Below are positions 1 through 64,000 of a stretch of 64,000 nucleotides of DNA, piece by piece. The translations under genes were made by a program, and so were the position numbers. The notes beneath the pieces are model-generated. The model did not search any database. It worked only from the letters and a program-made list of their open reading frames with translations, and was not told the origin of the DNA. The DNA comes from Candidatus Zixiibacteriota bacterium (GTDB lineage: Bacteria; Zixibacteria; MSB-5A5; WJJR01), in NCBI GenBank assembly GCA_036397555.1, contig DASWIS010000008.1, positions 248,001 through 312,000 on the forward strand. The letters run 5' to 3'. Each line of letters starts with the position of its first letter. Within the stretch, counting starts at the first letter, position 1.

Positions 1-572
1 TCTCGACGCAGCAAGCGCGCCGTGCCGTCGCGTCCCGCCGGCGGCAGCGCATACGGTCCCGGCCGATAGATCCAATACTCCAGTGCCGCTCGCGCCAGCG
101 AACGGTCATCGTCGCGCAACGTCTGCAGGTCGCGTAAATGGTCTCGGATGTTCAGCGCGTTGTCGAACGGATCGTAGACCGGTCGCGTGATCAGATCGAC
201 CAACATGCTGGAAAACGCCGGCCAGCGGTTATTGGGGCAGCTGCCGTCGATCGTGATCGTTTCACGGCCCACCTGAGACCGCATCGATGCGCCCCAGCGC
301 TTGAGCGAATCGGCGACTGCAGCCGCTGCGTAGGCACTGCTGCCGCGATGCAATCCCAGCATTGAAAAATGCGCCAATCCCTCACGGCCGGGGGGGTCCT
401 CGGCGCTACCGACCGGGAACATCACCCGCACCCAGACCGAGTCGGCGGATGAGTCCGGAACGATGACGAGCGCCCCTTGTGCCGAGTGGGGGCTTGTAAT
501 TGATAACGAGATCGCGGCCAGAGATACGATTATCGCCAGCATCGGTCGACGGAATTGTGTCAGATTCAACAT
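1..572 (-). CDS. M16-family peptidase-like secreted protein, N-terminal part (runs off the window)
   Basis: About 190 residues are visible, starting at the ATG at 572 and continuing open to base 1. Residues 1 to about 30 form a signal peptide (MLNLTQFRRPMLAIIVSLAA, then an Ala-Gln-Gly cleavage region). The rest follows the M16 (pitrilysin/processing peptidase) N-terminal pattern: a Val-rich first strand, FPVGSAEDPPGREGLAHF, then a region matching the dP-x-hPYG part of the family (IYRPGPYALPPAG). The zinc motif HxxEH, expected just after GLAHF, reads HFSMLGLHRG, so the second His and the Glu are missing. The visible domain is therefore probably non-catalytic, like the inactive partner subunit or half of M16 proteins; a second domain may lie outside the window. 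It is divergent from the gene at 724, with 151 bp between them. Family assignment is from pattern recognition only. Confidence 0.6.
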   Translation of the reverse strand, partial: MLNLTQFRRPMLAIIVSLAAISLSITSPHSAQGALVIVPDSSADSVWVRVMFPVGSAEDPPGREGLAHFSMLGLHRGSSAYAAAAVADSLKRWGASMRSQVGRETITIDGSCPNNRWPAFSSMLVDLITRPVYDPFDNALNIRDHLRDLQTLRDDDRSLARAALEYWIYRPGPYALPPAGRDGTARLLRR

Positions 573-723
573 GTCAGCCATCATGCAGACGATTCAGACA
601 ATCAAACCGCTTGCAATGGCCCAATATGGCGCTATCTTTGGTCCGGACAAGGGAGTATTGATTACCTCATCGTCAGTCTCTCCAGCCGAAAAACATCAGA
701 CTTCTGACAGGGAGTATATCCCA

Positions 724-2703
724 ATGCAAACATGCCAATGCGTTCGTGGTGCGTTAATTCTGTTGGCAATCTCTCTTGCCAGTCTTGTCCTGCTGACGCC
801 TACGAGCGGGTTTGCGCAGACAACGGCGACCGATCTGCCGATGTGGTTTGACGTTTCATCGGAGCAGCCGCCAAATATAAAGATCAATACCGATCTGACC
901 ACGCAGCTTCAGAATGAGGAGCAGGTCGCGGTCGATCCGACCAATCCCGACAATCTCGTGGCCGTGTGGCGCGATTTCCGTATCGGTTTCCGGCAGGTGG
1001 GCTGGGGATACTCGCACGACGGCGGCAGCACATGGACTGAGGGCGGATTGATCCCCGCCACTCCCTACAATCGCGATTCCGATCCCGGCATTGTCGCCGG
1101 CTCGAACGGTGTTTTCTACTCAATCATATTGTCGTTTGACGAATTCAGTGCCGCCAACGGGTTGTGGATGCCGTTTTCTGTCGATTCCGGGTTGAGCTTC
1201 CTCGCCTCCATTCCGGCCATCGATCACCCGTCCGAAGAACAAGACCCGCCGTTTGAAGACAAAGAGCTGATGGCAATCGATAATACCGGTGGCCCCACAG
1301 ACGGCAACCTCTATGTCGCATGGACGCGGTTCGGTACAGTGGCTGACATTTACTGCGTGTCATCGACAGATGGAGTGGGATTCGGACCGGCGGTGCGAGT
1401 CTCCGACATCAGCAATGGTCTGCAGTGGCCGACTCCCGTCGTCGGTACCAATGGCACGGTGCTGGTCGCCTGGGCAAGCTCGGCTGGAATTCGTTACGAT
1501 CTGTCGTTCGACGAAGGCGTGACGTTCGGCGCAGACCGGCTGATGCAGCCGACCGGAGTTTTCTCGACGATCATTCCCGGCAACATTCTCGTCTTCGCGT
1601 ATCCGGCGCTGGCCTCCGACATCACCGGCGGGCCATTTGACGGCAACTATTACTGTGCGTATTCAGACATTGCCGTCGACGGTGCGCTGGACCTGCTCTT
1701 TACGAAATCGGTCGACGGCGGCGACACCTGGTCGACGCCGCAGCGGATCAATGACGACCCGGTAAGCAATGGGGCCGACCAATTCCATCCATGGACAACC
1801 GTCAATCCCGACGGTGTGGTCTCGGTCGCCTTCTATGATCGGCGTCTTGACCCGAACAATCTGATCTTCGACTTGTGGATCACACACTCGTTCGACGGCG
1901 GCGACACCTGGACCCCCGATCAACGCGTCTCCGACATCTCCTCATCCCCGTTTGATGCAGCTCCCGGCTTGGCGAAAGACGGACAACCGGGGATTGTTGA
2001 ACCTTACGATCCCGATCGTCCCGGCGAGTTGCAAAGCCCGCAGGCCGGGCTGATCGGCGAATATATCGGGCTGACCAGTTCGCGGCTTCGCGCGACCCTT
2101 GTGTTTACCGATACCCGCAACGGCAACCAGGACGTCTACGCGGCGAACATGCCGCTGCGGCTGTTCCCGCCACGGCATCAATCGCCTGTCGACGGCGCCG
2201 ACCTGATTCCACAATCGACACTGTTTGAGTGGGACGACTATTCGATCTATGACGCCGATTTGACCTATATTCTGGAATACTCGACGGATCCGACGTTTGC
2301 GGGCGGCGTCGTACGCCATGATGGGATTGTCGGCCACAGCTTTGCGGGCGACATGCTCGACCAGGGACTGCATTACTGGCGGATGCGCGCGGTCGACCCG
2401 GCCGGTGATTCCTCAGCATACTCGGCAGTCTGGACATTCGAGGTCGGGCCGTTTTGCGGCTGCGATTGTTTTGCCGATCCCGCCTGCGACGCGATCACGA
2501 ATGTTTTCGACGTCGTCGCCGGCGTCGATGTCGCATTCCGCAACGCGCCGCCGATCCTCGACCCTGATCCCAGTTGCCCGCGCGAAGACACGGACATCAA
2601 CTGCAATAACGTGACGAATGTCTTTGATGTGGTGGGACTGGTCGATGTGGCGTTCCGAAACGCCGAGCCGCAAACGACCTTCTGCGATCCCTGTGCCCAG
2701 TGA
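724..2703 (+). CDS. Secreted sialidase-fold (BNR/Asp-box) protein with C-terminal dockerin-like repeats
   Basis: A 659-residue exported protein. The ATG at 724 is preferred over upstream in-frame starts because it is followed at once by a signal peptide (hydrophobic core about residues 10-28, cleavage near GFAQ) and preceded by GGGAG at about 12 nt. Residues 40-470 carry several Asp-box motifs (SHDGGSTW near 96, SFDEGVTF near 260, SVDGGDTW near 329, SFDGGDTW near 389), typical of six-bladed sialidase/exo-alpha-sialidase propellers. A fibronectin III-like domain follows (about 480-572). The last 80 residues hold two copies of a dockerin-like unit, each with NVFDVV and VDVAFRN, flanked by cysteines. 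True sialidase activity is not implied; the fold is common in secreted proteins of unknown substrate. The dockerin-like tail suggests surface attachment or assembly. Confidence 0.8.
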   Translation: MQTCQCVRGALILLAISLASLVLLTPTSGFAQTTATDLPMWFDVSSEQPPNIKINTDLTTQLQNEEQVAVDPTNPDNLVAVWRDFRIGFRQVGWGYSHDGGSTWTEGGLIPATPYNRDSDPGIVAGSNGVFYSIILSFDEFSAANGLWMPFSVDSGLSFLASIPAIDHPSEEQDPPFEDKELMAIDNTGGPTDGNLYVAWTRFGTVADIYCVSSTDGVGFGPAVRVSDISNGLQWPTPVVGTNGTVLVAWASSAGIRYDLSFDEGVTFGADRLMQPTGVFSTIIPGNILVFAYPALASDITGGPFDGNYYCAYSDIAVDGALDLLFTKSVDGGDTWSTPQRINDDPVSNGADQFHPWTTVNPDGVVSVAFYDRRLDPNNLIFDLWITHSFDGGDTWTPDQRVSDISSSPFDAAPGLAKDGQPGIVEPYDPDRPGELQSPQAGLIGEYIGLTSSRLRATLVFTDTRNGNQDVYAANMPLRLFPPRHQSPVDGADLIPQSTLFEWDDYSIYDADLTYILEYSTDPTFAGGVVRHDGIVGHSFAGDMLDQGLHYWRMRAVDPAGDSSAYSAVWTFEVGPFCGCDCFADPACDAITNVFDVVAGVDVAFRNAPPILDPDPSCPREDTDINCNNVTNVFDVVGLVDVAFRNAEPQTTFCDPCAQ

Positions 2704-2711
2704 CCGAAAAC

Positions 2712-3845
2712 TCACGGGAGCGGCAGATCGTAAATCCGGTACGTCTTCTTGTAGCGACTATGTCCCAACGATTCGCTGACCGCCTTCATCAGGGTGTTGG
2801 TCTCCAGCACCCAGGACAGTTCCGCTGTGTGGTACCCGGCCGCGACGCCGCGCTGACGTGTTTCGAAGTGCAGCAACTGATCGATGCCGCGTCCGTGATA
2901 CTCGGGGAGAATCCCCATCGCCAACACACGCATTTGATCGATTCGCCTCTGAATCTTCGTCCACCATACGAGCTTCAGCAGTCCGAATGGAAACAGACGT
3001 CCGTGCAGCCGGATCAGGACCTGATTAATATCAGGGAGCGCCAATGAGAAACCGACCGGCCTGCCATCGACTGTGGCGACGAGCACGATTCGCGGGTCGA
3101 CAATCATCTTTAAGTCTTTGGCCATGTGGAAGAACTCTTCTTCCGTCATCGGCACGAAGCCCCAATTCGGCGCCCACGCGGCATCATAAATCGCCTTGAT
3201 CGTTCGGACTTCTTCATCGAATTGTCTCATTCTGATTGGTCGAACCACAACTCCCGAGCGAGCGCGGATCCGCTCGACAATGCGTACGACGCGTTCGGGT
3301 AGGGGCGTGCTGTCCTGGGCAAGATAGGCGTACAGGTCCATCGCCTTGGCAAAGCCGTAGCGCTCGGCAAATTCAGGGTACTTCGACAGATTGTAGGGCA
3401 TCATGACCATCGGCGGACGGTCGAATCCATCGATGAGCATTCCCACTTCGTGGTTGGTCGTGAAATTCGCGGGCCCCCGCATGCGTTTCATTCCGCGTTG
3501 CGCCAGCCAAGCGCGAGCCGAGTCCCACAATGTGGCGGCGATGTCATATTCCAACTCGCAATCGAAGAATCCGAAGAATCCGGTCTTCTCGTTGTGCGTG
3601 CGGTTGTGCGCGGGGTAGATGTGCGCGCTGATGCGCCCGACCGCCCGTCCATCGTGTTCCGCCAGGAACAATTCGACTTCGGCATCCGCGAAGAACGGGT
3701 TTTTGGCTTGGTCGAAAAAGTCCCGGCGCTCCATGCGCAGGGGACAGACCCAATGGGGGTCGTCACGGTACAAACGCTCCGGGAGCCGCCGGAAGGTGCG
3801 CCTGTCGCCGGCTGTTTTGACCGGGCGAACGGAGATGCTGCTCAT
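2712..3845 (-). CDS. GNAT-superfamily N-acyltransferase-like protein
   Basis: A 377-residue cytosolic protein of the long GNAT-like family (related to E. coli YghO). The N-terminus (VRPVKTAGDRRTFRRLPERL, then WVCPLRMERRDFFD) and the central GPANFTTNHEVGMLIDGFDRPP block are the family's conserved stretches; the C-terminal half contains the acyl-CoA-binding type segment (MGILPEYHGRGIDQLLHFET, with the GRG turn). It is the last gene of a minus-strand run after the phosphorylase (41 bp gap) and serine palmitoyltransferase. In Caulobacter, bacterial ceramide synthase is, as I recall, a GNAT-like acyltransferase encoded in the same region as spt and cerR, so an N-acyltransferase role in sphingolipid synthesis is a reasonable inference here, but not shown. 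It converges with the gene ending at 2703 with only 8 bp between stops and no clear terminator. Confidence 0.65.
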   Translation of the reverse strand: MSSISVRPVKTAGDRRTFRRLPERLYRDDPHWVCPLRMERRDFFDQAKNPFFADAEVELFLAEHDGRAVGRISAHIYPAHNRTHNEKTGFFGFFDCELEYDIAATLWDSARAWLAQRGMKRMRGPANFTTNHEVGMLIDGFDRPPMVMMPYNLSKYPEFAERYGFAKAMDLYAYLAQDSTPLPERVVRIVERIRARSGVVVRPIRMRQFDEEVRTIKAIYDAAWAPNWGFVPMTEEEFFHMAKDLKMIVDPRIVLVATVDGRPVGFSLALPDINQVLIRLHGRLFPFGLLKLVWWTKIQRRIDQMRVLAMGILPEYHGRGIDQLLHFETRQRGVAAGYHTAELSWVLETNTLMKAVSESLGHSRYKKTYRIYDLPLP

Positions 3846-3886
3846 CGCGTTTGCGCCGTCGGGATACCCGCCATCACCGCGTCGGG

Positions 3887-5599
3887 TCAGTCGGCGGGGA
3901 CGATGTACGCCGAACGAATGTACTGCTCCAGCATGCGTTGCGCATTGAAGTGCGCCCCGTTCAGTGAGATCGCGTTTCGACCGATAGCGGTATAGCCGTC
4001 CTGATCGGTATGGAACAACCGGGCAATCCGATCAAGTTTGTAGTACAATGCGTCGGCATCGTCACCATCACTCGATTGTGGCTCCCACGATTCCCCGATC
4101 GACCATCCGGTCACTCCCTCGACGTGTCCTTCGATCCACCAACCATCCAGAATACTGAGCGACGGCACTCCATTGAGTGCCGCCTTCATGCCGCTGGTAC
4201 CGGAGGCTTCCTTGGGCCGCTGCGGCGTATTGACCCACAAATCGACTCCGGCGCAGAGTTCGTGCGCCAGGGCCATGTCGTAGTTTGGGAGATACACGAT
4301 GGTGACCATGTCTTTCAATTCCGATGCGTTGCGGAAGATCGCACGAATCAATTCCTTGCCGCCCTCGTCTTTGGGATGGGCTTTACCGGCGAATATGACC
4401 TGGAGCGGATGTTTCGAGGCGATCTCTCGCAGCCGGTCGGGCTGCGACAGAATCAGATTGGCACGCTTGTATGAGGTGGCGCGCCGCGCAAACCCCAACG
4501 TCAACACATCGGGATTGAGATTGACGCCGACTTTTCGAGTGACCGTCTCAATCAATCGCTCCTTAGCGAGACGATGCGCCTGCGCAATGTCCGGCACTGG
4601 AATCGTCACGGCGTGGCGCAAGCTTTGAACCTGGCGGTGCCAGCCGGGGATGTATCGATCGAACAATTTCTGAAACGGCGCGGCGACCCAGGTGCCGGCA
4701 TGAACACCATTGGTGATCCCGACAATGGAATGCTCGGGGAACATGGAGCGTGAAATCTGCGCGTGGCGCGCCGCGACCGCGTTGGCAAAACGCGAACATT
4801 TCAGCGCCAGACGGGTCATGTTCAGCTTGCCGTCTTCACACCCTCCAATGTGGGTGATCTGCTCGGCCACGTCATCGCCGGCAATCCGACGTACCACGTC
4901 CATTCCAAAGCGGTCATGTCCCGCCGAAACCGGCGTGTGGGTTGTGAAGACACACCGTTTCTTTACTTGGGCCCGAGCCGCATCGAAGTCGGTCTCCTGA
5001 TGCGACAGCAATCCCAGCCCCAGCAGGGCCGAGTGACCCTCATTCATGTGGTACGTCTGGATCTGCGTATATCCGACGGCATGCAATAGCCGCACACCGC
5101 CGATACCGAGAATCGCCTCCTGACACAATCGGTATCGCTCGTCGCCGCCGTACAGATGATCCGTCAGTCCGCGATGCTCGGGGGCGTTGCTTGAGTCATC
5201 GGTGTCCAGAAGGTAGACCGGGATGCCGAAGCCCGATGCTCCGCGAATGAGATACGGCCAGGCACGGATGCGGACCCGTCTCCCTTCGAGCGTGATCGAT
5301 GCCTGGGCCGACACCGCCGGCAGACGGTCACCCGGGTCCCAGCGCTCCGGCTCCTCTGTTTGATTTCCGTGTTCGTCGAGGTGCTGACGAAAGTGGCCGG
5401 CGCGATAGACGAGTGTCACCCCGACCATGGGGAATTCCAGGTCTGCGGCGGCGCGCAACGTATCGCCGGCCAGCACACCCAGCCCGCCGCTGTAGGTCGG
5501 AATGTCGCTTTCCAGAGCAATCTCCATGGAGAAGTAAGCGACCGGTGTCTGTTGCGGCCCCACGGTCCTCCCCATCGGTGTCGATTTAGTCGTTGTCAT
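3887..5599 (-). CDS. glgP: Alpha-glucan phosphorylase (GT35, short form)
   Basis: A 570-residue PLP-dependent phosphorylase that releases glucose 1-phosphate from glycogen or maltodextrin. The N-terminus (VAYFSMEIALESDIPTYSGG, then LGVLAGDTLRAAADL) is diagnostic of the TIGR02094-type alpha-glucan phosphorylases, which are shorter than the 800-residue E. coli MalP/GlgP type. The C-terminal PLP-lysine motif is present as EASGTSGMKAALNG. Start ATG at 5599 is the only one with the conserved N-terminus intact. It lies between serine palmitoyltransferase (106 bp upstream, on the same strand) and the GNAT-like gene, so it may be co-transcribed with them, although its function is carbohydrate storage. 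Together with the phosphomannomutase at 25432 and FBPase at 14969 it supports sugar-phosphate metabolism in this organism. Confidence 0.92.
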   Translation of the reverse strand: MTTTKSTPMGRTVGPQQTPVAYFSMEIALESDIPTYSGGLGVLAGDTLRAAADLEFPMVGVTLVYRAGHFRQHLDEHGNQTEEPERWDPGDRLPAVSAQASITLEGRRVRIRAWPYLIRGASGFGIPVYLLDTDDSSNAPEHRGLTDHLYGGDERYRLCQEAILGIGGVRLLHAVGYTQIQTYHMNEGHSALLGLGLLSHQETDFDAARAQVKKRCVFTTHTPVSAGHDRFGMDVVRRIAGDDVAEQITHIGGCEDGKLNMTRLALKCSRFANAVAARHAQISRSMFPEHSIVGITNGVHAGTWVAAPFQKLFDRYIPGWHRQVQSLRHAVTIPVPDIAQAHRLAKERLIETVTRKVGVNLNPDVLTLGFARRATSYKRANLILSQPDRLREIASKHPLQVIFAGKAHPKDEGGKELIRAIFRNASELKDMVTIVYLPNYDMALAHELCAGVDLWVNTPQRPKEASGTSGMKAALNGVPSLSILDGWWIEGHVEGVTGWSIGESWEPQSSDGDDADALYYKLDRIARLFHTDQDGYTAIGRNAISLNGAHFNAQRMLEQYIRSAYIVPAD

Positions 5600-5638
5600 G
5601 TCTCTGCTTATAGTCTTCGGCGATCGATCGCATCTTCA

Positions 5639-5680
5639 GCGCCTCCCGCGGAGACCGTTGCACACGGTATGGGGAGGCGC
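5639..5680. other. Intergenic hairpin between spt and glgP
   Basis: A 9-bp perfect stem, GCGCCTCCC (5639-5647) and GGGAGGCGC (5672-5680), encloses a loop that itself has a 5-bp inner stem (accgt 5654-5658, acggt 5664-5668). No T-run follows on the minus strand, so it is not a classical intrinsic terminator; it may stabilise the spt 3' end or attenuate read-through into the phosphorylase gene. Confidence 0.5.
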
Positions 5681-5705
5681 AAGTAAACAATGTCGGGGAA
5701 CTGAC

Positions 5706-7028
5706 CTATGAAATCACACCGAACTGTTTGCCGAGTTCTGCAAACGTCGCAATCACAAAATCAAGCTGCTCGTCGGTATGGGTCGCGGTATAAGAAGTCC
5801 GAATCAGCGAGCTGCCCTTGGGAACGGCCGGTGAGACAATCGGATTGGCGAAAATTCCGCGCTCGGTCAGCGCGCGCCAGAATCGAAATGTCTGCAAATC
5901 CTCACCGATCATCACCGGAATGATCGGTGTCTGTGTCGGGCCGATATTGAATCCGAGACCGCGAAATTCGCGGTGCATGCGCCGGGTGATCTCCCAAAGC
6001 CGTTGGCGGCGCTCCGGTTCGCTCTCGATGATGTCCAGCGCGGCGAGACAGGCCGCCACAGATGCGGGCGGCATCGATGCGGAGAATATCAATTCGCGCG
6101 AGAAATGCTTGATAAAATGGATGACGTCCTCATCCCCGGCGATGAATCCGCCCAGCGACGCGAACGACTTCGAAAACGTGCCCATCACCAAATCCGTCTG
6201 ATCGATCAGGTTGAAATGCTCGGCCGTGCCGCGACCGCCAGAGCCCAGGACGCCGACGGCATGCGCATCGTCGACCATGACCCGCGCCCCATGCTGGCGT
6301 GCCAGGCGCACGATCGACGGCAGGTCGGTTATGTCCCCTTCCATCGAGAAAACCCCATCGACCACGATCAGCCGACCGCCGCCGTTGGGCGTGGATTGCA
6401 GCAGACGGCCCAAGTCGGCCATATCATTGTGCGCGAATTTGACTGTTTTGCCGAACGAGAGGCGGCAACCGTCGACCAGCGACGCGTGGTTGGCGCGATC
6501 GGCGAAGATCGTGTCGGTGCGTCCGACCAGGCACGAGATGGTGCCGAGATTGGTCTGAAACCCGGTAGAGAAGACCAGCGCGGCCGGGCGCTTCATAAAC
6601 TGCGCGAGCCGCTCCTCAAGCTGCACATGCAATTCGAGCGTCCCGTTGAGAAACCGCGACCCGGTGCACCCCGAGCCGAATTTGCGGGCGGCGTCCGCGG
6701 CCGCTTCGACAACTTTGGGGTGGTTGGTCAGCCCGAGATAGTTGTTCGACCCGATCATGAGCAGTTCCTGCCCATCGACCGTCACTACTGTGCCCGGAGC
6801 CGATTGGATCACGCGGAAATAGGGATAAATCCCCATCGCCATGACTTCGCGGGCAGTCTGAAACTCGCGGCATTTCTCAAAGAGATCAGTCGCGACCGAC
6901 TGCGTGTCTGCCTTCGGGATTGCCAAGAGCGCGTTCCGTAGTTTGATTGTCTGGGCGTCCAACTTGTTCGGTTGGCGCGGGTTACGACTCTCTCGGAAGT
7001 CGGCTGGCCCCGTAACATGCCCGTGCAT
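5706..7028 (-). CDS. spt: Serine palmitoyltransferase-like alpha-oxoamine synthase
   Basis: A PLP enzyme of the alpha-oxoamine synthase family (KBL/AONS/SPT), 440 residues from the ATG at 7028. It matches the bacterial serine palmitoyltransferase pattern closely: MGIYPYFRVIQS, MIGSNNYLGLT, GSGCTGSRFLNGTLELHVQL, ANHASLVDGCRLSF with the PLP-stacking His, DGVFSMEGDITDLP, DDAHAVGVLG, and the Schiff-base lysine in GTFSKSFASLGGF. The reaction would be condensation of serine with an acyl thioester to 3-ketosphinganine, first step of sphingolipid synthesis. The related enzymes Kbl and BioF are alternatives, but the HVQLE and FSMEGD blocks and the neighbouring CerR-like reductase favour SPT. The extension upstream to 7142 is glycine-rich low-complexity sequence overlapping the divergent gene and was not used; a later start is possible because homologues begin close to FEKCREFQ. 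Confidence 0.82.
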   Translation of the reverse strand: MHGHVTGPADFRESRNPRQPNKLDAQTIKLRNALLAIPKADTQSVATDLFEKCREFQTAREVMAMGIYPYFRVIQSAPGTVVTVDGQELLMIGSNNYLGLTNHPKVVEAAADAARKFGSGCTGSRFLNGTLELHVQLEERLAQFMKRPAALVFSTGFQTNLGTISCLVGRTDTIFADRANHASLVDGCRLSFGKTVKFAHNDMADLGRLLQSTPNGGGRLIVVDGVFSMEGDITDLPSIVRLARQHGARVMVDDAHAVGVLGSGGRGTAEHFNLIDQTDLVMGTFSKSFASLGGFIAGDEDVIHFIKHFSRELIFSASMPPASVAACLAALDIIESEPERRQRLWEITRRMHREFRGLGFNIGPTQTPIIPVMIGEDLQTFRFWRALTERGIFANPIVSPAVPKGSSLIRTSYTATHTDEQLDFVIATFAELGKQFGVIS

Positions 7029-7077
7029 CGCGCAAGAAAGACGGCCCGAAACGGCACAGTCAAGCCATTTGTCCCCG

Positions 7078-8097
7078 ATGAACATCGCCGAAGCCCCGCC
7101 CCCGCCGCCGCCCGCACGGACCGTGTTCCTGACCGGTGCCAATGGGTTTGTCGGCTCCCATGTTGCGCGCCACCTGGTCGGTTTGGGTCACAGCGTGCGC
7201 GCGTTGGTGCGGAAGGATTCCGACCGTCAACGTGCCGATGATGTTCGACTTGAATGGCTGACCGGTGATCTGAATGATGTGGAAGCGTTGCGTCGCGGAT
7301 GCGACGGCGCCGATTGGGTGATCCATTCCGCCGGACGGGTCAAGGCCCCCGATGCCGCGACGTATCATCACACCAACGTCACGGGAACGAAGAATCTGCT
7401 GGCAGCCGCGCGAGCATCGGCGCCCAACCTCCGGCGATTCTTGTATATCTCGTCCCTGGCGGCCGGCGGGCCCGCACCCGAGGGACGGCCGCGTCGGGAA
7501 TCCGACCCCGACGCACCGATCAGCGACTATGGCCGCAGCAAACTGGCGGGTGAAATGGCGGTCCTGTCGCACACCGACACGCTGCCGATAACCGTCGTGC
7601 GTCCGCCCGCGGTCTACGGTCCCGGCGATACCGAGACGCTGGCGATTTTCAAAGCGGTGCGCTGGCATATTAAGCCGACGTTCGGCGCGCGGCCGGTCCG
7701 GGCGTCGCTCGTCTATGTCACCGACCTGGCGCGCGCCATCGCCGTCGCTTGCAGCCACCCTTCGGCTGTCGGCGAGATGTTTTATGTCGCGGACGAGACC
7801 GTCTATCGTTTAGATGACCTGGAGGATATGATGCAGCAGGCGATGGAGGTGGCGGCAGTCCGTGTCCGGCTGCCCGCGCCGATTTTCATATCGATTGCCG
7901 CTGCCGTCGAATGGTCGGGACGCATGCTCGGTGTCCGGCCGGCGCTCACTCGCAGCCGCGCGCGCGACTTCATGCAGAGCGAGTGGACTTGCAGCGTCGA
8001 GAAAGCCCGGCAACGGCTCGGGTTGATCACGGCGTTTCCATTTTCGGTGGCCGTGCAGGAAACCGTACAATGGTATCGGGATCACGACTGGCTTTGA
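7078..8097 (+). CDS. NAD(P)-dependent epimerase/dehydratase-family reductase (CerR-like candidate)
   Basis: A 340-residue extended SDR enzyme. The Rossmann nucleotide-binding motif is TGANGFVGSHVAR near residue 22, and the catalytic YxxxK is YGRSKLAGE near residue 150, preceded by the SSLAAGG serine. The ATG at 7078 is chosen because the longer frame upstream overlaps spt; the protein then begins with a run of six prolines, which is unusual before a Rossmann fold. It is divergent from spt, with 49 bp between proposed starts, so the two probably share a control region. In Caulobacter CerR, the reductase that acts on the keto group in ceramide synthesis, belongs to this family and is linked to spt; that role is inferred here from context. 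Dihydroflavonol-reductase-like sugar or terpenoid enzymes remain alternatives. Confidence 0.72.
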   Translation: MNIAEAPPPPPPARTVFLTGANGFVGSHVARHLVGLGHSVRALVRKDSDRQRADDVRLEWLTGDLNDVEALRRGCDGADWVIHSAGRVKAPDAATYHHTNVTGTKNLLAAARASAPNLRRFLYISSLAAGGPAPEGRPRRESDPDAPISDYGRSKLAGEMAVLSHTDTLPITVVRPPAVYGPGDTETLAIFKAVRWHIKPTFGARPVRASLVYVTDLARAIAVACSHPSAVGEMFYVADETVYRLDDLEDMMQQAMEVAAVRVRLPAPIFISIAAAVEWSGRMLGVRPALTRSRARDFMQSEWTCSVEKARQRLGLITAFPFSVAVQETVQWYRDHDWL

Positions 8098-8110
8098 GTG
8101 TGGGACGATA

Positions 8111-8533
8111 ATGAACGTCAACGTGCCCCTGCCATCGTTTTGGACGGTTATTCCGCCGTGGCTGTACGCGGTCGTAGTTACCTTGTTGGGACGCTGGGGC
8201 GCACGGTTGTGGCTGCGGCGAGGGTCGATCGGCCAGCCCTCAGACGGCGGCATTCTCGATCATCTGGGGGCGGCCATGCTGGCCAACCTCGTCTTCCTGT
8301 CGCTGCTGCCGATGCTGGTCCTCTTGTCGACCGGTCCGATGTTGCCGCTGAGCGGCGCGCGCGCCGGACTCGCGCTGGGAATGGCGGCGTATCTGTTCGG
8401 ATGTGTTCCTACTCGTTTGCTGGATGTCGGACTCCACGGATGGGATCGCTCTCTGTGGAATCTCCTCGTCGATCTCCTCCGTGTCGGTGGCGCGTGTTTG
8501 TTGGTGGGATGGCTGGCGCTGCCTGATGTCTAG
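8111..8533 (+). CDS. Small integral membrane protein of unknown function
   Basis: A 140-residue hydrophobic protein with about four predicted membrane segments (residues about 10-28, 50-75, 85-105 and 118-138) and a basic first cytoplasmic loop (GRWGARLWLRRG). It starts 13 bp after the CerR-like gene and is followed 35 bp later by the class V aminotransferase, so it sits in one transcription unit with them. No family is recognised. Its position next to a sphingolipid-type reductase might suggest a lipid-related membrane function, but this is only context. Confidence 0.6.
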   Translation: MNVNVPLPSFWTVIPPWLYAVVVTLLGRWGARLWLRRGSIGQPSDGGILDHLGAAMLANLVFLSLLPMLVLLSTGPMLPLSGARAGLALGMAAYLFGCVPTRLLDVGLHGWDRSLWNLLVDLLRVGGACLLVGWLALPDV

Positions 8534-8568
8534 CAAGCCGATTACGACGCATTGACGGACTCCGGCCC

Positions 8569-9756
8569 ATGATATCACCGGCTGTGATCACGCGATTGGC
8601 GAAGCGAGAGTTTCGATTCGCGCCGGGTGTCGTCTTCCTCAATCACGCTTCGTTCGGACCGGTCCCTGAGAGCGGACGTCGTGCGGTGGAATCGCTGCTG
8701 GCGACTCAGGGACGCCTGTCCGCTGATCCGGAGGTCGACGACGAGTCGTATTCGCTGTTGGCGCAATCCAAGCGCCATTTCGGACGGATGATCGGACAGC
8801 GCGCGCAGCGAGTGGCCTTCGCGCAAAATGCGTCAGTCGGGATCAACTCCATCCTGTGGGGGCTGGCTCTTCGCAACGGTGAGCGCCTCCTCATCCCGGC
8901 TGTCGAATTCCCGTCGTTAGTGTATGCCGCAAAAAACGTCGCCGACAAACGAGGACTGCGAATAGAAAAACTTCCCTGTCCGGATGGATACCTGGACACG
9001 AAGACCCTGCGTCGCGCGCTGCGGCAGAAAGCCGCCGTGCTGGCGATGTCGTGGGTACAGTATTTTAACGGCTGGCGCCATGATTTACAGGAGTTGACCG
9101 AGATCTGCCACAACGCCGGATGCTTCGTATTGGCCGATCTTACGCAAGGCGCGGGCGCGGTTCCGTTCTCGATGCAGCGTCAGGGTGTCGATGCGGTTGT
9201 CTGCGGCACACAGAAGTGGCTTTTCGGGCAGACCGGCGGCGGATTCTTCGCCGTCGCGTCTGCGCCGATCCGTCGGGTCAATCCAATCTTTGCCGGGTGG
9301 CTCGGCTACGACTGGCGGTACCGCTGGGAACGCCTGCAAAGCTGGGACAGACGGCCCCATCGCGATGGGCGCGTCTGGGAGGTTGGGACCTATCCGTTCT
9401 ATTCCATCCGCCTGATGCACGCGGGGCTGCGTCTACTGGATCGTGTTGGCGTGCGCCGGGTGTTTTCACGCATCGATTCTCTCACTGGAATTCTCGCGGA
9501 GCATCTCGCAACTGGGGAGTATCATGTGTGGCGTCCCTCGCAACGATCCCATCGGTCCGGGATCGTCACAATCAGCGGCCCGCGCATCGCAGCCCTGCAT
9601 CGGTATTTGACGGGACGGCGAATTTACACCTCCTTGCGCGAGGGAACAATCCGTGTGTCGCCTCACTTTCACAATACGACCGCGGATATCGATGCCCTCG
9701 TGGAGGGGATTCGACAATTCGCACGCGGCGGATATCGCTCCACGCGCCGCAAATGA
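8569..9756 (+). CDS. Class V aminotransferase-fold PLP enzyme
   Basis: A 395-residue PLP-dependent enzyme of the isopenicillin N epimerase/cysteine desulfurase-like group. The N-terminus (FLNHASFGPVP), the substrate and PLP-binding region (LADLTQGAGAVPF) and the lysine motif VVCGTQKWLFGQTGGGFF near residue 219 are characteristic. Family members include cysteine desulfurases, selenocysteine lyases, kynureninase-like enzymes and epimerases; the sequence alone does not fix the substrate. There is no cysteine-rich active-site loop of the SufS/NifS type visible, so an epimerase or transaminase is more likely than a desulfurase. Its stop overlaps the next start by ATGA, indicating translational coupling to the propeller protein. 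Confidence 0.8.
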   Translation: MISPAVITRLAKREFRFAPGVVFLNHASFGPVPESGRRAVESLLATQGRLSADPEVDDESYSLLAQSKRHFGRMIGQRAQRVAFAQNASVGINSILWGLALRNGERLLIPAVEFPSLVYAAKNVADKRGLRIEKLPCPDGYLDTKTLRRALRQKAAVLAMSWVQYFNGWRHDLQELTEICHNAGCFVLADLTQGAGAVPFSMQRQGVDAVVCGTQKWLFGQTGGGFFAVASAPIRRVNPIFAGWLGYDWRYRWERLQSWDRRPHRDGRVWEVGTYPFYSIRLMHAGLRLLDRVGVRRVFSRIDSLTGILAEHLATGEYHVWRPSQRSHRSGIVTISGPRIAALHRYLTGRRIYTSLREGTIRVSPHFHNTTADIDALVEGIRQFARGGYRSTRRK

Positions 9757-11288
9757 TCAGAGGGCCGTCACGCCATATGACTGCCGGGTTCCTATACTGT
9801 CGCACATCCGCTATTGCAACCTGGGTGGTTGTGGCGCTGCTGGGTTTGTTTATGGATGTGTGGTCCCAAGTCAATCCGCGTTACCGCCCCGGTGATTGGC
9901 GCAACGTCACTTGTGTCCGCTATGTGACCTCGTATGCCGAGTCGGCCAACACCATCTATCTGGGCACGCGTGGCGGCGTGGCACGCTATGATCGTTACAA
10001 CCAGGATTGGCTGCCGACTTTGACAAATGCCGAGGGCCTGCCGTCCAATGCGATTGACCGACTTGCCTATAATCCGAATACCGACGAGCTGTATGCCGAA
10101 ACCGACGCTGGCATCGCCGTCTACAACCCGACACTTGCCGAATGGCGCGGCACGCTGACTTTTCCAGACAGTCTCGCATCGCCTTGGAACTCGTTTAACC
10201 CGCTGAACTACCAACTCCCGTTCGGCTACGATGCGCTCATCCCGGGCGCGTTGACCGATCCGCACTTGCGGTCGTATGAGTACGCCGGCGGCATGACCGA
10301 TTCCTGGGGGAATCTATGGGTCGGAACCTGGGGCGACTTCGTCTGGCACAACGAACAAGGGGCATTCGAATTGTCGCCGCAACGATGGGGTCTGTATCAC
10401 GACAATGTCGAAGCGCTCCATCTCGACGACAGCGCCATCTATTTCGCCGGTCCCAACTACGACGGTCCGGAGGGAGCATTGAGCATCTACGACACGTTGC
10501 AGAAAGAGTGGCAATGGATCGAGGCGCGCTATACCTCCGGGTTTCAGACGGATCGCATTACACAATTTGCGGGCGTTCGGGGCGGGCGATTCCTGTGGAT
10601 GGCCACCCCGGACGGCCTGATTCGATTCGACAGGGCGAATACGGAATTCCGCACCTATCGGAAACGCGACGGACTCAGCGATGAGCGCGTCTACGGGCTG
10701 TGCCTTGACGGTGACATTCTCTGGATCGGGACAGAAGTCGGCGTCGACGGGCTCTATCTCGTCAACGATTCGGTCTTCTCAGCAACGAGTCCCTCGGTTG
10801 ACAATGCGCGCGTCTACACCATCGAGGCCACCGGCGAAGTTGTCTGGCTCGGCACCGATCGCGGTCTGTATCGATTGGCCAAGCCGGTTCCCGAGTGGTT
10901 CGCATTCAACGACGGAACGGGTCCGCTCTCGGGGGTGATCCGGGCCATGGCCCACGACGATCGAACGCTCTATGTCGGATCCGATCGCGGGCTGGCGCTG
11001 GTCGATCTTGACGGGTCTAAGCCTGTCCGTCTCTTCGAAAATCCCAGTGTGCTGCCCGCCGACGACATTTACGCTTTGGCTGTCACCGATACGATTGTCT
11101 GGGCAGGAACGCCGTCGGGACTGCTCCGCTTTGTTCCTGCGACTCTGGAGACACGTCTGTTCACTCCGGCCGACGGAATGCCGGATTACACGGTGCAAGC
11201 GATTGCGGTGGACGGCGACTATCTATGGCTGGGCACGCCGGAAGGTGCCAGCCGATTCTGTTGGAACAATCCCTCTCGAATCGACTGA
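9753..11288 (+). CDS. Secreted beta-propeller protein with Reg_prop-type repeats
   Basis: About 511 residues. The ATG at 9753 overlaps the previous stop (ATGA); a second ATG at 9777 with AGAGGG upstream is an alternative and both precede the same signal peptide (TWVVVALLGLFMDVWSQ). The mature protein is made of repeated blades with the pattern YDRYNQDW..LTNAEGLPSNAIDRL, TPDGLIRFDRAN, IWIGTE..GVDGLYLV, VWLGTDRGLYRLAK, LYVGSDRGLALVD and LWLGTPEGASRF. These are two-component-regulator propeller (Reg_prop) repeats, normally found in the periplasmic sensor half of hybrid kinases; here no kinase or transmembrane domain follows, so it is a free-standing exported propeller. Function unknown, perhaps ligand binding at the envelope. 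Confidence 0.78.
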   Translation: MIRGPSRHMTAGFLYCRTSAIATWVVVALLGLFMDVWSQVNPRYRPGDWRNVTCVRYVTSYAESANTIYLGTRGGVARYDRYNQDWLPTLTNAEGLPSNAIDRLAYNPNTDELYAETDAGIAVYNPTLAEWRGTLTFPDSLASPWNSFNPLNYQLPFGYDALIPGALTDPHLRSYEYAGGMTDSWGNLWVGTWGDFVWHNEQGAFELSPQRWGLYHDNVEALHLDDSAIYFAGPNYDGPEGALSIYDTLQKEWQWIEARYTSGFQTDRITQFAGVRGGRFLWMATPDGLIRFDRANTEFRTYRKRDGLSDERVYGLCLDGDILWIGTEVGVDGLYLVNDSVFSATSPSVDNARVYTIEATGEVVWLGTDRGLYRLAKPVPEWFAFNDGTGPLSGVIRAMAHDDRTLYVGSDRGLALVDLDGSKPVRLFENPSVLPADDIYALAVTDTIVWAGTPSGLLRFVPATLETRLFTPADGMPDYTVQAIAVDGDYLWLGTPEGASRFCWNNPSRID

Positions 11289-11414
11289 CGTTGCAGGCGA
11301 CGCCTCGGCTTTTGGGGCATAAATGAGGAACCATCCGTGCGCGAATCCGTTATCATGCTCAGTAACCTGTTCGGTATCGTCCGTTCACTGACCCATGTAT
11401 GGGAGGATAGAGCA

Positions 11415-12944
11415 ATGAGAACGAATCTGATCGTGCTGTTTGTCAGCGCGGCCGGACTTGCGTTTGCAGGCTGCTCCGGCCAGGAAGCGACCAGCCAGAC
11501 CAACGCCTCGGGGCTGGATATTCCGACGTTGTACGACGAGGCGACGGCAGACCAGTATGGATCGTACGGCGATGACGGATATCGACTGCTGGACGAAGGT
11601 AAGCTCGACGAGGCGGTTGCTTCGTTCACCAAACAGCATGAACTCATACCCACGGGTAAGTGGGGCGCCTACAACGTTGCGTGCGCCTATGGCAGGACGG
11701 GCGATCTCGAACAAGGATTCGTGTGGCTGACACGCGCCGTCGACAGCGGCTGGGATGATCCCGATCATCTGCAGAACGACGGCGACTTGGAATCATTGCG
11801 CGCCGACGCGCGTTTTGCTGCGTTGGTCGGGAAGGCCGAAGCGACCCGGACGCGGCGTGAAGCGGCGTTCGCCAACGGACTGCCCGAGTTCGAACGTCCG
11901 CCGATCTCCTTTCCCAGTGCAGACAGTCTCGAGCAATGGTCTGCGGCGCAGCGCGCACTGATCAGGACGAACCGTTCCATCTGGTTTGCCTGGCAGAACA
12001 CGGCCTATCAATTCGACTTTGAAGCACGCCGGCTGGCGGCGTTGCGTGAGCTGGAGAAGGATAGTCCCGACTTTGAATACGGCCTGGAACGCGTCCGTGC
12101 CATCTCCAAGACCCGTTCGATTTGGAGCGCCTGGGGACCGTTGGCGCAGGGTGTCCTGCGGGAAGTCGGCAACTACAAGGTGGGCGACCCATCGGTCGAG
12201 GGTCTGAGCGAAGCCGAATACCGGGCCGGGATTGCCGCATACTGCGAGATGCGACCGATGTCTCCGGCCGAAGCCGGCTGGGCGACAGCAACCGCGGCCG
12301 CACGTGCGCATTTCGCGCAAGTCAAGCCCGGCACCAAATACGAAGGCGCCGCACTGGCATGGCAGTTGGGGATGGAGTTGGATGAAGCCGGCGAAAATCG
12401 CGATGCCGTTCTCCCGAAAGTGCGCGACTTCGCTTCGCGCTTCGCCAGTGATGAAATTGCCATGGACATCGCCGGCTCATTCTTCCAGAGTACCGTCGTG
12501 GCGGCGGTTTGGCCGATTCCGATCAATGGAACTGACATCGATGGCCAGGCGGTATCGCTGGACGATTTCAAGGGCAAGGTCGTCTTGGTAGACTTTTGGG
12601 CGACGTGGTGCGGGCCGTGCCGCGCCGAGCTTCCGCACATTCTCGCCGCCCATGAGAAGTACCAGAGCGATGGCTTCGAAGTGCTCTCGATCTCGCTGGA
12701 TTACGCCAACAGAACCAACCAGCAAGATTATCGTGACTGGATCAACGAGAAGGGCATGAAGTGGCGACACATCTACGATGAGAAAGACTGGTCCGGGCCG
12801 TTGGTCGAAGCGTACATGGTCAAAGGAATTCCCAGTCCGTTCCTGGTGGGCCGCGACGGCAGTCTCGTGGCTTCCGGTGAACAACTTCGGGGGGAGAAAC
12901 TGGCCGAGACAGTTGCCAGGGCTCTCGATGCCAGGGGTGCATAA
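11415..12944 (+). CDS. Lipoprotein with TPR-like region and C-terminal TlpA/ResA thioredoxin domain
   Basis: A 509-residue exported protein. The ATG at 11415 is preceded by GGGAGGA and followed by a lipobox, LAFAGC, with the modified cysteine at residue 20. Residues about 40-140 contain alpha-helical repeat sequence (DDGYRLLDEGKLDEAVASFT, GAYNVACAYGRTGDLEQG) of TPR type. The C-terminal 150 residues are a TlpA-like thioredoxin fold with VVLVDFWATWCGPCRAELPHI, the CGPC redox pair, and the cis-proline region GIPSPFLVG. It is therefore a membrane-anchored thiol-disulphide reductase on the periplasmic side. A strong intrinsic terminator 29 bp after the stop ends the transcript. Confidence 0.88.
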   Translation: MRTNLIVLFVSAAGLAFAGCSGQEATSQTNASGLDIPTLYDEATADQYGSYGDDGYRLLDEGKLDEAVASFTKQHELIPTGKWGAYNVACAYGRTGDLEQGFVWLTRAVDSGWDDPDHLQNDGDLESLRADARFAALVGKAEATRTRREAAFANGLPEFERPPISFPSADSLEQWSAAQRALIRTNRSIWFAWQNTAYQFDFEARRLAALRELEKDSPDFEYGLERVRAISKTRSIWSAWGPLAQGVLREVGNYKVGDPSVEGLSEAEYRAGIAAYCEMRPMSPAEAGWATATAAARAHFAQVKPGTKYEGAALAWQLGMELDEAGENRDAVLPKVRDFASRFASDEIAMDIAGSFFQSTVVAAVWPIPINGTDIDGQAVSLDDFKGKVVLVDFWATWCGPCRAELPHILAAHEKYQSDGFEVLSISLDYANRTNQQDYRDWINEKGMKWRHIYDEKDWSGPLVEAYMVKGIPSPFLVGRDGSLVASGEQLRGEKLAETVARALDARGA

Positions 12945-12972
12945 TCCCCCACAAAACTCCAGTTGAAGTGCT

Positions 12973-13006
12973 ACCGGCCCTGCCTGCGGCAGGGCCGGTT
13001 TCTTTT
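12973..13006 (+). terminator. Intrinsic terminator after the TlpA-type lipoprotein gene
   Basis: A 12-bp perfect GC-rich stem (12973-12984 with 12988-12999), 3-nt loop TGC, followed by TTCTTTT. It lies 28 bp beyond the stop at 12944 and is the cleanest intrinsic terminator in the window. Confidence 0.9.
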
Positions 13007-13292
13007 GCTCTCAGGTGCTGTCCCGTTAACCGAATACTGTTCAAAACTTGCCGTCAACGCCCCCGTGACCCGCGCCGATATCTAAGAGTGTCAACAGAAT
13101 CGGTATCGATCCGTGATCCGGTTGATCAAGCGATGTCACAAGAAATGTTTACTCAGGGGGTAATGGCTGTTATCGGTCCATTCCCAAACGTATATTGGTA
13201 TGGAAACCCCTGTGGGCTTCCGGTCGGATCGACGCTTAAACGACTGCCGTTTAATCGCTTAACGTCGATTCGGTCAGTATTGAGAGGTCACC
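13007..13292 (+). promoter_or_regulatory. rpoN upstream region with inverted repeat at 13229-13268
   Basis: This 286-bp stretch between the terminator and rpoN holds no credible gene. Just before the start codon, 13229-13268 forms an interrupted inverted repeat: TCGACG (13229-13234) pairs with CGTCGA (13263-13268), and TTAAACG (13236-13242) pairs with CGTTTAA (13248-13254), leaving an asymmetric bulge. It could be an operator or a structured leader. The region 13140-13200 is relatively AT-rich and is the likely place for the rpoN promoter, but no convincing -35/-10 pair was found. Confidence 0.45.
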
Positions 13293-14840
13293 GTGAAGCT
13301 TGAACTTCGCCCCGGTCTCAGGCAAGTCCTCGCCCCGCAGCTTATTCAGTCTTTGAAGATGCTGCAGATGCCGGCGCTCAAGCTCGAACAGACCCTCCGC
13401 CAGGAGCTTGCCATCAACCCGCTCCTGGAAGAAGTCGAGGTGGAATCCGACGATTCGGACAGCGCCGACGACGCGCCCGAATCCGAATCGTCATCCGAGG
13501 AGGACAGCTTCGATTGGGAAAGCTACCTGGAGGAAGACTCTGAGTTTGTCCCGAGGCGCATGCGGGAAACCCGTGAGGAGTTGCCGGAACGCACACCCGT
13601 TGTCGAGCGCACGCTCTACGATCATCTGATCGAACAACTTCAGCTCACGAAGTTGCCACAGGATGAACTGGAGATCGGCGAGTATCTCATCGGGAACATC
13701 AACGAAGATGGGATCCTGCCGATGACCACCGAAGACCTCGCAGCCGACTTGAAAGCCCCGCTCGAGAAAGTTGCCAAAGTGCTGAAGTTGGTCCAGACCT
13801 TCGACCCGCCGGGCGTCGGGGCGCGTGATCTGAAAGAATCGATCCTGATCCAGATGCAGCAGCGCGGCGAATCCGATTCACTGGCGGCGCGCATTGTTGC
13901 GGAACATTGGCGCGAGCTCGATCGCAAGACGCACATGCAGTTGGCACAGTCGTTGGGTGTGTCGGTCGAACGGATCCACGAGGCGATGAATCATCTTAAG
14001 ACCCTTTCGCCGCGCCCGGCGCAGGGACGTTTCACCGTCGGCGCGCGCGCCGTCATTCCCGACATGGTCGTCGAGAAAATCGATGATGAGTATGTCGTCT
14101 ATCACAATGACAAGTATGTGCCGAGTCTGCGGATCAACGACGCCTACAAATCGCTCTTGCGGCGCGGCCAGAATGTCCCCGCGGAAACCAAGACATACAT
14201 TCGGGAGAAACTCGAGCAGGCGCGGTGGTTGCTCAATGCGCTCACGCAGCGCCGCTCGACAATGGTCCGCGTCATGGAGGCCATCGTCGAAGAGCAACGC
14301 GAATTCTTCGAGAAAGGCCCCGCATCCCTCAAACCGCTCATCATGGAAAACATCGCCTCGAAGCTGGGGATCAACGTGGCGACCGTCTCCCGCGTGGCCA
14401 GCGACAAGTATGTCCAGACCCCGCAAGGAGTCCGCGAGATCAAATCATTCTTCAACAGCGGCGTCGAGCGCACCGACGGCGAAAGCATGACCAAATCCAC
14501 CGTCAAACAACGGATCGCGGCCATGATCGACAAGGAAGACCCATCGCATCCGCTCTCCGACCAGGAAATTCACCGTTTGTTGCTGAAGGAAGGCATTAAG
14601 CTGGCGCGGCGCACAGTCACCAAGTACCGCGAGGAGCTGCACATCCAGTCGGCCCGGTTCCGCAAAACGGTCTTTGACAAAAAGCAACCGGCGGTCTCGG
14701 CCGGGCCGGTCGACGGCGTATCCGATCCTGAATCGGCGGACGATGGGGACACCCAGGAGGGCCGCCGGGAAGTCGAGACGGTCGTTCCCGTGTCGCAGAA
14801 CCATTCATTGATCGACTGGGGCATCTCACCCGGTCGATGA
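13293..14840 (+). CDS. rpoN: RNA polymerase sigma-54 factor
   Basis: A 515-residue sigma-54. The GTG start at 13293 has GAGAGG upstream and gives the standard N-terminus (LELRPGLRQVLAPQLIQSLK, activator-interacting region I). An acidic region II follows (residues about 50-85). The core-binding domain spans about 100-300, and the DNA-binding part ends with the RpoN box ARRTVTKYREELHIQSARFR (about residues 436-455), which reads the -24 element. The C-terminal 45 residues after the box are an extra Asp/Glu-rich tail. It heads a plus-strand run with glpX, hpf and hprK, a variant of the widespread rpoN-hpf-hprK neighbourhood. Presence of rpoN means enhancer-dependent promoters exist in this genome; none was identified in the window. 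Confidence 0.96.
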   Translation: MKLELRPGLRQVLAPQLIQSLKMLQMPALKLEQTLRQELAINPLLEEVEVESDDSDSADDAPESESSSEEDSFDWESYLEEDSEFVPRRMRETREELPERTPVVERTLYDHLIEQLQLTKLPQDELEIGEYLIGNINEDGILPMTTEDLAADLKAPLEKVAKVLKLVQTFDPPGVGARDLKESILIQMQQRGESDSLAARIVAEHWRELDRKTHMQLAQSLGVSVERIHEAMNHLKTLSPRPAQGRFTVGARAVIPDMVVEKIDDEYVVYHNDKYVPSLRINDAYKSLLRRGQNVPAETKTYIREKLEQARWLLNALTQRRSTMVRVMEAIVEEQREFFEKGPASLKPLIMENIASKLGINVATVSRVASDKYVQTPQGVREIKSFFNSGVERTDGESMTKSTVKQRIAAMIDKEDPSHPLSDQEIHRLLLKEGIKLARRTVTKYREELHIQSARFRKTVFDKKQPAVSAGPVDGVSDPESADDGDTQEGRREVETVVPVSQNHSLIDWGISPGR

Positions 14841-14968
14841 GTGCAACCGTGACGGTGCGACAATTGCTTCGTACCGATGAACTTCCTATCATGCAATGCG
14901 TCGGCACATCCGGCGCCATTGATTCTCGGTCACGCTGCGCGTAGCGGCAGCGAGTGGATCACTCTGCG

Positions 14969-15943
14969 ATGGATCGCAACCTTGCGCTGGAAATTGTTCG
15001 GGTGACGGAGGCCGCGGCGCTGGCGAGCGCCCATTGGCTCGGCAAGGGAGACAAGGATGCCGCCGATGACGCCGCCGTGCGGGCGATGCGCGAAGTCTTC
15101 GCGGCGGTCGATTTCGACGGGACCGTGGTCATCGGCGAGGGTGAACGGGACGAAGCGCCGATGCTTTACATCGGCGAGCGGGTCGGCACCGGCAATCCGC
15201 CGGAGGTCGATGTGGCCCTCGATCCCCTGGAGTGCACCAACTCGGTCGCGTACGCTCGCCCCAATGCGCTGGCGGTCGTCGCCGTGGCGCCGCGCGGACA
15301 CTTTCTCCATGCGCCCGACACATATATGGAGAAAATCGCCGTCGGCGAGAAGGGCAGGGACGCCGTCGATCTGTCGAAGTCTCCGACCGAGAATCTCAAA
15401 AATATCTCCGATGCGCTCGGGCTCAGTCTGGAGAACATGACGGTTGTGATCCTCGACCGCGAACGACACGAACGACTCATCCGCGAAGTCCGCGGCGCGG
15501 GATGCCGCATCCAACTCATCCCCGACGGCGACGTCTCGGCAGCCATCGCGACCGCGCTGCCCGATACGGGAGTCGATGTCCTCATGGGGATCGGGGGGGC
15601 GCCCGAGGGGGTTTTGGCGGCGGCGGCGTTGCGCTGTGTCGGTGGCGCGATGCGCGCACGGCTCAAACCGCGCAATCAGCGCGAAGTCGAACGCGCCGGG
15701 GCCATGGGCATCGCCGACATGGATCGCGTCTACACTGAAGCCGATCTGGCGCAAGGGGACAACATCATGTTTGCGGCCACCGGAGTCACCAATGGCGATA
15801 TGCTGCGCGGCGTGCACTTTCACAAGCGCGGCGCTGTCACGCACTCGATCGTCATGCGCTCGAAGTCGCAGACGGTGCGCTTTATCGAAACACATTTGAC
15901 AGCAGCTTCCGACCCGTCGTACCGACGGGTCGATCACGACTGA
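14969..15943 (+). CDS. glpX: Class II fructose-1,6-bisphosphatase (GlpX family)
   Basis: Hydrolyses fructose 1,6-bisphosphate in gluconeogenesis; 324 residues from the ATG at 14969, whose product begins MDRNLALEIVRVTEAAALAS exactly as the family does. A GTG at 14954 would add five residues. Metal-binding blocks are visible: GTVVIGEGERDEAPMLYIGE, DPLECTN, and later GIGGAPEGVLAAAALRCVGG and ATGVTNGDMLRGV. The third-position glycine of the usual DPxEGT motif is replaced by cysteine (DPLECT), which deserves checking. Its placement between rpoN and hpf, next to HPr kinase, puts a gluconeogenic enzyme inside a carbon/nitrogen regulatory cluster. Confidence 0.93.
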   Translation: MDRNLALEIVRVTEAAALASAHWLGKGDKDAADDAAVRAMREVFAAVDFDGTVVIGEGERDEAPMLYIGERVGTGNPPEVDVALDPLECTNSVAYARPNALAVVAVAPRGHFLHAPDTYMEKIAVGEKGRDAVDLSKSPTENLKNISDALGLSLENMTVVILDRERHERLIREVRGAGCRIQLIPDGDVSAAIATALPDTGVDVLMGIGGAPEGVLAAAALRCVGGAMRARLKPRNQREVERAGAMGIADMDRVYTEADLAQGDNIMFAATGVTNGDMLRGVHFHKRGAVTHSIVMRSKSQTVRFIETHLTAASDPSYRRVDHD

Positions 15944-15989
15944 GCGCGGGTTCATTGAGCGATATGTCAGCAGCGAAAGGATGGATGCC

Positions 15990-16346
15990 ATGCAAGTGCG
16001 CATGACCGCCCGGCACTCTCACTTGAACAACGCCACCAAGCAGCTCATCCAGCAGCGTTCGGAAGGATTCACGCGGTTTTTCGACAACATTATCGATTGC
16101 CACTGGGTCCTGGATCAAGACCGCCATCTCCACACCGCGGAAACCACCGCGGTTGTGCACGGCACGTTGTTGCGCGGCCACGGCGAGGGAGACGACTTGC
16201 GCACCGCCATCGATAATGCGTCGGCTAAGATGGAAGCACAGTTGAAGAAATACAAAGGACGCCTCAAGGACAAAGACCCCAAGGCGATCACCGAGGCAAA
16301 AAAGTCCGCGGCACGCACGGTGGGTCCGAGGAACCAGAAGGAATAG
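15990..16346 (+). CDS. hpf: Short ribosome hibernation-promoting factor (HPF/RaiA family)
   Basis: A 118-residue protein that binds the 30S subunit and inactivates ribosomes in stationary phase. The ATG at 15990 is selected because AAAGGATGG lies 7-9 nt upstream and because the family starts MQVRMTARH. The beta-alpha-beta-beta-beta-alpha fold pattern is visible (VRMTARHSHLNNATKQLIQQ, then TTAVVHGTLLRGHGEGDDLRTAIDNASAKMEAQLKKYKGRLK). It lacks the C-terminal dimerisation domain of long HPF, so it is the short type; the lysine-rich tail is family-typical. Located between glpX and hprK. Confidence 0.92.
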   Translation: MQVRMTARHSHLNNATKQLIQQRSEGFTRFFDNIIDCHWVLDQDRHLHTAETTAVVHGTLLRGHGEGDDLRTAIDNASAKMEAQLKKYKGRLKDKDPKAITEAKKSAARTVGPRNQKE

Positions 16347-16393
16347 TCACGCGACACGGCTGACAAAACGGTTACAACCGGGGCACACAGGAC

Positions 16394-17362
16394 ATGGAAG
16401 CGGTAACGGCCGAACGGCTCTTAGAAGAGCGGCGCAATCAGTTTGAGCTCACGGTGATCGCCGGGCGCGTCGGGCTCAAGCGCAAGATACTCAACGCCGA
16501 GATACACCGACCCGGCTTGGCGCTCTCCGGCTATCTCGAACGGTATCCGCATCAGCGTACACAGGTCCTTGGTGAAACCGAGATGGCCTATCTGGCCTCG
16601 CTGACGTCCGAACGGCGCAGCGAAATCTTAGAACCGTTGTTTGCACTCGGACTGCCCATGGTCGTCGTCACGAAGAATCAGGAGTGTCCGGCCGAGATGG
16701 CGGCGCTGGCCGATTTGTGCCAGACACCCCTTTTATCATCGCGTCTGTCGACGACCGACTTCATCGCGCGACTGTCGACCTACCTTGATGTTCAGTTTGC
16801 GCCGACGACGCAGATTCATGGCACATTGGTTGACGTTTACGGAGTCGGGCTGCTCTTCACCGGCCGCTCGGGGATCGGCAAATCCGAAATCGCTCTGGAT
16901 ATCGTCGAGCGCGGCCATCGGCTGGTCGCCGACGACGTTGTCCGAATCACCAAGCGCGGCGCGCAGGTGATCATCGGCACCGCCGGTGAACACCTCGGGC
17001 ATCACATGGAGATTCGGGGCGTCGGTATCATCAATATTGAAAAGCTCTTCGGCATCCGCGCGGTCCGCCTGCAAAAACGCATCGAGGTCGAAGTGCGCCT
17101 CGAGTTGTGGCATGAAGGCGCCGAGTACGAACGGCTCGGACTGGACGACCGCTTTACCTCAATTTTGGGAACGGAGATTCCGTTGGTCACCGTGCCGCTG
17201 TCACCTGGCAAGAACATCACCGTGATCGCAGAAGTGATCGCCATGAACCATATGCTCAAGGTCTATGGGGTCCACACCCCGCGCGAATTCTCCAAGACCC
17301 TGCATGAAGAAATGATGCGGCGTCACGCCACGGCTCAGTACCTCGAGTCGGACGCCGAATAG
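16394..17362 (+). CDS. hprK: HPr kinase/phosphorylase
   Basis: A 322-residue bifunctional enzyme that phosphorylates HPr (or its homologue) on serine and removes the phosphate. An N-terminal HPrK_N domain covers residues 1-130. The Walker A loop is GRSGIGKSE at about residue 157, followed by the catalytic DD in RLVADDVVRI, and the family signature EIRGVGIINIEKLFGIRAVR is at about residue 207. All catalytic features are intact. No HPr or other PTS gene occurs in the window; in many Gram-negative bacteria with an rpoN-hpf-hprK cluster the system is regulatory rather than sugar-transporting. Confidence 0.95.
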   Translation: MEAVTAERLLEERRNQFELTVIAGRVGLKRKILNAEIHRPGLALSGYLERYPHQRTQVLGETEMAYLASLTSERRSEILEPLFALGLPMVVVTKNQECPAEMAALADLCQTPLLSSRLSTTDFIARLSTYLDVQFAPTTQIHGTLVDVYGVGLLFTGRSGIGKSEIALDIVERGHRLVADDVVRITKRGAQVIIGTAGEHLGHHMEIRGVGIINIEKLFGIRAVRLQKRIEVEVRLELWHEGAEYERLGLDDRFTSILGTEIPLVTVPLSPGKNITVIAEVIAMNHMLKVYGVHTPREFSKTLHEEMMRRHATAQYLESDAE

Positions 17363-17481
17363 TCGCTGATGCCGACCGATGGAACGGGCGGCTGCTGAGT
17401 CGATACACTATAGGGGGGTATCCCGGACAGTGATCCGCGTGCGCTATACAGCGCCTGAGTCCTTTGGGGCCCCGAGACTAT

Positions 17482-18384
17482 ATGGAACGTTCCGGCACAG
17501 AATTCAAAGTCGGCCTGACCGTCCTTCTGGCACTGGTGATCTTCGTCGGCGGACTGTTGTGGCTGAAGGGGTTTCGGCTGCGCACCAGCCGCTACACAGT
17601 TCAGGTCATGTTCCCGAATGTCGGCACCCTCGATGTCGGCGATCCTGCCTCCGTTTCCGGCGTGACCAAAGGCGAGGTGGCCGCCATCGATCTGCAGGGC
17701 GGCGAGGTGATTGTCGGGCTGTACATGTCCAACGACGTCAGTTTGCGCAGCGACGCCACGTTTACAATCCGTAACATCGGCCTGATGGGGCAGCGTTTTG
17801 TGGATGTGCGCACCGGGTTTTCACCGCACCCGCTGCCACTGGATGTCCCCGCCGACGGCTTCTATGACACGGGCCTGCCCGACGTGATGGGCGCGATGGG
17901 CCGCATGACCGAAGAAGTCCGCGACCTTATTCACGCCGTGCGTTCGACCATCGGCTCCGACACGGCGCTGGCGAAGATTCAGGCGATCTCGGCGAGTCTG
18001 GAACGCGTCACCAGCCAAACCGCCGAACTGATCGAGGAGCACCAGGATGCCGTGTCGCAGACGGTCGAGGACTTGCGCGGGGCGGCCGGATCACTGCGTC
18101 GAACGCTGCAAGAGAACGAAGGGCGCATTGCTCGCACGGTGGATCGATTCGATTCGGCGGCCGTTCGACTCGGGCTCTTTGCGGCGCGCATGGACACGCT
18201 CTCCGGACAGGTGCGCGATGTCGTCGATGAACTGCGCACTGGTGACGGCACGCTGCCGCGCCTGATTCACGACGACCAACTCCTGCGACGCTGGGAAGCG
18301 ACCGCCGATGAGCTCGACGCGTTGGTCGGCGACATCCGCGACCATCCCGGCAAATACCTCAAGGTCAAAGTGTCGCTTTTTTAG
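17482..18384 (+). CDS. MCE/MlaD-family lipid-transport protein
   Basis: A 300-residue inner-membrane-anchored protein: short cytoplasmic N-terminus (MERSGTEFKVG), one membrane helix (LTVLLALVIFVGGLLWL, residues about 12-28), an MCE domain (about 38-125, TVQVMFPNVGTLDVGDPASV, SGVTKGEV, IRNIGLMGQRFVDV), then a long helical, coiled-coil-like tail (about 150-290) that would extend across the periplasm. MCE proteins bind and shuttle lipids between membranes, normally with MlaE permease and MlaF ATPase; neither is adjacent, so those partners must be elsewhere or the following exporter genes are merely neighbours. The ATG at 17482 was preferred to the TTG at 17464 because it matches the usual start just before the membrane helix. 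Confidence 0.87.
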   Translation: MERSGTEFKVGLTVLLALVIFVGGLLWLKGFRLRTSRYTVQVMFPNVGTLDVGDPASVSGVTKGEVAAIDLQGGEVIVGLYMSNDVSLRSDATFTIRNIGLMGQRFVDVRTGFSPHPLPLDVPADGFYDTGLPDVMGAMGRMTEEVRDLIHAVRSTIGSDTALAKIQAISASLERVTSQTAELIEEHQDAVSQTVEDLRGAAGSLRRTLQENEGRIARTVDRFDSAAVRLGLFAARMDTLSGQVRDVVDELRTGDGTLPRLIHDDQLLRRWEATADELDALVGDIRDHPGKYLKVKVSLF

Positions 18385-18481
18385 CTCCGGAGCGCGCACC
18401 GCGCCATCATCACTTTCACCACGCCAACATCCATCGTTCATTTCCGGGCGGGCAGAACGGCCACGCATTAGTTAGATTGCA

Positions 18482-18507
18482 CGTCTGCCGGAAGCTGCGG
18501 GCAGACG
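18482..18507. other. Hairpin just upstream of the ABC exporter pair
   Basis: CGTCTGCC (18482-18489) pairs with GGCAGACG (18500-18507) across a 10-nt loop, 13 bp before the ATG at 18521. No T-run follows, so it is more likely a leader structure than a terminator. Confidence 0.35.
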
Positions 18508-18520
18508 AAACCGTTACCGC

Positions 18521-20272
18521 ATGTTGCGATATCTCAGACTCGTGTGGCCTTATCTGGCCCGATACAAGCGACACTTTGTATTGGGCGCGGTGGCCATTGC
18601 CGCAACCAACACGCTGGCGATGTTCGCGCCATTGGTGCTGCGGCGCGCGATCAACCGGCTGGAGAGCGGCACGGCGATCGACCAACTGGCACAGGATGCG
18701 ATGCTCATCATCGCGCTCGCGTTCGGCGCCGGTGTCTTCCGCTTTTTGGTGCGTCGCTGGGTGATCTGGGCGTCGCGCCTGATCGAGTATGATTTGCGCG
18801 GCGATCTGTTTGCCCACGTCAGTGCGCTGGACCAGACGTTCTTCGATCGCACGTCGACCGGCGACATCATTACGCGTGCGTCATCCGATGTCGAGCAGGT
18901 GCGTATGATGGTCGGCCCCGGCATCATGCAGGGGACCAACACGCTCATGGTGGGACTGGCGGCGGTCCCGTTGATGATCCATCTCGATTGGCAATTGGCG
19001 CTGTGGGCGCTCGCGCCTCTGCCGCTGCTGGCCATTCTCACCAATCGCCTCGGCGGCATCGCACACCGTCGCAATCTCGCCGTGCAGGATGCGTTCTCAC
19101 GGATGTCGGCTTTCGTGCAGGAAACGCTGTCGGGAATCCGTGTCCTCAAAGCGCATGCCCGTGAGGACAATCGCTCCGCGATGTTCGACGAGGAGAACAG
19201 CGGCTACTTTCACCTCAACATGCGGCTGACACGGCTGTACGGCTCGTTTATGCCGATGATGTCGCTGATATCCGGCGTGGCGATCGTCCTGGTCCTGTAC
19301 TTCGGCGGGCGCGGCGTTGTTACCGGACGAATCGACTTGGGCACATTGGTCGCATTCGCCGCGTACATGGGAATGTTGATTTGGCCGATGGTAGCGCTCG
19401 GCTGGGTGGTTTCGCTGTTTCAGCGCGGACTGGTCTCGGCGCAGCGAATCAATGCCGTCTTGTCGACCCAACCGCGCGTTGTTGATCCGCCGCCCGGTGC
19501 CCGGAAAACAATTCCGCAATCGGGCGCGCTGGAGTTTCGGAGTCTGACCTTTTCATACAACGGCAACAGCAACGCGCCGGTATTGCGCGACGTAACCTTC
19601 GCTATCGAACCGGGAGAGACGGTCGCGATTGCCGGGCCGACCGGCAGCGGCAAATCAACCGTGGCGCACTTGCTCTGGCGGCGTTACCCGGTCGCGGACG
19701 GTGCGATGCTGCTCGGTGGCACCGACGCCAATCGCGTACCCGTTTCCGAGTGGCGACGGCTCGTGGCGATGGTACCGCAGGAAGCGTTCCTGTTTTCCGA
19801 ATCGTTGGCGTCGAATATCGCGCTGGGATCCGATGATATCCCGCGTGAACAGGTGATGGCGTACGCGCGCGACGCCGCATTCGACAAAGATGTCCAGGAT
19901 TTTCCGCGCGGCTATGACACGATGGTGGGTGAACGCGGAATCACACTGTCGGGCGGACAAAAGCAGCGTGCCGCCCTGGCGCGGGCACTGGCGGTGGACA
20001 GCCGCGTGCTGGTTCTCGATGATGCGTTCAGCGCCGTCGACGCGCAGACCGAGCAGGAGATTCTCACCCGGCTGGCAACCTTGTTCGGCACGCGCATGAT
20101 CCTGATGATCACACACCGTCTGGCGACATTGCGCAAGCTCGATCGCGTCCTGTTCTTCGAACGCGGTCGCCTGACGGACAGCGGTGCACACGACGCACTG
20201 ATTGTCGCCGGCGGGCCCTATGCGCGATGGGCCATGAGACGGACGCTCGAAGAAGAATTGGAAGAGATGTGA
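18521..20272 (+). CDS. ABC exporter half-transporter, MdlA-like subunit with degenerate catalytic residue
   Basis: A 583-residue fused permease-ATPase. Residues 1-310 hold six membrane helices of the type I exporter domain. The ATPase domain has Walker A GPTGSGKST near residue 372, signature LSGGQKQRAALARAL near 476, and Walker B VLVLDDAFSAVD near 500, where the catalytic glutamate is aspartate. The partner gene starts 4 bp later and carries the complementary change (LSVGE signature), the known arrangement for heterodimeric exporters of the MdlAB/BmrCD/TM287-288 class, in which one ATP site is inactive. Substrate (lipid, peptide or drug) cannot be read from sequence. Confidence 0.92.
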   Translation: MLRYLRLVWPYLARYKRHFVLGAVAIAATNTLAMFAPLVLRRAINRLESGTAIDQLAQDAMLIIALAFGAGVFRFLVRRWVIWASRLIEYDLRGDLFAHVSALDQTFFDRTSTGDIITRASSDVEQVRMMVGPGIMQGTNTLMVGLAAVPLMIHLDWQLALWALAPLPLLAILTNRLGGIAHRRNLAVQDAFSRMSAFVQETLSGIRVLKAHAREDNRSAMFDEENSGYFHLNMRLTRLYGSFMPMMSLISGVAIVLVLYFGGRGVVTGRIDLGTLVAFAAYMGMLIWPMVALGWVVSLFQRGLVSAQRINAVLSTQPRVVDPPPGARKTIPQSGALEFRSLTFSYNGNSNAPVLRDVTFAIEPGETVAIAGPTGSGKSTVAHLLWRRYPVADGAMLLGGTDANRVPVSEWRRLVAMVPQEAFLFSESLASNIALGSDDIPREQVMAYARDAAFDKDVQDFPRGYDTMVGERGITLSGGQKQRAALARALAVDSRVLVLDDAFSAVDAQTEQEILTRLATLFGTRMILMITHRLATLRKLDRVLFFERGRLTDSGAHDALIVAGGPYARWAMRRTLEEELEEM

Positions 20273-20276
20273 CCCG

Positions 20277-22112
20277 ATGAGCGAACGGTTTTTCGAAGAC
20301 GAGGCGCTCGGCAAAGCCTATGACCATCGTCTGATGCGGCGGCTGCTGACTTACCTGCGCCCCTATCGCGGGGTTGTTTTCGGCGCCGTGATCATTCTGC
20401 TGGGTCTCTCCGCGTTGCAGATTGCCGGGCCATGGATCATCAAACGCATTATCGACGGACCGATCGCCTCCGGCGACATGCAATCGCTGGTCCGCTGGAT
20501 TCTCATCTATGCCGGTGTGATGGCGCTGCAGTTTGGCATTGAAGTCGGCCACACGGTCATGACCCAATGGATCGGCCAGCGGGCGATGGTCGACATGCGC
20601 GCGCAGTTATTCGGCCATCTGATGCGAATGGACATGCGGTTTTTCGACCGCAATCCGGTCGGACGGCTCCTGACGCGCGTGACCGGCGATGTCAATACAC
20701 TCAGTGAAATGTTCTCCTCGGGCGTCGTGACCGTCTTCGGCGATGTCTTCACACTGATCGCAATCGTCGTGGCGATGGTGTCTCTGGACGCAAAACTGGC
20801 ATTGATTACATTCGCGATTCTGCCGCTGCTCATGGCCGCCACGTTGGTCTTTAAGCATCTTGTGCGGCACGTATTTCGCGAGGTGCGGCGGCTGGTCGCG
20901 CAATTGAATGCCTACTGGCAGGAACGGGTCACCGGAATTTCGGTCATTCAGGGGTTCGCTCAGGAAGAGCGCGCCATCGCCGGCCACCAAAAGCGCAATG
21001 CCGAACTGCGCAGCGCCCACCAGCGCTCGGTCCTGCTGTACGCCGTCTTCTTTCCGGTCGTCGAATTGATCGGCGCGATCTCGTTGGCGCTGATCGTCTG
21101 GTACGGGGGCGGACGTGTTGCGCTCGGCGCCATGAGTTTTGGCGCGCTCGTGGCCTTTATTCAGTATGCGGAGCGCTTCTATTCGCCGATTCGTGACCTG
21201 GCTGAGAAGTACAATATTCTGCAGGGGGCGATGGCATCTTCGGAACGCATCTTCAAACTGCTGGACACCGAGCCGCGCATCAAGATTCCAACGTACGCCG
21301 TGGTCGACCCGCGATCGGGCGACGGCGCGCGCGATGTCGGCGCCGTGGAGTTCCGTGACGTTTGGTTTGCATATGAAGGAGAGGATTGGGTTCTCAAAGA
21401 TGTCTCATTCCGTATTGCGCCGGGAGAAACGGTCGCCGTCGTGGGTGCGACCGGTGCGGGCAAGACATCGTTGGCCAACCTGATCACACGCCTTTACGAG
21501 TATCAACGCGGTTCGATTTCCATTGATGGCATCGACGCGCGCGCCTGGGACCCGCGCGCGCTGCGACGGCGCGTCGGTACTATTTCGCAGGATGTGTTTC
21601 TGTTCGCCGGAGACGTCTCAGAAAACGTCTCATTGCACTCTGATACGGTCGATCGTGACCGTGTCGCCCAAATCGCCCAGCGCATCGGCATTGGTGAGTT
21701 GCTGCGGCGTGACGGCGATGAAACTGCCCGTGCTGTGGGCGAGCGCGGCGCAGGATTGTCGGTTGGCGAAAAGCAGTTGGTGGCGTTCGCCCGCGCCATC
21801 GCCTACGATCCGGGCATCCTCATTCTCGATGAGGCCACCGCCTCAGTCGACCATGAGACGGAGGGACGAATCCAAACCGCATTGGCCGAGGTTTTCTCCG
21901 GTCGAACGAACATCGTCATCGCGCACCGTCTCTCCACCGTGCGTTCTGCCGACCGGATCATCGTCCTGCACAAGGGGCAATTGCGCGAAATCGGCACGCA
22001 CATTGAGCTGTTGGCGCTCGACGGCATTTACGCGCGTCTCCATCGCCTTCAATTCGAGGCCGATGCCCCATCCACTGTCCCGTCCCCCCGTGTGAAGGTC
22101 GAAACCGCGTGA
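20277..22112 (+). CDS. ABC exporter half-transporter, MdlB-like catalytic partner
   Basis: A 611-residue fused permease-ATPase, translated 4 bp after its partner. Six membrane helices lie in residues about 20-330. Walker A is GATGAGKTS near residue 389, the signature is LSVGEKQLVAFARAI near 493 instead of LSGGQ, and Walker B ILILDEATASVD near 512 keeps the catalytic glutamate. With the upstream protein it would form a heterodimer with one consensus ATP site (this Walker B plus the partner's LSGGQ) and one degenerate site. Its stop overlaps the GTG of the inositol-monophosphatase gene. Location just after an MCE protein hints at envelope lipid traffic, as inference. Confidence 0.92.
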   Translation: MSERFFEDEALGKAYDHRLMRRLLTYLRPYRGVVFGAVIILLGLSALQIAGPWIIKRIIDGPIASGDMQSLVRWILIYAGVMALQFGIEVGHTVMTQWIGQRAMVDMRAQLFGHLMRMDMRFFDRNPVGRLLTRVTGDVNTLSEMFSSGVVTVFGDVFTLIAIVVAMVSLDAKLALITFAILPLLMAATLVFKHLVRHVFREVRRLVAQLNAYWQERVTGISVIQGFAQEERAIAGHQKRNAELRSAHQRSVLLYAVFFPVVELIGAISLALIVWYGGGRVALGAMSFGALVAFIQYAERFYSPIRDLAEKYNILQGAMASSERIFKLLDTEPRIKIPTYAVVDPRSGDGARDVGAVEFRDVWFAYEGEDWVLKDVSFRIAPGETVAVVGATGAGKTSLANLITRLYEYQRGSISIDGIDARAWDPRALRRRVGTISQDVFLFAGDVSENVSLHSDTVDRDRVAQIAQRIGIGELLRRDGDETARAVGERGAGLSVGEKQLVAFARAIAYDPGILILDEATASVDHETEGRIQTALAEVFSGRTNIVIAHRLSTVRSADRIIVLHKGQLREIGTHIELLALDGIYARLHRLQFEADAPSTVPSPRVKVETA

Positions 22113-22918
22113 CCACCGCGACGCTGGCCCGACACGACAGGGATTATCTCGAGGCGGCCCTGCCGATTGCACGCGCGGCCGGCGAACTGCTCGCCGGAGA
22201 ATTGGGACACGCGCGTCAGGTCGAACTGAAAGGATCGATCAATCTGGTCACCGAGATGGACCGCCGCGCCGAAGAGTTGATTGTCGAACGATTATCCAGA
22301 ACATTCCCCGATTTTGCAATCATTGCCGAGGAGGGATCACAACATCAAGTCGGCAATGAGTATCGTTGGTATGTCGATCCGCTCGACGGCACAACGAACT
22401 ATGCTCATGGCTTGCCGGTGTTCTGTGTCTCCATGGGGTTATGGCGGGGCGACCGACCGGTCTGCGGCATCGTCTATCACCCCACGGGCGATGAATTGTT
22501 CACCGCTGTGACCGGTGGCGGCGCGTATCTCAACTCACACAGACTGTCTGTTTCGACCACATCGGAATTGGGACACGCGCTGCTGGCGACCGGCTTTCCC
22601 TACGACATTCGCACGACGGCAGACGACAACCTCGACCATTTCGCGCACTTTGCCAAACGGGCGCGCGCGATCCGTCGCATGGGCGCGGCCGCGCTCGATC
22701 TGGCATGGACCGCCGCCGGGCGCTTCGACGGTTTCTGGGAGATGAAGCTATCGCCCTGGGACTTTGCAGCGGCCGTGATTCTCTGCCTGGAAGCCGGCGC
22801 GGTTGTGACCAACTTTCGGGGAGCACCCTTCACGTTGGCGGAAGGGCAAGCCGTAGCGGCCAACCGCGTGTTGCACCCGCAGCTCTTGGGTGTCCTGGCC
22901 GAAGGACGCCTGCCGTAG
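22109..22918 (+). CDS. Inositol-1-monophosphatase family phosphatase
   Basis: A 269-residue Mg-dependent, Li-sensitive-type phosphatase (SuhB/IMPase family). The three metal-binding motifs are visible: IIAEEGS near residue 70, WYVDPLDGTTNYAHG near 88, and WDFAAAVILCLEAGA near 215. The GTG start at 22109 overlaps the previous stop as GTGA, implying coupled translation. Substrates of this family include myo-inositol phosphate, histidinol phosphate, NADP and 3'-phosphoadenosine 5'-phosphate; the sequence does not separate them. It ends 9 bp before the antiporter gene. Confidence 0.9.
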   Translation: MTTATLARHDRDYLEAALPIARAAGELLAGELGHARQVELKGSINLVTEMDRRAEELIVERLSRTFPDFAIIAEEGSQHQVGNEYRWYVDPLDGTTNYAHGLPVFCVSMGLWRGDRPVCGIVYHPTGDELFTAVTGGGAYLNSHRLSVSTTSELGHALLATGFPYDIRTTADDNLDHFAHFAKRARAIRRMGAAALDLAWTAAGRFDGFWEMKLSPWDFAAAVILCLEAGAVVTNFRGAPFTLAEGQAVAANRVLHPQLLGVLAEGRLP

Positions 22919-22927
22919 GAGACCCCG

Positions 22928-24655
22928 ATGGACGAGTGGGGAGTTCTCGGTGATTTGGTCATCGTCTTCACGGTGGCCGTATTCGTTGTCCTGATCCTGC
23001 GACGGGCCCGGATTCCCTCCATTGCAGCATTCATCGTCGCGGGTGCGCTGGTCGGCCCGCGCGCCTTCAGTCTCATCAAAGATTACCACCAGGTCGAGTT
23101 GCTGGCGGAAGTCGGCGTCGTCCTGCTCTTATTCAGCATCGGCCTGGAATTGTCGTTGGAACGGATGCGTCGATTGTGGCGCCCCATTGTCATCGCCGGC
23201 GCCTTTCAGGTCGGCGCCACGATCCTCATTGCCGTGGGGGCGACGACCGCAATCGGCTTCGGTATCCGTGCGGCCATCTTCACCGGATTCCTGGTGGCGC
23301 TATCGAGCACTGCCATTGTCTTGCGGTCACTGCAACAGCGCGATGAGTTGGAAGCGCCGCACGGGCGCTTCACCATTGGCGTGCTGGTGTTTCAGGATCT
23401 CTGCGTCGTGCCGATGCTGCTGGCGATTCCGTTCCTTTCCGGCTCCGCGGGCTCGATTGGTGAGGCGGGTCGCGCGCTGGCCAAGACCGTCATCGTGATT
23501 ACGGCCGTGCTGCTCGCGACGCGGATCATTGTTCCGCGCATTCTCCATCTGGTAGCCAAGACACGGCAACGCGATTTGTTCGTTCTCGTTGTGTTTACCG
23601 TTTGCGTAGGCACCGCCTGGGTGCTCTCGCTCTTCGGCATTTCCGTCGCGCTCGGGGCCTTCATGGCTGGGCTGGTCGTATCCGGCAGCGCGTATCGTCA
23701 CCAGGCGCTCTCGGATGTGATCCCGTTTCGCGAGGTCCTGACCAGCTTGTTTTTCATTTCAGTCGGAATGCTGTTGGACCCGCGTTTCCTGATGGCCAAC
23801 ATTGCGGGTATTCTGTTGATTCTTGCCGCCGTCCTCGTTGTCAAGTTCCTGATCGTTCTCTGTGTCGCCCGGATGGCGCAACTGCCGTTGCGCGCCGGCA
23901 TTCTGGCGGGCACGGCGCTCGCGCAAATCGGGGAATTCGCCTTCGTCCTGCGATACGCTGCCGAGGGGACCAACCTGCTGCCCCCGACAATCGATGAATC
24001 GCTGCTGGCCGCGGCGATCCTCTCAATGCTCATCACACCCCTGCTACTGGCGGTCGGGCCAAAGCTGGCGGCCGGTGTCGGGCGAGTCCGTATGCTCAAT
24101 CGAATGCTCGATATCCCCTCCAGCAATGAATTCGGAGACGTGACCCGCCTGCTGCGAGATCATGTGATCATCGCAGGATATGGGGTGGCTGGTCAGGAAT
24201 TGGGCCGATCACTGGATCGTGCCGACATTGAGTACGTTGTCGTTGACCTGAACCCGGAAACCGTACGTTCGGCATCGCGCAGCGGCGTGCCGATTTGCTT
24301 CGGTGACATCACCAGCGCCGAGGTCCAACACCAATTGGGGATCGATCATGCCAGAGAGTTGGTCATGGTGGTCAACGACCCGGCGGCGGCGGAGCGTGCC
24401 GTCAAAGCCGTTCGCGCCAACGGCGCAACGCTTCATGTCATCGTCCGCTCGCGGTACCTGCTCGATTCCCCGACATTGCTGGCCGCCGGGGCCAGCGAAG
24501 TCGTGCCTGCCGAGCTGGAGGCCGCGGTGCAGGTGACGCAACGGGTGCTGGCGCGCCACGGAGTCGCGGGTGCAGTGATCGGGGAGCAGGTGGTGCGGAT
24601 TCGTCAGCGCGGCGACGATCAGCCACTTAAGGCGCCGGATTCTCGAGAGACTTAA
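22928..24655 (+). CDS. CPA2-type monovalent cation/proton antiporter with TrkA-N domain
   Basis: A 575-residue membrane protein. Residues about 5-380 form the 12-13 helix Na+/H+ exchanger domain (LLFSIGLELSLERMRRLWRP near 70, STAIVLRSLQQRDE near 120, GAFMAGLVVSGS near 240, LAQIGEFAFVL near 330), and residues about 410-530 form a cytosolic TrkA-N nucleotide-binding domain with HVIIAGYGVAGQELGRSL. This is the KefB/KefC-like architecture, a K+ or Na+ efflux system gated by nucleotide binding; the short tail after TrkA-N has no TrkA-C domain. The last 29 bases overlap the 3' end of the convergent response-regulator gene. Confidence 0.92.
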   Translation: MDEWGVLGDLVIVFTVAVFVVLILRRARIPSIAAFIVAGALVGPRAFSLIKDYHQVELLAEVGVVLLLFSIGLELSLERMRRLWRPIVIAGAFQVGATILIAVGATTAIGFGIRAAIFTGFLVALSSTAIVLRSLQQRDELEAPHGRFTIGVLVFQDLCVVPMLLAIPFLSGSAGSIGEAGRALAKTVIVITAVLLATRIIVPRILHLVAKTRQRDLFVLVVFTVCVGTAWVLSLFGISVALGAFMAGLVVSGSAYRHQALSDVIPFREVLTSLFFISVGMLLDPRFLMANIAGILLILAAVLVVKFLIVLCVARMAQLPLRAGILAGTALAQIGEFAFVLRYAAEGTNLLPPTIDESLLAAAILSMLITPLLLAVGPKLAAGVGRVRMLNRMLDIPSSNEFGDVTRLLRDHVIIAGYGVAGQELGRSLDRADIEYVVVDLNPETVRSASRSGVPICFGDITSAEVQHQLGIDHARELVMVVNDPAAAERAVKAVRANGATLHVIVRSRYLLDSPTLLAAGASEVVPAELEAAVQVTQRVLARHGVAGAVIGEQVVRIRQRGDDQPLKAPDSRET

Positions 24656-25391
24656 GCAGATCGCCGATCCGATCAACGCGGAACGGTTTGATCAGGAAAG
24701 CATCGGCCTGACCGTTGGCCAGGTCACGGCCGTCGGTCGATATGGCTGAGCCGGTCATCAGCAACACCGGAAGGTCGGGATGCTGTTCCTTGATGCGGAT
24801 GATCAATTCTCCCCCGGAAATCCCGGGCAACTGATAATCGACGATGATCGCGTCGGGAACATCATGGCTGATTGCTGAGAGCGCATCTTCGCCCGTCGGA
24901 ACACTGCGTACCTTGTAGCCCATCGCTGTTGTCAAATCCGAGAGCATCAGCCGAAACTCCATGTTGTCTTCGACAATCAGGATACTGCGGATGCGGTGTT
25001 TGGCCGACTCCGCCCCGTCGCGCGGCAGCACTTGTGCGAGGATCTCCTCGATGCGCCCGAGCCGGAACGGCTTCATCAGGAATCCGTCGGCCCCGGCGCG
25101 GGACGCGGCTTCCTTGTGATCCCGATACGCCCATCCGGTGATCATCACCACGGGCAGTGATTTGTTGGACGCTTTCAATCGGGACAGCAGCGTGAGGCCA
25201 TCGACATTCGGCATCTTGATGTCACTGATGACGCAGTCGACCGGACGGCTCGCCACGATATCGAGCGCTTCCTGCCCGTCACCGGCGACCAGGGTTGTGT
25301 AGCCGACCGACGTCAGCGCCTCAGAGAGCATCGCTCTGAGATATTCGTCGTCCTCGACAATTAACAGTGTGGGTTGGTTTGCGGACTGCAT
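24627..25391 (-). CDS. Protein with two tandem response-regulator receiver domains
   Basis: A 254-residue cytosolic protein made of two complete REC domains and nothing else. REC1 (about 9-125) has LIVEDDEYLR, phosphoacceptor Asp in CVISDIKMPNVDG, Thr in VVMITG, and Lys in FLMKPFR. REC2 (about 134-250) has ILIVEDNMEFRL, Asp in AIIVDYQLPGISG, LLMTGS and FLIKPFR. All phosphorylation residues are intact in both. There is no output domain or kinase next to it, so it probably works by protein interaction or in a phosphorelay. It follows the phosphomannomutase gene by 40 bp on the same strand and its 3' end overlaps the antiporter gene on the opposite strand. Confidence 0.9.
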   Translation of the reverse strand: MQSANQPTLLIVEDDEYLRAMLSEALTSVGYTTLVAGDGQEALDIVASRPVDCVISDIKMPNVDGLTLLSRLKASNKSLPVVMITGWAYRDHKEAASRAGADGFLMKPFRLGRIEEILAQVLPRDGAESAKHRIRSILIVEDNMEFRLMLSDLTTAMGYKVRSVPTGEDALSAISHDVPDAIIVDYQLPGISGGELIIRIKEQHPDLPVLLMTGSAISTDGRDLANGQADAFLIKPFRVDRIGDLLKSLENPAP

Positions 25392-25431
25392 CCGGAACCC
25401 AAAGCGATTAGAAGGATTCCGGCCGTGCTGC

Positions 25432-26838
25432 CTATTCGGCTGCCGTGCTGGATTTCTTGCGACGATGTCCCTTGATGATCACCAGCAGCTCGGCCGTCTT
25501 CTCCTCTAAAAGGTCGGCCGAATCGGCTTCGACATTGAGTCGCAGGAGGGGCTCGGTGTTGGACGGGCGTACGTTGAACCACCAACTCTCAAAGGAGATG
25601 GTGATCCCGTCGGTGCGATCGACGATGGCCTTGGGGTAGGCCTTGACGACCCGCTCCAGTGTCTTGGCGATCGATGAGACCTTGGTATTGATCTCGCCCG
25701 AGCGGACATACGGGTCGACCGATGCCACCAGCTCCGAGAGGGGCTGGCCGGATTCCGAGATTGTCTCGAGCGCAACCAACATGGCGATCAGTCCGGAGTC
25801 GGCATTCCAGTTGTTTCGAAAGTAGAAATGCCCTGAGTGCTCGCCGCCGAAGACTGCTTCTTCATGCTTCATAATCGGTTTGATCAACGCGTGGCCGACC
25901 GGCGTACGGACGGCCCGTCCGCCCGCCCTGGAAATCGCATCCGGGACCGCCTTGGAACATATCAAGTTGTACAGGATCGCTTCTCCGGGATGTTTCTTGA
26001 GCAGGTTCAGTGCCACCAGCAGCGTCACGATATCCCCGCCCAGCGGTCGTCCCTTCTCGTCGACCAAAAACATCCGGTCGCCGTCGCCATCGAAGGCGAC
26101 GCCGAAGTCGGCCCTTTCCTCCACGATCCGTTTTTGCAGCTGACGGAGGTTGGCGGGATCGATCGGGTTGGCTTCGTGGTTGGGGAAGGTTCCATCAAGC
26201 TCGAAGAACATGGGGATCAATGTGCAGGGCAACTCCCCGAACACACGTGGAACGGCCGCTCCCGCCATACCGTTGCCGGCGTCGACCACGATGCGAAACG
26301 GCTTGATCCGGCTGCCGTCAACGAACGACAACGCGTGCCGCACATAGGCGTCGGAGATCTCCCGTTGCGAGACCGCTCCGGTGCGGGCCGGTGGATCGAA
26401 ATCGTCCAGTGCGATCGTTTCCCTGATCCGCCCGATCCCATCTTCCAGCGAGAGCGGCTCGGCTCCCTGGCGGCAGAGTTTGAATCCATTGTATTCGGGC
26501 GGATTGTGCGACGCGGTCACCATGGCACCGCCGTCGAGTTTCAGGCTGCCCACGGCAAAGTACAGCGCATCGGTCGGCACGCGGCCCACATCGACGACAT
26601 CGCACCCCTGCGCCGTGATGCCGTCCGACAGGGCTTGTGCCAATTCGTCGGAGTGGATGCGCATGTCGCGACCCAGCGCGATCGTCCCGCCCCCGATTTC
26701 CTGCGCGAACGCGCGTCCAATCAGGTTGGCGGCATGGGCATTGAGTTGCTCGGGCACAATTCCACGCACGTCGTAACTTTTGAAGATGCCCGCGTCGATC
26801 CCGGGCAGGGTTGATTCGCGGCGTCGAACTGATCTCAT
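25432..26838 (-). CDS. manB: Phosphomannomutase/phosphoglucomutase
   Basis: A 468-residue alpha-D-phosphohexomutase interconverting hexose 6- and 1-phosphates. The phosphoserine loop TASHNPPEYNG has the catalytic serine at residue 110, the Mg-binding loop FDGDGDRMF is at 250-257, the sugar-binding GGEHSGH lies near 330, and the phosphate-binding RPSNTEPLLRLNVEA is near residue 435. These are the four domains of the ManB/AlgC type. The product feeds glycan and LPS synthesis as well as glycogen turnover. The gene is divergent from the MalK-type ATPase gene with 153 bp between starts and is followed by the double-receiver protein. Confidence 0.92.
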   Translation of the reverse strand: MRSVRRRESTLPGIDAGIFKSYDVRGIVPEQLNAHAANLIGRAFAQEIGGGTIALGRDMRIHSDELAQALSDGITAQGCDVVDVGRVPTDALYFAVGSLKLDGGAMVTASHNPPEYNGFKLCRQGAEPLSLEDGIGRIRETIALDDFDPPARTGAVSQREISDAYVRHALSFVDGSRIKPFRIVVDAGNGMAGAAVPRVFGELPCTLIPMFFELDGTFPNHEANPIDPANLRQLQKRIVEERADFGVAFDGDGDRMFLVDEKGRPLGGDIVTLLVALNLLKKHPGEAILYNLICSKAVPDAISRAGGRAVRTPVGHALIKPIMKHEEAVFGGEHSGHFYFRNNWNADSGLIAMLVALETISESGQPLSELVASVDPYVRSGEINTKVSSIAKTLERVVKAYPKAIVDRTDGITISFESWWFNVRPSNTEPLLRLNVEADSADLLEEKTAELLVIIKGHRRKKSSTAAE

Positions 26839-26991
26839 CGGCAGTCGTCTCCCGTTGTGTGTTCCTGCTTGGTCCCCCGGCGGGGACAGAAACGTGAAAT
26901 GAGCGCGGCCGTGGGGCCCCGGTCAACCGCTATTGGGTTTTGCTCGAGGATTGACGCGGCGCCGATATGAGACGAACTTGCCGCCACGACG

Positions 26992-28062
26992 ATGGCGACC
27001 GTACAGTTGGAAAATGTCACCAAACGATTCGGTTCGACAACCGCGCTGGACGATGTCAGTTTCACTGTATCTTCCGGCACGCTGTTAACCATCATCGGTC
27101 CGTCGGGTTGCGGTAAATCGACCTTGCTGCGGGTAATCTGCGGTCTGGAACGGGCCGACTCGGGACGCATTCTGATCAACGACATTGATGTCTCCCGCCG
27201 TCCCCCCAAAGATCGCGGCTGTGCGATGGTTTTTCAGTCATACGCATTGTACCCGCATTGGACGGTGCGGCAGAACATCGGTTTTCCGTTGCGCGTTCGC
27301 CGCCGCACGTCCTCTGACATAGCCGAGCAGGTGAATCGAATCGCTCGCGACCTGGGCCTGACGCCTAAGCTCGACCAGCGTCCGCGCTCACTCTCAGGCG
27401 GCGAACGGCAGCGTGTCGCACTCGGTCGTGCGATGGCGGCCGATCCTCAGGTGTTTTTATTCGATGAACCGCTCTCGAATCTCGATGCTCCGCTGCGCGC
27501 CGGTATGCGCGCCGAGATCGTGGCCCGCCAACGTGGGCTGGCAAAGACTGCGTTGTACGTCACCCACGATCAAACTGAAGCGTTGACGATGGGCGATTGC
27601 GTCCTGGTCCTCGATCAGGGACGAATGATGGGCCTGGGATCCCCCGAAGCACTCTACTGCAATCCCCCCAACCGATTCGTTGCGTCGTTCCTGGGACGTC
27701 CCCCGATCAATCGCATCCGCGGGCGGCTGATCCGCACCGATGATCGGCTCAGGTTCGATCCGTTGGGATGGGATATACCGCCGGGCGCAGCCCCGTCCGA
27801 CAGGGCGTCCGGTGAGCTCGAGCTGGGAATCCGCCCGGAACATCTGCATCTGACCGCGACAGGGAATGCGTCGGGGTGGAGAGTTGTCGCGCGCGAGTTT
27901 GTCGGTGAGCGAACTGAGTACCGCGTCTCCGATGGTACGCTGACCCTGGCCGCCGTCAGCGACAGCGGTGAATCCGTGGGTATCGATGCCACGGTGTCGC
28001 TGCGCGTACAATTCGACCAAGCCCTGTTTTTCGATCCAGACAGCGGAGATCGCCTGCGCTGA
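26992..28062 (+). CDS. Orphan MalK/UgpC-type sugar ABC transporter ATPase
   Basis: A 356-residue ATPase. Walker A GPSGCGKST is at residues 36-44, Q-loop VFQSYALYPHWTVRQNIGFP, signature LSGGERQRVALGRA, Walker B VFLFDEPLSNLDAPLR, and the switch His in YVTHDQTEA. A C-terminal TOBE/MalK regulatory region (about 240-350) follows, with the family's LGIRPEHL motif. It would energise a carbohydrate importer, but there are no permease or binding-protein genes nearby; MsmK-like ATPases that serve several importers are often encoded alone. It lies 16 bp upstream of mutM. Confidence 0.9.
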   Translation: MATVQLENVTKRFGSTTALDDVSFTVSSGTLLTIIGPSGCGKSTLLRVICGLERADSGRILINDIDVSRRPPKDRGCAMVFQSYALYPHWTVRQNIGFPLRVRRRTSSDIAEQVNRIARDLGLTPKLDQRPRSLSGGERQRVALGRAMAADPQVFLFDEPLSNLDAPLRAGMRAEIVARQRGLAKTALYVTHDQTEALTMGDCVLVLDQGRMMGLGSPEALYCNPPNRFVASFLGRPPINRIRGRLIRTDDRLRFDPLGWDIPPGAAPSDRASGELELGIRPEHLHLTATGNASGWRVVAREFVGERTEYRVSDGTLTLAAVSDSGESVGIDATVSLRVQFDQALFFDPDSGDRLR

Positions 28063-28078
28063 GTGGCCCGACGGTGAC

Positions 28079-28927
28079 ATGCCCGAACTTCCCGAGGTCG
28101 AAACAGTCGTACGTGCTCTTCGGAACGCCGCCATCGGACGACGGATCGAGCGGGTCGCCTTCGCATCCCGGCGGGTGGGTGTCAACAACCCGCGTGGCTG
28201 GAAAGCCAGGATCAGTGGCCGATCACTCGTCGCTGTCAGCAGGCGCGGGAAGTATATCATCATGGGATTCGATGACGACTCTGCGTTGGTCATTCACCTG
28301 CGCATGTCGGGACGTCTCTGGCTGCAACCACGTGGAACGCCACGCAATTCACACACACGGTTGATTCTCCTGCTCTCTCGCCTGCCGAATGCCGACTGGG
28401 AGGAATTGCGGCTGGTCGACACACGTCAATTCGCCCGCGCCGACTGGTGTCCCCGAGGTGCGCTTGAGAGCCACCCCGGGCTCGCACGGTTGGGGCCTGA
28501 GGCCAACACGTTAACACCAAGCGACTTAGGGAGAATCCTCGCGGGATCGGGAAGGCCGATCAAATCGCTGCTCCTCGATCAAACACGTGTCTCAGGACTG
28601 GGAAACATCTATACCGATGAAGCTCTCCATCGGGCCGGAATTCATCCACTGATGCCCGCTCAGAGAATTGAGAGTCGAGGGGTCCGGAAGCTACAGACAG
28701 CGATCTGCCTGATCCTCGATCAAGCCATCAAAGCATGTGGAACAAGCTTCGACACCTTCTCCGGCCTCTCCGGGCAGTCAGGCGGCTTCGGACCGAGACT
28801 GCGCGTCTACGGGCGTTCCGGGCTGCCCTGTCCCACATGTGGAAATCGCATCGAGCGCATCGCTATCGGCGGGAGGGGAACCCATGTATGCCCTGTCTGC
28901 CAGCCAAAAGTCCCGATTGACAGTTAA
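28079..28927 (+). CDS. mutM: Formamidopyrimidine-DNA glycosylase
   Basis: A 282-residue bifunctional glycosylase/AP lyase that removes 8-oxoguanine and formamidopyrimidines. The ATG at 28079 gives the mandatory N-terminus PELPEVETVVRAL, where Pro2 is the nucleophile and Glu3 catalytic. A lysine in SRRGKYIIMGF corresponds to the conserved Lys57. The helix-two-turn-helix (SLLLDQTRVSGLGNIYTDEA) and a C-terminal CxxC-x16-CxxC zinc finger (PCPTCGNRIERIAIGG, then CPVCQ) are complete. The loop between strands is a little shorter than in E. coli. It follows the ABC ATPase by 16 bp, unrelated in function. Confidence 0.96.
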   Translation: MPELPEVETVVRALRNAAIGRRIERVAFASRRVGVNNPRGWKARISGRSLVAVSRRGKYIIMGFDDDSALVIHLRMSGRLWLQPRGTPRNSHTRLILLLSRLPNADWEELRLVDTRQFARADWCPRGALESHPGLARLGPEANTLTPSDLGRILAGSGRPIKSLLLDQTRVSGLGNIYTDEALHRAGIHPLMPAQRIESRGVRKLQTAICLILDQAIKACGTSFDTFSGLSGQSGGFGPRLRVYGRSGLPCPTCGNRIERIAIGGRGTHVCPVCQPKVPIDS

Positions 28928-28985
28928 CTCAGGGCATCTGCGCGCCGATTCTACAAGTAAGGCCGTTTTGCCAGGCAGCGATCAA

Positions 28986-29402
28986 ATGACAGTTCCATCC
29001 ACCGACTCGAAAAGGACACCTCGCCCCATGGACATTTTGGTGGTTGACGACGAAGAACTGATCGTTGAACTGGTCCAGCACGCCCTGAGCATCAAGGGCT
29101 ATACCGTCCGCAGTGCCGGTTGCGGGACGGAGGCCCTGGACGTTCTGCGCGAGGGTCCGGCCGACTTGGTCATATCGGACATTCGCATGCCGCATATGGA
29201 TGGACTGGAACTGGCTCTGAGGGTCCGTCAGGAATTCCCCACCACGCAAATCATCCTGATGACGGGATACTTTTCCGAATTCTCGCAAAGCAGCGCCGAT
29301 GCGATCGGGGTTGTCGAGATCGTCAAGAAACCGTTCCGTACGTCGCAGATTGTCTCCTTGGTCGAACAGGTCGCTGCCTCGAATTCCGTCACGCCGAGCT
29401 AA
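28986..29402 (+). CDS. Single-domain response regulator
   Basis: A stand-alone receiver domain of 138 residues from the ATG at 28986; a second ATG at 29028, with AAAGGA 12 nt upstream, would give 124 residues starting directly at DILVVDDEELI and is equally plausible. The phosphoacceptor Asp lies in LVISDIRMPHMDG, with the switch Thr in ILMTGYF and Lys in IVKKPFR. There is no output domain. It resembles the double-receiver protein at 24627 (shared CVISDIKMP/LVISDIRMP and MTG features) and, like it, has no kinase next door. An intrinsic terminator follows 19 bp after the stop. Confidence 0.85.
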   Translation: MTVPSTDSKRTPRPMDILVVDDEELIVELVQHALSIKGYTVRSAGCGTEALDVLREGPADLVISDIRMPHMDGLELALRVRQEFPTTQIILMTGYFSEFSQSSADAIGVVEIVKKPFRTSQIVSLVEQVAASNSVTPS

Positions 29403-29421
29403 ATAGCCACAGATGAAGAAT

Positions 29422-29452
29422 CGGCCCCGAAGCTCTCGCATCGGGGCCGTTT
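29422..29452 (+). terminator. Intrinsic terminator after the response regulator gene
   Basis: A 9-bp stem CGGCCCCGA (29422-29430) with TCGGGGCCG (29441-29449), a 10-nt loop and a short TTT. It sits between two convergent genes and may also end the minus-strand lipoprotein operon, although the minus-strand side lacks a T-run. Confidence 0.75.
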
Positions 29453-29478
29453 GCTGTTGACATTCCTTCAAGCCCGGA

Positions 29479-30036
29479 TCAACCGGCCGAGAAAGTAATC
29501 ATAATGCGCGAGCCATCCTCGTCGATGCCGGTGATGGTAAAGTCAAACGGTGCGCTCTCGGCAATACCGTAAATGCAGAAGAGTCCGTCCTCGATCAGGG
29601 TCAAAACTTCGTCGAGATTCGAAATGAAATCGGCCGACTCGGAGAAAGTGATTTCACGCTCCGAGTTGCCGTCCACGATGATCTCCGAGAGAAACAGGAC
29701 GCCGTTGTCGATGACATCCTGGACGCTCGGCGTGCCGGGAAGCTCCGCATCCAGAATGTAGACTTGTCCGGTAATGCTCGTTCCCAGATGGTTTATGATC
29801 TTCGCTTCGAACTTGATGTCCTGGATGCTTTGAATGTCGTCCTTGTGGTCGTCCCAGTCGTCGTCGTAATCGGCGATGTCGATGCACAGCCAATCGAGTA
29901 TTTCATCGGTCGAGTGAATGTTTGCATCGGGCGAAATTACGATCACAAACTGGCCGGAGACGATGCATCCCACCGTTAGCAGGAGTCCGATCGTGATGAG
30001 GGCTCCCTGACGCCAAAACCGTCTGATCGTCTTCAT
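29479..30036 (-). CDS. Putative acidic lipoprotein of unknown function
   Basis: A 185-residue exported protein. The ATG at 30036 is set by GGAGGA immediately upstream and by the lipobox that follows (LLLTVGC, cysteine at about residue 24). The mature part begins with a very acidic stretch (DIADYDDDWDDHKDDIQSIQ) and then predicted beta-rich sequence. No family is recognised. It is translated 11 bp after the outer-membrane barrel gene, so the two probably act together at the outer membrane. Confidence 0.7.
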   Translation of the reverse strand: MKTIRRFWRQGALITIGLLLTVGCIVSGQFVIVISPDANIHSTDEILDWLCIDIADYDDDWDDHKDDIQSIQDIKFEAKIINHLGTSITGQVYILDAELPGTPSVQDVIDNGVLFLSEIIVDGNSEREITFSESADFISNLDEVLTLIEDGLFCIYGIAESAPFDFTITGIDEDGSRIMITFSAG

Positions 30037-30047
30037 GGATTCCTCCA

Positions 30048-30593
30048 TCACATGACCCCAAAGTAGTAGTTCAGCCCGCCGCGGATATGCGCCCACTTAC
30101 GTGAGCCGTCACCATCCAACGGCATCAATTCGAACGAACCGCGAATGTCGAATGCCAGCGGGCCGCCGCCGATTTCAAACCCTGCCCCCGCGTTCCACCC
30201 CATCTGGCTGTCGGAAAAATCGCGGAAGTCATTATCTTCGTTGAAGTAGCCAACGCCCCCGACCAGATAGGGTCGGAATCCGGCACGCGGACCGCCGCCG
30301 AGTATCAGATTGACCCCGATCTTGTAGAGACTGGACCCCTCGAATGTCTCATCTGGCACGTCGTCCGATTTCCAATCACCGTTGCTGAAGAACATGAAGT
30401 GCGGTTCCAACATGATCATCCCCATCGACAGGTGCAGATGTCCGCCGTACACCGCGCCGTTGGAGGCGTCATCCTGCACCAACGGGATGTTGATCCCGCC
30501 GAATCCGCCGATCCCCCACGATGTTGCCTGGCTGGGTGTCGCAACAGCCGTCGCCAACGCGAACACGGCCAATCCGACTAAAAGTTTTCTCAT
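30048..30593 (-). CDS. Outer-membrane beta-barrel protein (OmpA/porin-like eight-strand type)
   Basis: A 181-residue exported protein. The ATG at 30593 follows GGGAG and precedes a signal peptide (MRKLLVGLAVFALATAVATP, cleavage near SQA). The mature chain alternates aromatic and glycine-rich strands (WGIGGFGGINIPL, VYGGHLHLSMGMIMLEPHFM, PYLVGGVGYFNED, MGWNAGAGFEIGG, IRGGLNYYFGVM), ending with aromatic-rich sequence as barrels do (YYFGVM, slightly off the usual C-terminal Phe). It looks like an eight-strand barrel of the OmpW/OmpX/PF13505 class. It is followed by the lipoprotein gene; the squalene-synthase-family gene lies 86 bp upstream. Confidence 0.82.
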   Translation of the reverse strand: MRKLLVGLAVFALATAVATPSQATSWGIGGFGGINIPLVQDDASNGAVYGGHLHLSMGMIMLEPHFMFFSNGDWKSDDVPDETFEGSSLYKIGVNLILGGGPRAGFRPYLVGGVGYFNEDNDFRDFSDSQMGWNAGAGFEIGGGPLAFDIRGSFELMPLDGDGSRKWAHIRGGLNYYFGVM

Positions 30594-30679
30594 GGTCACT
30601 CCCTTTCCCGAAAGTTTGACCCGATGGGGGGCCAATGACGCCATCCATCGGCGCGGCGTCAACACCATTTGGGGGCCAC

Positions 30680-31642
30680 TCAAACGCGTTCGCGGACGAC
30701 TGATCGGCCGGACGGGTTGGTCTTGGAGAAAACATCGAATCCGGAAGACTCCAGGTCGTCCAGAACAGTTTCGTATGTCTCGACCAGATACCGCAAGGCG
30801 GCATCGTTTCCCTCAGGCGCCGCACTGCAGATAGAGGGCAGGTTGCGCTTGCCCGCCGACAAATGGCGCCGGGCGCGCCCGGCTTCAAACGCCGCCAGTC
30901 GCCGATAGGGCTCGGACGTCTTTCCCTCCTGTCGCATCTCACGGAGCTCGCGGACCGGCAGGCCAAACCGGTCAAGATCAGCTACCGGGATATAGATGAG
31001 ACCACCATCCACGGCGTCCAGATCGATCGCGACATCACGCAGGATGTGCGTCCAATAGCAGAAGATCGCCAGATCCGCGGTGGCACTCTCGACCTGTTCG
31101 TAGCCCCAGGGACAGGCAAACCGGCCGTCCCCCGCTGGGTGCATCAACACCAGGTGCATAAAGACAATCGCGGGAGCGATGGACGCGCCTGTCATATACT
31201 GCTTCAAGTGCGGCCAGTCGGAGAAGCGCGGGGTGAAAAGGTCGCTCCTCATCGCGGCAGCCAGATTCCGCCATGGATCCAGGGGGATGGCGAAGTTGCT
31301 GAACGTGTCGGAAAGGGCCCGCCACAATGGACCGTTGACCGTCCCGTTGTTGGCTGCCTGCTCGACATTCACAAGCCAGCCGTCGACGCGCGCGACCGCG
31401 TCTTGTCGGGCCGACCCGGCTAAACGCGCGCGATCGGGAATGCCGTCGACATAATCGTCGATCACCCGCATCGACGCATACGCCGATGCAAACGCCCGTC
31501 TGGTTTCCGGAAAAACGAATCGCTGTGCCGCCGCGTAGAGATGCGGTTTGTCGCGCTTGGCGATCTCCTCGCAATGGTCGTACGCGTCGTGCAGCGCTCG
31601 CGCGATGAGCGGTGCCGCCTGCCCCGCCGATGGCGTCAACAT
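30680..31642 (-). CDS. Squalene/phytoene synthase family protein
   Basis: A 320-residue head-to-head prenyl synthase from the ATG at 31642 (a TTG at 31678 would add 12 residues). The two Mg-binding motifs are present, DDYVD at 62-66 and DVAID at 203-207 within HILRDVAIDLD, as is the SMRVIDDYVDG context. Such enzymes join two C15 or C20 diphosphates to presqualene, squalene or phytoene; here the product is not decidable, and no other hopanoid or carotenoid gene is in the window. It lies 51 bp downstream of the SelW-like selenoprotein gene on the same strand. Confidence 0.85.
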   Translation of the reverse strand: MLTPSAGQAAPLIARALHDAYDHCEEIAKRDKPHLYAAAQRFVFPETRRAFASAYASMRVIDDYVDGIPDRARLAGSARQDAVARVDGWLVNVEQAANNGTVNGPLWRALSDTFSNFAIPLDPWRNLAAAMRSDLFTPRFSDWPHLKQYMTGASIAPAIVFMHLVLMHPAGDGRFACPWGYEQVESATADLAIFCYWTHILRDVAIDLDAVDGGLIYIPVADLDRFGLPVRELREMRQEGKTSEPYRRLAAFEAGRARRHLSAGKRNLPSICSAAPEGNDAALRYLVETYETVLDDLESSGFDVFSKTNPSGRSVVRERV

Positions 31643-31693
31643 TGCGCCCAAAGACGCGACCGATGGGGTGCAGGTCAAGGGCGGGAGTTTGAT

Positions 31694-31915
31694 TTACGAG
31701 GGAATTTGGACGAGGATTTCCGCATCCTCCGGGAATCGACCCGTCTCCTTCTTTGAGTAGACCAACTTGCCGTCGACCCTCACATCAAAGATGCCATTGG
31801 AGCCCTCGATCAGTTTCGAATCGATACTGTGGTCTCTCTTGATGGCGGCCGCCAAACTGGCGGCTTGAGGTCGGTAGTTTCACATGCCGCAGTATGTAAT
31901 TGTGACACGCGTCAT
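31694..31915 (-). CDS. selW: SelW/Rdx-family selenoprotein with in-frame UGA (selenocysteine)
   Basis: A 73-residue Rdx (SelW/SelT/SelH) protein that ordinary gene calling would miss. It starts at the ATG at 31915, preceded by AGGAG, and reads MTRVTITYCGM, then UGA at 31882-31880, then NYRPQAASLAAAIKRDHSID and onward to VDGKLVYSKKETGRFPEDAE before a TAA at 31696-31694. The UGA falls exactly at the U of the family's CxxU redox motif, after the beta strand VTITYC. The family signatures after the UGA (NYRP, a central GIFDV, and SKKETGRFPE) continue in the same frame, so the UGA is read through rather than terminal. A hairpin matching bacterial SECIS rules follows the UGA. The protein is expected to be a thioredoxin-like redox protein. 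It requires SelA, SelB, tRNA-Sec and SelD elsewhere in the genome, which the window does not contain. A cysteine-to-stop mutation or assembly error is the main alternative. Confidence 0.9.
31848..31882 (-). promoter_or_regulatory. SECIS-like element in the selW mRNA
   Basis: Immediately after the UGA (31882-31880), fifteen nt (31879-31865) lead into a perfect 6-bp stem, GCCGCC (31864-31859) and GGCGGC (31853-31848), with apical loop AGUUU. The loop starts 21 nt after the UGA and has G in its second position. Bacterial SECIS elements, as known for SelB recognition, have an apical loop about 16-37 nt from the UGA with a G among the first two loop bases, and this fits. It is located inside the coding sequence, as in bacteria. 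Confidence 0.8.
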
Positions 31916-32123
31916 GGTAGTCTCCTTTGTTGGCTGCTCTGCAATCCCAAGTGTGTCTTAGTTACGGTCGCCGAGCGTTGGCATTTGACAGACCTCGTAA
32001 TAGGCACCCGAGGGTGAGGTTGCCCGCCCAGGCCATAGGGGCGCCGACCAAAGCGTTTTGGCGACAACATCTTGAAAGATGACGCACACAACGCCCTCCA
32101 GCGCTTGGGTGCGGTAGAATCGT

Positions 32124-32151
32124 TTGACAATAGTAGGTCGAGTCATATATT
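32124..32151 (+). promoter_or_regulatory. Sigma-70-type promoter for secDF
   Basis: TTGACA (32124-32129) and TATATT (32146-32151) are separated by 16 bp, close to the consensus. Transcription would start near 32158, about 60 nt before secD. Confidence 0.75.
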
Positions 32152-32163
32152 GGCGGTCTGCTT

Positions 32164-32191
32164 GGGCCTGGATGGCACAATACCCAGGCCC
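32164..32191 (+). other. Leader hairpin upstream of secD
   Basis: GGGCCTGG (32164-32171) pairs perfectly with CCAGGCCC (32184-32191) across a 12-nt loop, followed by GCTTCTTC. It would lie at the 5' end of the secD transcript; it looks like an attenuator or an mRNA-stabilising hairpin rather than a terminator of another gene, because no plus-strand gene precedes it. Confidence 0.5.
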
Positions 32192-32218
32192 GCTTCTTCA
32201 TTTGGGGACCACATAACG

Positions 32219-33940
32219 ATGGCGCGCGGACAGGGCTGGAAAATCGGGCTGATTCTGGTGGTGACACTCGGGTCGCTTTGGTTTCTGTGGCCGACCATCC
32301 GGCTCTGGCAGATGAGTCCAGAGGATCGAGACGCTTTCGCGCAGACCGACCCAAAGGGATGGCAACAGCTTCAAAAGAAGGCCATGAAGCTGGGGCTGGA
32401 CCTCCGGGGCGGAATGCGGGTCGTCCTTGAAGTCGACAAGTCCGAACTCAATCCCGATGAAGCCAAGGACGCGGTCGAGCGCGCCAAAGAGATCCTCCGC
32501 AATCGGGTCGACGAGTTCGGCGTCACGGAGCCGCTCATCCAGATTCAGGGCGAAGATCGTATCGTCGTCGAGTTGGCCGGCATCACCGATGTCCATCGCG
32601 CCGAGGAATTAATCGGACGCACCGCACAGTTGGAGTTTCGGTTGCTGGAATCACCCGAGCAAGCGCAACTCCTCCTCGACCGCATCGACCGCACACTGGA
32701 AGCAGTTGCCGGTCTGGACACGACGCGGCGCGCGCTCCCGTCCGATACGGGAACCGGCACGGATGTTTTGGATGAGCTATTCGGCAGCGATACCGGCTCA
32801 ACCCAAGCACGGGATACGGCGGAGACGGTGCCGGACCCAGTCTCCGACTCACCGCAGCTTGCGACGGATGCGGCCGGGGGCCGCTTGCCACCACAGGTCC
32901 CATCGGAGAGACCGCTGAGTTCACTGTTGTCGCCGAGTGCCGCTGGCCCGGGATGGATTGTCGAGTCCGATGATGTGCCGCTCGTCAAAGTCCTGCTTGC
33001 CCGCGAGGATGTGAAGCGGCTGATCCCCGCCGACGTGGAATTCGCCTGGGGAACCCGCCCCGAGTTCGTCGGCAGTCTCGAGACCGAGCGGCTCTATTTG
33101 GCCAAGCGTCAGGCGGAGATGACGGGGAATTATCTCACCGATGCCCGTCCGTCATTCGATCAGTTCCGCAAGCCGATCGTGAACTTCGAATTGACGCGCG
33201 ATGGCGGACGAATGTTCGGACGCTTGACCGGCGCCAACATCGGCAAGCCATTGGCCATTGTTTTGGATGGTCGCGTCGAGTCGGCGCCGGAAATTCAGTC
33301 ACGCATCCGGGACCGGGGGCAGATTACGCTCGGCGGCGGCACCTATGACGATGCCAATGATCTCGCGATCGTCCTGCGTGCCGGCGCATTGCCGGCGCCG
33401 GTTTCCATCGTCGAAAGCAGCGTTGTCGGCCCGTCGCTGGGCAGCGATTCGATTCGACGTGGAGTGCTCTCGTCCCTGATCGGGGGAGCGTCGGTCGTGG
33501 TCATCATGCTGGTGTACTACCAACTCTCCGGCCTGATCGCCAACTTCGGCATGATGCTGAACGGACTGTTCCTCCTGGGCGTGATGGCGATCCTGCATGC
33601 GACCCTGACCATGCCGGGTATCGCGGGGATCATTCTCACGTTAGGCATGTCGGTCGACGCCAACATCCTGATTTTTGAGCGCATTCGCGAGGAATTGCGA
33701 GCAGGGAAGACCGTGCGGCATGCCATCGATGCCGGGTATTCCCACGCACTGGTCGCGATCGTTGACTCGCACGTGACCACACTCATCACCGCGCTGGCTC
33801 TTTTCCTGTTCGGAACGGGTCCTGTCAAGGGATTCGCTGTGACACTCTTCTGGGGTGTGCTGATCAATCTGTTCACCGCTGTTTTTGTGACACGCGCGGT
33901 CTTTGACGTGCGCAAAGGATACGCCAAGCTCTCGATCTGA
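32219..33940 (+). CDS. secD: Protein translocase subunit SecD
   Basis: A 573-residue membrane subunit of the SecDF complex, which uses the proton gradient to pull preproteins through SecYEG. The ATG at 32219 follows GGGGA. One N-terminal membrane helix (IGLILVVTLGSLWFL), the GLDLRGGMRVVLEV motif of D1 near residue 60, and a large periplasmic domain precede five C-terminal helices (GGASVVVIMLVYYQLSGLIA, LTLGMSVDANILIFERIREE). The D5-type motif GMSVDANILIFERIREEL, which carries the conserved Asp, is intact. A roughly 110-residue low-complexity Ser/Thr/Asp-rich insert (about 175-290) separates parts of the periplasmic domain. secF begins 22 bp downstream. Confidence 0.96.
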   Translation: MARGQGWKIGLILVVTLGSLWFLWPTIRLWQMSPEDRDAFAQTDPKGWQQLQKKAMKLGLDLRGGMRVVLEVDKSELNPDEAKDAVERAKEILRNRVDEFGVTEPLIQIQGEDRIVVELAGITDVHRAEELIGRTAQLEFRLLESPEQAQLLLDRIDRTLEAVAGLDTTRRALPSDTGTGTDVLDELFGSDTGSTQARDTAETVPDPVSDSPQLATDAAGGRLPPQVPSERPLSSLLSPSAAGPGWIVESDDVPLVKVLLAREDVKRLIPADVEFAWGTRPEFVGSLETERLYLAKRQAEMTGNYLTDARPSFDQFRKPIVNFELTRDGGRMFGRLTGANIGKPLAIVLDGRVESAPEIQSRIRDRGQITLGGGTYDDANDLAIVLRAGALPAPVSIVESSVVGPSLGSDSIRRGVLSSLIGGASVVVIMLVYYQLSGLIANFGMMLNGLFLLGVMAILHATLTMPGIAGIILTLGMSVDANILIFERIREELRAGKTVRHAIDAGYSHALVAIVDSHVTTLITALALFLFGTGPVKGFAVTLFWGVLINLFTAVFVTRAVFDVRKGYAKLSI

Positions 33941-33962
33941 CACGCCCGGAGCCGTTCATACA

Positions 33963-34892
33963 ATGTCCCTGCGAATCGTCGGCGATACCAATATCGACTT
34001 TCTCGGCAAGCGCCGGGCCGCCTACGTCGGTGCGATTCTGGTCGTCCTATTGGGTCTGGTCGCCGTGGGCATACTCATGACCGGAGGCGGCAATCTCAGC
34101 ATCCAGTTTGTGGGTGGAAGCCAAGTTGAGGGGCATTTTGCCCAGGCGGTTGACATCTCAGAGATTCGCGAAGCGTTGAGTTCCGCCGGTCTGGGGGATG
34201 CAGAGATCGTCCATCTCCAGGGGCGGCGGCAGGAACACTCGTTCCTCATTCGGTTCAAGGCAGGACAGTTGGAGACCACTCAGCGTGCGCAGCATGTGCT
34301 GGCGGCACTGGCCCAGTTTTTTCCCGACAATGCTTTTACAAGGGAGTACGTTCACGATGTGGGCCCGGCCGTGGGCGCCACCCTCAAGCAGGACACGTTC
34401 AAGGCGATTGCAATCTCCCTGATTGGAATCTTGATCTATGTGGCGATCCGCTTTGACCTGCGATTTGGTCTGACGGCAACGCTCGCGACGTTTCACGATG
34501 TGATGGCGGTGATGGCTTTCACCTATCTGATTGGTATGCAGATCGATATCCTTGTGGTCTCAGCCATTCTGACCGTCGCCGGGTATTCCTTGACGGACAA
34601 AGTCGTCGTGTACGATCGCATCCGTGAAAACCTCCGCAAGTTTCAGCGCAAGAGCGACTTTCTGCCGGGGGTCAATCGGTCGATCAACGAGGTCCTGTCA
34701 CGCACCATCATGACCGGGATGGCGACACTCTCGGTGCTTGTCGTGATGTTGTTCTTTGCCGGGCCGGTCCTCTTCGATTTTAGCCTTGTTCTGCTGACCG
34801 GGATTCTCGTCGGCACATATTCCTCCTGTTTTGTGGCGGCGCCCATCTATGTCGACTGGGAAAACCGGCGCCCCAAGCGTTTCAAAGCATAG
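33963..34892 (+). CDS. secF: Protein translocase subunit SecF
   Basis: A 309-residue partner of SecD. It has one N-terminal helix, a small periplasmic domain (FVGGSQVEGHFAQAVDISEI), the conserved GPAVGATLKQD segment, and five C-terminal helices with SILTVAGYSLTDKVVVYDRI, whose D and R residues are the family's conserved pair. The ATG at 33963 is preferred to an upstream alternative because it gives the usual short SecF N-terminus. Operon with secD. Confidence 0.95.
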   Translation: MSLRIVGDTNIDFLGKRRAAYVGAILVVLLGLVAVGILMTGGGNLSIQFVGGSQVEGHFAQAVDISEIREALSSAGLGDAEIVHLQGRRQEHSFLIRFKAGQLETTQRAQHVLAALAQFFPDNAFTREYVHDVGPAVGATLKQDTFKAIAISLIGILIYVAIRFDLRFGLTATLATFHDVMAVMAFTYLIGMQIDILVVSAILTVAGYSLTDKVVVYDRIRENLRKFQRKSDFLPGVNRSINEVLSRTIMTGMATLSVLVVMLFFAGPVLFDFSLVLLTGILVGTYSSCFVAAPIYVDWENRRPKRFKA

Positions 34893-35001
34893 TCCTCAGG
34901 ATTTCTGCCGCGCATCGCCAGGGCTCCGTACTGGCGGTGCCAACGGTTTGCACCGATATTCTGTGCATGACGTATAACAGTTCCGAGCGGGGGAGACGAT
35001 C

Positions 35002-35448
35002 ATGAAACGCATGCTGTTTGGCACTCTATCGGGCCTGATCCTGTTGATCGCAGCGTCCTCGGACGCGCTGGCGCAACAGTTCGACGGCCCTGGTATCTAC
35101 AATGTCGATTCGTTGCTGGAAGCCCACCCGCTGGCGAAGGATCAGCCGTCGCGATCCGACGAGATCGGATACGATTCGCTTTCGAGTGTCCATCTGATCC
35201 AGGTCCGCGACGCTGTGCCGCGTCATCATCACGCGCACCACGATGAAAACGTGATGATCGTACGCGGCGCCGGACAAATGGAGTTGGGCGGGGTCAGGCA
35301 ACGCGTCAAAGCCGGTGATGTCATTCACATTCCACGCGGGACGCCGCATGCATTCCACAGTCTCGGCTCTGTCCCGGCCGTGGCCATCGTCGTTTACGCT
35401 CCCGGATTCGATCCGAAAGATCGCATACCCCATCCCGATTCGGAGTAG
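35002..35448 (+). CDS. Exported cupin-domain protein
   Basis: A 148-residue single-cupin protein with a signal peptide (MKRMLFGTLSGLILLIAASS, cleavage near ALAQ). Cupin motif 1 is HHHAHHDENVMIVRGAGQMEL (metal-binding His and Glu present) and motif 2 is GDVIHIPRGTPHAFHS. It is thus a likely periplasmic metal-binding or sugar-modifying protein; substrate unknown. A GGGGGA ribosome-binding site lies 7 nt upstream. It is followed 16 bp later by the DUF4159 gene, so they are probably co-transcribed. A weak promoter-like pair, TTGCAC (34948-34953) and TATAAC (34973-34978), is spaced 19 bp and is not firmly supported. Confidence 0.85.
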   Translation: MKRMLFGTLSGLILLIAASSDALAQQFDGPGIYNVDSLLEAHPLAKDQPSRSDEIGYDSLSSVHLIQVRDAVPRHHHAHHDENVMIVRGAGQMELGGVRQRVKAGDVIHIPRGTPHAFHSLGSVPAVAIVVYAPGFDPKDRIPHPDSE

Positions 35449-35464
35449 GCCCCGGCGCTCATCT

Positions 35465-36202
35465 ATGATGAATTCGATTCGGATACGGCGGTTGATCAGC
35501 ATCTTTAGAACAGGATGCGTCTGCGTTCTACTTAACGTGGCCGCCCACACGGCCCAGGCACAGACTCGCGCGCCAGCCCTTCCGGACGCTCAGAAACCGG
35601 CCAACCCATCGACATTCACCGTTGCCCGCATGCACTACCAGGGGGGTGGAGACTGGTACTGGGGCGGGTCGGCGATTCCAAACCTGCTGGATTTCATATC
35701 CGAGAACACATCCGTTCCGGTCAACATCGAAGAAGTGCGCGTTCGGCCGTCGGAGGACAAGCTGTTTTACTTCCCGTTCGTGTTCGCGACCGGCCACGGC
35801 AACATTCGCTTTTCCGACGATGAGATCACGCGGATGCGCCGGTATCTCACCGGCGGCGGGTTTTGGCTCATCAATGATTCTTACGGGATGGACCCGTCCG
35901 TCCGACGCGAACTCAAACGCATATTCCCCGACCGCGAATTGGTCGAGTTGCCTTATTCACACGAAATCTACCAGGCACCATATCGCTTCGCATCCGGACC
36001 CCCGAAGATTCACGAGCACGACGGCAAGCAGCCACGTGGCTATGCCATCCTCGATGGCGACCGAGTCTGCGTGTTTTATGTGGTGGAATCCGATATCGGC
36101 GATGGCTGGGAAGACCCGCATGTCCACGAAGACCCTCCTGACAAGCGTCTGGCTGCCCTTCAGATGGGGACCAACATCGCCATCTACGCCCTGACGCATT
36201 AG
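35465..36202 (+). CDS. DUF4159 domain exported protein
   Basis: A 245-residue protein with a signal peptide (ISIFRTGCVCVLLNVAAHTA, cleavage near AQAQ). The rest matches DUF4159: MHYQGGGDWYWGGSAIPNLL, PFVFATGHGNIRFSDDEITR, LTGGGFWLINDSYGMDPSVR, HEIYQAPYRF. The domain has a glutamine amidotransferase-like fold in related proteins, but catalytic activity is not established. In several bacterial phyla DUF4159 genes sit in an operon with DUF4175, MoxR-type AAA and DUF58 genes, and here the DUF4175 gene is the next plus-strand gene, which supports a shared function. The start ATG at 35465 is followed at once by a second in-frame ATG. Confidence 0.8.
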   Translation: MMNSIRIRRLISIFRTGCVCVLLNVAAHTAQAQTRAPALPDAQKPANPSTFTVARMHYQGGGDWYWGGSAIPNLLDFISENTSVPVNIEEVRVRPSEDKLFYFPFVFATGHGNIRFSDDEITRMRRYLTGGGFWLINDSYGMDPSVRRELKRIFPDRELVELPYSHEIYQAPYRFASGPPKIHEHDGKQPRGYAILDGDRVCVFYVVESDIGDGWEDPHVHEDPPDKRLAALQMGTNIAIYALTH

Positions 36203-36429
36203 GGCATCGTAACACATTGTCCGACAATCAGATGGTCCCGGCCATCGGCCCGGCAGCGGGTCGACCGCACCGAAATGGCTCACCCGTCGGTGATTTCCAT
36301 CACTCGAAAACAATCCCTTCTCAGCGGATTGGTGAAATGTGCGTACAATTCATGTGAACATTCGGTCCGACAGGGCCGTTTACCGCAATAGGATGACACC
36401 ATCGACCCCGCAGTGAAACGAGGACCACG

Positions 36430-39400
36430 ATGACACCGATGCCCAGCTTGGACACGCTCCGATCACGCATTCGCCGCATGCGCCGTACCGCGGTCACTAT
36501 GGAATGGCTGACGCACATCAGTTGGATGGTGACCGTCACGGCCGCGGTGTTTGCCGCTGCCGCATTGACCGCAGCGATTGCGGTTCCGCCCTCTCCAGTT
36601 CGAGTCGGTGTCGTGTCGCTGTTGGGTCTGGCGCTGCTTCTGATCCTCGCGCTGGCTCTGGCCAAGGCAACGATCTGGTCTCCGCGCGATCAACGTCTTG
36701 CGCTGGCGGTGGAACGACGGTATCCCGAACTGCGAAATCGTTTGATCGCGTCTTTGCAGTTGGCCGATCGTGCCCGCTCGAACCCAGAGGGGTACTCTCT
36801 GGAATTGGTCGATTTGACCATCCGCCATGCCACTATGATGTCGGAGGCGCTCGATTTCTCGGCAGCGATAGACCGTGCCCGCGCCAAAAGTGCCGCCCGC
36901 TTTGCCGGAATTGCGCTGGGGGCCGTTCTGATGCTGGGCATTCTGTTTCCGGGATTGGCACGTCGTTCGTGGGAGGCCTACTCCTCGCCGTTGGCCGACT
37001 ACTCTCCGGCGATACCATATTCCCTGACGGTCACTCCCGGGACGACCGAAGCCGTCAAGTTCGATGACTTTATCGTCGAGGCGCGGCTCGACGGACTTCA
37101 GTTGCCGCGGCGGATTGAAGTGTTCGTGCGCTCCGAGGGGGGCGACTGGCGCGCCAGTGATCCGCAGGCGGCTGTCAGATCTGAGATCGCGCGGGCCGGT
37201 CTCCGGAATGAGTCACGCCTGTTTCGCTACATCGTCCCACAAGTCAAACGCGACTTTCAATACTATGTTATAGCCGGCGATCTGACATCGCCGACCTACG
37301 AGGTCGTCGCGGTCGACCGTCCGCGCAACACGTCGCTGCGACTGGAGATCATACCGCCCGAATACACGGGGCTGCCGCCGACCGTCATCGACGCCAACGA
37401 CGGCGCGGTGACTGCGCCCTTCGGCAGCACGGTCGATCTCGGCTTGGAAGCGAACCGTCGCCTGTCGGCGGCGTTGATGGTTTTTCCCGACGGTCAGCGT
37501 CATCCGCTGGACGTGCGCGGGCGCACGGCGCAAACGCGGTTTAACGTCGAGAAGAACACCTCATATCATCTCGAGCTGGCCGACGAATCGGGACGCACCA
37601 ATCCGCACCCGATCGAATACGCCATCGCGGCGATCGTCGATCGTGAACCGTCGGTGGAAATCGTCTGGCCGGGGCACGATGCCGATCTGGACGACAACAT
37701 GGCCGTCGACCTGAAGATCATCGCCCGCGACGACTACGGATTCTCCGGTCTCACCCTGCACACCCAGTGGATTTCGGAGGGGCGTGAACGCGCGGTCCGC
37801 GCGTATGACATCCCCGAGAGCCGCGTGCACGCCGAACGCATCGAGCGCGCCTACTTCTGGGATATGGCGGGCTGGGGTTTGATGCCCGATGATATCGTGC
37901 ACTATTTCGTCGAGGTTACCGACAACGACCGTCTCACCGGGCCCAAGACTGCCCGCAGCAAGACCTACTCGGTGCGCCTGCCGTCACTTGATGAGATGAT
38001 GACCGAGTTTGAAGAGAGCTGGGATGAGAATCTCTCGGCGATGGACCGGGTCTTGTCGGGTGAACGCGAGATGGCGCAGCAGATCGAAAAGCTCAGCCGC
38101 GAACTCGCGACCGATCAATCGATGGAGTGGGAGCAGCAGCGCAACCTGCAGGATTTGGGCGCGCGCGCCTCCGATCTGGAAAAGCAGCTCGACGACATCA
38201 CCGCGGAAGTGAAACAGCAGGTCGACGATGCCGCCGAGCGCAAGCTCGTATCGATGGAGATGCTCGCCAAGATGTTGGAAGCGCAGCGTCTTTTTGAAGA
38301 GGTCGCCACCGACGAGATGCGCGAGGCGCAGCGCAAGCTGCAGGAAGCGCTCGCGTCGATGGATCCCAAGGACATGGAACGCGCGCTGGCCGACATGCAG
38401 ATCAGTCAGGAAGAGATGCTGGCGCGGCTGGAACGGACGATCGAATACCTCAAGCGCTTGAAGGCCGAGCAGACAGTCGACTCGTTCGTGAAGCGGATGG
38501 AGCAAATGCTCCAGCAGCAGGAATCGCTCAACGAGCAGGCATCATCGACCGAATCCGGGCAGCTTCCCGATTTGGCACCGATGCAGGAGAAGCTGAAATC
38601 GCAGTTCGATGCACTCGCAGCCGAGATGGCGGCATCGGAGGAAGCGCTCAATGAGGCGGGACTGGCACCCCCATACGAGATTTCGCAAATGTGCCAGTCG
38701 GCGAGCCAGAGCGATGCGCCACAGCACATGCAGAAAACCGCCCAGAACATGCAGCAGAAAGATTCCAAAGGCAGCGAGCAGAGCGGGCAGCAGGCGGCCG
38801 CTTCGTTGAGCGAGTTGCTCCAGAAGATGAAGGAAATGCAGAGCAAGATGAATCAGGATCAATTCGCGGAAACCGCCAGGCAGTTGCGCAATGCGCTCGA
38901 TCAGGTGCTCTACCTGTCCGACAAACAGGAGAGCATGATGGCCGACGCGGAGCAGCTTGATCCGACTTCGCTCTCGCTGCGGGAATTGGCCGCCGAACAG
39001 GAAGCGCTGCGTCAGGCGACCCAGCACGTGGCGCGGCAGATGGATGAGATTTCCAAGAGCTCAAGCTGCCTGTCCAACAATGCCGGTCAGGGTTTGCAGA
39101 AGGCGATGGGCCAGATGCAGCAGGCGGCGCAGGCGTTGACCGAACGGCAGGGTCCGATTGCCACGCGCGGCCAGCATGAGTCGCTCTTTGATCTAAATCA
39201 AGTGGCGCAGGAACTGGTCAACGGGATGGAGAAAAACAATCAACAATGCAACAACCCCGGGCAGTGCAACAATCCCGGCGGCCAGGGCGCCTCGATGGCC
39301 CAGATGGAAGGACTGTCGCAACAGCAGGGGCGTCTCAATCAGCAGATGCCGATGCCCGGAGGACAAGGTTCCGGCGGCATGAGCGAGGGCGAACGCGAAT

Positions 39401-39834
39401 TGCTCAAACGGCTCAAGGGGGAGCAGGAAGCGATCCAGCGTGGAGTCGAGGACCTCAATTCGCAGATCGGCGAAGACGAGAGCCAACTCGGACGGCTCGA
39501 CAAGCTGGCCGAAGAGATGCAAAAAGTCGTCGAAGATATGGAGAACAACGAAGTCTCCGAGGCCACGCGCGACCGTCAGCGCCGCATCTACGCCCGCATG
39601 CTCGACTTCCAGCACGCGCTGCAGCAACAGGATTTCAAGGATGAACGGAAGGCCCGTCAGGCGCTGGGCAACTACCGCATGGTCGCTCCCGGCTCACTCG
39701 ACGCCACCCGCGGCCTCACCGACGAGGAATACGAGCGCCTGCTGACCCGCTATCAGGAAGAGGGCTATCCACCCGAGTACGAGCAGACGATCAAGCAGTA
39801 CTTCCGCGCGTTGGTTGAAAAACGCGGGAATTGA
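36430..39834 (+). CDS. DUF4175-family large membrane protein
   Basis: A 1134-residue protein. Two membrane helices near residues 25-45 and 55-75, and a third around 155-175, anchor a large periplasmic region. Residues about 190-520 look like beta-sandwich domains (IEVFVRSEGGDWRASD, VVAVDRPRNTSLRLEIIPPEYTGLPP). From about 530 to the end the protein is almost wholly alpha-helical, coiled-coil-like, and rich in Gln, Met, Glu and Lys, with a low-complexity NNQQCNNPGQCNNPGGQG stretch near 940. This is the DUF4175 pattern. The family's function is unknown; it usually neighbours DUF4159 and MoxR genes. It is separated by 227 bp from DUF4159, no promoter being clear there. The low-complexity Gly/Gln/Asn run is the most unusual part. 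Confidence 0.82.
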   Translation: MTPMPSLDTLRSRIRRMRRTAVTMEWLTHISWMVTVTAAVFAAAALTAAIAVPPSPVRVGVVSLLGLALLLILALALAKATIWSPRDQRLALAVERRYPELRNRLIASLQLADRARSNPEGYSLELVDLTIRHATMMSEALDFSAAIDRARAKSAARFAGIALGAVLMLGILFPGLARRSWEAYSSPLADYSPAIPYSLTVTPGTTEAVKFDDFIVEARLDGLQLPRRIEVFVRSEGGDWRASDPQAAVRSEIARAGLRNESRLFRYIVPQVKRDFQYYVIAGDLTSPTYEVVAVDRPRNTSLRLEIIPPEYTGLPPTVIDANDGAVTAPFGSTVDLGLEANRRLSAALMVFPDGQRHPLDVRGRTAQTRFNVEKNTSYHLELADESGRTNPHPIEYAIAAIVDREPSVEIVWPGHDADLDDNMAVDLKIIARDDYGFSGLTLHTQWISEGRERAVRAYDIPESRVHAERIERAYFWDMAGWGLMPDDIVHYFVEVTDNDRLTGPKTARSKTYSVRLPSLDEMMTEFEESWDENLSAMDRVLSGEREMAQQIEKLSRELATDQSMEWEQQRNLQDLGARASDLEKQLDDITAEVKQQVDDAAERKLVSMEMLAKMLEAQRLFEEVATDEMREAQRKLQEALASMDPKDMERALADMQISQEEMLARLERTIEYLKRLKAEQTVDSFVKRMEQMLQQQESLNEQASSTESGQLPDLAPMQEKLKSQFDALAAEMAASEEALNEAGLAPPYEISQMCQSASQSDAPQHMQKTAQNMQQKDSKGSEQSGQQAAASLSELLQKMKEMQSKMNQDQFAETARQLRNALDQVLYLSDKQESMMADAEQLDPTSLSLRELAAEQEALRQATQHVARQMDEISKSSSCLSNNAGQGLQKAMGQMQQAAQALTERQGPIATRGQHESLFDLNQVAQELVNGMEKNNQQCNNPGQCNNPGGQGASMAQMEGLSQQQGRLNQQMPMPGGQGSGGMSEGERELLKRLKGEQEAIQRGVEDLNSQIGEDESQLGRLDKLAEEMQKVVEDMENNEVSEATRDRQRRIYARMLDFQHALQQQDFKDERKARQALGNYRMVAPGSLDATRGLTDEEYERLLTRYQEEGYPPEYEQTIKQYFRALVEKRGN

Positions 39835-39843
39835 ACGTGTGGA

Positions 39844-41034
39844 TTAGCCGTCAATGAACTGGCGAGCCTTTTTTCGCACGCGTGCCAGCATCTTGGATAT
39901 AGGCGAGTGATTACTGTAACCAAGCTCCTTCGCGATATCGCCGAGCTTCGTTACACCATTTCTGAGGCAAACGACTACGCGTCTCTCCTTTGGGTTCAGT
40001 AGCACAAGAAAATCCTGCCAGAGAAGATTCTCGTGAACTTCGGATTGGGGCCCGTGGACCGGGATTGTGTCGTCAAGTTGAACGAATGTAGGCCTGATCT
40101 TCGACCGTTTGCAGTAGAGCTTTCGTTCGAAATCCTCTCGAGCGTATGACCACTTAGCCGAGAAGTCGTCAACAAGCCGATTGCACTTGACAGCATCCAA
40201 TATAGCCCGCAGGTTCCCCTTCCCGTCTGCCAATTCCACCAATTCACGAAGCACTTCGCGCGCTTCAGCTTCACCGCTCCAAACATTGCCGCCATAGTAG
40301 TCCCGCTCAAGGCTGAGTCCTTCGGGCAGAGACGAGTTCACCTTGTACAGAATCCCAGCTTGCTCTTGGCTGACGACTGGTAGTCTGCCCAGTCCGTCGA
40401 TTCTCCGTGCGATGACCTCATTGAGATACGGCAACCAGAAGTCTATGTTATGCGCCAAAATTCGGATGGGATCCGACTCCGCATAGGCGGAAAGATGGGA
40501 TTGGCTATTCAGTAGCGGCCACACGATGCGCGCGAACGCCCGTGAAACGCGCTCGTCAAGGTCTCGCGGTAACAGTTGTTCCTGGTCGAACAAGAAGGCG
40601 AATGGCCAAGTCCCTTCCCGGAATAGCGGCAGGCCAGCTCGCTTGAGCTCTTGAAGAGGAAGCAGGTGGTAGGCGGGTATGTGCGCGAGGTAGTTGTGCC
40701 ATGTGCCCTGTGGCAGGAATTGCAAGTCTTTATCAGCCGCTTGCCTGAGCCATCGGAATCGCCGTGAACGGTGCATTCGATACACGCCTCTCGAATACAG
40801 ATTGTGCCTGAATCTGCCAGCGTTCCAATCTAAATTCCAATTGATGATGAAAACCTCATCGCGGACGGTTTTCACAGGTACATAGACCATCTCGGGCAGT
40901 GTTCTCTCACGCTCGCGAAATGCAAATTCTCTGTAAGGCGGGCTCATATAGAATAGGGCCGGGAACCGCTCCGGGCGCGATTCATCCGCGGTCGCAACCC
41001 CACTCAGTAACAAATCGTCAGGCATCTCGCTCAT
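39844..41034 (-). CDS. Unknown protein with C-terminal sigma-70 region 4-like helix-turn-helix
   Basis: A 396-residue cytosolic protein of no recognised family. The last 55 residues (LLNPKERRVVVCLRNGVTKL, then GDIAKELGYSNHSPISKMLA) look like a sigma factor region 4/HTH of the LuxR-sigma type, so it probably binds DNA or RNA polymerase. The N-terminal 330 residues contain no known domain; notable parts are TWHNYLAHIPAYHLLPLQEL and DPIRILAHNIDFWLPYLNEVIARRI. GC is lower than in neighbouring genes, and it is inserted between the DUF4175 gene (9 bp from its stop) and purL, both conserved genes. It is likely an acquired gene. No partner is adjacent. Confidence 0.65.
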   Translation of the reverse strand: MSEMPDDLLLSGVATADESRPERFPALFYMSPPYREFAFRERERTLPEMVYVPVKTVRDEVFIINWNLDWNAGRFRHNLYSRGVYRMHRSRRFRWLRQAADKDLQFLPQGTWHNYLAHIPAYHLLPLQELKRAGLPLFREGTWPFAFLFDQEQLLPRDLDERVSRAFARIVWPLLNSQSHLSAYAESDPIRILAHNIDFWLPYLNEVIARRIDGLGRLPVVSQEQAGILYKVNSSLPEGLSLERDYYGGNVWSGEAEAREVLRELVELADGKGNLRAILDAVKCNRLVDDFSAKWSYAREDFERKLYCKRSKIRPTFVQLDDTIPVHGPQSEVHENLLWQDFLVLLNPKERRVVVCLRNGVTKLGDIAKELGYSNHSPISKMLARVRKKARQFIDG

Positions 41035-41144
41035 GCAGCTCCCTCCCGTCCATTGTCATCAGATTCTCTTCCTAACACACGACATTTCTAGATGGATTTG
41101 TTCCGCTTCGATCATCAATCTGCAAGTTACTGGCTAGGAGTGTT

Positions 41145-41171
41145 TTGACTGGCCACACGTTTTGATATAAC
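41145..41171 (+). promoter_or_regulatory. Candidate promoter of purL
   Basis: TTGACT (41145-41150) and TATAAC (41166-41171) are separated by 15 bp, shorter than optimal. The position, 42 bp before the GTG start of purL, fits. Confidence 0.45.
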
Positions 41172-41212
41172 TTGGAGGCCGTGCGAATTGATCGTAGGTT
41201 ATCTGTCAAGAC

Positions 41213-43447
41213 GTGATTGCTCCTAACGCCATCGAACGGCACGGCCTCTCACCGGAAGAATTCGAGAAGATCAAGCTCATCCTCGGGCGCGAGCCGACCT
41301 ACACCGAGCTCGGTGTCTTCTCGGTCATGTGGTCGGAGCACTGTTCCTATAAGAACTCCATTCTGCTCTTGAAGACTCTCCCGCGGGAGGGCGATTGCAT
41401 GCTCGCCAAGGCGGGTGAAGAAAACGCCGGCGTGGTCGATTGGGGCGATGGGCTGGCCATCGTCTTTAAGATCGAATCGCACAATCATCCTTCGGCGGTG
41501 GAGCCGTACCAAGGCGCCGCAACCGGCGTCGGCGGCATTCTGCGCGACATCTTCACCATGGGCGCTCGTCCAATTGCCGCGCTCGATTCGCTGCGCTTTG
41601 GTGATCCGACCAATCCGCGTGTGCGTTATCTGGTCGATGGCGTCGTGCGCGGGGTCGGCGACTACGGCAACTGCTTCGGCGTGCCCACGGTCGGTGGCGA
41701 GACTGTATTTGAAGACTCGTACACCGGCAACCCGCTGGTCAATGCCATGGCCATCGGCATCGTGCACACCGACAAGATCGCGCGCGCAGCGGCAGCGGTC
41801 GTCGGCGCGCCCGTGTTCATCGTCGGGTCCAAGACCGGCCGCGACGGCATCCACGGCGCGACATTCGCATCTGAAGAATTGTCCGACAAATCCGAGTCGC
41901 GCCGCCCCTCGGTGCAGATCGGCGACGCGTTCACCGAGAAGCTGCTATTGGAAGCCACACTGGAAATGATCGATCAGGATTCACTGGTCGGCATCCAGGA
42001 CATGGGCGCCGCCGGGATTACATGCTCCTGCGCCGAGACCGCCTTTCGCGGCGGACAGGGCATTCACATCGACACGGCGCGCGTGCCGGTGCGCGAAGAC
42101 GGCATGACGCCATACGAAATCCTGCTGTCGGAATCGCAGGAACGCATGCTGGTGATCGTCAAACCGGGATGCGAAAACAAAGTCGGCGCGATTTTCGCCA
42201 AGTGGGGGCTCGATGCCGCGCCGATCGGAACTGTCATTTCAGGCGGACGATTCATCGTCGATCACGATGGCCGACGTGAAGTCGACATCCCGGCCGACGC
42301 GCTCTCATTGGGAGGAGGGACTCCGCAGTACAAGCGTGAGGAGAAACGTCCGGCGTACCTCGACGAAAAAGCACGCTTCGATGTCAAAGCTCTGCCGGTC
42401 CCGGAACACTTGGGCGATGTTTTCAAACAGATGCTGGCGTCGCCGAATCTCTGCGACAAAACCTGGGTGCACCAGCAGTACGACAGCAGCGTCCGCACCA
42501 ACACCGTCTTCGGACCGGGAATGGATGCCGCGGTGCTGCGCATTCGTCGCACAAACACCGCGCTGGCGGCAGTGACCGATTGCAACGGGCGCTATTGCCA
42601 CTTAAATCCGCGCGCGGGCGCCATGATCGCGGTCGCGGAGGCGGCGCGCAATCTCGTCTGCGTTGGCGCGAAGCCGTTGGCGGTGACCAACTGCCTGAAC
42701 TTCGGCAATCCGTATAAGCCAGAGATGTACTATCAATTTGCCGAGTGTGTGCGTGGCATGGGCGAGGCGTGCCGCGCGTTCGGCACGCCGGTGACCGGTG
42801 GCAATGTCAGCTTCTACAACGAAGACCAGCACCGCGCGGTCTACCCGACACCGACCATCGGCATGATCGGCAGGATCGAAGACTTACGTTTTGTTACACC
42901 CGGCGTGTTTCAGCACAGCGGCGACAAGATCGCTTTGGTCGGTGAAACACGGGACGAATTGGGCGCCAGTGAGTATCTCAAAACGATTCACGGCACGATT
43001 GCCGGTATGGTGCCCGCACTCGACCTGGATTTGGAGAAGCGCGCGCAGTCGTTTGTCATGCGCGCCATCCGCGAGGGATTGGTGAAATCAGCGCATGATT
43101 GTTCCGACGGTGGGTTGGCGGTTGCACTGTTCGAATGCTGCATCGGGGCCGAAGAACAATTGTTCGGACTCGATGTTACGAGTCCCGGCACGAGTTTGCG
43201 TCCCGATGCGATCTTGTTCTCGGAAAGTCAGTCTCGCATCGTGCTCTCGTGTGCGCCGAAGCATGCCGATGCGCTCGCGCGTCTCGCTGCATCGGAGAGC
43301 GTGCCGTTCCAAGTTATCGGGAATGTCACCGACACCGATCGATTTGTGATGCGGCCGTTGCTGGATGAATCGATGACCGAGCTGCGCGCAATTCATCGCG
43401 ACACATTGCCGCGATTGATGGACGATGTCCGCATCGCGGCGGCGTGA
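41213..43447 (+). CDS. purL: Phosphoribosylformylglycinamidine synthase subunit II
   Basis: A 744-residue small-type PurL, converting FGAR to FGAM in purine synthesis with PurQ and PurS. The GTG at 41213 gives the usual start region ([20 protein letters not shown], then [19 protein letters not shown]). ATP/substrate motifs [31 protein letters not shown] and [12 protein letters not shown] are intact. PurQ and PurS are not adjacent. The gene is followed 12 bp later by hutU, an unusual partner. Upstream is the acquired-looking gene at 39844. Confidence 0.96.
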
Positions 43448-43459
43448 AAGACCAATTGC

Positions 43460-45184
43460 ATGGGAACAACTGCTACGAAGGCTGCTCTGACGTCAACTGC
43501 CCCGTCCGGCTACACACCCATCCGCTCGCCGCGCGGAACGCAGCGCACCTGCAAGGGCTGGATTCAGGAAGCAGCATTGCGGATGCTCTGCAACAATCTC
43601 GATCCCGACGTCGCCGAGATTCCCGAGCAACTGATCGTCTATGGCGGATCGGGCAAGGCCGCGCGCAACTGGGATTGTTTTCATCGTATAGTCGCATCGC
43701 TCAAAGAACTCGACAACGATGAGACATTGCTCGTGCAGTCGGGCAAGCCGGTCGGCGTCTTCACGACCCACGAGGGCGCGCCACGCGTGCTGATCGCCAA
43801 TTCCAATCTCGTCGGGCAGTGGGCCAATTGGGAAGAGTTCCGACGGCTCGACGCGCTTGGGCTGATGATGTATGGCCAGATGACCGCCGGGTCGTGGATT
43901 TACATCGGGACGCAGGGAATCCTGCAGGGCACTTACGAAACTCTGGCCGCGGTCGCGCAGCAGCACTTCGGCGGCACACTCGCCGGACGCTGGGTGTTGA
44001 CCGGCGGCATGGGTGGCATGGGCGGAGCGCAGCCGTTAGCGGTGACATTCAACGGCGGAGTCGCGCTGGTGGTCGAGGTCGATCCATCGCGCATCGACCG
44101 CCGTCTGGCGACCGCCTATTGCGACCGCAAGACCGAATCGCTCGATGAAGCATTGCAGTGGATCAAAGAAGCGACCGACGCCCGACGACCGCAGTCCATC
44201 GGTTTAGTCGGCAATTGCGCTGATGTGCTGCCCGACCTGCTCAAACGCGGAGCGATTCCCGATATCGTCACCGATCAGACATCGGCGCACGACGAACTCG
44301 CCGGATATGTCCCCAACGGCATGACACTCGCTGCCACGCTCGCGTTGCGCCAATCCAATCCCGCCGACTACATCAAGCGCTCGCTGGCGGCAATGGCCGT
44401 GCATTGCGAAGCAATTGTCGCGATGCAGAAGGCAGGCGCGATCGCCTTCGACTACGGCAACAATCTGCGCGGTCAGGCGAAGAAAGCGGGCTTCGCCGAT
44501 GCCTTCGCCTATCCCGGATTCATTCCCGCCTACATTCGTCCGCTGTTCTGCGAAGGACGCGGCCCGTTCCGTTGGGCGGCGCTCTCCGGCGATCCGGCTG
44601 ACATCGCCGTGACCGACCAAGTCGTCCTGCGCGAGTTCGCCGACAACGAACCATTGTGCCGCTGGATACGCTTGGCCGCCGAGCGCGTGACGTTTCAGGG
44701 TCTGCCGGCGCGCATCTGCTGGCTCGGCTACGGCGAACGCGACCGTTTCGGGCTAATCATCAACGACCTGATCGCCAAGGGCAAAATATCCGCGCCGGTC
44801 GTGATCGGCCGCGACCATCTCGACTGCGGCTCGGTCGCCTCGCCCTATCGCGAGACCGAAGCGATGAAAGACACCTCCGATGCGGTCGCCGACTGGCCGT
44901 TGCTCAACGGCCTGCTCAATGCCGTCTCCGGCGCGGGCTGGGTCTCGATCCATCATGGCGGCGGAGTCGGCATGGGGCTGTCGATCCACGCGGGGATGGT
45001 CGTGGTCGCCGACGGCACCGCAGATGCCGCTGGACGTCTCAAGCGCGTCCTCACCAACGATCCCGGCACCGGCATCATGCGCCACGCCGACGCGGGCTAC
45101 GACGCGGCAATTGAGTTTGCCAACAAGCATGGGATGAAGCTGCCGGGGGTGAGCAACTTCGAACCGCCGGGGGTGACGAGGTGA
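43460..45184 (+). CDS. hutU: Urocanate hydratase
   Basis: A 574-residue NAD-dependent urocanase, second step of histidine degradation. It has the start [20 protein letters not shown], the NAD-binding [11 protein letters not shown] near residue 182, and the catalytic Cys region [12 protein letters not shown] near residue 418, all conserved. No other hut gene (hutH, hutI, hutG) is nearby, so it appears as an orphan linked to purL, or the rest of the pathway is elsewhere. The stop lies 187 bp before the kinase operon. Confidence 0.96.
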
Positions 45185-45280
45185 CAAGAAAACTCGCCAC
45201 AAAGATGGCGGAGCGACTGAAAGTGTGGCGGGCACATAAGTCTGGGTTATCTTACGAGCGCCCAGCGCGCGATGAGACTC

Positions 45281-45300
45281 TCCCACAGCCAGCTGTGGGA
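45281..45300. other. Perfect hairpin between hutU and the kinase operon
   Basis: TCCCACAG (45281-45288) pairs with CTGTGGGA (45293-45300) around a 4-nt loop CCAG. No T-run follows. It may end the purL-hutU transcript in a Rho-aided manner or mark the left edge of the low-GC insert. Confidence 0.4.
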
Positions 45301-45370
45301 CACCGTTGGGAGGATTGGCCCAGTGGATGAGGAATGAAAAGCGCTTCCACAAATCAGATAGGGACAGCGA

Positions 45371-46279
45371 ATGATGGCAATTCCCCAACTGACAGTCGAA
45401 CAGATAAATACTATTATTCCTTCAGCTTCCGCTATTCAAGAAGTCGACCGGGGCGGACAAAAGATCGTTTTTTCGGGTATCATTGATGGCCGGAAGTATG
45501 CGCTCAAGTTTATGGCTCCCAACCCATCGCAAGCGGGCGGGCAAACTAGTGAATTCTTGGACGACGTAGCTTCGCGAGCTCAGCGTGAGGTAGAAACCAT
45601 GCAGCAATGTTCCACGCCTCACTTGGTCGGCATGGGACCAATTGGCCTGAGTATAACATCCATTGCGGGCGAGCCAATCATCTACTTCAGCGAAGAATTT
45701 GTGGAGGGACAGAATCTGCGGTCATGCCTTGAAGACACCGGTGTTTTCTCTGTTGCAGATTTGGTCCGCCTCGCCACCCATATGGCAGAAGCAATCAAGG
45801 CAATCTGGCAATTCTCCAAGATACATCGAGACATCAAGCCGGGGAACATCATGCGGCGAAATGATAATGGCTACTTTGTCCTACTCGATATGGGACTGGT
45901 TTTCGATTTACAGGACGAATCGCTATCACTCTCTCCGGTTGGCACTCCGCTATATTTCTCTCCCGAGCAAATGGACTTCAATAATCGAAGAACCATCATG
46001 AGTTTTCGTTCTGATCTCTTTTCGCTCGGAACTGTCATGTATGAGATGGCAACAGGAACCCACCCTTTCACTCAAGACGCGAAGACAACATGGGAAGTCT
46101 TGGGTAATATTGCCAATGTAGCACCTCAATCTCCTAGCGTATTGCGACCGGATTTTCCAGAAAGACTCAGCGACATTATCTTGCGGCTTCTCGCCAAACG
46201 GCCTGCCTTGCGGTACCGCAGCATCGAGTTGTTCCAAAGAGCGCTTCGGGAAGTCGAAACCGAAGGGGGCGTACAATGA
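45371..46279 (+). CDS. Soluble Hanks-type serine/threonine protein kinase
   Basis: A 302-residue kinase without a membrane anchor or sensor domain. It has a modified glycine loop (EVDRGGQKIVFSG), VAIK-like lysine in YALKFMAP near residue 44, the catalytic loop HRDIKPGNIM near 151, DMG instead of DFG near 173 (VLLDMGLVF), the activation segment ending GTPLYFSPEQMD, and the C-lobe LFSLGTVMYEMATGTHPF. All catalytic residues except the DFG phenylalanine are canonical, so it is likely active. It is the first gene of a three-gene overlapping operon. GC here is about 45% in a sampled line (27 of 60) against 60% in hutU (36 of 60). Start ATG at 45371 has AGGGA upstream; the second codon is also ATG. 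Confidence 0.9.
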   Translation: MMAIPQLTVEQINTIIPSASAIQEVDRGGQKIVFSGIIDGRKYALKFMAPNPSQAGGQTSEFLDDVASRAQREVETMQQCSTPHLVGMGPIGLSITSIAGEPIIYFSEEFVEGQNLRSCLEDTGVFSVADLVRLATHMAEAIKAIWQFSKIHRDIKPGNIMRRNDNGYFVLLDMGLVFDLQDESLSLSPVGTPLYFSPEQMDFNNRRTIMSFRSDLFSLGTVMYEMATGTHPFTQDAKTTWEVLGNIANVAPQSPSVLRPDFPERLSDIILRLLAKRPALRYRSIELFQRALREVETEGGVQ

Positions 46280-47484
46280 GCATATTGGCACAATGCGGAT
46301 ATGGGCGGGGCGACAAAATTGAGCAAGGTTTGGATGACGGCGCTATTCACGGCGTCATTATGAGTCCTCGGGACGAGAGGCGCGAGCGGCTGGAACAAGA
46401 TATCAAGAGTTGGCGTAGCAGGTATCCAAGCGCCTTGGTAATGTTCGATCCACAGTTCTATGCCGCCAATCTGAACAATCCTCGCAATGGGCATCTCAGC
46501 GAATACGACTATTACAACAAAAACAGTGGATTGAGACGGACACATTTTTCAGGAACGCGCATTCAAGGCTATGTAAGGGAATGCCTTGATTATCAACAGG
46601 AGACATTTGGAAGCAATTTGGCTTACTTGCTTTCCCCGACGATACTCTTCGATGCCTTTCGGGATTCCTGGAGCCAGATTGCCTTGAATATGGCTGTAGA
46701 GTCTGCGGACTGCCACGCAAATCTTGATACCCCTCAACCTTTACTCATTTCTCTTGTAATATCGGAGACAGCATTTCAGGCGATGGATCCCCTCGAAGAG
46801 TTTCTCGACGCTCTTACGGAAATAGACGCACAAGGCTTCTATATCATCATCCGCAGTAACTCAGCATCAGTTCAGAACGCCATGGAATCCGCGCCATTTG
46901 GCCGATTCATGTACTTCTGCCATGTCCTAACGACTATCAACGAATACAACGTCATCGTCGGATACAGCGATTGGCACAGCTTTCTGCTTGAAACGGCAGG
47001 CGTGACACACACCGCAACGGGTTGGTATCAGAATCTTCACCAGTTTTCGCTAACTCGATTTCAGCCTTCATCCGGCGGACGGCGTCCTCGGAAGCGCTAT
47101 TCGTCCGCGCCATTGTTGTCGAGTCCGCTAATCAACCCCGAATTGCAGGACATCTACTTGGCAAGGCTTCTGCCGCGTGTTCTCAGTGGATCGGCCCGTG
47201 ATACCTCTCTCAAGAATGGTCCCGCCGCCGGCGAAGCAAACTGGACAGATGAGATTTCATGCTTGGCCCATTGGCATAGCTTGAACGACTTGTCTCAACG
47301 TCTGTCCGCTCTTCCAACCCAACCCGAGCGTATTCAGGAAGCCGAACGTCTCATGCAGAATGCGTTGACGTTATATGCCCACCTTGGAAGCCAAGGTGTC
47401 TCTTTTGATCCGTCGACTGGACCGGACCATATCCGAGAGTGGCAGTATTCACTTCAAGAGTTTCGCGGGTTGGCAGGTCTATAA
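46276..47484 (+). CDS. Unknown TIM-barrel-like protein in kinase operon
   Basis: A 402-residue soluble protein. Its ATG overlaps the kinase stop by 4 nt (ATGA) and its own stop overlaps the next ATG by 1 nt (TAATG), so the three are translationally coupled. The alternating strands and helices (SILAQCGYGRGDKIEQGL, GAIHGVIMSPRD, SALVMFDPQFYAANL, LISLVISETAF, FYIIIRSNSA, YNVIVGYSDWHSFLLETAG) suggest a TIM barrel, and the C-terminal part (WYQNLHQFSLTRFQPSSGG) has a faint tRNA-guanine transglycosylase look. I do not recognise a named family. Base composition is low-GC like its neighbours. Possible roles are a modifying enzyme or the sensor/effector of a kinase-controlled system. Confidence 0.7.
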   Translation: MSILAQCGYGRGDKIEQGLDDGAIHGVIMSPRDERRERLEQDIKSWRSRYPSALVMFDPQFYAANLNNPRNGHLSEYDYYNKNSGLRRTHFSGTRIQGYVRECLDYQQETFGSNLAYLLSPTILFDAFRDSWSQIALNMAVESADCHANLDTPQPLLISLVISETAFQAMDPLEEFLDALTEIDAQGFYIIIRSNSASVQNAMESAPFGRFMYFCHVLTTINEYNVIVGYSDWHSFLLETAGVTHTATGWYQNLHQFSLTRFQPSSGGRRPRKRYSSAPLLSSPLINPELQDIYLARLLPRVLSGSARDTSLKNGPAAGEANWTDEISCLAHWHSLNDLSQRLSALPTQPERIQEAERLMQNALTLYAHLGSQGVSFDPSTGPDHIREWQYSLQEFRGLAGL

Positions 47485-48200
47485 TGGGAGAACCCAGACG
47501 CATTTCCAGTTCACCATTCGGCTACTCCGAAGAGGATATGGCGAAAGCCTTTCAGAGCGTCCTTTCGGAGAATGGACTTCCCGAGGTTGGCGTTTTCAGC
47601 GTAATCTGTCCCGAGATTCTCTGCCGCCAAGGGCGGCCCGATTTCATTGCCTTGCGCTACATCTCCGCTTCGGGAAAACGCGAACACAGGAAGGTTCCCG
47701 GACTTGTTGGTCCGGCAATTCTCCAAAGCCTCAAACCAAGAGCTCCACGAACACTCGAATTTCTTGTCTCAAGACTGAAATTCAGTCGTGATTCCGTTCG
47801 GAAATCATTGCGGCAATTGATCGAGAGAGAATACGTCGAGCAGTTAGAAGGAGGCGCGTATCGCCTTGCCGACATGAGTGATTACCAAACGCCTGAGATT
47901 TGGACGTTTGAACTCAAGCTCAACAACCCCAAAAGGGCCGTCTTCCAAGCTCAGCAGAGTCGGACTTACGCCGAGAGAGCGATTATCGTGGTTCCGCCGG
48001 GTCAGGAGAAGAATTACAGACGGTTTGAAGCGACCATGCGACGCTGGCACATCGGTTTGGCAACCTTCGACCCACTGACACGAGCCTTTCGTTTTGTGAG
48101 GAAAGGGCGGAGAGCCCGAGCACTTTCCCCATCGCATCAACTTTATACGTTATCGCAGCTGAGTGCAGGCCATCTTGCCACTTACGGGGTCTCATTCTAG
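47484..48200 (+). CDS. Winged-helix protein with PD-(D/E)XK nuclease-like core
   Basis: A 238-residue protein starting at the ATG at 47484, which overlaps the preceding stop (TAATG). The candidate catalytic pattern is RPD at 51-53 (GRPDFIALRYI) and ELK at 143-145 (WTFELKLNNPKRAVFQAQQS), followed by a conserved-looking RTYAERAIIVVPPG, an arrangement seen in restriction-endonuclease-like proteins. A winged helix-turn-helix lies between them (about 90-128, TLEFLVSRLKFSRDSVRKSL, RQLIEREYVEQLEGG). Insertion of the winged helix inside the nuclease fold is unusual. This would make it the DNA- or RNA-cutting effector of the operon. It converges with the DUF72 gene, 114 bp away. Confidence 0.65.
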   Translation: MGEPRRISSSPFGYSEEDMAKAFQSVLSENGLPEVGVFSVICPEILCRQGRPDFIALRYISASGKREHRKVPGLVGPAILQSLKPRAPRTLEFLVSRLKFSRDSVRKSLRQLIEREYVEQLEGGAYRLADMSDYQTPEIWTFELKLNNPKRAVFQAQQSRTYAERAIIVVPPGQEKNYRRFEATMRRWHIGLATFDPLTRAFRFVRKGRRARALSPSHQLYTLSQLSAGHLATYGVSF

Positions 48201-48314
48201 TGACACCAGATTTACATCGCCGCCGGGCACCCGCTAGCTAAAGGAGTCTTGTGTGCACGCTACTTGTGGTGAGTGAAGCCGAACCAGATTTGTGGCGGAC
48301 AGATTCGGCACCGC

Positions 48315-49307
48315 TCATAGCAATCCCCGCATCTCCTCCGCCACCCTCCGCGTAATCTCCGGCGCGTTGCCGCCGGCGCGGTTGTTGACCACGGTCACCA
48401 CGGGGATTTCGAGTTGTCGGCCCGATTTGATGATGAAAGCCGCGTCGCGGTACATCTGTTCGAATTCGTCTTTGAGTTTGTCGAAGGGGTGATAGCGGGC
48501 GTAGGTCTCATCGTACCCCATGCGCAAGGGCGTCAGGAGTCGGGTGATTCCCAGCGATGGGTTGGTGAAGCCGCCGACCTGCTCCCATTGGGTCTTGAGG
48601 TCCGGCAGCCAGGTCCAGTGGCTGAAAACATTGCCGATCCCGTGCTGATGCAGGTAAATGAAATAGTCTTCAGTCTTGAGCCGGTCGGTCCGTTCCTCGA
48701 TGTGGTAGCGGTCATCGGCAGGAACAGAGCCGAAGAAGCGTTGCAGACGGGTGATGTTTTCCTCCGGGCTGGGGCAGTCGTCCTTGCGCTGGTAACCTTT
48801 TTCGAAACTGAAGGCACGGATGCGGCTGCCCAGCACGGATATTGCCGGCTCGTAGAAGCGCTCGACAAACTTCTCGGCATTGAGATAGTCGGGGTTGTCT
48901 TCGACAGCGCGCCTGCCGCCGTCGGATCGCCAGCGCTTGGTGGCGCAGATTGCCTCGGGGACCTTGAGGATGACCATGGCGTCCGCAGGCAGCCACTGGG
49001 CGTATTCGGCCAGGGGCGCATAGTTGCGGGTCGGCTGGCCCTCGGCGTCTAAAAGGTATGCGTAAAATGTAAAATCGATCTCCAGCGCCGAGTAATGCTG
49101 GAAGTACTCGACAACCGAGCGGACCGGGAGCTTTTCCTCGGCGAAGTCCACGCCCTTGATCGACCGTTTGGACCGTTTGATCTTGTAGTCACGATCCTCG
49201 GTGTAGATTTGCCCGATCCATCCGGCGTAGCGGTCGCTGGCGGTCGCGAAGTGGACACCGGGAGCGAGGTCACGGAATTGGTAGCGGGTGGCGGGCATCT
49301 TGGGCAC
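48315..49307 (-). CDS. DUF72 (YecE-like) TIM-barrel protein
   Basis: A 330-residue member of the DUF72 family, which has a TIM-barrel fold and unknown biochemical function. Characteristic features: start of the barrel (FATASDRYAGWIGQIY), the EIDFTFYAYLLDAE strand, ILKVPEAIC, RIRAFSFEKGYQ, and the GNVFSHWTWLPDL and TVVNNRAGGNAPE ends. Two in-frame ATG codons (residues 1 and 4) precede it. It converges with the three-gene kinase operon; DUF72 is conserved chromosomal and not obviously part of that module. Confidence 0.85.
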   Translation of the reverse strand: MPKMPATRYQFRDLAPGVHFATASDRYAGWIGQIYTEDRDYKIKRSKRSIKGVDFAEEKLPVRSVVEYFQHYSALEIDFTFYAYLLDAEGQPTRNYAPLAEYAQWLPADAMVILKVPEAICATKRWRSDGGRRAVEDNPDYLNAEKFVERFYEPAISVLGSRIRAFSFEKGYQRKDDCPSPEENITRLQRFFGSVPADDRYHIEERTDRLKTEDYFIYLHQHGIGNVFSHWTWLPDLKTQWEQVGGFTNPSLGITRLLTPLRMGYDETYARYHPFDKLKDEFEQMYRDAAFIIKSGRQLEIPVVTVVNNRAGGNAPEITRRVAEEMRGLL

Positions 49308-49369
49308 AGTCAGTTCGTCAGCAATATAACCTCAAACGTGCGCGCCATGCGTCCCTCATGCTGCACTGA

Positions 49370-49735
49370 AGTCGACCCCCGCAAACGGGATCTTCGATGA
49401 GGACGCCTGGCATGCACCGAGTCGCACATCGAGGCGCGATGCGGTCAGCCCAAGGGCTGACCGGCACAGTTTGTGCAGGGAATGTGTCTCGCATGGAATC
49501 CCAAAGCCAGGCGGGGACGCCTGGCATACACGTTGAGTCTCACATCGAGGCGCGATGCGGTCAGCCCAAGGGCTGACCGGCACAGTTCGTGCAGGGAATG
49601 CGTCTCGCATGGCATCCCAAACCAGCCCCCACAAACGGGATCTTCGACGAGGACGCCTGGCATGCACGTTGAGTTCTTACTGCGTGCCTCCCACCGTCTT
49701 CGGTGCGGGTCAGCCCTTGGGCTGACCCGGTCAGG
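49370..49735. repeat. Intergenic repeat array with palindromic core units
   Basis: This 527-bp gap between the DUF72 gene and rsmB holds no gene. It contains at least three copies of a related unit starting GGACGCCTGGCAT (49401, 49515, 49651) spaced by about 114 and 136 bp. Copies 1 and 2 continue into a GAGGCGCGATGCGGTCAGCC segment and a hairpin GGTCAGCCCAAGGGCTGACC (49443-49462 and 49559-49578; 9-bp arms). A third, inverted-core hairpin lies at 49707-49728 with 10-bp arms. The block 49378-49417 recurs nearly unchanged at 49628-49667. The pattern resembles dispersed palindromic REP/BIME-like elements. No credible coding frame is present; function unknown. Confidence 0.8.
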
Positions 49736-49834
49736 CGATGGCGCCTCCCACATTCTTCTGTATCTTCCGCTCCGATTCTCCGTTTCAGTGTACCAAGATA
49801 CGGTTCGGCATCCGCTGAATCGACGAGAAGTTCC

Positions 49835-51247
49835 ATGCGTCCATCCGCCGCACAGCCACGCCGACTGCCGCGCGACCGGCAGCGCCCGCGCGTCGAGCAT
49901 AAGAACCCGTTCGGGGACAACAACGCCCGCGCGGTGGCTTTCGATCTGGCCGAGAAGGCATACAACATGACGGTGCCGTTCGACCAGATCTGGGATTCGC
50001 ATCCGGGACTGGTGGCGCTGCCCAAACGCGAACGCGCGTTGGCGATTCACCTATCGGCGGGCGTGTTGCGATTCAAGCGGCGGCTTGACCGCATCGGGAT
50101 GCAGTTGACCGACGGCAAGTTCGACGGGCTGCACGAACGGGTCCGCTGGGTGCTGCGGCTGGGCTTGTTCCAGGTGATCGATTGCGACCGCATCCCGCCG
50201 CATGCAGCGGTTTCGACCGCGGTCGATGCCGCGCGCATCGCCTCGCACACCGGCATCGCCGGAATGGTCAATGCCGTGCTGCGGCGAGCGGCCCGCGAAC
50301 GTGATGCGCTGAAAGCGACAGTCGCCGATCCGACACTCTCGGTCGGCGAACGGTTGTCGCTTCCCGATTGGATCGCTGACATCATGGTCAGGCGGTATCC
50401 GGAAGCGCGGGTCGAGCAAATCGACCGTTGGATCAACTCACCGCCGAATTACTACTTCCGCGTGGCCGCCTCGCGCGCAGACCAGGGACTGGCGCAACTG
50501 ATGGATTTGATCGAGAGAGACGATCTGGGCGTGGCGCGGCAACATCCCGATTTCCCGGCGTACGTCTCCGTCAGCACCGCGGCGTTGGTCTCCGACTCTC
50601 CGTTGTTTGCCGAGCCGCTGGGATGGGTTCAGAATCCGGCCGCCGAACTGGTCATTCGGCTGCTTGATCCGCAACCAGGCGAAACGGTGATTGATCTGTT
50701 CGCCGCGCCCGGCGGCAAGTCGATGCTGATTGCCGAACAGGTCGGACCGGATGGCCAGGTTTTCGCCGTCGATAAGAGTGAACTGCGGCTGCAGCGGCTT
50801 GTTGAGAATAAGGTGCGATTGGGATTCGAGAACATCCTGCCGATTGTCGGCGATGCCTCGGCATTGGGTGATCGCGCCGCGCCACGCGTCTTGGCCGATG
50901 TGCCATGCTCGGCATTCGGCACGCTCGCCAAGAATCCCGAGGTGCGCTGGACCAAATCGGCCGACGACATCACACGGTTGGCACGGTCACAGCGATTGTG
51001 GCTGATCGCCGCGTCGCGGCATGTCGCGCACGGGGGTGTGCTGGTGTATGCCACCTGCACCCTGCCCCGGCAGGAAAACGAAGATGTTGTCAATGCCTTC
51101 CTGATCGATCATTCTGACTTCGTGCGCGACGATATCCCCGACTCGATCCCGCGCAAGTATGTCAGCGGCGATGGGATTGTCATGACGACGCCGCCGGTCG
51201 ACGGGCTTGATGGGGTGTTTGCCGCGCGGCTTCGACGCAAAGAGTAG
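49835..51247 (+). CDS. rsmB: 16S rRNA (cytosine-C5)-methyltransferase RsmB
   Basis: A 470-residue enzyme that methylates C967 (E. coli numbering) of 16S rRNA. It has an N-terminal NusB-like RNA-binding domain (about 30-165, starting ARAVAFDLAEKAYNM) and a C-terminal Rossmann methyltransferase domain: SAM motif VIDLFAAPGGKSMLI near 287, DVPCSAFGTLAKNPEVRW near 357 and the catalytic TC in VYATCTLPRQENE near 405. The first PCSG motif is PCSA here. The ATG at 49835 was chosen; the frame is open upstream into the repeat region, which is not coding. Followed 5 bp later by the PASTA gene. Confidence 0.93.
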   Translation: MRPSAAQPRRLPRDRQRPRVEHKNPFGDNNARAVAFDLAEKAYNMTVPFDQIWDSHPGLVALPKRERALAIHLSAGVLRFKRRLDRIGMQLTDGKFDGLHERVRWVLRLGLFQVIDCDRIPPHAAVSTAVDAARIASHTGIAGMVNAVLRRAARERDALKATVADPTLSVGERLSLPDWIADIMVRRYPEARVEQIDRWINSPPNYYFRVAASRADQGLAQLMDLIERDDLGVARQHPDFPAYVSVSTAALVSDSPLFAEPLGWVQNPAAELVIRLLDPQPGETVIDLFAAPGGKSMLIAEQVGPDGQVFAVDKSELRLQRLVENKVRLGFENILPIVGDASALGDRAAPRVLADVPCSAFGTLAKNPEVRWTKSADDITRLARSQRLWLIAASRHVAHGGVLVYATCTLPRQENEDVVNAFLIDHSDFVRDDIPDSIPRKYVSGDGIVMTTPPVDGLDGVFAARLRRKE

Positions 51248-51252
51248 ACACG

Positions 51253-52014
51253 TTGTCAGCAAACGTCTTCAAAAACACATGGTCGCACAGGTGGGTGCGT
51301 CTGCCTGTGAAATTCCTCGTCGCGCCGCTTCTGGTCATCGTCGGCTTGGTCGTACTCATGGACATCGTGGTGATGCCGGCGGTCACGCGTCACGGCCGGG
51401 AGTTTCCCGCGCCGAATTTGGTCGGCCGGTCGATCGAGACTGTGCGGCCCTCGCTCGATTCGGTCGGTGCGCTGCTGGAGATCGCCGAACAGCGGCATTC
51501 TCCCGACCACGCCGAAGGCACAATCATCGAGCAGCGGCCCGCCGCAGGACGGCCGATCAAGGGCGGACGCACACTCAAAGTCGTCGTGTCTCGCGGCTCG
51601 GAATTGTTGGATGTGCCTCGGCTGCGCGGTTTTTCGGTGCGCCAGGCCGAGTTGATCCTGGGCGAAGCAGGATTCGCCATCGGCGGACGCGCCCCTGCAC
51701 AGGATCCCGATGTCCCGGTCGGCACGGTTGCGGGCACCATCCCCAGCGCCGGCGCCCGCCTGCCGCGTGAATCGGTCGTCAATCTCCTGGTCAACGAGTC
51801 GGAGCCGGAGTGGGCGTGGTGTCCCAATCTCGTCGGCAAAAACATCGAGGAAGCGCGCACGATTCTGCGCGAACGCGGTCTGATGCTGGGGCGAGTCGAA
51901 CGTCAGCTCGACAGCCGCCTGTTGCCCGGAACCGTCGTTTCCCAATCGATCTCTCCCGGGGGTGAAGTCCGTGTCGGGACCGAGATCGGCCTGGTCATCT
52001 CCCGCGACAGGTAG
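51253..52014 (+). CDS. Membrane-anchored protein with three PASTA domains
   Basis: A 253-residue protein starting at TTG 51253. One membrane helix at about 20-40 (LLVIVGLVVLMDIVVMPAVT) is followed by three PASTA units (about 50-115, 117-182, 185-250), each with the xPxLVGxxxxxA and GTVxxQxPxxG pattern. PASTA domains bind peptidoglycan fragments or beta-lactams; there is no kinase or transpeptidase domain, so this is a stand-alone envelope PASTA protein, as often found beside rsmB. Its stop is 215 bp before ffh. Confidence 0.87.
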   Translation: MSANVFKNTWSHRWVRLPVKFLVAPLLVIVGLVVLMDIVVMPAVTRHGREFPAPNLVGRSIETVRPSLDSVGALLEIAEQRHSPDHAEGTIIEQRPAAGRPIKGGRTLKVVVSRGSELLDVPRLRGFSVRQAELILGEAGFAIGGRAPAQDPDVPVGTVAGTIPSAGARLPRESVVNLLVNESEPEWAWCPNLVGKNIEEARTILRERGLMLGRVERQLDSRLLPGTVVSQSISPGGEVRVGTEIGLVISRDR

Positions 52015-52229
52015 TCCTGAATGCCAAGCCGTTGATATGTCGATGCTTAGACATAAACCCCAGACAACCAACCCTCGTCTCACCCGGTCGAGGCGTATCA
52101 CGCGGGAATTGTAATTCTCGCAGCGATCCGGTAAATTGGCTGTTTGCGCCGCACGTATCGAACAAGCGGCTAAAGATTTCGTGACTTGGGCGGGTGCGAC
52201 CGTTGGCCCGCCAGCCCGTGTGTAAAGCA

Positions 52230-53573
52230 ATGTTTTCTGAACTGACAGAACGCCTTGAAGGCGTGATCAAGAATCTGCGCGGACAGGGGAAGATTTCCGA
52301 GTCCAACGTTCGCGACACGCTGAAAGACGTGCGTCGCGCGCTGCTGGAAGCGGATGTCAATTACAAAGTGGTAAAGGAATTCTTAGACGAGGTGCAATCC
52401 GAAAGTCTTGGCGAAAACGTACTGCGGTCGGTCACGCCGGGACAGCAGATCGTCAAGATCATCCACGACAAGCTCGTCGGCTTGCTCGGCGGACAGCATC
52501 GTCCAGTACGCTTTGAAAAATCGTCGGCGCTGACAATCTGGATGCTGATCGGATTGCAGGGTTCCGGCAAGACAACGACCTGCGCCAAACTCGCGTCGCA
52601 GTTTCGCAAAGCGGGACGCCGCCCGCATCTGGTCGCGTGCGACCTGGCGCGCCCGGCCGCGGTCGAGCAATTGCAAAGTTTGGGACGCGAATTGGGCATT
52701 CCGGTGCACACCGGATCCGGATCGCCGATTGCTGTCGCGCAGGACAGTCTCAGGGCCGCAACCGATGCCCATGGAGATCTGGTCATCGTCGATACGGCCG
52801 GACGGCTGCATGTCGATGACACATTGATGAATGAGGTCGCCGAGCTGAAATCGGCCATTATGCCGACCGAATGTTTCTATGTCGCCGATGCGATGACCGG
52901 GCAGGACGCAGTCACATCGGCGTCGGAGTTTGCCAGGCGAGTCGGAATCGATGGCGTGATTCTCACCAAGGCCGATGGCGATGCACGGGGCGGCGCGGCA
53001 TTGTCAGTCGTCGGAGTGACCGGCGCTCCGATCCTGTTTGTCGGTGTGGGCGAGAAGACCGCCGACCTCGAGCCGTTTCACCCCGACCGCATGGCCTCGC
53101 GCATTCTCGGGATGGGCGATGTGGTCGGTCTGGTCGAGAAAGTCCAGAACGCGGTCGATCAGCATCAGGCGGCGAAGTGGGAAGACAAGCTGCGCCGTGC
53201 CGAGTTTGATTTCGAAGACTTTCTTGAGCAATTGCGCCAGTTGCGCAAGATGGGATCAATGGAATCGCTGTTGGGAATGATCCCCGGCGTGGGCAAACAA
53301 CTCAAAGGGCTGTCGATCGACGAGGGTGCACAGAATCGCGCCGAGGCCATCGTGCTGTCGATGACCCCCGATGAACGTCGTCGCCCGGAGATCATCAATG
53401 GATCGCGCCGACAGCGCATCGCGCGCGGCAGCGGCAACTCGATTCAGGATGTCAACCGATTGCTCAAACAGTTTTCCATGATGCAGAAGATGATGAAGAA
53501 CATGCAGAAGCCCGGACGGCGCGGGAAGTTTGCCTTTCCCGCGATGCCGTCGGGCATGAGACCGGGAGCTTAA
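52230..53573 (+). CDS. ffh: Signal recognition particle protein Ffh
   Basis: A 447-residue SRP54 homologue. The N domain (1-85) is followed by the GTPase domain with G1 GLQGSGKTT near residue 108, DTAGRLH near 190 and TKADGDARGGAALSV near 248, and by the Met-rich M domain (about 310-447), which binds the signal peptide and SRP RNA. The ATG at 52230 gives the conserved MFSELTERLEGVIKNLRGQG. The upstream frame to 52194 was rejected. The SRP RNA is not in the window. It begins a long ribosome-related run: rpsP, rimM, trmD, rplS, rnhB, yraN. Confidence 0.97.
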   Translation: MFSELTERLEGVIKNLRGQGKISESNVRDTLKDVRRALLEADVNYKVVKEFLDEVQSESLGENVLRSVTPGQQIVKIIHDKLVGLLGGQHRPVRFEKSSALTIWMLIGLQGSGKTTTCAKLASQFRKAGRRPHLVACDLARPAAVEQLQSLGRELGIPVHTGSGSPIAVAQDSLRAATDAHGDLVIVDTAGRLHVDDTLMNEVAELKSAIMPTECFYVADAMTGQDAVTSASEFARRVGIDGVILTKADGDARGGAALSVVGVTGAPILFVGVGEKTADLEPFHPDRMASRILGMGDVVGLVEKVQNAVDQHQAAKWEDKLRRAEFDFEDFLEQLRQLRKMGSMESLLGMIPGVGKQLKGLSIDEGAQNRAEAIVLSMTPDERRRPEIINGSRRQRIARGSGNSIQDVNRLLKQFSMMQKMMKNMQKPGRRGKFAFPAMPSGMRPGA

Positions 53574-53610
53574 TGATGACAATGCGTTTCATACACACGG
53601 GAGGTTTTCC

Positions 53611-54036
53611 TTGTCGGTAAAGATTCGTTTGCGTCGCGGCGGCCGTCGCAACCGCCCGATGTACCGCGTGGTCGCGGCCGATTCGCGAGCACCGCGCGAT
53701 GGCCGGTTTCTCGACACGCTGGGTTTCTACAATCCGCTGGACAAACCGGCGAAGTTCAATGTCGATGTCGAGCGCACGCTGCATTGGCTCAGGCAGGGCG
53801 CGCAGCCCAGCGACACGGTGCGCACGCTCTTTAAGCGCATCGGCATGGCCGAGATCTGGAAGCTGGCACAAGATAATCAGGACTACTCCGGCGTGACACT
53901 GCGCGATGCCATCGACGAGAAAGCGCAAAAGGCCAAATCCCGCGCCCGCGCGCGCATGAAGGAAGCCGACGAAAAGTCGGCTGCGCCGGCGGCTCCCGCG
54001 GCGTCCCCGGCCGCAGCAGAGAAGGCAGAATCATAG
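53611..54036 (+). CDS. rpsP: 30S ribosomal protein S16
   Basis: A 141-residue S16, longer than the common 80-90 because of a C-terminal tail rich in Lys, Ala and Pro (about 100-141, low complexity). The core matches S16 (VKIRLRRGGRRNRPMYRVVA, FLDTLGFYNPL, RTLFKRIGM). The TTG start at 53611 has GGGAGG upstream. In contrast to many genomes, no KH-domain gene (khpA) lies between rpsP and rimM. Confidence 0.95.
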   Translation: MSVKIRLRRGGRRNRPMYRVVAADSRAPRDGRFLDTLGFYNPLDKPAKFNVDVERTLHWLRQGAQPSDTVRTLFKRIGMAEIWKLAQDNQDYSGVTLRDAIDEKAQKAKSRARARMKEADEKSAAPAAPAASPAAAEKAES

Positions 54037-54065
54037 TGCGTAGCCGCTTCATGGAGCGAGTGGTC

Positions 54066-54581
54066 ATGTCGGAACGGGTGGCATTGGGACGTATCGGTAA
54101 GGCGCATGGGCTGCAAGGCGCGTTTCGCGTGTGGCCGTATGCCGACGACACCGCACGCTTTGCGCGGCTGGAGAAAGTCGTGCTGACCAATGGGCCGCGC
54201 TCGGTTAACGCCAGAGTATGCTCTGTGCAGGCGGCGGGCGGTTTTGTCATCATGCGCACCGATGCGATCATCACGCCCGAGGATGTGCGCGCCTGGCTCG
54301 GCGGCGATCTGGAGATCGACGAAACCGACCGCATCGAGCCCGAAGCGGGGCGGTATTTCCACGATCAACTCATCGGCCTGACGGTCGTGACGGTCTCCGG
54401 CGAGACGGTCGGGACCATCGCAGCGATCCTGGATATGCCGGCCAACGATGTTTATGTCTGCTGCGACGGCGACCGGGAGTACCTGATTCCCGCGGTCGAT
54501 GAGTTCGTCAGAATGATCGATCCGGCGGCGGGACGAATGGTGATTGCGCCGATCACGGGAATGATCGGAGAGACGGAATGA
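54066..54581 (+). CDS. rimM: 16S rRNA processing protein RimM
   Basis: A 171-residue S19-binding 30S maturation factor: RimM N domain (LGRIGKAHGLQGAFRV, about 8-90) and PRC-barrel C domain (LIGLTVVTVSGETVGTIAAI and YLIPAVDEFVRMIDPAAGRM, about 100-170). The ATG at 54066, with GGAGCGAG upstream, is favoured over ATG 54051 and the GTG at 54036; the first 10 residues of the longer form do not match the family. Its last bases overlap trmD. Confidence 0.93.
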   Translation: MSERVALGRIGKAHGLQGAFRVWPYADDTARFARLEKVVLTNGPRSVNARVCSVQAAGGFVIMRTDAIITPEDVRAWLGGDLEIDETDRIEPEAGRYFHDQLIGLTVVTVSGETVGTIAAILDMPANDVYVCCDGDREYLIPAVDEFVRMIDPAAGRMVIAPITGMIGETE

Positions 54582-55300
54582 TGCGCATCGACGTCGTTAC
54601 CGTGTTTCCCGGGATGTTTTCCGGTTATGTCGCCGAGTCGATGATGGCCCGCGCCTCCCAACAGCAGGTTCTGTCGATTACGCTACACGATCTGCGCGAC
54701 TTCACCGACGATTCGCACCGCGTGGTCGACGACACACCCTTCGGCGGCGGCGGCGGCATGGTGCTCAAGCCCGAACCGATCGCACGAGCGGTCGAATCGA
54801 TCAGCGCCTCCCGCAATGGGAGCAACCCCATCGTCTGTATTATCCCGACTCCGCGCGCGCCGTTGTTCACTCAATCCGACGCGAACGAGTTGGCCCAGTC
54901 GGGGCAACTGATCTTTGTCTGCGGGCACTATACCGGCATCGACGAGCGCGTCTTCGAACATTTGAATGCCCGCCGCTACTCAATCGGCGACTATGTTCTC
55001 ACCGGCGGCGAACTGCCGGTGATGGTGATGATCGACGCCATCGCCCGTCGGCTGCCCGGATTCCTCGGCAACGACGAATCGGCCGTCGGCGATTCTCATG
55101 TCCGCGCCGATGGGGGGCTGGGCTTTCCCCAGTACACACGCCCCGCCGTCTGGCGCGACCGCGCCGTACCTGAGGTGCTCATCTCGGGGCATCATGCCCA
55201 TGTCTCTGATTGGCGCGCGCAGCAGGCACGCGAGGCGACACAGCGTTTTCGGCCGGATCTGGTCAACGACAACAAGACAGCTCCGGCTCTTCGCACATAG
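54578..55300 (+). CDS. trmD: tRNA (guanine-N1)-methyltransferase
   Basis: A 240-residue SPOUT methyltransferase that makes m1G37. The start ATG overlaps the rimM stop (ATGA, followed by a second ATG). Conserved elements: [40 protein letters not shown], and the knot region [11 protein letters not shown] and [16 protein letters not shown] with the SAM-binding residues. The final residues after about 225 are a non-conserved tail. Confidence 0.97.
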
Positions 55301-55347
55301 ATTCGAGCACGAGCAAACCGGACGATTGTACACGAGGTGACACGACG

Positions 55348-55713
55348 ATGGCAACCGTTGATCTGAAGACACTGGGAATCCCGAAGGGCGCACAAGCCCC
55401 GGCGGATTTTGCGCCCGGCGATACCGTCCGGGTCCACAAAAAAATCACCGAAGGCGACAAGGAACGAATCCAGATATTTCAGGGCACGGTGGTGCAGAAA
55501 CGCGGCTCCGGGACCGGCGCAACTTTTACCGTCCGCAAGATGTCGTCGGGCATCGGCGTCGAACAGATCTTCCCGCTGTTTTCGCCGAATGTTACCAAGG
55601 TGGAAGTGCTGCGCAAGGGACGGGTCCGTCGCGCGAAGCTCTTCTATCTGCGCGATCTGAAGGGACGCTCCGCGCGCGTCAAAGAGCTGCGCGACGACCA
55701 GGTCACCGAGTAG
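55348..55713 (+). CDS. rplS: 50S ribosomal protein L19
   Basis: A 121-residue L19: [59 protein letters not shown] and [20 protein letters not shown]. The ATG at 55348 has GAGGTG upstream. The frame is open 46 codons further upstream into trmD, which was not used. Confidence 0.97.
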
Positions 55714-55745
55714 CATTCCGCGCGGCTGAGGGGATCGGCCACCGC

Positions 55746-56402
55746 ATGCACACAGCCGGCACAGCGCGCGATGATCGCTGGGCGTACGAGCGGTCATACT
55801 GGTTGCGCGGCCTGCGCCACGTGGCCGGCGTCGACGAAGTCGGGCGCGGCCCGCTGGCCGGGCCCGTCGTTGCGGTGGCAGTCATCCTGCCTGCCGACTT
55901 TGACGATCCCGGCATTTCCGATTCCAAGCTGCTGACGCCCGAACGGCGGCAGGATCTCTTTCCGATCATTTCCCGTGCCGCCTTGGCGTGGAGCGTTGGC
56001 GTGGCCGACGTTGATGAGATCGACCGCATCAACATCCTGCGCGCGTCGCTGCTGGCGATGCGCCGCGCGCTCGACGATTTGCTGGTCACCGCCGAGGCGG
56101 TGCTCGTCGACGGCAGACAATTGATCCCCGACCTGTCACTGCCGCAGCAGGCGATCATCACCGGCGACCGTCAGAGTCCGTCGATCGGCGCCGCGTCGAT
56201 TCTGGCCAAGGAAATCCGCGATCGCATGATGGAAGAGTACGACGACAAATACCCCGGCTACGGATTCGCGCAGCACAAAGGGTACGCCACGGCGCAGCAC
56301 ACGGCGGCGCTCGAACGGCTCGGCCCGACTCCGCTGCACCGTCGCAGCTTCGCGCCGCTGCGCCTGTGGCAGCAGGGGCGGCTTGTTTTGGACGAATCAT
56401 GA
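55746..56402 (+). CDS. rnhB: Ribonuclease HII
   Basis: A 218-residue enzyme that degrades the RNA of RNA-DNA hybrids and excises misincorporated ribonucleotides. It carries the active-site block VAGVDEVGRGPLAGPVVAVA (Asp-Glu pair near residue 29), SDSKLLTPERR, and the later conserved GDRQSPSIGAASILAK region with the third and fourth carboxylates. Length and order are standard. Placed between rplS and yraN as in many bacteria; a dispersed repeat follows within 45 bp. Confidence 0.95.
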   Translation: MHTAGTARDDRWAYERSYWLRGLRHVAGVDEVGRGPLAGPVVAVAVILPADFDDPGISDSKLLTPERRQDLFPIISRAALAWSVGVADVDEIDRINILRASLLAMRRALDDLLVTAEAVLVDGRQLIPDLSLPQQAIITGDRQSPSIGAASILAKEIRDRMMEEYDDKYPGYGFAQHKGYATAQHTAALERLGPTPLHRRSFAPLRLWQQGRLVLDES

Positions 56403-56446
56403 TTCGGCCGCTCTTGCCGGGGTGAAGCGGGATTGGAAGATCTGTT

Positions 56447-56547
56447 GTCATGCTGAGCCCTGCGGGCGAAGCATCTGCTGTTGTCCGTAGCTCGATGGCA
56501 GATTCCTCGTCGCGCTCCACGTGAGGCAGTGCGCTCCTCAGAATGAC
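56447..56547. repeat. Dispersed palindromic repeat with GTCAT...ATGAC ends
   Basis: A 101-bp element with imperfect inverted termini, GTCATGCTGAG (56447-56457) and CTCAGAATGAC (56537-56547), and internally related arms containing ATCTGC-type matches (cgaagcatctgc near the left end, its complement near 56500-56520). It resembles the intergenic MITE-like repeats that read GTCATTCTGAG...GCAGCGAAGAATC in many bacterial genomes. It fills the rnhB-yraN gap, and its right terminus provides the upstream candidate ATG (56543) of the yraN frame. Confidence 0.75.
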
Positions 56548-56566
56548 TACTCAAGCGAATCGCCCG

Positions 56567-56968
56567 ATGCGACGCAGCAGCACCGCCGCAGGCAAACGCG
56601 GCGAACAGATCGCGGAGCGCTACCTGACCGATCACGGATACACGATCATCGCTCGCAACTGGCGGGGAAAGAGGTCGCGTCACGAAATCGATCTGATTGC
56701 CCGCGACGGTGAGACGCTGGTCTTCGTCGAAGTCAAATCGGCCCGCACGCGCGCCTTCGGCGACCCGGCAACATGGATCGGCCCGCGCAAGCAGCGCGCG
56801 ATCATCGCCGCCGCGCGCGACTATTTATCTCAGATTCCGGCTGATTCCGGCTCAGTCCGCTTCGACGCCATCCTGATCGAACCTGCCGGCGCTGATGGAC
56901 AGCGCGCGGTGCGACATGTGAAAGCGGCGTTTGTGGAGGAGGAGGAGGACTCAGCAAAAGAAATGTAG
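56567..56968 (+). CDS. yraN: UPF0102 family putative endonuclease YraN
   Basis: A 133-residue UPF0102 protein with a predicted PD-(D/E)XK-like nuclease core (GEQIAERYLTDHGYTIIARN, EIDLIARDGETLVFVEVKSA; Asp and ExK visible). The ATG at 56567 is preferred; the one at 56543 lies inside the dispersed repeat and would add only MTTQANRP. Normal neighbour of rnhB. No clear Shine-Dalgarno precedes 56567. The C-terminal EEEEDSAKEM is a short non-conserved tail. Confidence 0.85.
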   Translation: MRRSSTAAGKRGEQIAERYLTDHGYTIIARNWRGKRSRHEIDLIARDGETLVFVEVKSARTRAFGDPATWIGPRKQRAIIAAARDYLSQIPADSGSVRFDAILIEPAGADGQRAVRHVKAAFVEEEEDSAKEM

Positions 56969-57023
56969 TTTTCGGAGTCCGCGCAATGGAGCAATGTGCC
57001 GTTCGATGCGGACTTGGTATTGG

Positions 57024-57899
57024 CTACGTGCGGTTATCATGTGCCCGCTTGAGAATCTCGGCTACCAGTTCATGGTGTTTCTCGAGATCGAGTCTTGTGA
57101 GTCGGATGCGGTACTTCCCCCACTTCTTGTTATAGGGCATAAGATCGAGTCCCGTGTCCTCAAGTTGCCTGTCGGTGCCCTCTGACCGAGGGAGCCGGGC
57201 TTCTACCTGGAGAAACTCTCTCTTCGGTCTAAACACGACAAAATTATCAGGCGTGCCGTTCTTCGCTAGGCCGATGTAATACTTATTGTACTTGAGTTCC
57301 AGTTTAGGATCCCATTGCCGGAGTACAGCGAGCAATTGATCCGTCATTTCAAGGGTATTCCTGCTTGCGCGGGATTCCCAGTATCCGCGGTCCGCCGGTT
57401 CTTGGGCGCCATCATCCTCATCGATGAATCCGCGACTCAGTTCCTCTAGTACGGTTGTGAACACGAGCGCTACTTGGTCATCAAGTCGCAAAGCGTACAG
57501 CTGAATTGCAATGAGGGGAATCGAGCCATTGAACAGTCCGATCACATTGAGGAAACGTGATGTAATGTCTTCCGCCACAATTACGGCACAATGATCATAC
57601 TGCGGGTATCGCTTTCGTTCGATGTCCCAGTATTCGATAGTCCGGACTATATGGCTCTCGTCAGTTTGACCCAATTGAACTTCAACCTCGTAGCGTCGAT
57701 CTGCATCAACGTCGTGGAGCAATAGGTCCAGACGTCCGGCTCGGGGCTGAATCCGTTCCTTGTCCTTAAGAACCAGATCTCCTAAGCCCAGAATTGAGGG
57801 ATCCTCTGCTATTCGCGCTTGGATCCACTTCTCATTGAGTTCGGGGTGTTCCCTGAGCCAAACTCTCTCGTGTCTTGCATAGTTGACGGCTTGATCCAT
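57024..57899 (-). CDS. PD-(D/E)XK nuclease-superfamily protein (DUF91/NucS-like N-terminal region)
   Basis: A 291-residue protein. The first half has the recognised pattern ELNEKWIQARIAEDPSILGLGD, GRLDLLLHD and RYEVEVQLGQTDESHIVRTI; Asp and ExQ/ExE positions fit a PD-(D/E)XK core, although the usual lysine after E is Val-Gln (EVQ). Then PQYDHCAVIVAEDITSRFLN. The C-terminal 90 residues (YYIGLAKNGTPDNFVVFRPK, REFLQVEARLPR) resemble the DUF5655-type region. Such proteins are common in defence islands but their action is not established. Base composition is lower in GC than the flanking yraN and rqcH genes, suggesting transfer; minus strand, convergent with yraN. Confidence 0.75.
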   Translation of the reverse strand: MDQAVNYARHERVWLREHPELNEKWIQARIAEDPSILGLGDLVLKDKERIQPRAGRLDLLLHDVDADRRYEVEVQLGQTDESHIVRTIEYWDIERKRYPQYDHCAVIVAEDITSRFLNVIGLFNGSIPLIAIQLYALRLDDQVALVFTTVLEELSRGFIDEDDGAQEPADRGYWESRASRNTLEMTDQLLAVLRQWDPKLELKYNKYYIGLAKNGTPDNFVVFRPKREFLQVEARLPRSEGTDRQLEDTGLDLMPYNKKWGKYRIRLTRLDLEKHHELVAEILKRAHDNRT

Positions 57900-57915
57900 C
57901 CTTGCAGTCCAGTCG

Positions 57916-58305
57916 CTACATCGCCCCGCTCGCCGCCGTGTCTTGCCCGGACGTGCGGATCTCTTCGAGCTGGTCGGTGAGGCGGCCCTGGATTTTTTCC
58001 CAGACCGGCTTCCATTCTTCGGGGCGTTCGTTGTAGTAGGCGAGAGTCTGCTCGACCCGTTCTGGCGTTGTGTTCATCTCAGCGAGCACACGTTTGCGCG
58101 CATCGTCGTACTCGGGAGTGCCGATCGGCATATGCTCGGCCAATTGCGCCAGGCGCACATACGCCTCGACCAGTTGATCTTCGCTGAGCGTGTCGGGAAT
58201 GCTGGCGGCCGGACCGCCGACATACCCAAGCTGGAACGCCGCGATCGCGCCGCCGAAAACGACCAGAAGCAAAACGAGGATGATGATGCGCAAACGCATA
58301 GTCAC
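57916..58305 (-). CDS. Small single-pass membrane protein of unknown function
   Basis: A 129-residue protein with one N-terminal helix (residues about 5-27, LRIIILVLLLVVFGGAIAAF) followed by a soluble helical part (DTLSEDQLVEAYVRLAQLAE, ERVEQTLAYYNERPEEWKPV). The start is MTMRLR, with a second ATG two codons later. No family recognised; the pattern resembles anonymous periplasmic anchored proteins. It lies 16 bp upstream of the nuclease gene on the same strand, but its GC resembles the core genome, so it may not belong with it. Confidence 0.65.
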   Translation of the reverse strand: MTMRLRIIILVLLLVVFGGAIAAFQLGYVGGPAASIPDTLSEDQLVEAYVRLAQLAEHMPIGTPEYDDARKRVLAEMNTTPERVEQTLAYYNERPEEWKPVWEKIQGRLTDQLEEIRTSGQDTAASGAM

Positions 58306-58428
58306 GCAATCGGGGTCCGGAAACCGTCAGAGAATATACACCGGATCGGGCAATATCGCCAGCGGCCCGGTAGGATCCTCTCACCTTGAGGGAAGACGAC
58401 TGTCTGAGAAGGCCCTCGCAGCCGCGCC

Positions 58429-60150
58429 CTATGCTTCTGCCTCTCCATGATACCCCGCCGGGGCCTGGGGCTGGACCATGATGACCCGTTCGCGCTCGAC
58501 CGAGACCGTCCCGGGCGGCGACTTGCGCTGTTTGCGGACATAGCGGGCCTCGGTGCAGGCGACCGGGACCAGTCCCGAATGCTTGGCTCGCGAGAAGAAG
58601 GCCGCGATTCGGGCCGCGCGGTTGATCGTCGGTTCATCGGGGGGCTTGCCGTCGGTGGATTGCAGGATCACATGTGATCCAGGCACGCCCCGCGCATGCA
58701 GGAACAAGTCCTGCGGACGGGCAATCTTCATGGTCAGTTCGTCGTTGTCGCGGCTCGATTTTCCGACCAGCACGCGGACCGTGCCGAGCAGGAATTCGCG
58801 GTAGGGAACCCGTCGCGGTTGCCTTTTTCGGCCGGAGACCGATCGATCCGCGATTGTGAACAGTTCGCACAATTGATCGATCCGCGCCTCCGATAATTCC
58901 CCCTCGGCAATTTCATTGAGGATGCGGTCCAGTTCGGCACTTTGTCGTTCCAATTCGGGAAGCTGTGTGAGCGCCAGTTCGGCCGCACGGGCGGCATCGC
59001 GGGCGCGACGATAGGCGGCATCGATGTTTTCCTGCGGCGACCGGGCCTTGTTGAGTTTAATCGTGATCTGGTCGCCCGATTCCCAATCGGTGACCGTCAC
59101 CTGTTCGCCGCCCCGTACCAGCAGGTGCCGTTGGGCATTCAGCACATCGGCCCCCCGTTTGAGTCTGCCGGCCTCACGGCCATGCTCGATTGCATTCTGC
59201 GCCGATTTGAGGCGTCGCTGCACTTGACGCATCCGCCTGACCGCTTCCGATTTGATTTGTGCGAGCGCTGCATCCGTCGACGAGGTCTGTTGAGACGTGG
59301 CATCGAGGCGCGCAATCGCCTCCGCCAGGGAGCCCGACCAGTCCCCGGCGTCCTCGCCCGTCAGACCGGACTTATCAACCGGCAGGAGTGTCGGCATCCG
59401 GATCGGCGTTTCCGGATCGACGGCGGTTCGCAGAGTGTCCATTATGATCGAAAACTCATCCCATTGACCCTGCTGTTCGGACGCTCGAGGGCTGGCGACC
59501 CTTGGTGTGTTGACTCGCGCCTCGATTTCTTTTGCCAGTGCACGATCGATTCCCCACGCGCGATGCGACAAAAACTCGGAAAGCGACTCGTTTGCGTGTT
59601 CGTGACGATGCGATTGATACTCAGGGAACGACCAATTTCGCCAATCGATCATATCTGGGGGATTGACTGGAGTGAAGACGGAACCCACGGCTGCGGCCGA
59701 GTCTGCAAACCACGACTCCATGACGCGATCGTCCTGATTTAATAGATGGACGTTCCCGCCGGTGCCGATCCACGACACAACGAGCGAGATGGGCGTCGGT
59801 TCCTGATCATCGCGGGTGCGCCGTATCAGCGAAATCCGCATCCATCGGTCCGCCGCGGGCAGTTCGATTTGATTCAGGCGCGCATTGCGAATGCGGTTCA
59901 GCTTCTCAGAGTGAGAATAGAGATCCTGGCCGGGAAGGTCCGATTTCTTGCGCGTCCAATAAAAGGTCGCCGCCGACCCGCGCGTGCCGATGACGATCAG
60001 GCGCTTGCCGCGCCGTGAGCCTCCGAGCAACAGCAGCCGTCCGGTCGATGGGTCCGACCGAATCGCCTCGATCGTCACTCCGACCAGATCGCGTTGGGCT
60101 TCATTGACTAAGCGGAGCAGTTGCCATCCCACGATTCTCATAACCGGCAA
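58429..60150 (-). CDS. rqcH: NFACT-family ribosome quality control protein RqcH
   Basis: A 573-residue protein of the NFACT (FbpA/Rqc2/RqcH) family, which binds stalled 50S-peptidyl-tRNA complexes and adds alanine tails. N-terminal NFACT-N region is about 1-180, a helical and coiled-coil middle (AQIKSEAVRRMRQVQRRLKS, AIEHGREAGRLKRGADVLNA) is about 270-420, and the NFACT-R domain is near the C-terminus (QDLFLHARGVPGSHVILQST, about 480-500). The middle and end are diagnostic; the N-terminal part diverges. Start is the ATG at 60150 (MPVMRIVG), with a second in-frame ATG at residue 4. Divergent from yicC. Confidence 0.88.
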   Translation of the reverse strand: MPVMRIVGWQLLRLVNEAQRDLVGVTIEAIRSDPSTGRLLLLGGSRRGKRLIVIGTRGSAATFYWTRKKSDLPGQDLYSHSEKLNRIRNARLNQIELPAADRWMRISLIRRTRDDQEPTPISLVVSWIGTGGNVHLLNQDDRVMESWFADSAAAVGSVFTPVNPPDMIDWRNWSFPEYQSHRHEHANESLSEFLSHRAWGIDRALAKEIEARVNTPRVASPRASEQQGQWDEFSIIMDTLRTAVDPETPIRMPTLLPVDKSGLTGEDAGDWSGSLAEAIARLDATSQQTSSTDAALAQIKSEAVRRMRQVQRRLKSAQNAIEHGREAGRLKRGADVLNAQRHLLVRGGEQVTVTDWESGDQITIKLNKARSPQENIDAAYRRARDAARAAELALTQLPELERQSAELDRILNEIAEGELSEARIDQLCELFTIADRSVSGRKRQPRRVPYREFLLGTVRVLVGKSSRDNDELTMKIARPQDLFLHARGVPGSHVILQSTDGKPPDEPTINRAARIAAFFSRAKHSGLVPVACTEARYVRKQRKSPPGTVSVERERVIMVQPQAPAGYHGEAEA

Positions 60151-60233
60151 TCCGTATCACCCATCACGCGATTGTAATTGACAAACCGTCTCTGGAGCTT
60201 CAAGTTATGTGATTTCGCACAGGTTGCCATCGG

Positions 60234-61106
60234 ATGATTCGAAGCATGACGGGCTACGGGCGAGGCGAAGTCGCCCGCGATGGATACAAAGCCACCTTTG
60301 AGGTTACCTCGGTCAACAGCCGTCACTTGGAGGTCTCGCTACGGCTGCCGCGCGGTCTTTTGAGTTATGAATCTCCCCTGCGCAAGCTGGCCGACAGCCG
60401 TCTGGGGCGGGGAAAGATTTTCTGCCAATTGACCTTGGAACGGACCGACGCGCAGCCCGAAGTCGGCTTCAATGCGGCATTGGCGGGACGGTACGTTGCG
60501 ATCCTGAGGGGATTTGCGGCTGAACAGAAGATCGCCGCCGAGATTTCGATCAGTGACGTCGCGCGGTTTCCCGATGTCTGGACCAACGAGGCCCCACCGT
60601 CGGAGGATGTCTTAGGCGGGATCCTCAACGAATCCTTGAATGCAGCGCTCGATGGCCTGATCAAAGCGCGTGAGACCGAGGGCGCGGTCCTCGCAGCAGA
60701 TCTGCGCAAGCGATTGACACTGGTCGACGAAACTCTGTCCCACATTAAAGAGCGCGCCGCCGAAGTGCCGGCACATATTCGTCAGAAACTGACCGAACGA
60801 ATCGAAGACTTATTCTCGGGGGCGCAATTCGATCCGCAACGCCTCGCGCAGGAAGTCGCGTTCATGGCCGACCGCGCCGATGTCACCGAGGAATGCGTGC
60901 GTCTGGATGTTCATCGCGAGCATTTTGCCGGGGCGCTGCAAGCGGGCGATGCGGTCGGACGTCGTCTCAACTTCCTGGTGCAGGAAATGAACCGCGAGGC
61001 CAATACGATCGGCTCCAAATCGGCAACGCCGGAGCTGTCGTCGCGTGTGGTGGAATTGAAGGAAGAACTCGAACGGATCCGCGAACAGGTTCAAAACGTC
61101 GAGTAA
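60234..61106 (+). CDS. yicC: YicC-family endoribonuclease
   Basis: A 290-residue YicC protein. N-terminus MIRSMTGYGRGEVARDGYKA, SVNSRHLEVSLRLPRGLLSY, and the C-terminal DUF1732 region (MADRADVTEECVRLDVHREH, LQAGDAVGRRLNFLVQEMNR, EANTIGSKS) are all highly conserved. YicC proteins are endoribonucleases with a role in stationary phase. Gene order yicC-gmk-rpoZ is the standard one. Confidence 0.95.
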   Translation: MIRSMTGYGRGEVARDGYKATFEVTSVNSRHLEVSLRLPRGLLSYESPLRKLADSRLGRGKIFCQLTLERTDAQPEVGFNAALAGRYVAILRGFAAEQKIAAEISISDVARFPDVWTNEAPPSEDVLGGILNESLNAALDGLIKARETEGAVLAADLRKRLTLVDETLSHIKERAAEVPAHIRQKLTERIEDLFSGAQFDPQRLAQEVAFMADRADVTEECVRLDVHREHFAGALQAGDAVGRRLNFLVQEMNREANTIGSKSATPELSSRVVELKEELERIREQVQNVE

Positions 61107-61133
61107 TGCGGCCATTTCCGCGGACTGGATGCG

Positions 61134-61724
61134 ATGCCGAAACGATGGACCGGGACTCCACTGCTCGTCATCATCTCGTCGCCGTCGGGCGGAGGCAAGT
61201 CGACGGTGATCCGTCGGCTCCGTACGCGTCATCCGGAGTTTCTCTACTCGGTGTCGGTCACGACCCGTCCCCGGCGCCGGAGAGAACGCGCCGGCGTTCA
61301 TTATCGTTTCGTCAGCGAGGCGGCATTCGCCGCGATGCGCCAGGGGCGGAGGTTGGTCGAATGGGCTTCCGTGCACGACTGTTTCTACGGCACACCGACG
61401 GCCAATATCAGGCGGGCGAAGCGACTCAAGCGCGTGATGCTGTTCGACTTGGACGTACAGGGTGCGGCACGCCTGAAAGACAGCGTCGCCCATGTGGTCA
61501 CACTGTTTCTGCGGCCGCCGTCGTGGGCGGTCTTGCGGCGACGTCTGGTCGGGCGAGGATCGGATAGCGCCGCTCGGGTACGCCGACGCCTGCAAACTGC
61601 GCGCGCGGAATTGCGGCGCACGAAAGAATATGACTATGTCGTGACCAACAACCGGCTCGACTCGTGCGTTTCCGATTGCGAGTCGATTATCCGCGCGGAA
61701 CTGCTCAGGCAGAGTCCGCGTTAG
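61134..61724 (+). CDS. gmk: Guanylate kinase
   Basis: A 196-residue enzyme that converts GMP to GDP. The P-loop reads SSPSGGGKSTVIRRL (residues about 15-28), slightly unlike the usual SGPSGAGKST. VTTRPRRRRERAGVHYRFVS and the GMP-binding LVEWASVHDCFYGTP block are present, as is the DYVVTNN end. Start ATG at 61134. Co-transcribed with yicC and rpoZ (20 bp gap to rpoZ). Confidence 0.94.
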   Translation: MPKRWTGTPLLVIISSPSGGGKSTVIRRLRTRHPEFLYSVSVTTRPRRRRERAGVHYRFVSEAAFAAMRQGRRLVEWASVHDCFYGTPTANIRRAKRLKRVMLFDLDVQGAARLKDSVAHVVTLFLRPPSWAVLRRRLVGRGSDSAARVRRRLQTARAELRRTKEYDYVVTNNRLDSCVSDCESIIRAELLRQSPR

Positions 61725-61744
61725 AAGGGCAGAAGGAGCACATA

Positions 61745-62158
61745 ATGGCCAAACCCAAAGACGACCTTGAAAAAGATAATCCGCTCGATGAAGAAGACGA
61801 TGATCTCGAGGACGAAGAAGACGACATAGACAAGGCGCCGACCAATGGCGAGGGCCGTGGCATGACCTTCCAGCCGGCGTCGTTTGCCATCGAGAAGGCC
61901 AAGCGACCGCCCCGTCCGGTCCGGCCCAAGTTGCAGTCGTTGGAAAACCTCCACGAACACGCGAAGAATCGATACGAAGGAGTGCTGATCGCCGCGGCGC
62001 GCGCTCGGCAATTGAACGCCAAGAAAGTGGCGCTGGAAGAGCGCGGTTTAGACGAGGCCATGGAGTTGAAACGTTACAAAATGACATCGCATGCCCTCGG
62101 AGAACTGTTGAGCGGTCAAATCAAAGTTCGTCGCACCGGCGAAGCGCCGCCCGCGTAG
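61745..62158 (+). CDS. rpoZ: RNA polymerase omega subunit with acidic N-terminal extension
   Basis: A 137-residue omega-like protein. The ATG at 61745 has AAGGAG upstream. The omega core is in the second half (LENLHEHAKNRYEGVLIAAA, ARARQLN, then ALEERGLDEAMELKRYKMTS), although the usual N-terminal MARVT strand is replaced. The first 40 residues are a low-complexity acidic segment (DDLEKDNPLDEEDDDLEDEE, then DDIDKAP). The omega assignment rests mainly on NRYEGVLIAAARARQL and on its position after gmk, which is where rpoZ belongs. Confidence 0.85.
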   Translation: MAKPKDDLEKDNPLDEEDDDLEDEEDDIDKAPTNGEGRGMTFQPASFAIEKAKRPPRPVRPKLQSLENLHEHAKNRYEGVLIAAARARQLNAKKVALEERGLDEAMELKRYKMTSHALGELLSGQIKVRRTGEAPPA

Positions 62159-62249
62159 CTACGACAGCACTGTCGCTGGTCGTGATCCTGCCGTGGGAGG
62201 GTTGGATATCGATTCTAAGTCATTTCGGTGCATAGGATTTTCTGCCTCG

Positions 62250-62280
62250 ATCGGCCGGGGAGAGCTTGACCCCGACCGAT
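62250..62280 (+). terminator. Candidate terminator of the yicC-gmk-rpoZ operon
   Basis: ATCGGCCGGGG (62250-62260) pairs with CCCCGACCGAT (62270-62280) with a single C-A mismatch and a 9-nt loop; TTGCCTTGT follows, only partly T-rich. Confidence 0.55.
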
Positions 62281-62333
62281 TTGCCTTGTCCGGCGGTTGC
62301 AAACGAATTAGACTGGCGCCCCTTTGTGGGGAG

Positions 62334-62361
62334 TTGAAATAAAACCGTGCATTTATATATG
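62334..62361 (+). promoter_or_regulatory. Candidate topA promoter
   Basis: TTGAAA (62334-62339) and TATATG (62356-62361) are separated by 16 bp inside a distinctly AT-rich stretch; the start would be about 160 nt before topA. Just downstream is a CTCAATACT direct repeat (62369-62377, 62379-62387). Confidence 0.5.
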
Positions 62362-62527
62362 GGGATCACTCAATACTGCTCAATACTTTCATAGAAGTCC
62401 CGATAGAACCGAGCGTGTGGGTCATGGTAACATCGGAAGTACCCAGCCCGACTGAGAACTTTTCCGGAGATCGGTTGTTTGATACGCGACGGGCAACGCG
62501 GCGTAATCTGTAGCAAGTGCAGAGGTT

Positions 62528-64000
62528 ATGGCAAAGAATCTGGTAATCGTCGAGTCACCGACCAAGACCAAGACTTTGGCGAAGTTTCTTGGAAACGGCT
62601 ATTCCATTGCCGCGACCATGGGCCATTTAATCGACCTGCCCGCGAAGAAGCTGGGGGTCGATCTCGACGATGATTTCCGCCCCGCTTACGTCCCGATTGA
62701 AGGTAAAGAGAAGATAGTCAATAGCTTAAAGAAAGAAGCCAAGAAGGCCGAGACGATCTATCTCTGTCCCGATCCCGACCGCGAGGGAGAAGCGATCGCG
62801 TGGCATGTCCTCAACCTTCTCGAAGGCGTTAAGGCCGACATCAAGCGCGCTTCCTTTAATGAGATCACCCAATCGGCGGTGCTCGATGCGCTCAAGCATG
62901 CCGGCAGCATCGATCAGCGGAAGGTCGATGCCCAGCAGGCGCGCAGGGTCTTAGACCGAATCGTCGGGTATCAGGTCAGTCCGTTTCTGTGGAAAACAGT
63001 CTGCCGGGGGCTTTCGGCGGGACGTGTCCAGTCGGTCGCGCTGCGGCTGGTGTGCGAACGGGAAGCCGAAATCCGGGCCTTCGTTCCGCAGGAATACTGG
63101 ACCATCGACGTAGACTTGCACAAGAAGGGTGAACGCAAAAAGATCGTTTTCACTGCGACCGTCGCCGAAATCGACGGCGACAAGGTCGAGATTCAAAACG
63201 AGAAGGCGGCCCAATCGATCGAGGACGATCTGCGCCATTCGTCGTTTGTGGTCGGGTCCGTCAAGACCCAGGAACGCCGTCGCAAGCCACTCGCTCCCTA
63301 CATCACATCGACGCTGCAGCAGGATGCCGCGGCGCGGCTGAGCATGTCGCCCAAGCGCACGATGCACCTGGCGCAGGAGCTGTACGAAGGTGTGGAGTTG
63401 GGCAACCGTGGATCGGTCGGCCTCATTACATACATGCGCACCGACTCGACGCGCATCGCCAAGGAAGCGCAGGATGAAGCGCTCAAGCTGATCAAGAAGT
63501 CGTTCGGCAAAGAGTACGCTCCCGAGACTCCGAATGTCTACACAACCAAGAGGCGGACACAGGATGCGCACGAGGCGATTCGGCCGACCTACTTCGATCT
63601 GCCGCCGGAGGGGATTCGCAAGAACCTTTCACCGAGCCAGTTTAAGCTCTACACGCTGATCTGGAACCGATTCCTGGCTTCGCAAATGACGCCGGCCGTT
63701 GTCGAGCGGACGTCAGTCGACATCAAGGCCGAGACTGAGCCCACCGGCAAAAAGAAGTCGGGCCGGACCTATACGCTCAAAGCCGGCGCTGAAAAGGTCT
63801 TATTCCCCGGATTTCTCAAAGTCTACGAGGATGTTGCGACCAACGGCGATGAGAATCCCCAGCAGAAGCCGTTGCCACCGCTCCAGGCGGATGATCCGCT
63901 GCAGATGGTGGATTTGTCGTCGGAGCAGCATTGGACCAAGCCCCCGCCCCGTTTCTCAGAAGCGACTTTGGTCAAGGAACTTGAAGCGAACGGTATCGGG
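62528..64000 (+). CDS. topA: DNA topoisomerase I, N-terminal part (runs off the window)
   Basis: The first 491 codons are visible from the ATG at 62528 (AGAGGT upstream) to the window end. The Toprim domain begins NLVIVESPTKTKTLAKFLGN and has its acidic metal motif DPDREGEAIAWH near residue 81. The conserved GLSAGRVQSVALRLVC is near 160, and the active-site tyrosine is Tyr302 in GLITYMRTDSTR. The later DAHEAIRPTYF block is also present. The enzyme relaxes negative supercoils. The rest, including any zinc-finger tail, is outside the window. Confidence 0.97.
   Translation, partial: MAKNLVIVESPTKTKTLAKFLGNGYSIAATMGHLIDLPAKKLGVDLDDDFRPAYVPIEGKEKIVNSLKKEAKKAETIYLCPDPDREGEAIAWHVLNLLEGVKADIKRASFNEITQSAVLDALKHAGSIDQRKVDAQQARRVLDRIVGYQVSPFLWKTVCRGLSAGRVQSVALRLVCEREAEIRAFVPQEYWTIDVDLHKKGERKKIVFTATVAEIDGDKVEIQNEKAAQSIEDDLRHSSFVVGSVKTQERRRKPLAPYITSTLQQDAAARLSMSPKRTMHLAQELYEGVELGNRGSVGLITYMRTDSTRIAKEAQDEALKLIKKSFGKEYAPETPNVYTTKRRTQDAHEAIRPTYFDLPPEGIRKNLSPSQFKLYTLIWNRFLASQMTPAVVERTSVDIKAETEPTGKKKSGRTYTLKAGAEKVLFPGFLKVYEDVATNGDENPQQKPLPPLQADDPLQMVDLSSEQHWTKPPPRFSEATLVKELEANGIG

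Follow-up and report, generated by a model that had tools for sequence, protein, structure and literature searches.

A SelW-like selenoprotein gene with an in-frame UGA and a covarying SECIS hairpin in a Candidatus Zixiibacteriota genome

The window, by which we mean the whole stretch of 64,000 nucleotides of a Candidatus Zixiibacteriota bacterium that we have analyzed computationally, almost certainly contains a gene encoding a SelW-like selenoprotein (Rdx family, thioredoxin-like fold). This high level of confidence pertains to the selenoprotein itself and not to the link with isoprenoid synthesis that is considered at the end. The relevant features are listed in Table 1. Read directly from the minus strand, the frame starts with an ATG at 31915 and ends in a TAA at 31696-31694, and with the UGA taken as selenocysteine (Sec) the translation is MTRVTITYCGMUNYRPQAASLAAAIKRDHSIDSKLIEGSNGIFDVRVDGKLVYSKKETGRFPEDAEILVQIPS. 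Purine-rich sites similar to the AGGAG that precedes the start codon are found upstream of many SelW homologues as well. A gene of this kind is easily missed or split by ordinary annotation and gene callers, and under translation table 11 no ORF of at least 60 aa is listed in its frame. A sequence-only reading of this DNA had proposed the gene on the basis of the AGGAG, the ATG, the in-frame TGA and the TAA, together with a perfect 6-bp stem closing an AGUUU loop 15 nt after the UGA, and had placed the product in the SelW/SelT/SelH (Rdx) family with the UGA as the U of CxxU; each of these positions is reproduced by direct reading, and the family assignment is borne out by the profile matches described below.

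Table 1. Positions in the window of the SelW-like gene, its translation signals and the adjacent gene.
Feature	Position	Strand	Remarks
SelW/Rdx-type selenoprotein gene	31694..31915	-	73 aa, Sec at residue 12 (CGMU)
AGGAG Shine-Dalgarno-like sequence	31922..31926	-	6 nt before ATG; read directly
In-frame UGA, selenocysteine codon, U of CxxU	31880..31882	-	conserved in homologues
Bacterial SECIS hairpin	31848..31864	-	stem 31864-31859/31853-31848, loop AGUUU 31858-31854; conservation and covariation
Squalene/phytoene-synthase-like gene	30680..31678	-	PF00494 3.7e-31; directly downstream of SelW

With C replacing U in the query, the product matches Pfam Rdx PF10262 with an E-value of 2.7e-19 (69.6 bits against a cut-off of 22.6) in an alignment that covers residues 3-71 of 73 and therefore spans the UGA, and it matches NCBIfam NF041051, SelT/SelW/SelH family (seleno)protein, with an E-value of 4.3e-26 (91 bits against a curated cut-off of 88). 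All 25 rows of our alignment match both models and, judged from these profile scores, homology to the Rdx/SelW family is far above chance. An AlphaFold model computed from the 25 sequences (mean pLDDT 91) places C9-G-M-U12 between strand 1 (residues 4-9) and helix 1 (residues 15-29), which is where the CxxU/CxxC motif lies in the thioredoxin-like fold of this family. The top PDB matches of the model are the SelW-related entries 2fa8, 2obk, 2p0g, 3dex and 2oka, followed by MIEN1 and mouse SelW (2npb), and among the best of these 2fa8 and 2obk give TM-scores of 0.85-0.91. A comparison by sequence likewise leads to SelW structures. Mammalian selenoprotein W and MIEN1 (C17orf37) share the fold and the position of the CxxU/CxxC motif with the window protein, at about 26-30% identity. 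The eukaryotic SECIS element is located in the 3' UTR and is unrelated to the bacterial one.

In order to follow the UGA among relatives we have searched 118 genomes, the window's own included. SelW homologues of the window type are found in 24 of them, each with exactly one in-frame TGA at the identical codon, and a 25th match (L046 in genome G004) is a distant Cys-type paralogue with 32% identity. A wider scan of one genome per species, with a query built from six close sequences, returned 80 loci of which 79 are readable; the Sec codon is TGA in 77 of these and TGC in the remaining two. The loci are labelled Planctomycetota, Zixiibacteriota, Eisenbacteria, Desulfuromonadales, Gammaproteobacteria, Acidobacteria and Chloroflexi, among others, and the scan overlaps with the 118-genome set in a few genomes. 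Although the query profile was made from Sec forms, the scan as such is not biased toward UGA, because Cys stood in place of Sec in one of its two peptide patterns. Downstream of the UGA, dN values of 0.17-0.44 compare with dS values of 0.8-3.0 (where estimable), and purifying selection therefore acts on the part of the frame 3' of this codon. The two TGC loci, L118 from Thermodesulfovibrio and L123 from Nitrospiraceae, both Nitrospirota-labelled, look like replacements of Sec by Cys. In both of them the hairpin or its loop is degraded. At a further locus, L144 (G005:C98:39660-41360), a SecD match is reported with one TGA inside.

The stem of the hairpin downstream of the UGA, GCCGCC/GGCGGC, is perfect over 6 bp and begins 15 nt past this codon. 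Such a structure is readily found by chance: a lenient SECIS rule finds a hairpin with a G in its loop after 150 in-frame TGAs in the window, so that the hairpin alone is not evidence. When 37 nt beginning with the UGA are folded it is the minimum (z -2.4); when 51 nt are folded, with bases 5' of this codon taken in, the minimum is a competing structure. No SECIS match was found by Rfam near the SelW gene. From an alignment of 24 sequences RNAalifold predicted no more than a part of the stem, and we have therefore counted the stem pairs directly. The second loop base, a G at 31857, is invariant in all 92 distinct sequences, and the codon that holds it varies between Ser (AGT), Gly (GGT, GGG) and Arg (AGG, CGT, CGG). 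A further constraint on the hairpin sequence comes from the conserved peptide A-x-[SG]-L-A that it encodes.

The most informative stem pair is 21-33 (31862-31850), which joins two Ala codons at their wobble positions and occurs as C-G, G-C, G-U, U-G, U-A or A-U. Both codons specify Ala in 85 sequences, and in 83 of these the two positions are paired, compared with 49 expected and a maximum of 62 in 20,000 shuffles that leave the relatedness among sequences in place, and in a set thinned to less than 80% identity they are paired in 35 of 37 (19.6 expected). In the thinned set the mutual-information z of this pair, 13.7, is the highest of all pairs of wobble columns, followed by the loop-closing pair 24-30 (31859-31853) with 5.0. 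The alternative pairs are spread over several phyla, going by the labels of the loci, and most of the pairing signal is gone when the stem is slid by 1-3 columns. Other parts of the stem are more variable, the outer pair 19-35 being formed in just 57 and pair 22-32 in 66 of the 92 sequences. Since the covarying sites are silent, protein coding cannot account for the pattern. The features by which a bacterial SECIS is recognized are thus all found, namely a stem-loop immediately 3' to the UGA, a G among the first two bases of the loop and stem changes that compensate for one another, and on the strength of its conservation and covariation the hairpin is a true SECIS element. It does not differ in principle from the SECIS of E. 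coli formate dehydrogenase or of epsilonproteobacteria, in which an apical hairpin of 5-6 bp with an invariant loop G also stands a few nt past the UGA (PMC4607533).

The genome that carries the window in its contig C8 (G000, 2.63 Mb, rated 100% complete) was searched for the Sec machinery family by family. tRNA-Sec (selC) is located at C8:783689-783783 (66.9 bits), with anticodon TCA according to ARAGORN, and forms a contiguous cluster with selA (458.6 bits) and selB (306 bits). The remaining component, selD (327 bits), has one in-frame TGA within GGUAGKIGP. This gene (G000:C8:180002-180931) lies outside the window, and its UGA is followed by a GGUCC-GGU-GGACC stem with a loop G; on account of the in-frame UGA and this hairpin SelD is probably a second selenoprotein of the genome. 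No UGA-containing formate dehydrogenase was found in the genome. The presence of selA, selB, selC and selD, as expected for a Sec-decoding organism, supports the use of Sec by this one, and with selA above cut-off in 103 of the 118 genomes Sec use is general across the class. The sequence-only reading had named comparison with family members, conservation of the SECIS in related genomes and a search for the four sel genes as ways to check its proposal, and it has held up in each: the UGA is kept at the CxxU position in relatives, the hairpin is kept with compensatory changes and the machinery is there in full. A BshA-like glycosyltransferase gene adjoins selC-selA-selB in G000 (C8:781644-782765) and in G002 (L128:1139-4093), where it is followed by a gene that is probably BshC-like; bacillithiol genes may therefore possibly stand beside the Sec machinery in these two genomes.

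The UGA gene occurs in 23 other genomes; selB is found in 20 of them and tRNA-Sec in 20, and at least one of the two is present in all but G004. This genome, rated 100% complete, carries a UGA SelW gene (L031, C29:30934-31137) with an intact hairpin, and neither selA nor selB nor tRNA-Sec was found in it. The genes on either side of the sel cluster of G000 and G002 likewise have no orthologues in G004, so that a contig missing from the bin is the simplest explanation and a more likely one than true loss. For the same reason we have set aside, as the less likely one, the notion that in G004 a Sec gene naturally exists without the machinery to decode it.

How the UGA is to be understood can be judged from these data taken together. 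A single base separates TGA from TGC or TGT and Cys-type Rdx proteins do exist (L046, L118, L123), so that one might suspect that a nonsense mutation has made a pseudogene of a Cys-type gene, or that a sequencing error has made the locus an artefact. The UGA, kept at the same codon in every close homologue and nearly all others, and a SECIS that covaries at silent positions are independently conserved and already contradict this; purifying selection on the part after the UGA and a complete Sec system in the genome speak against it too, and we regard it as extremely improbable. It is no easier to believe that translation stops at the UGA, the remainder being noise or a separately started frame. 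An 11-residue peptide would indeed end there, in keeping with the lack of a listed ORF under table 11, but the Rdx profile aligns on both sides of the UGA and the frame after it is conserved, leaving this possibility a negligible one.

Finally, whichever amino acid the UGA is taken to encode, the frame stays open, as would be the case if the codon were reassigned to Trp or Gly or simply read through. Ten neighbouring genes are normal under table 11, however, and in the genes examined no in-frame UGA was seen at a Trp or Gly position. The UGA also coincides exactly with the Sec site of a CxxU family, the genes selA, selB, selC and selD are all present and the SECIS is conserved, so that decoding other than as Sec is most implausible. 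For the selenoprotein reading we envisage that SelB carrying Sec-tRNA(Sec) would bind the hairpin 3' of the UGA and that selenocysteine would be inserted in vivo at this codon, so that the turn leading from strand 1 into helix 1 would carry a CxxU redox centre. The product is probably a small thiol/selenol oxidoreductase.

Much of this has precedents. SelW-like proteins are among the 25 bacterial selenoprotein families analyzed in 2006 (PMC1794560), and in Epsilonproteobacteria annotation is reported to have wholly overlooked SelW genes, a short hairpin of the same kind with its invariant G being reported there too (PMC4607533). Like the window protein, bacterial SelW-like proteins (NF041051) pass the curated cut-off and combine a CxxU site containing Sec with a SECIS directly after the UGA (PMC1794560; PMC4607533), and the only differences are the host lineage and a neighbouring squalene/phytoene-synthase-like gene. 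The excerpted text of PMC8318568 names Zixibacteria only as a recovered genome, and selenocysteine also figures in that paper. With the family and its being missed by annotation already published, the uncommon neighbour is the only open lead. What the present case adds is the documentation, with a full set of sequence evidence, of selenocysteine use in a little-studied candidate phylum, a clear sequence-based proof of a bacterial SECIS through covariation at silent sites within a coding region, and an example of a gene that is easily split or missed by ordinary callers.

The gap between SelW and the synthase-like gene measures 15 nt to a TTG start or 51 nt to the next in-frame ATG at 31642, and the two genes are probably co-transcribed. 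The scores of the neighbour with the HpnC, HpnD and phytoene synthase models are far under the curated equivalog cut-offs (HpnD 85.3 against 278.6, HpnC 58.5 against 250.45 and PhytoSynCyanob 79.1 against 550 bits), and the profile matches support its predicted membership in the SQS_PSY superfamily only. The gene lies directly downstream of SelW in all seven SelW-bearing genomes of the order, and no synthase-like gene was found in the order's two SelW-less genomes (G005 and G007, 93% and 98% complete). Outside the order it was not seen beside SelW in flanks of 1.5 kb for most genome loci and up to 5 kb for scanned contigs. Because the genomes are few and share ancestry, the association is a lead and not proof of a common function. 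A literature search found no paper linking selenoprotein W with squalene synthase. The inheritance of SelW as a pair with a synthase-like enzyme in the order may connect its substrate or pathway to isoprenoid synthesis. That the two form a functional module, with SelW taking part in an isoprenoid pathway (hopanoid- or carotenoid-like) or protecting it, is a tentative and rather unlikely reading; were it true, it would provide a pathway clue for a bacterial SelW, and the constant partner of SelW, a prenyl-synthase-like gene, in any case offers a testable lead on SelW function in bacteria. The gene order also stays the same further downstream, where an outer-membrane beta-barrel gene is found together with a conserved unknown gene.
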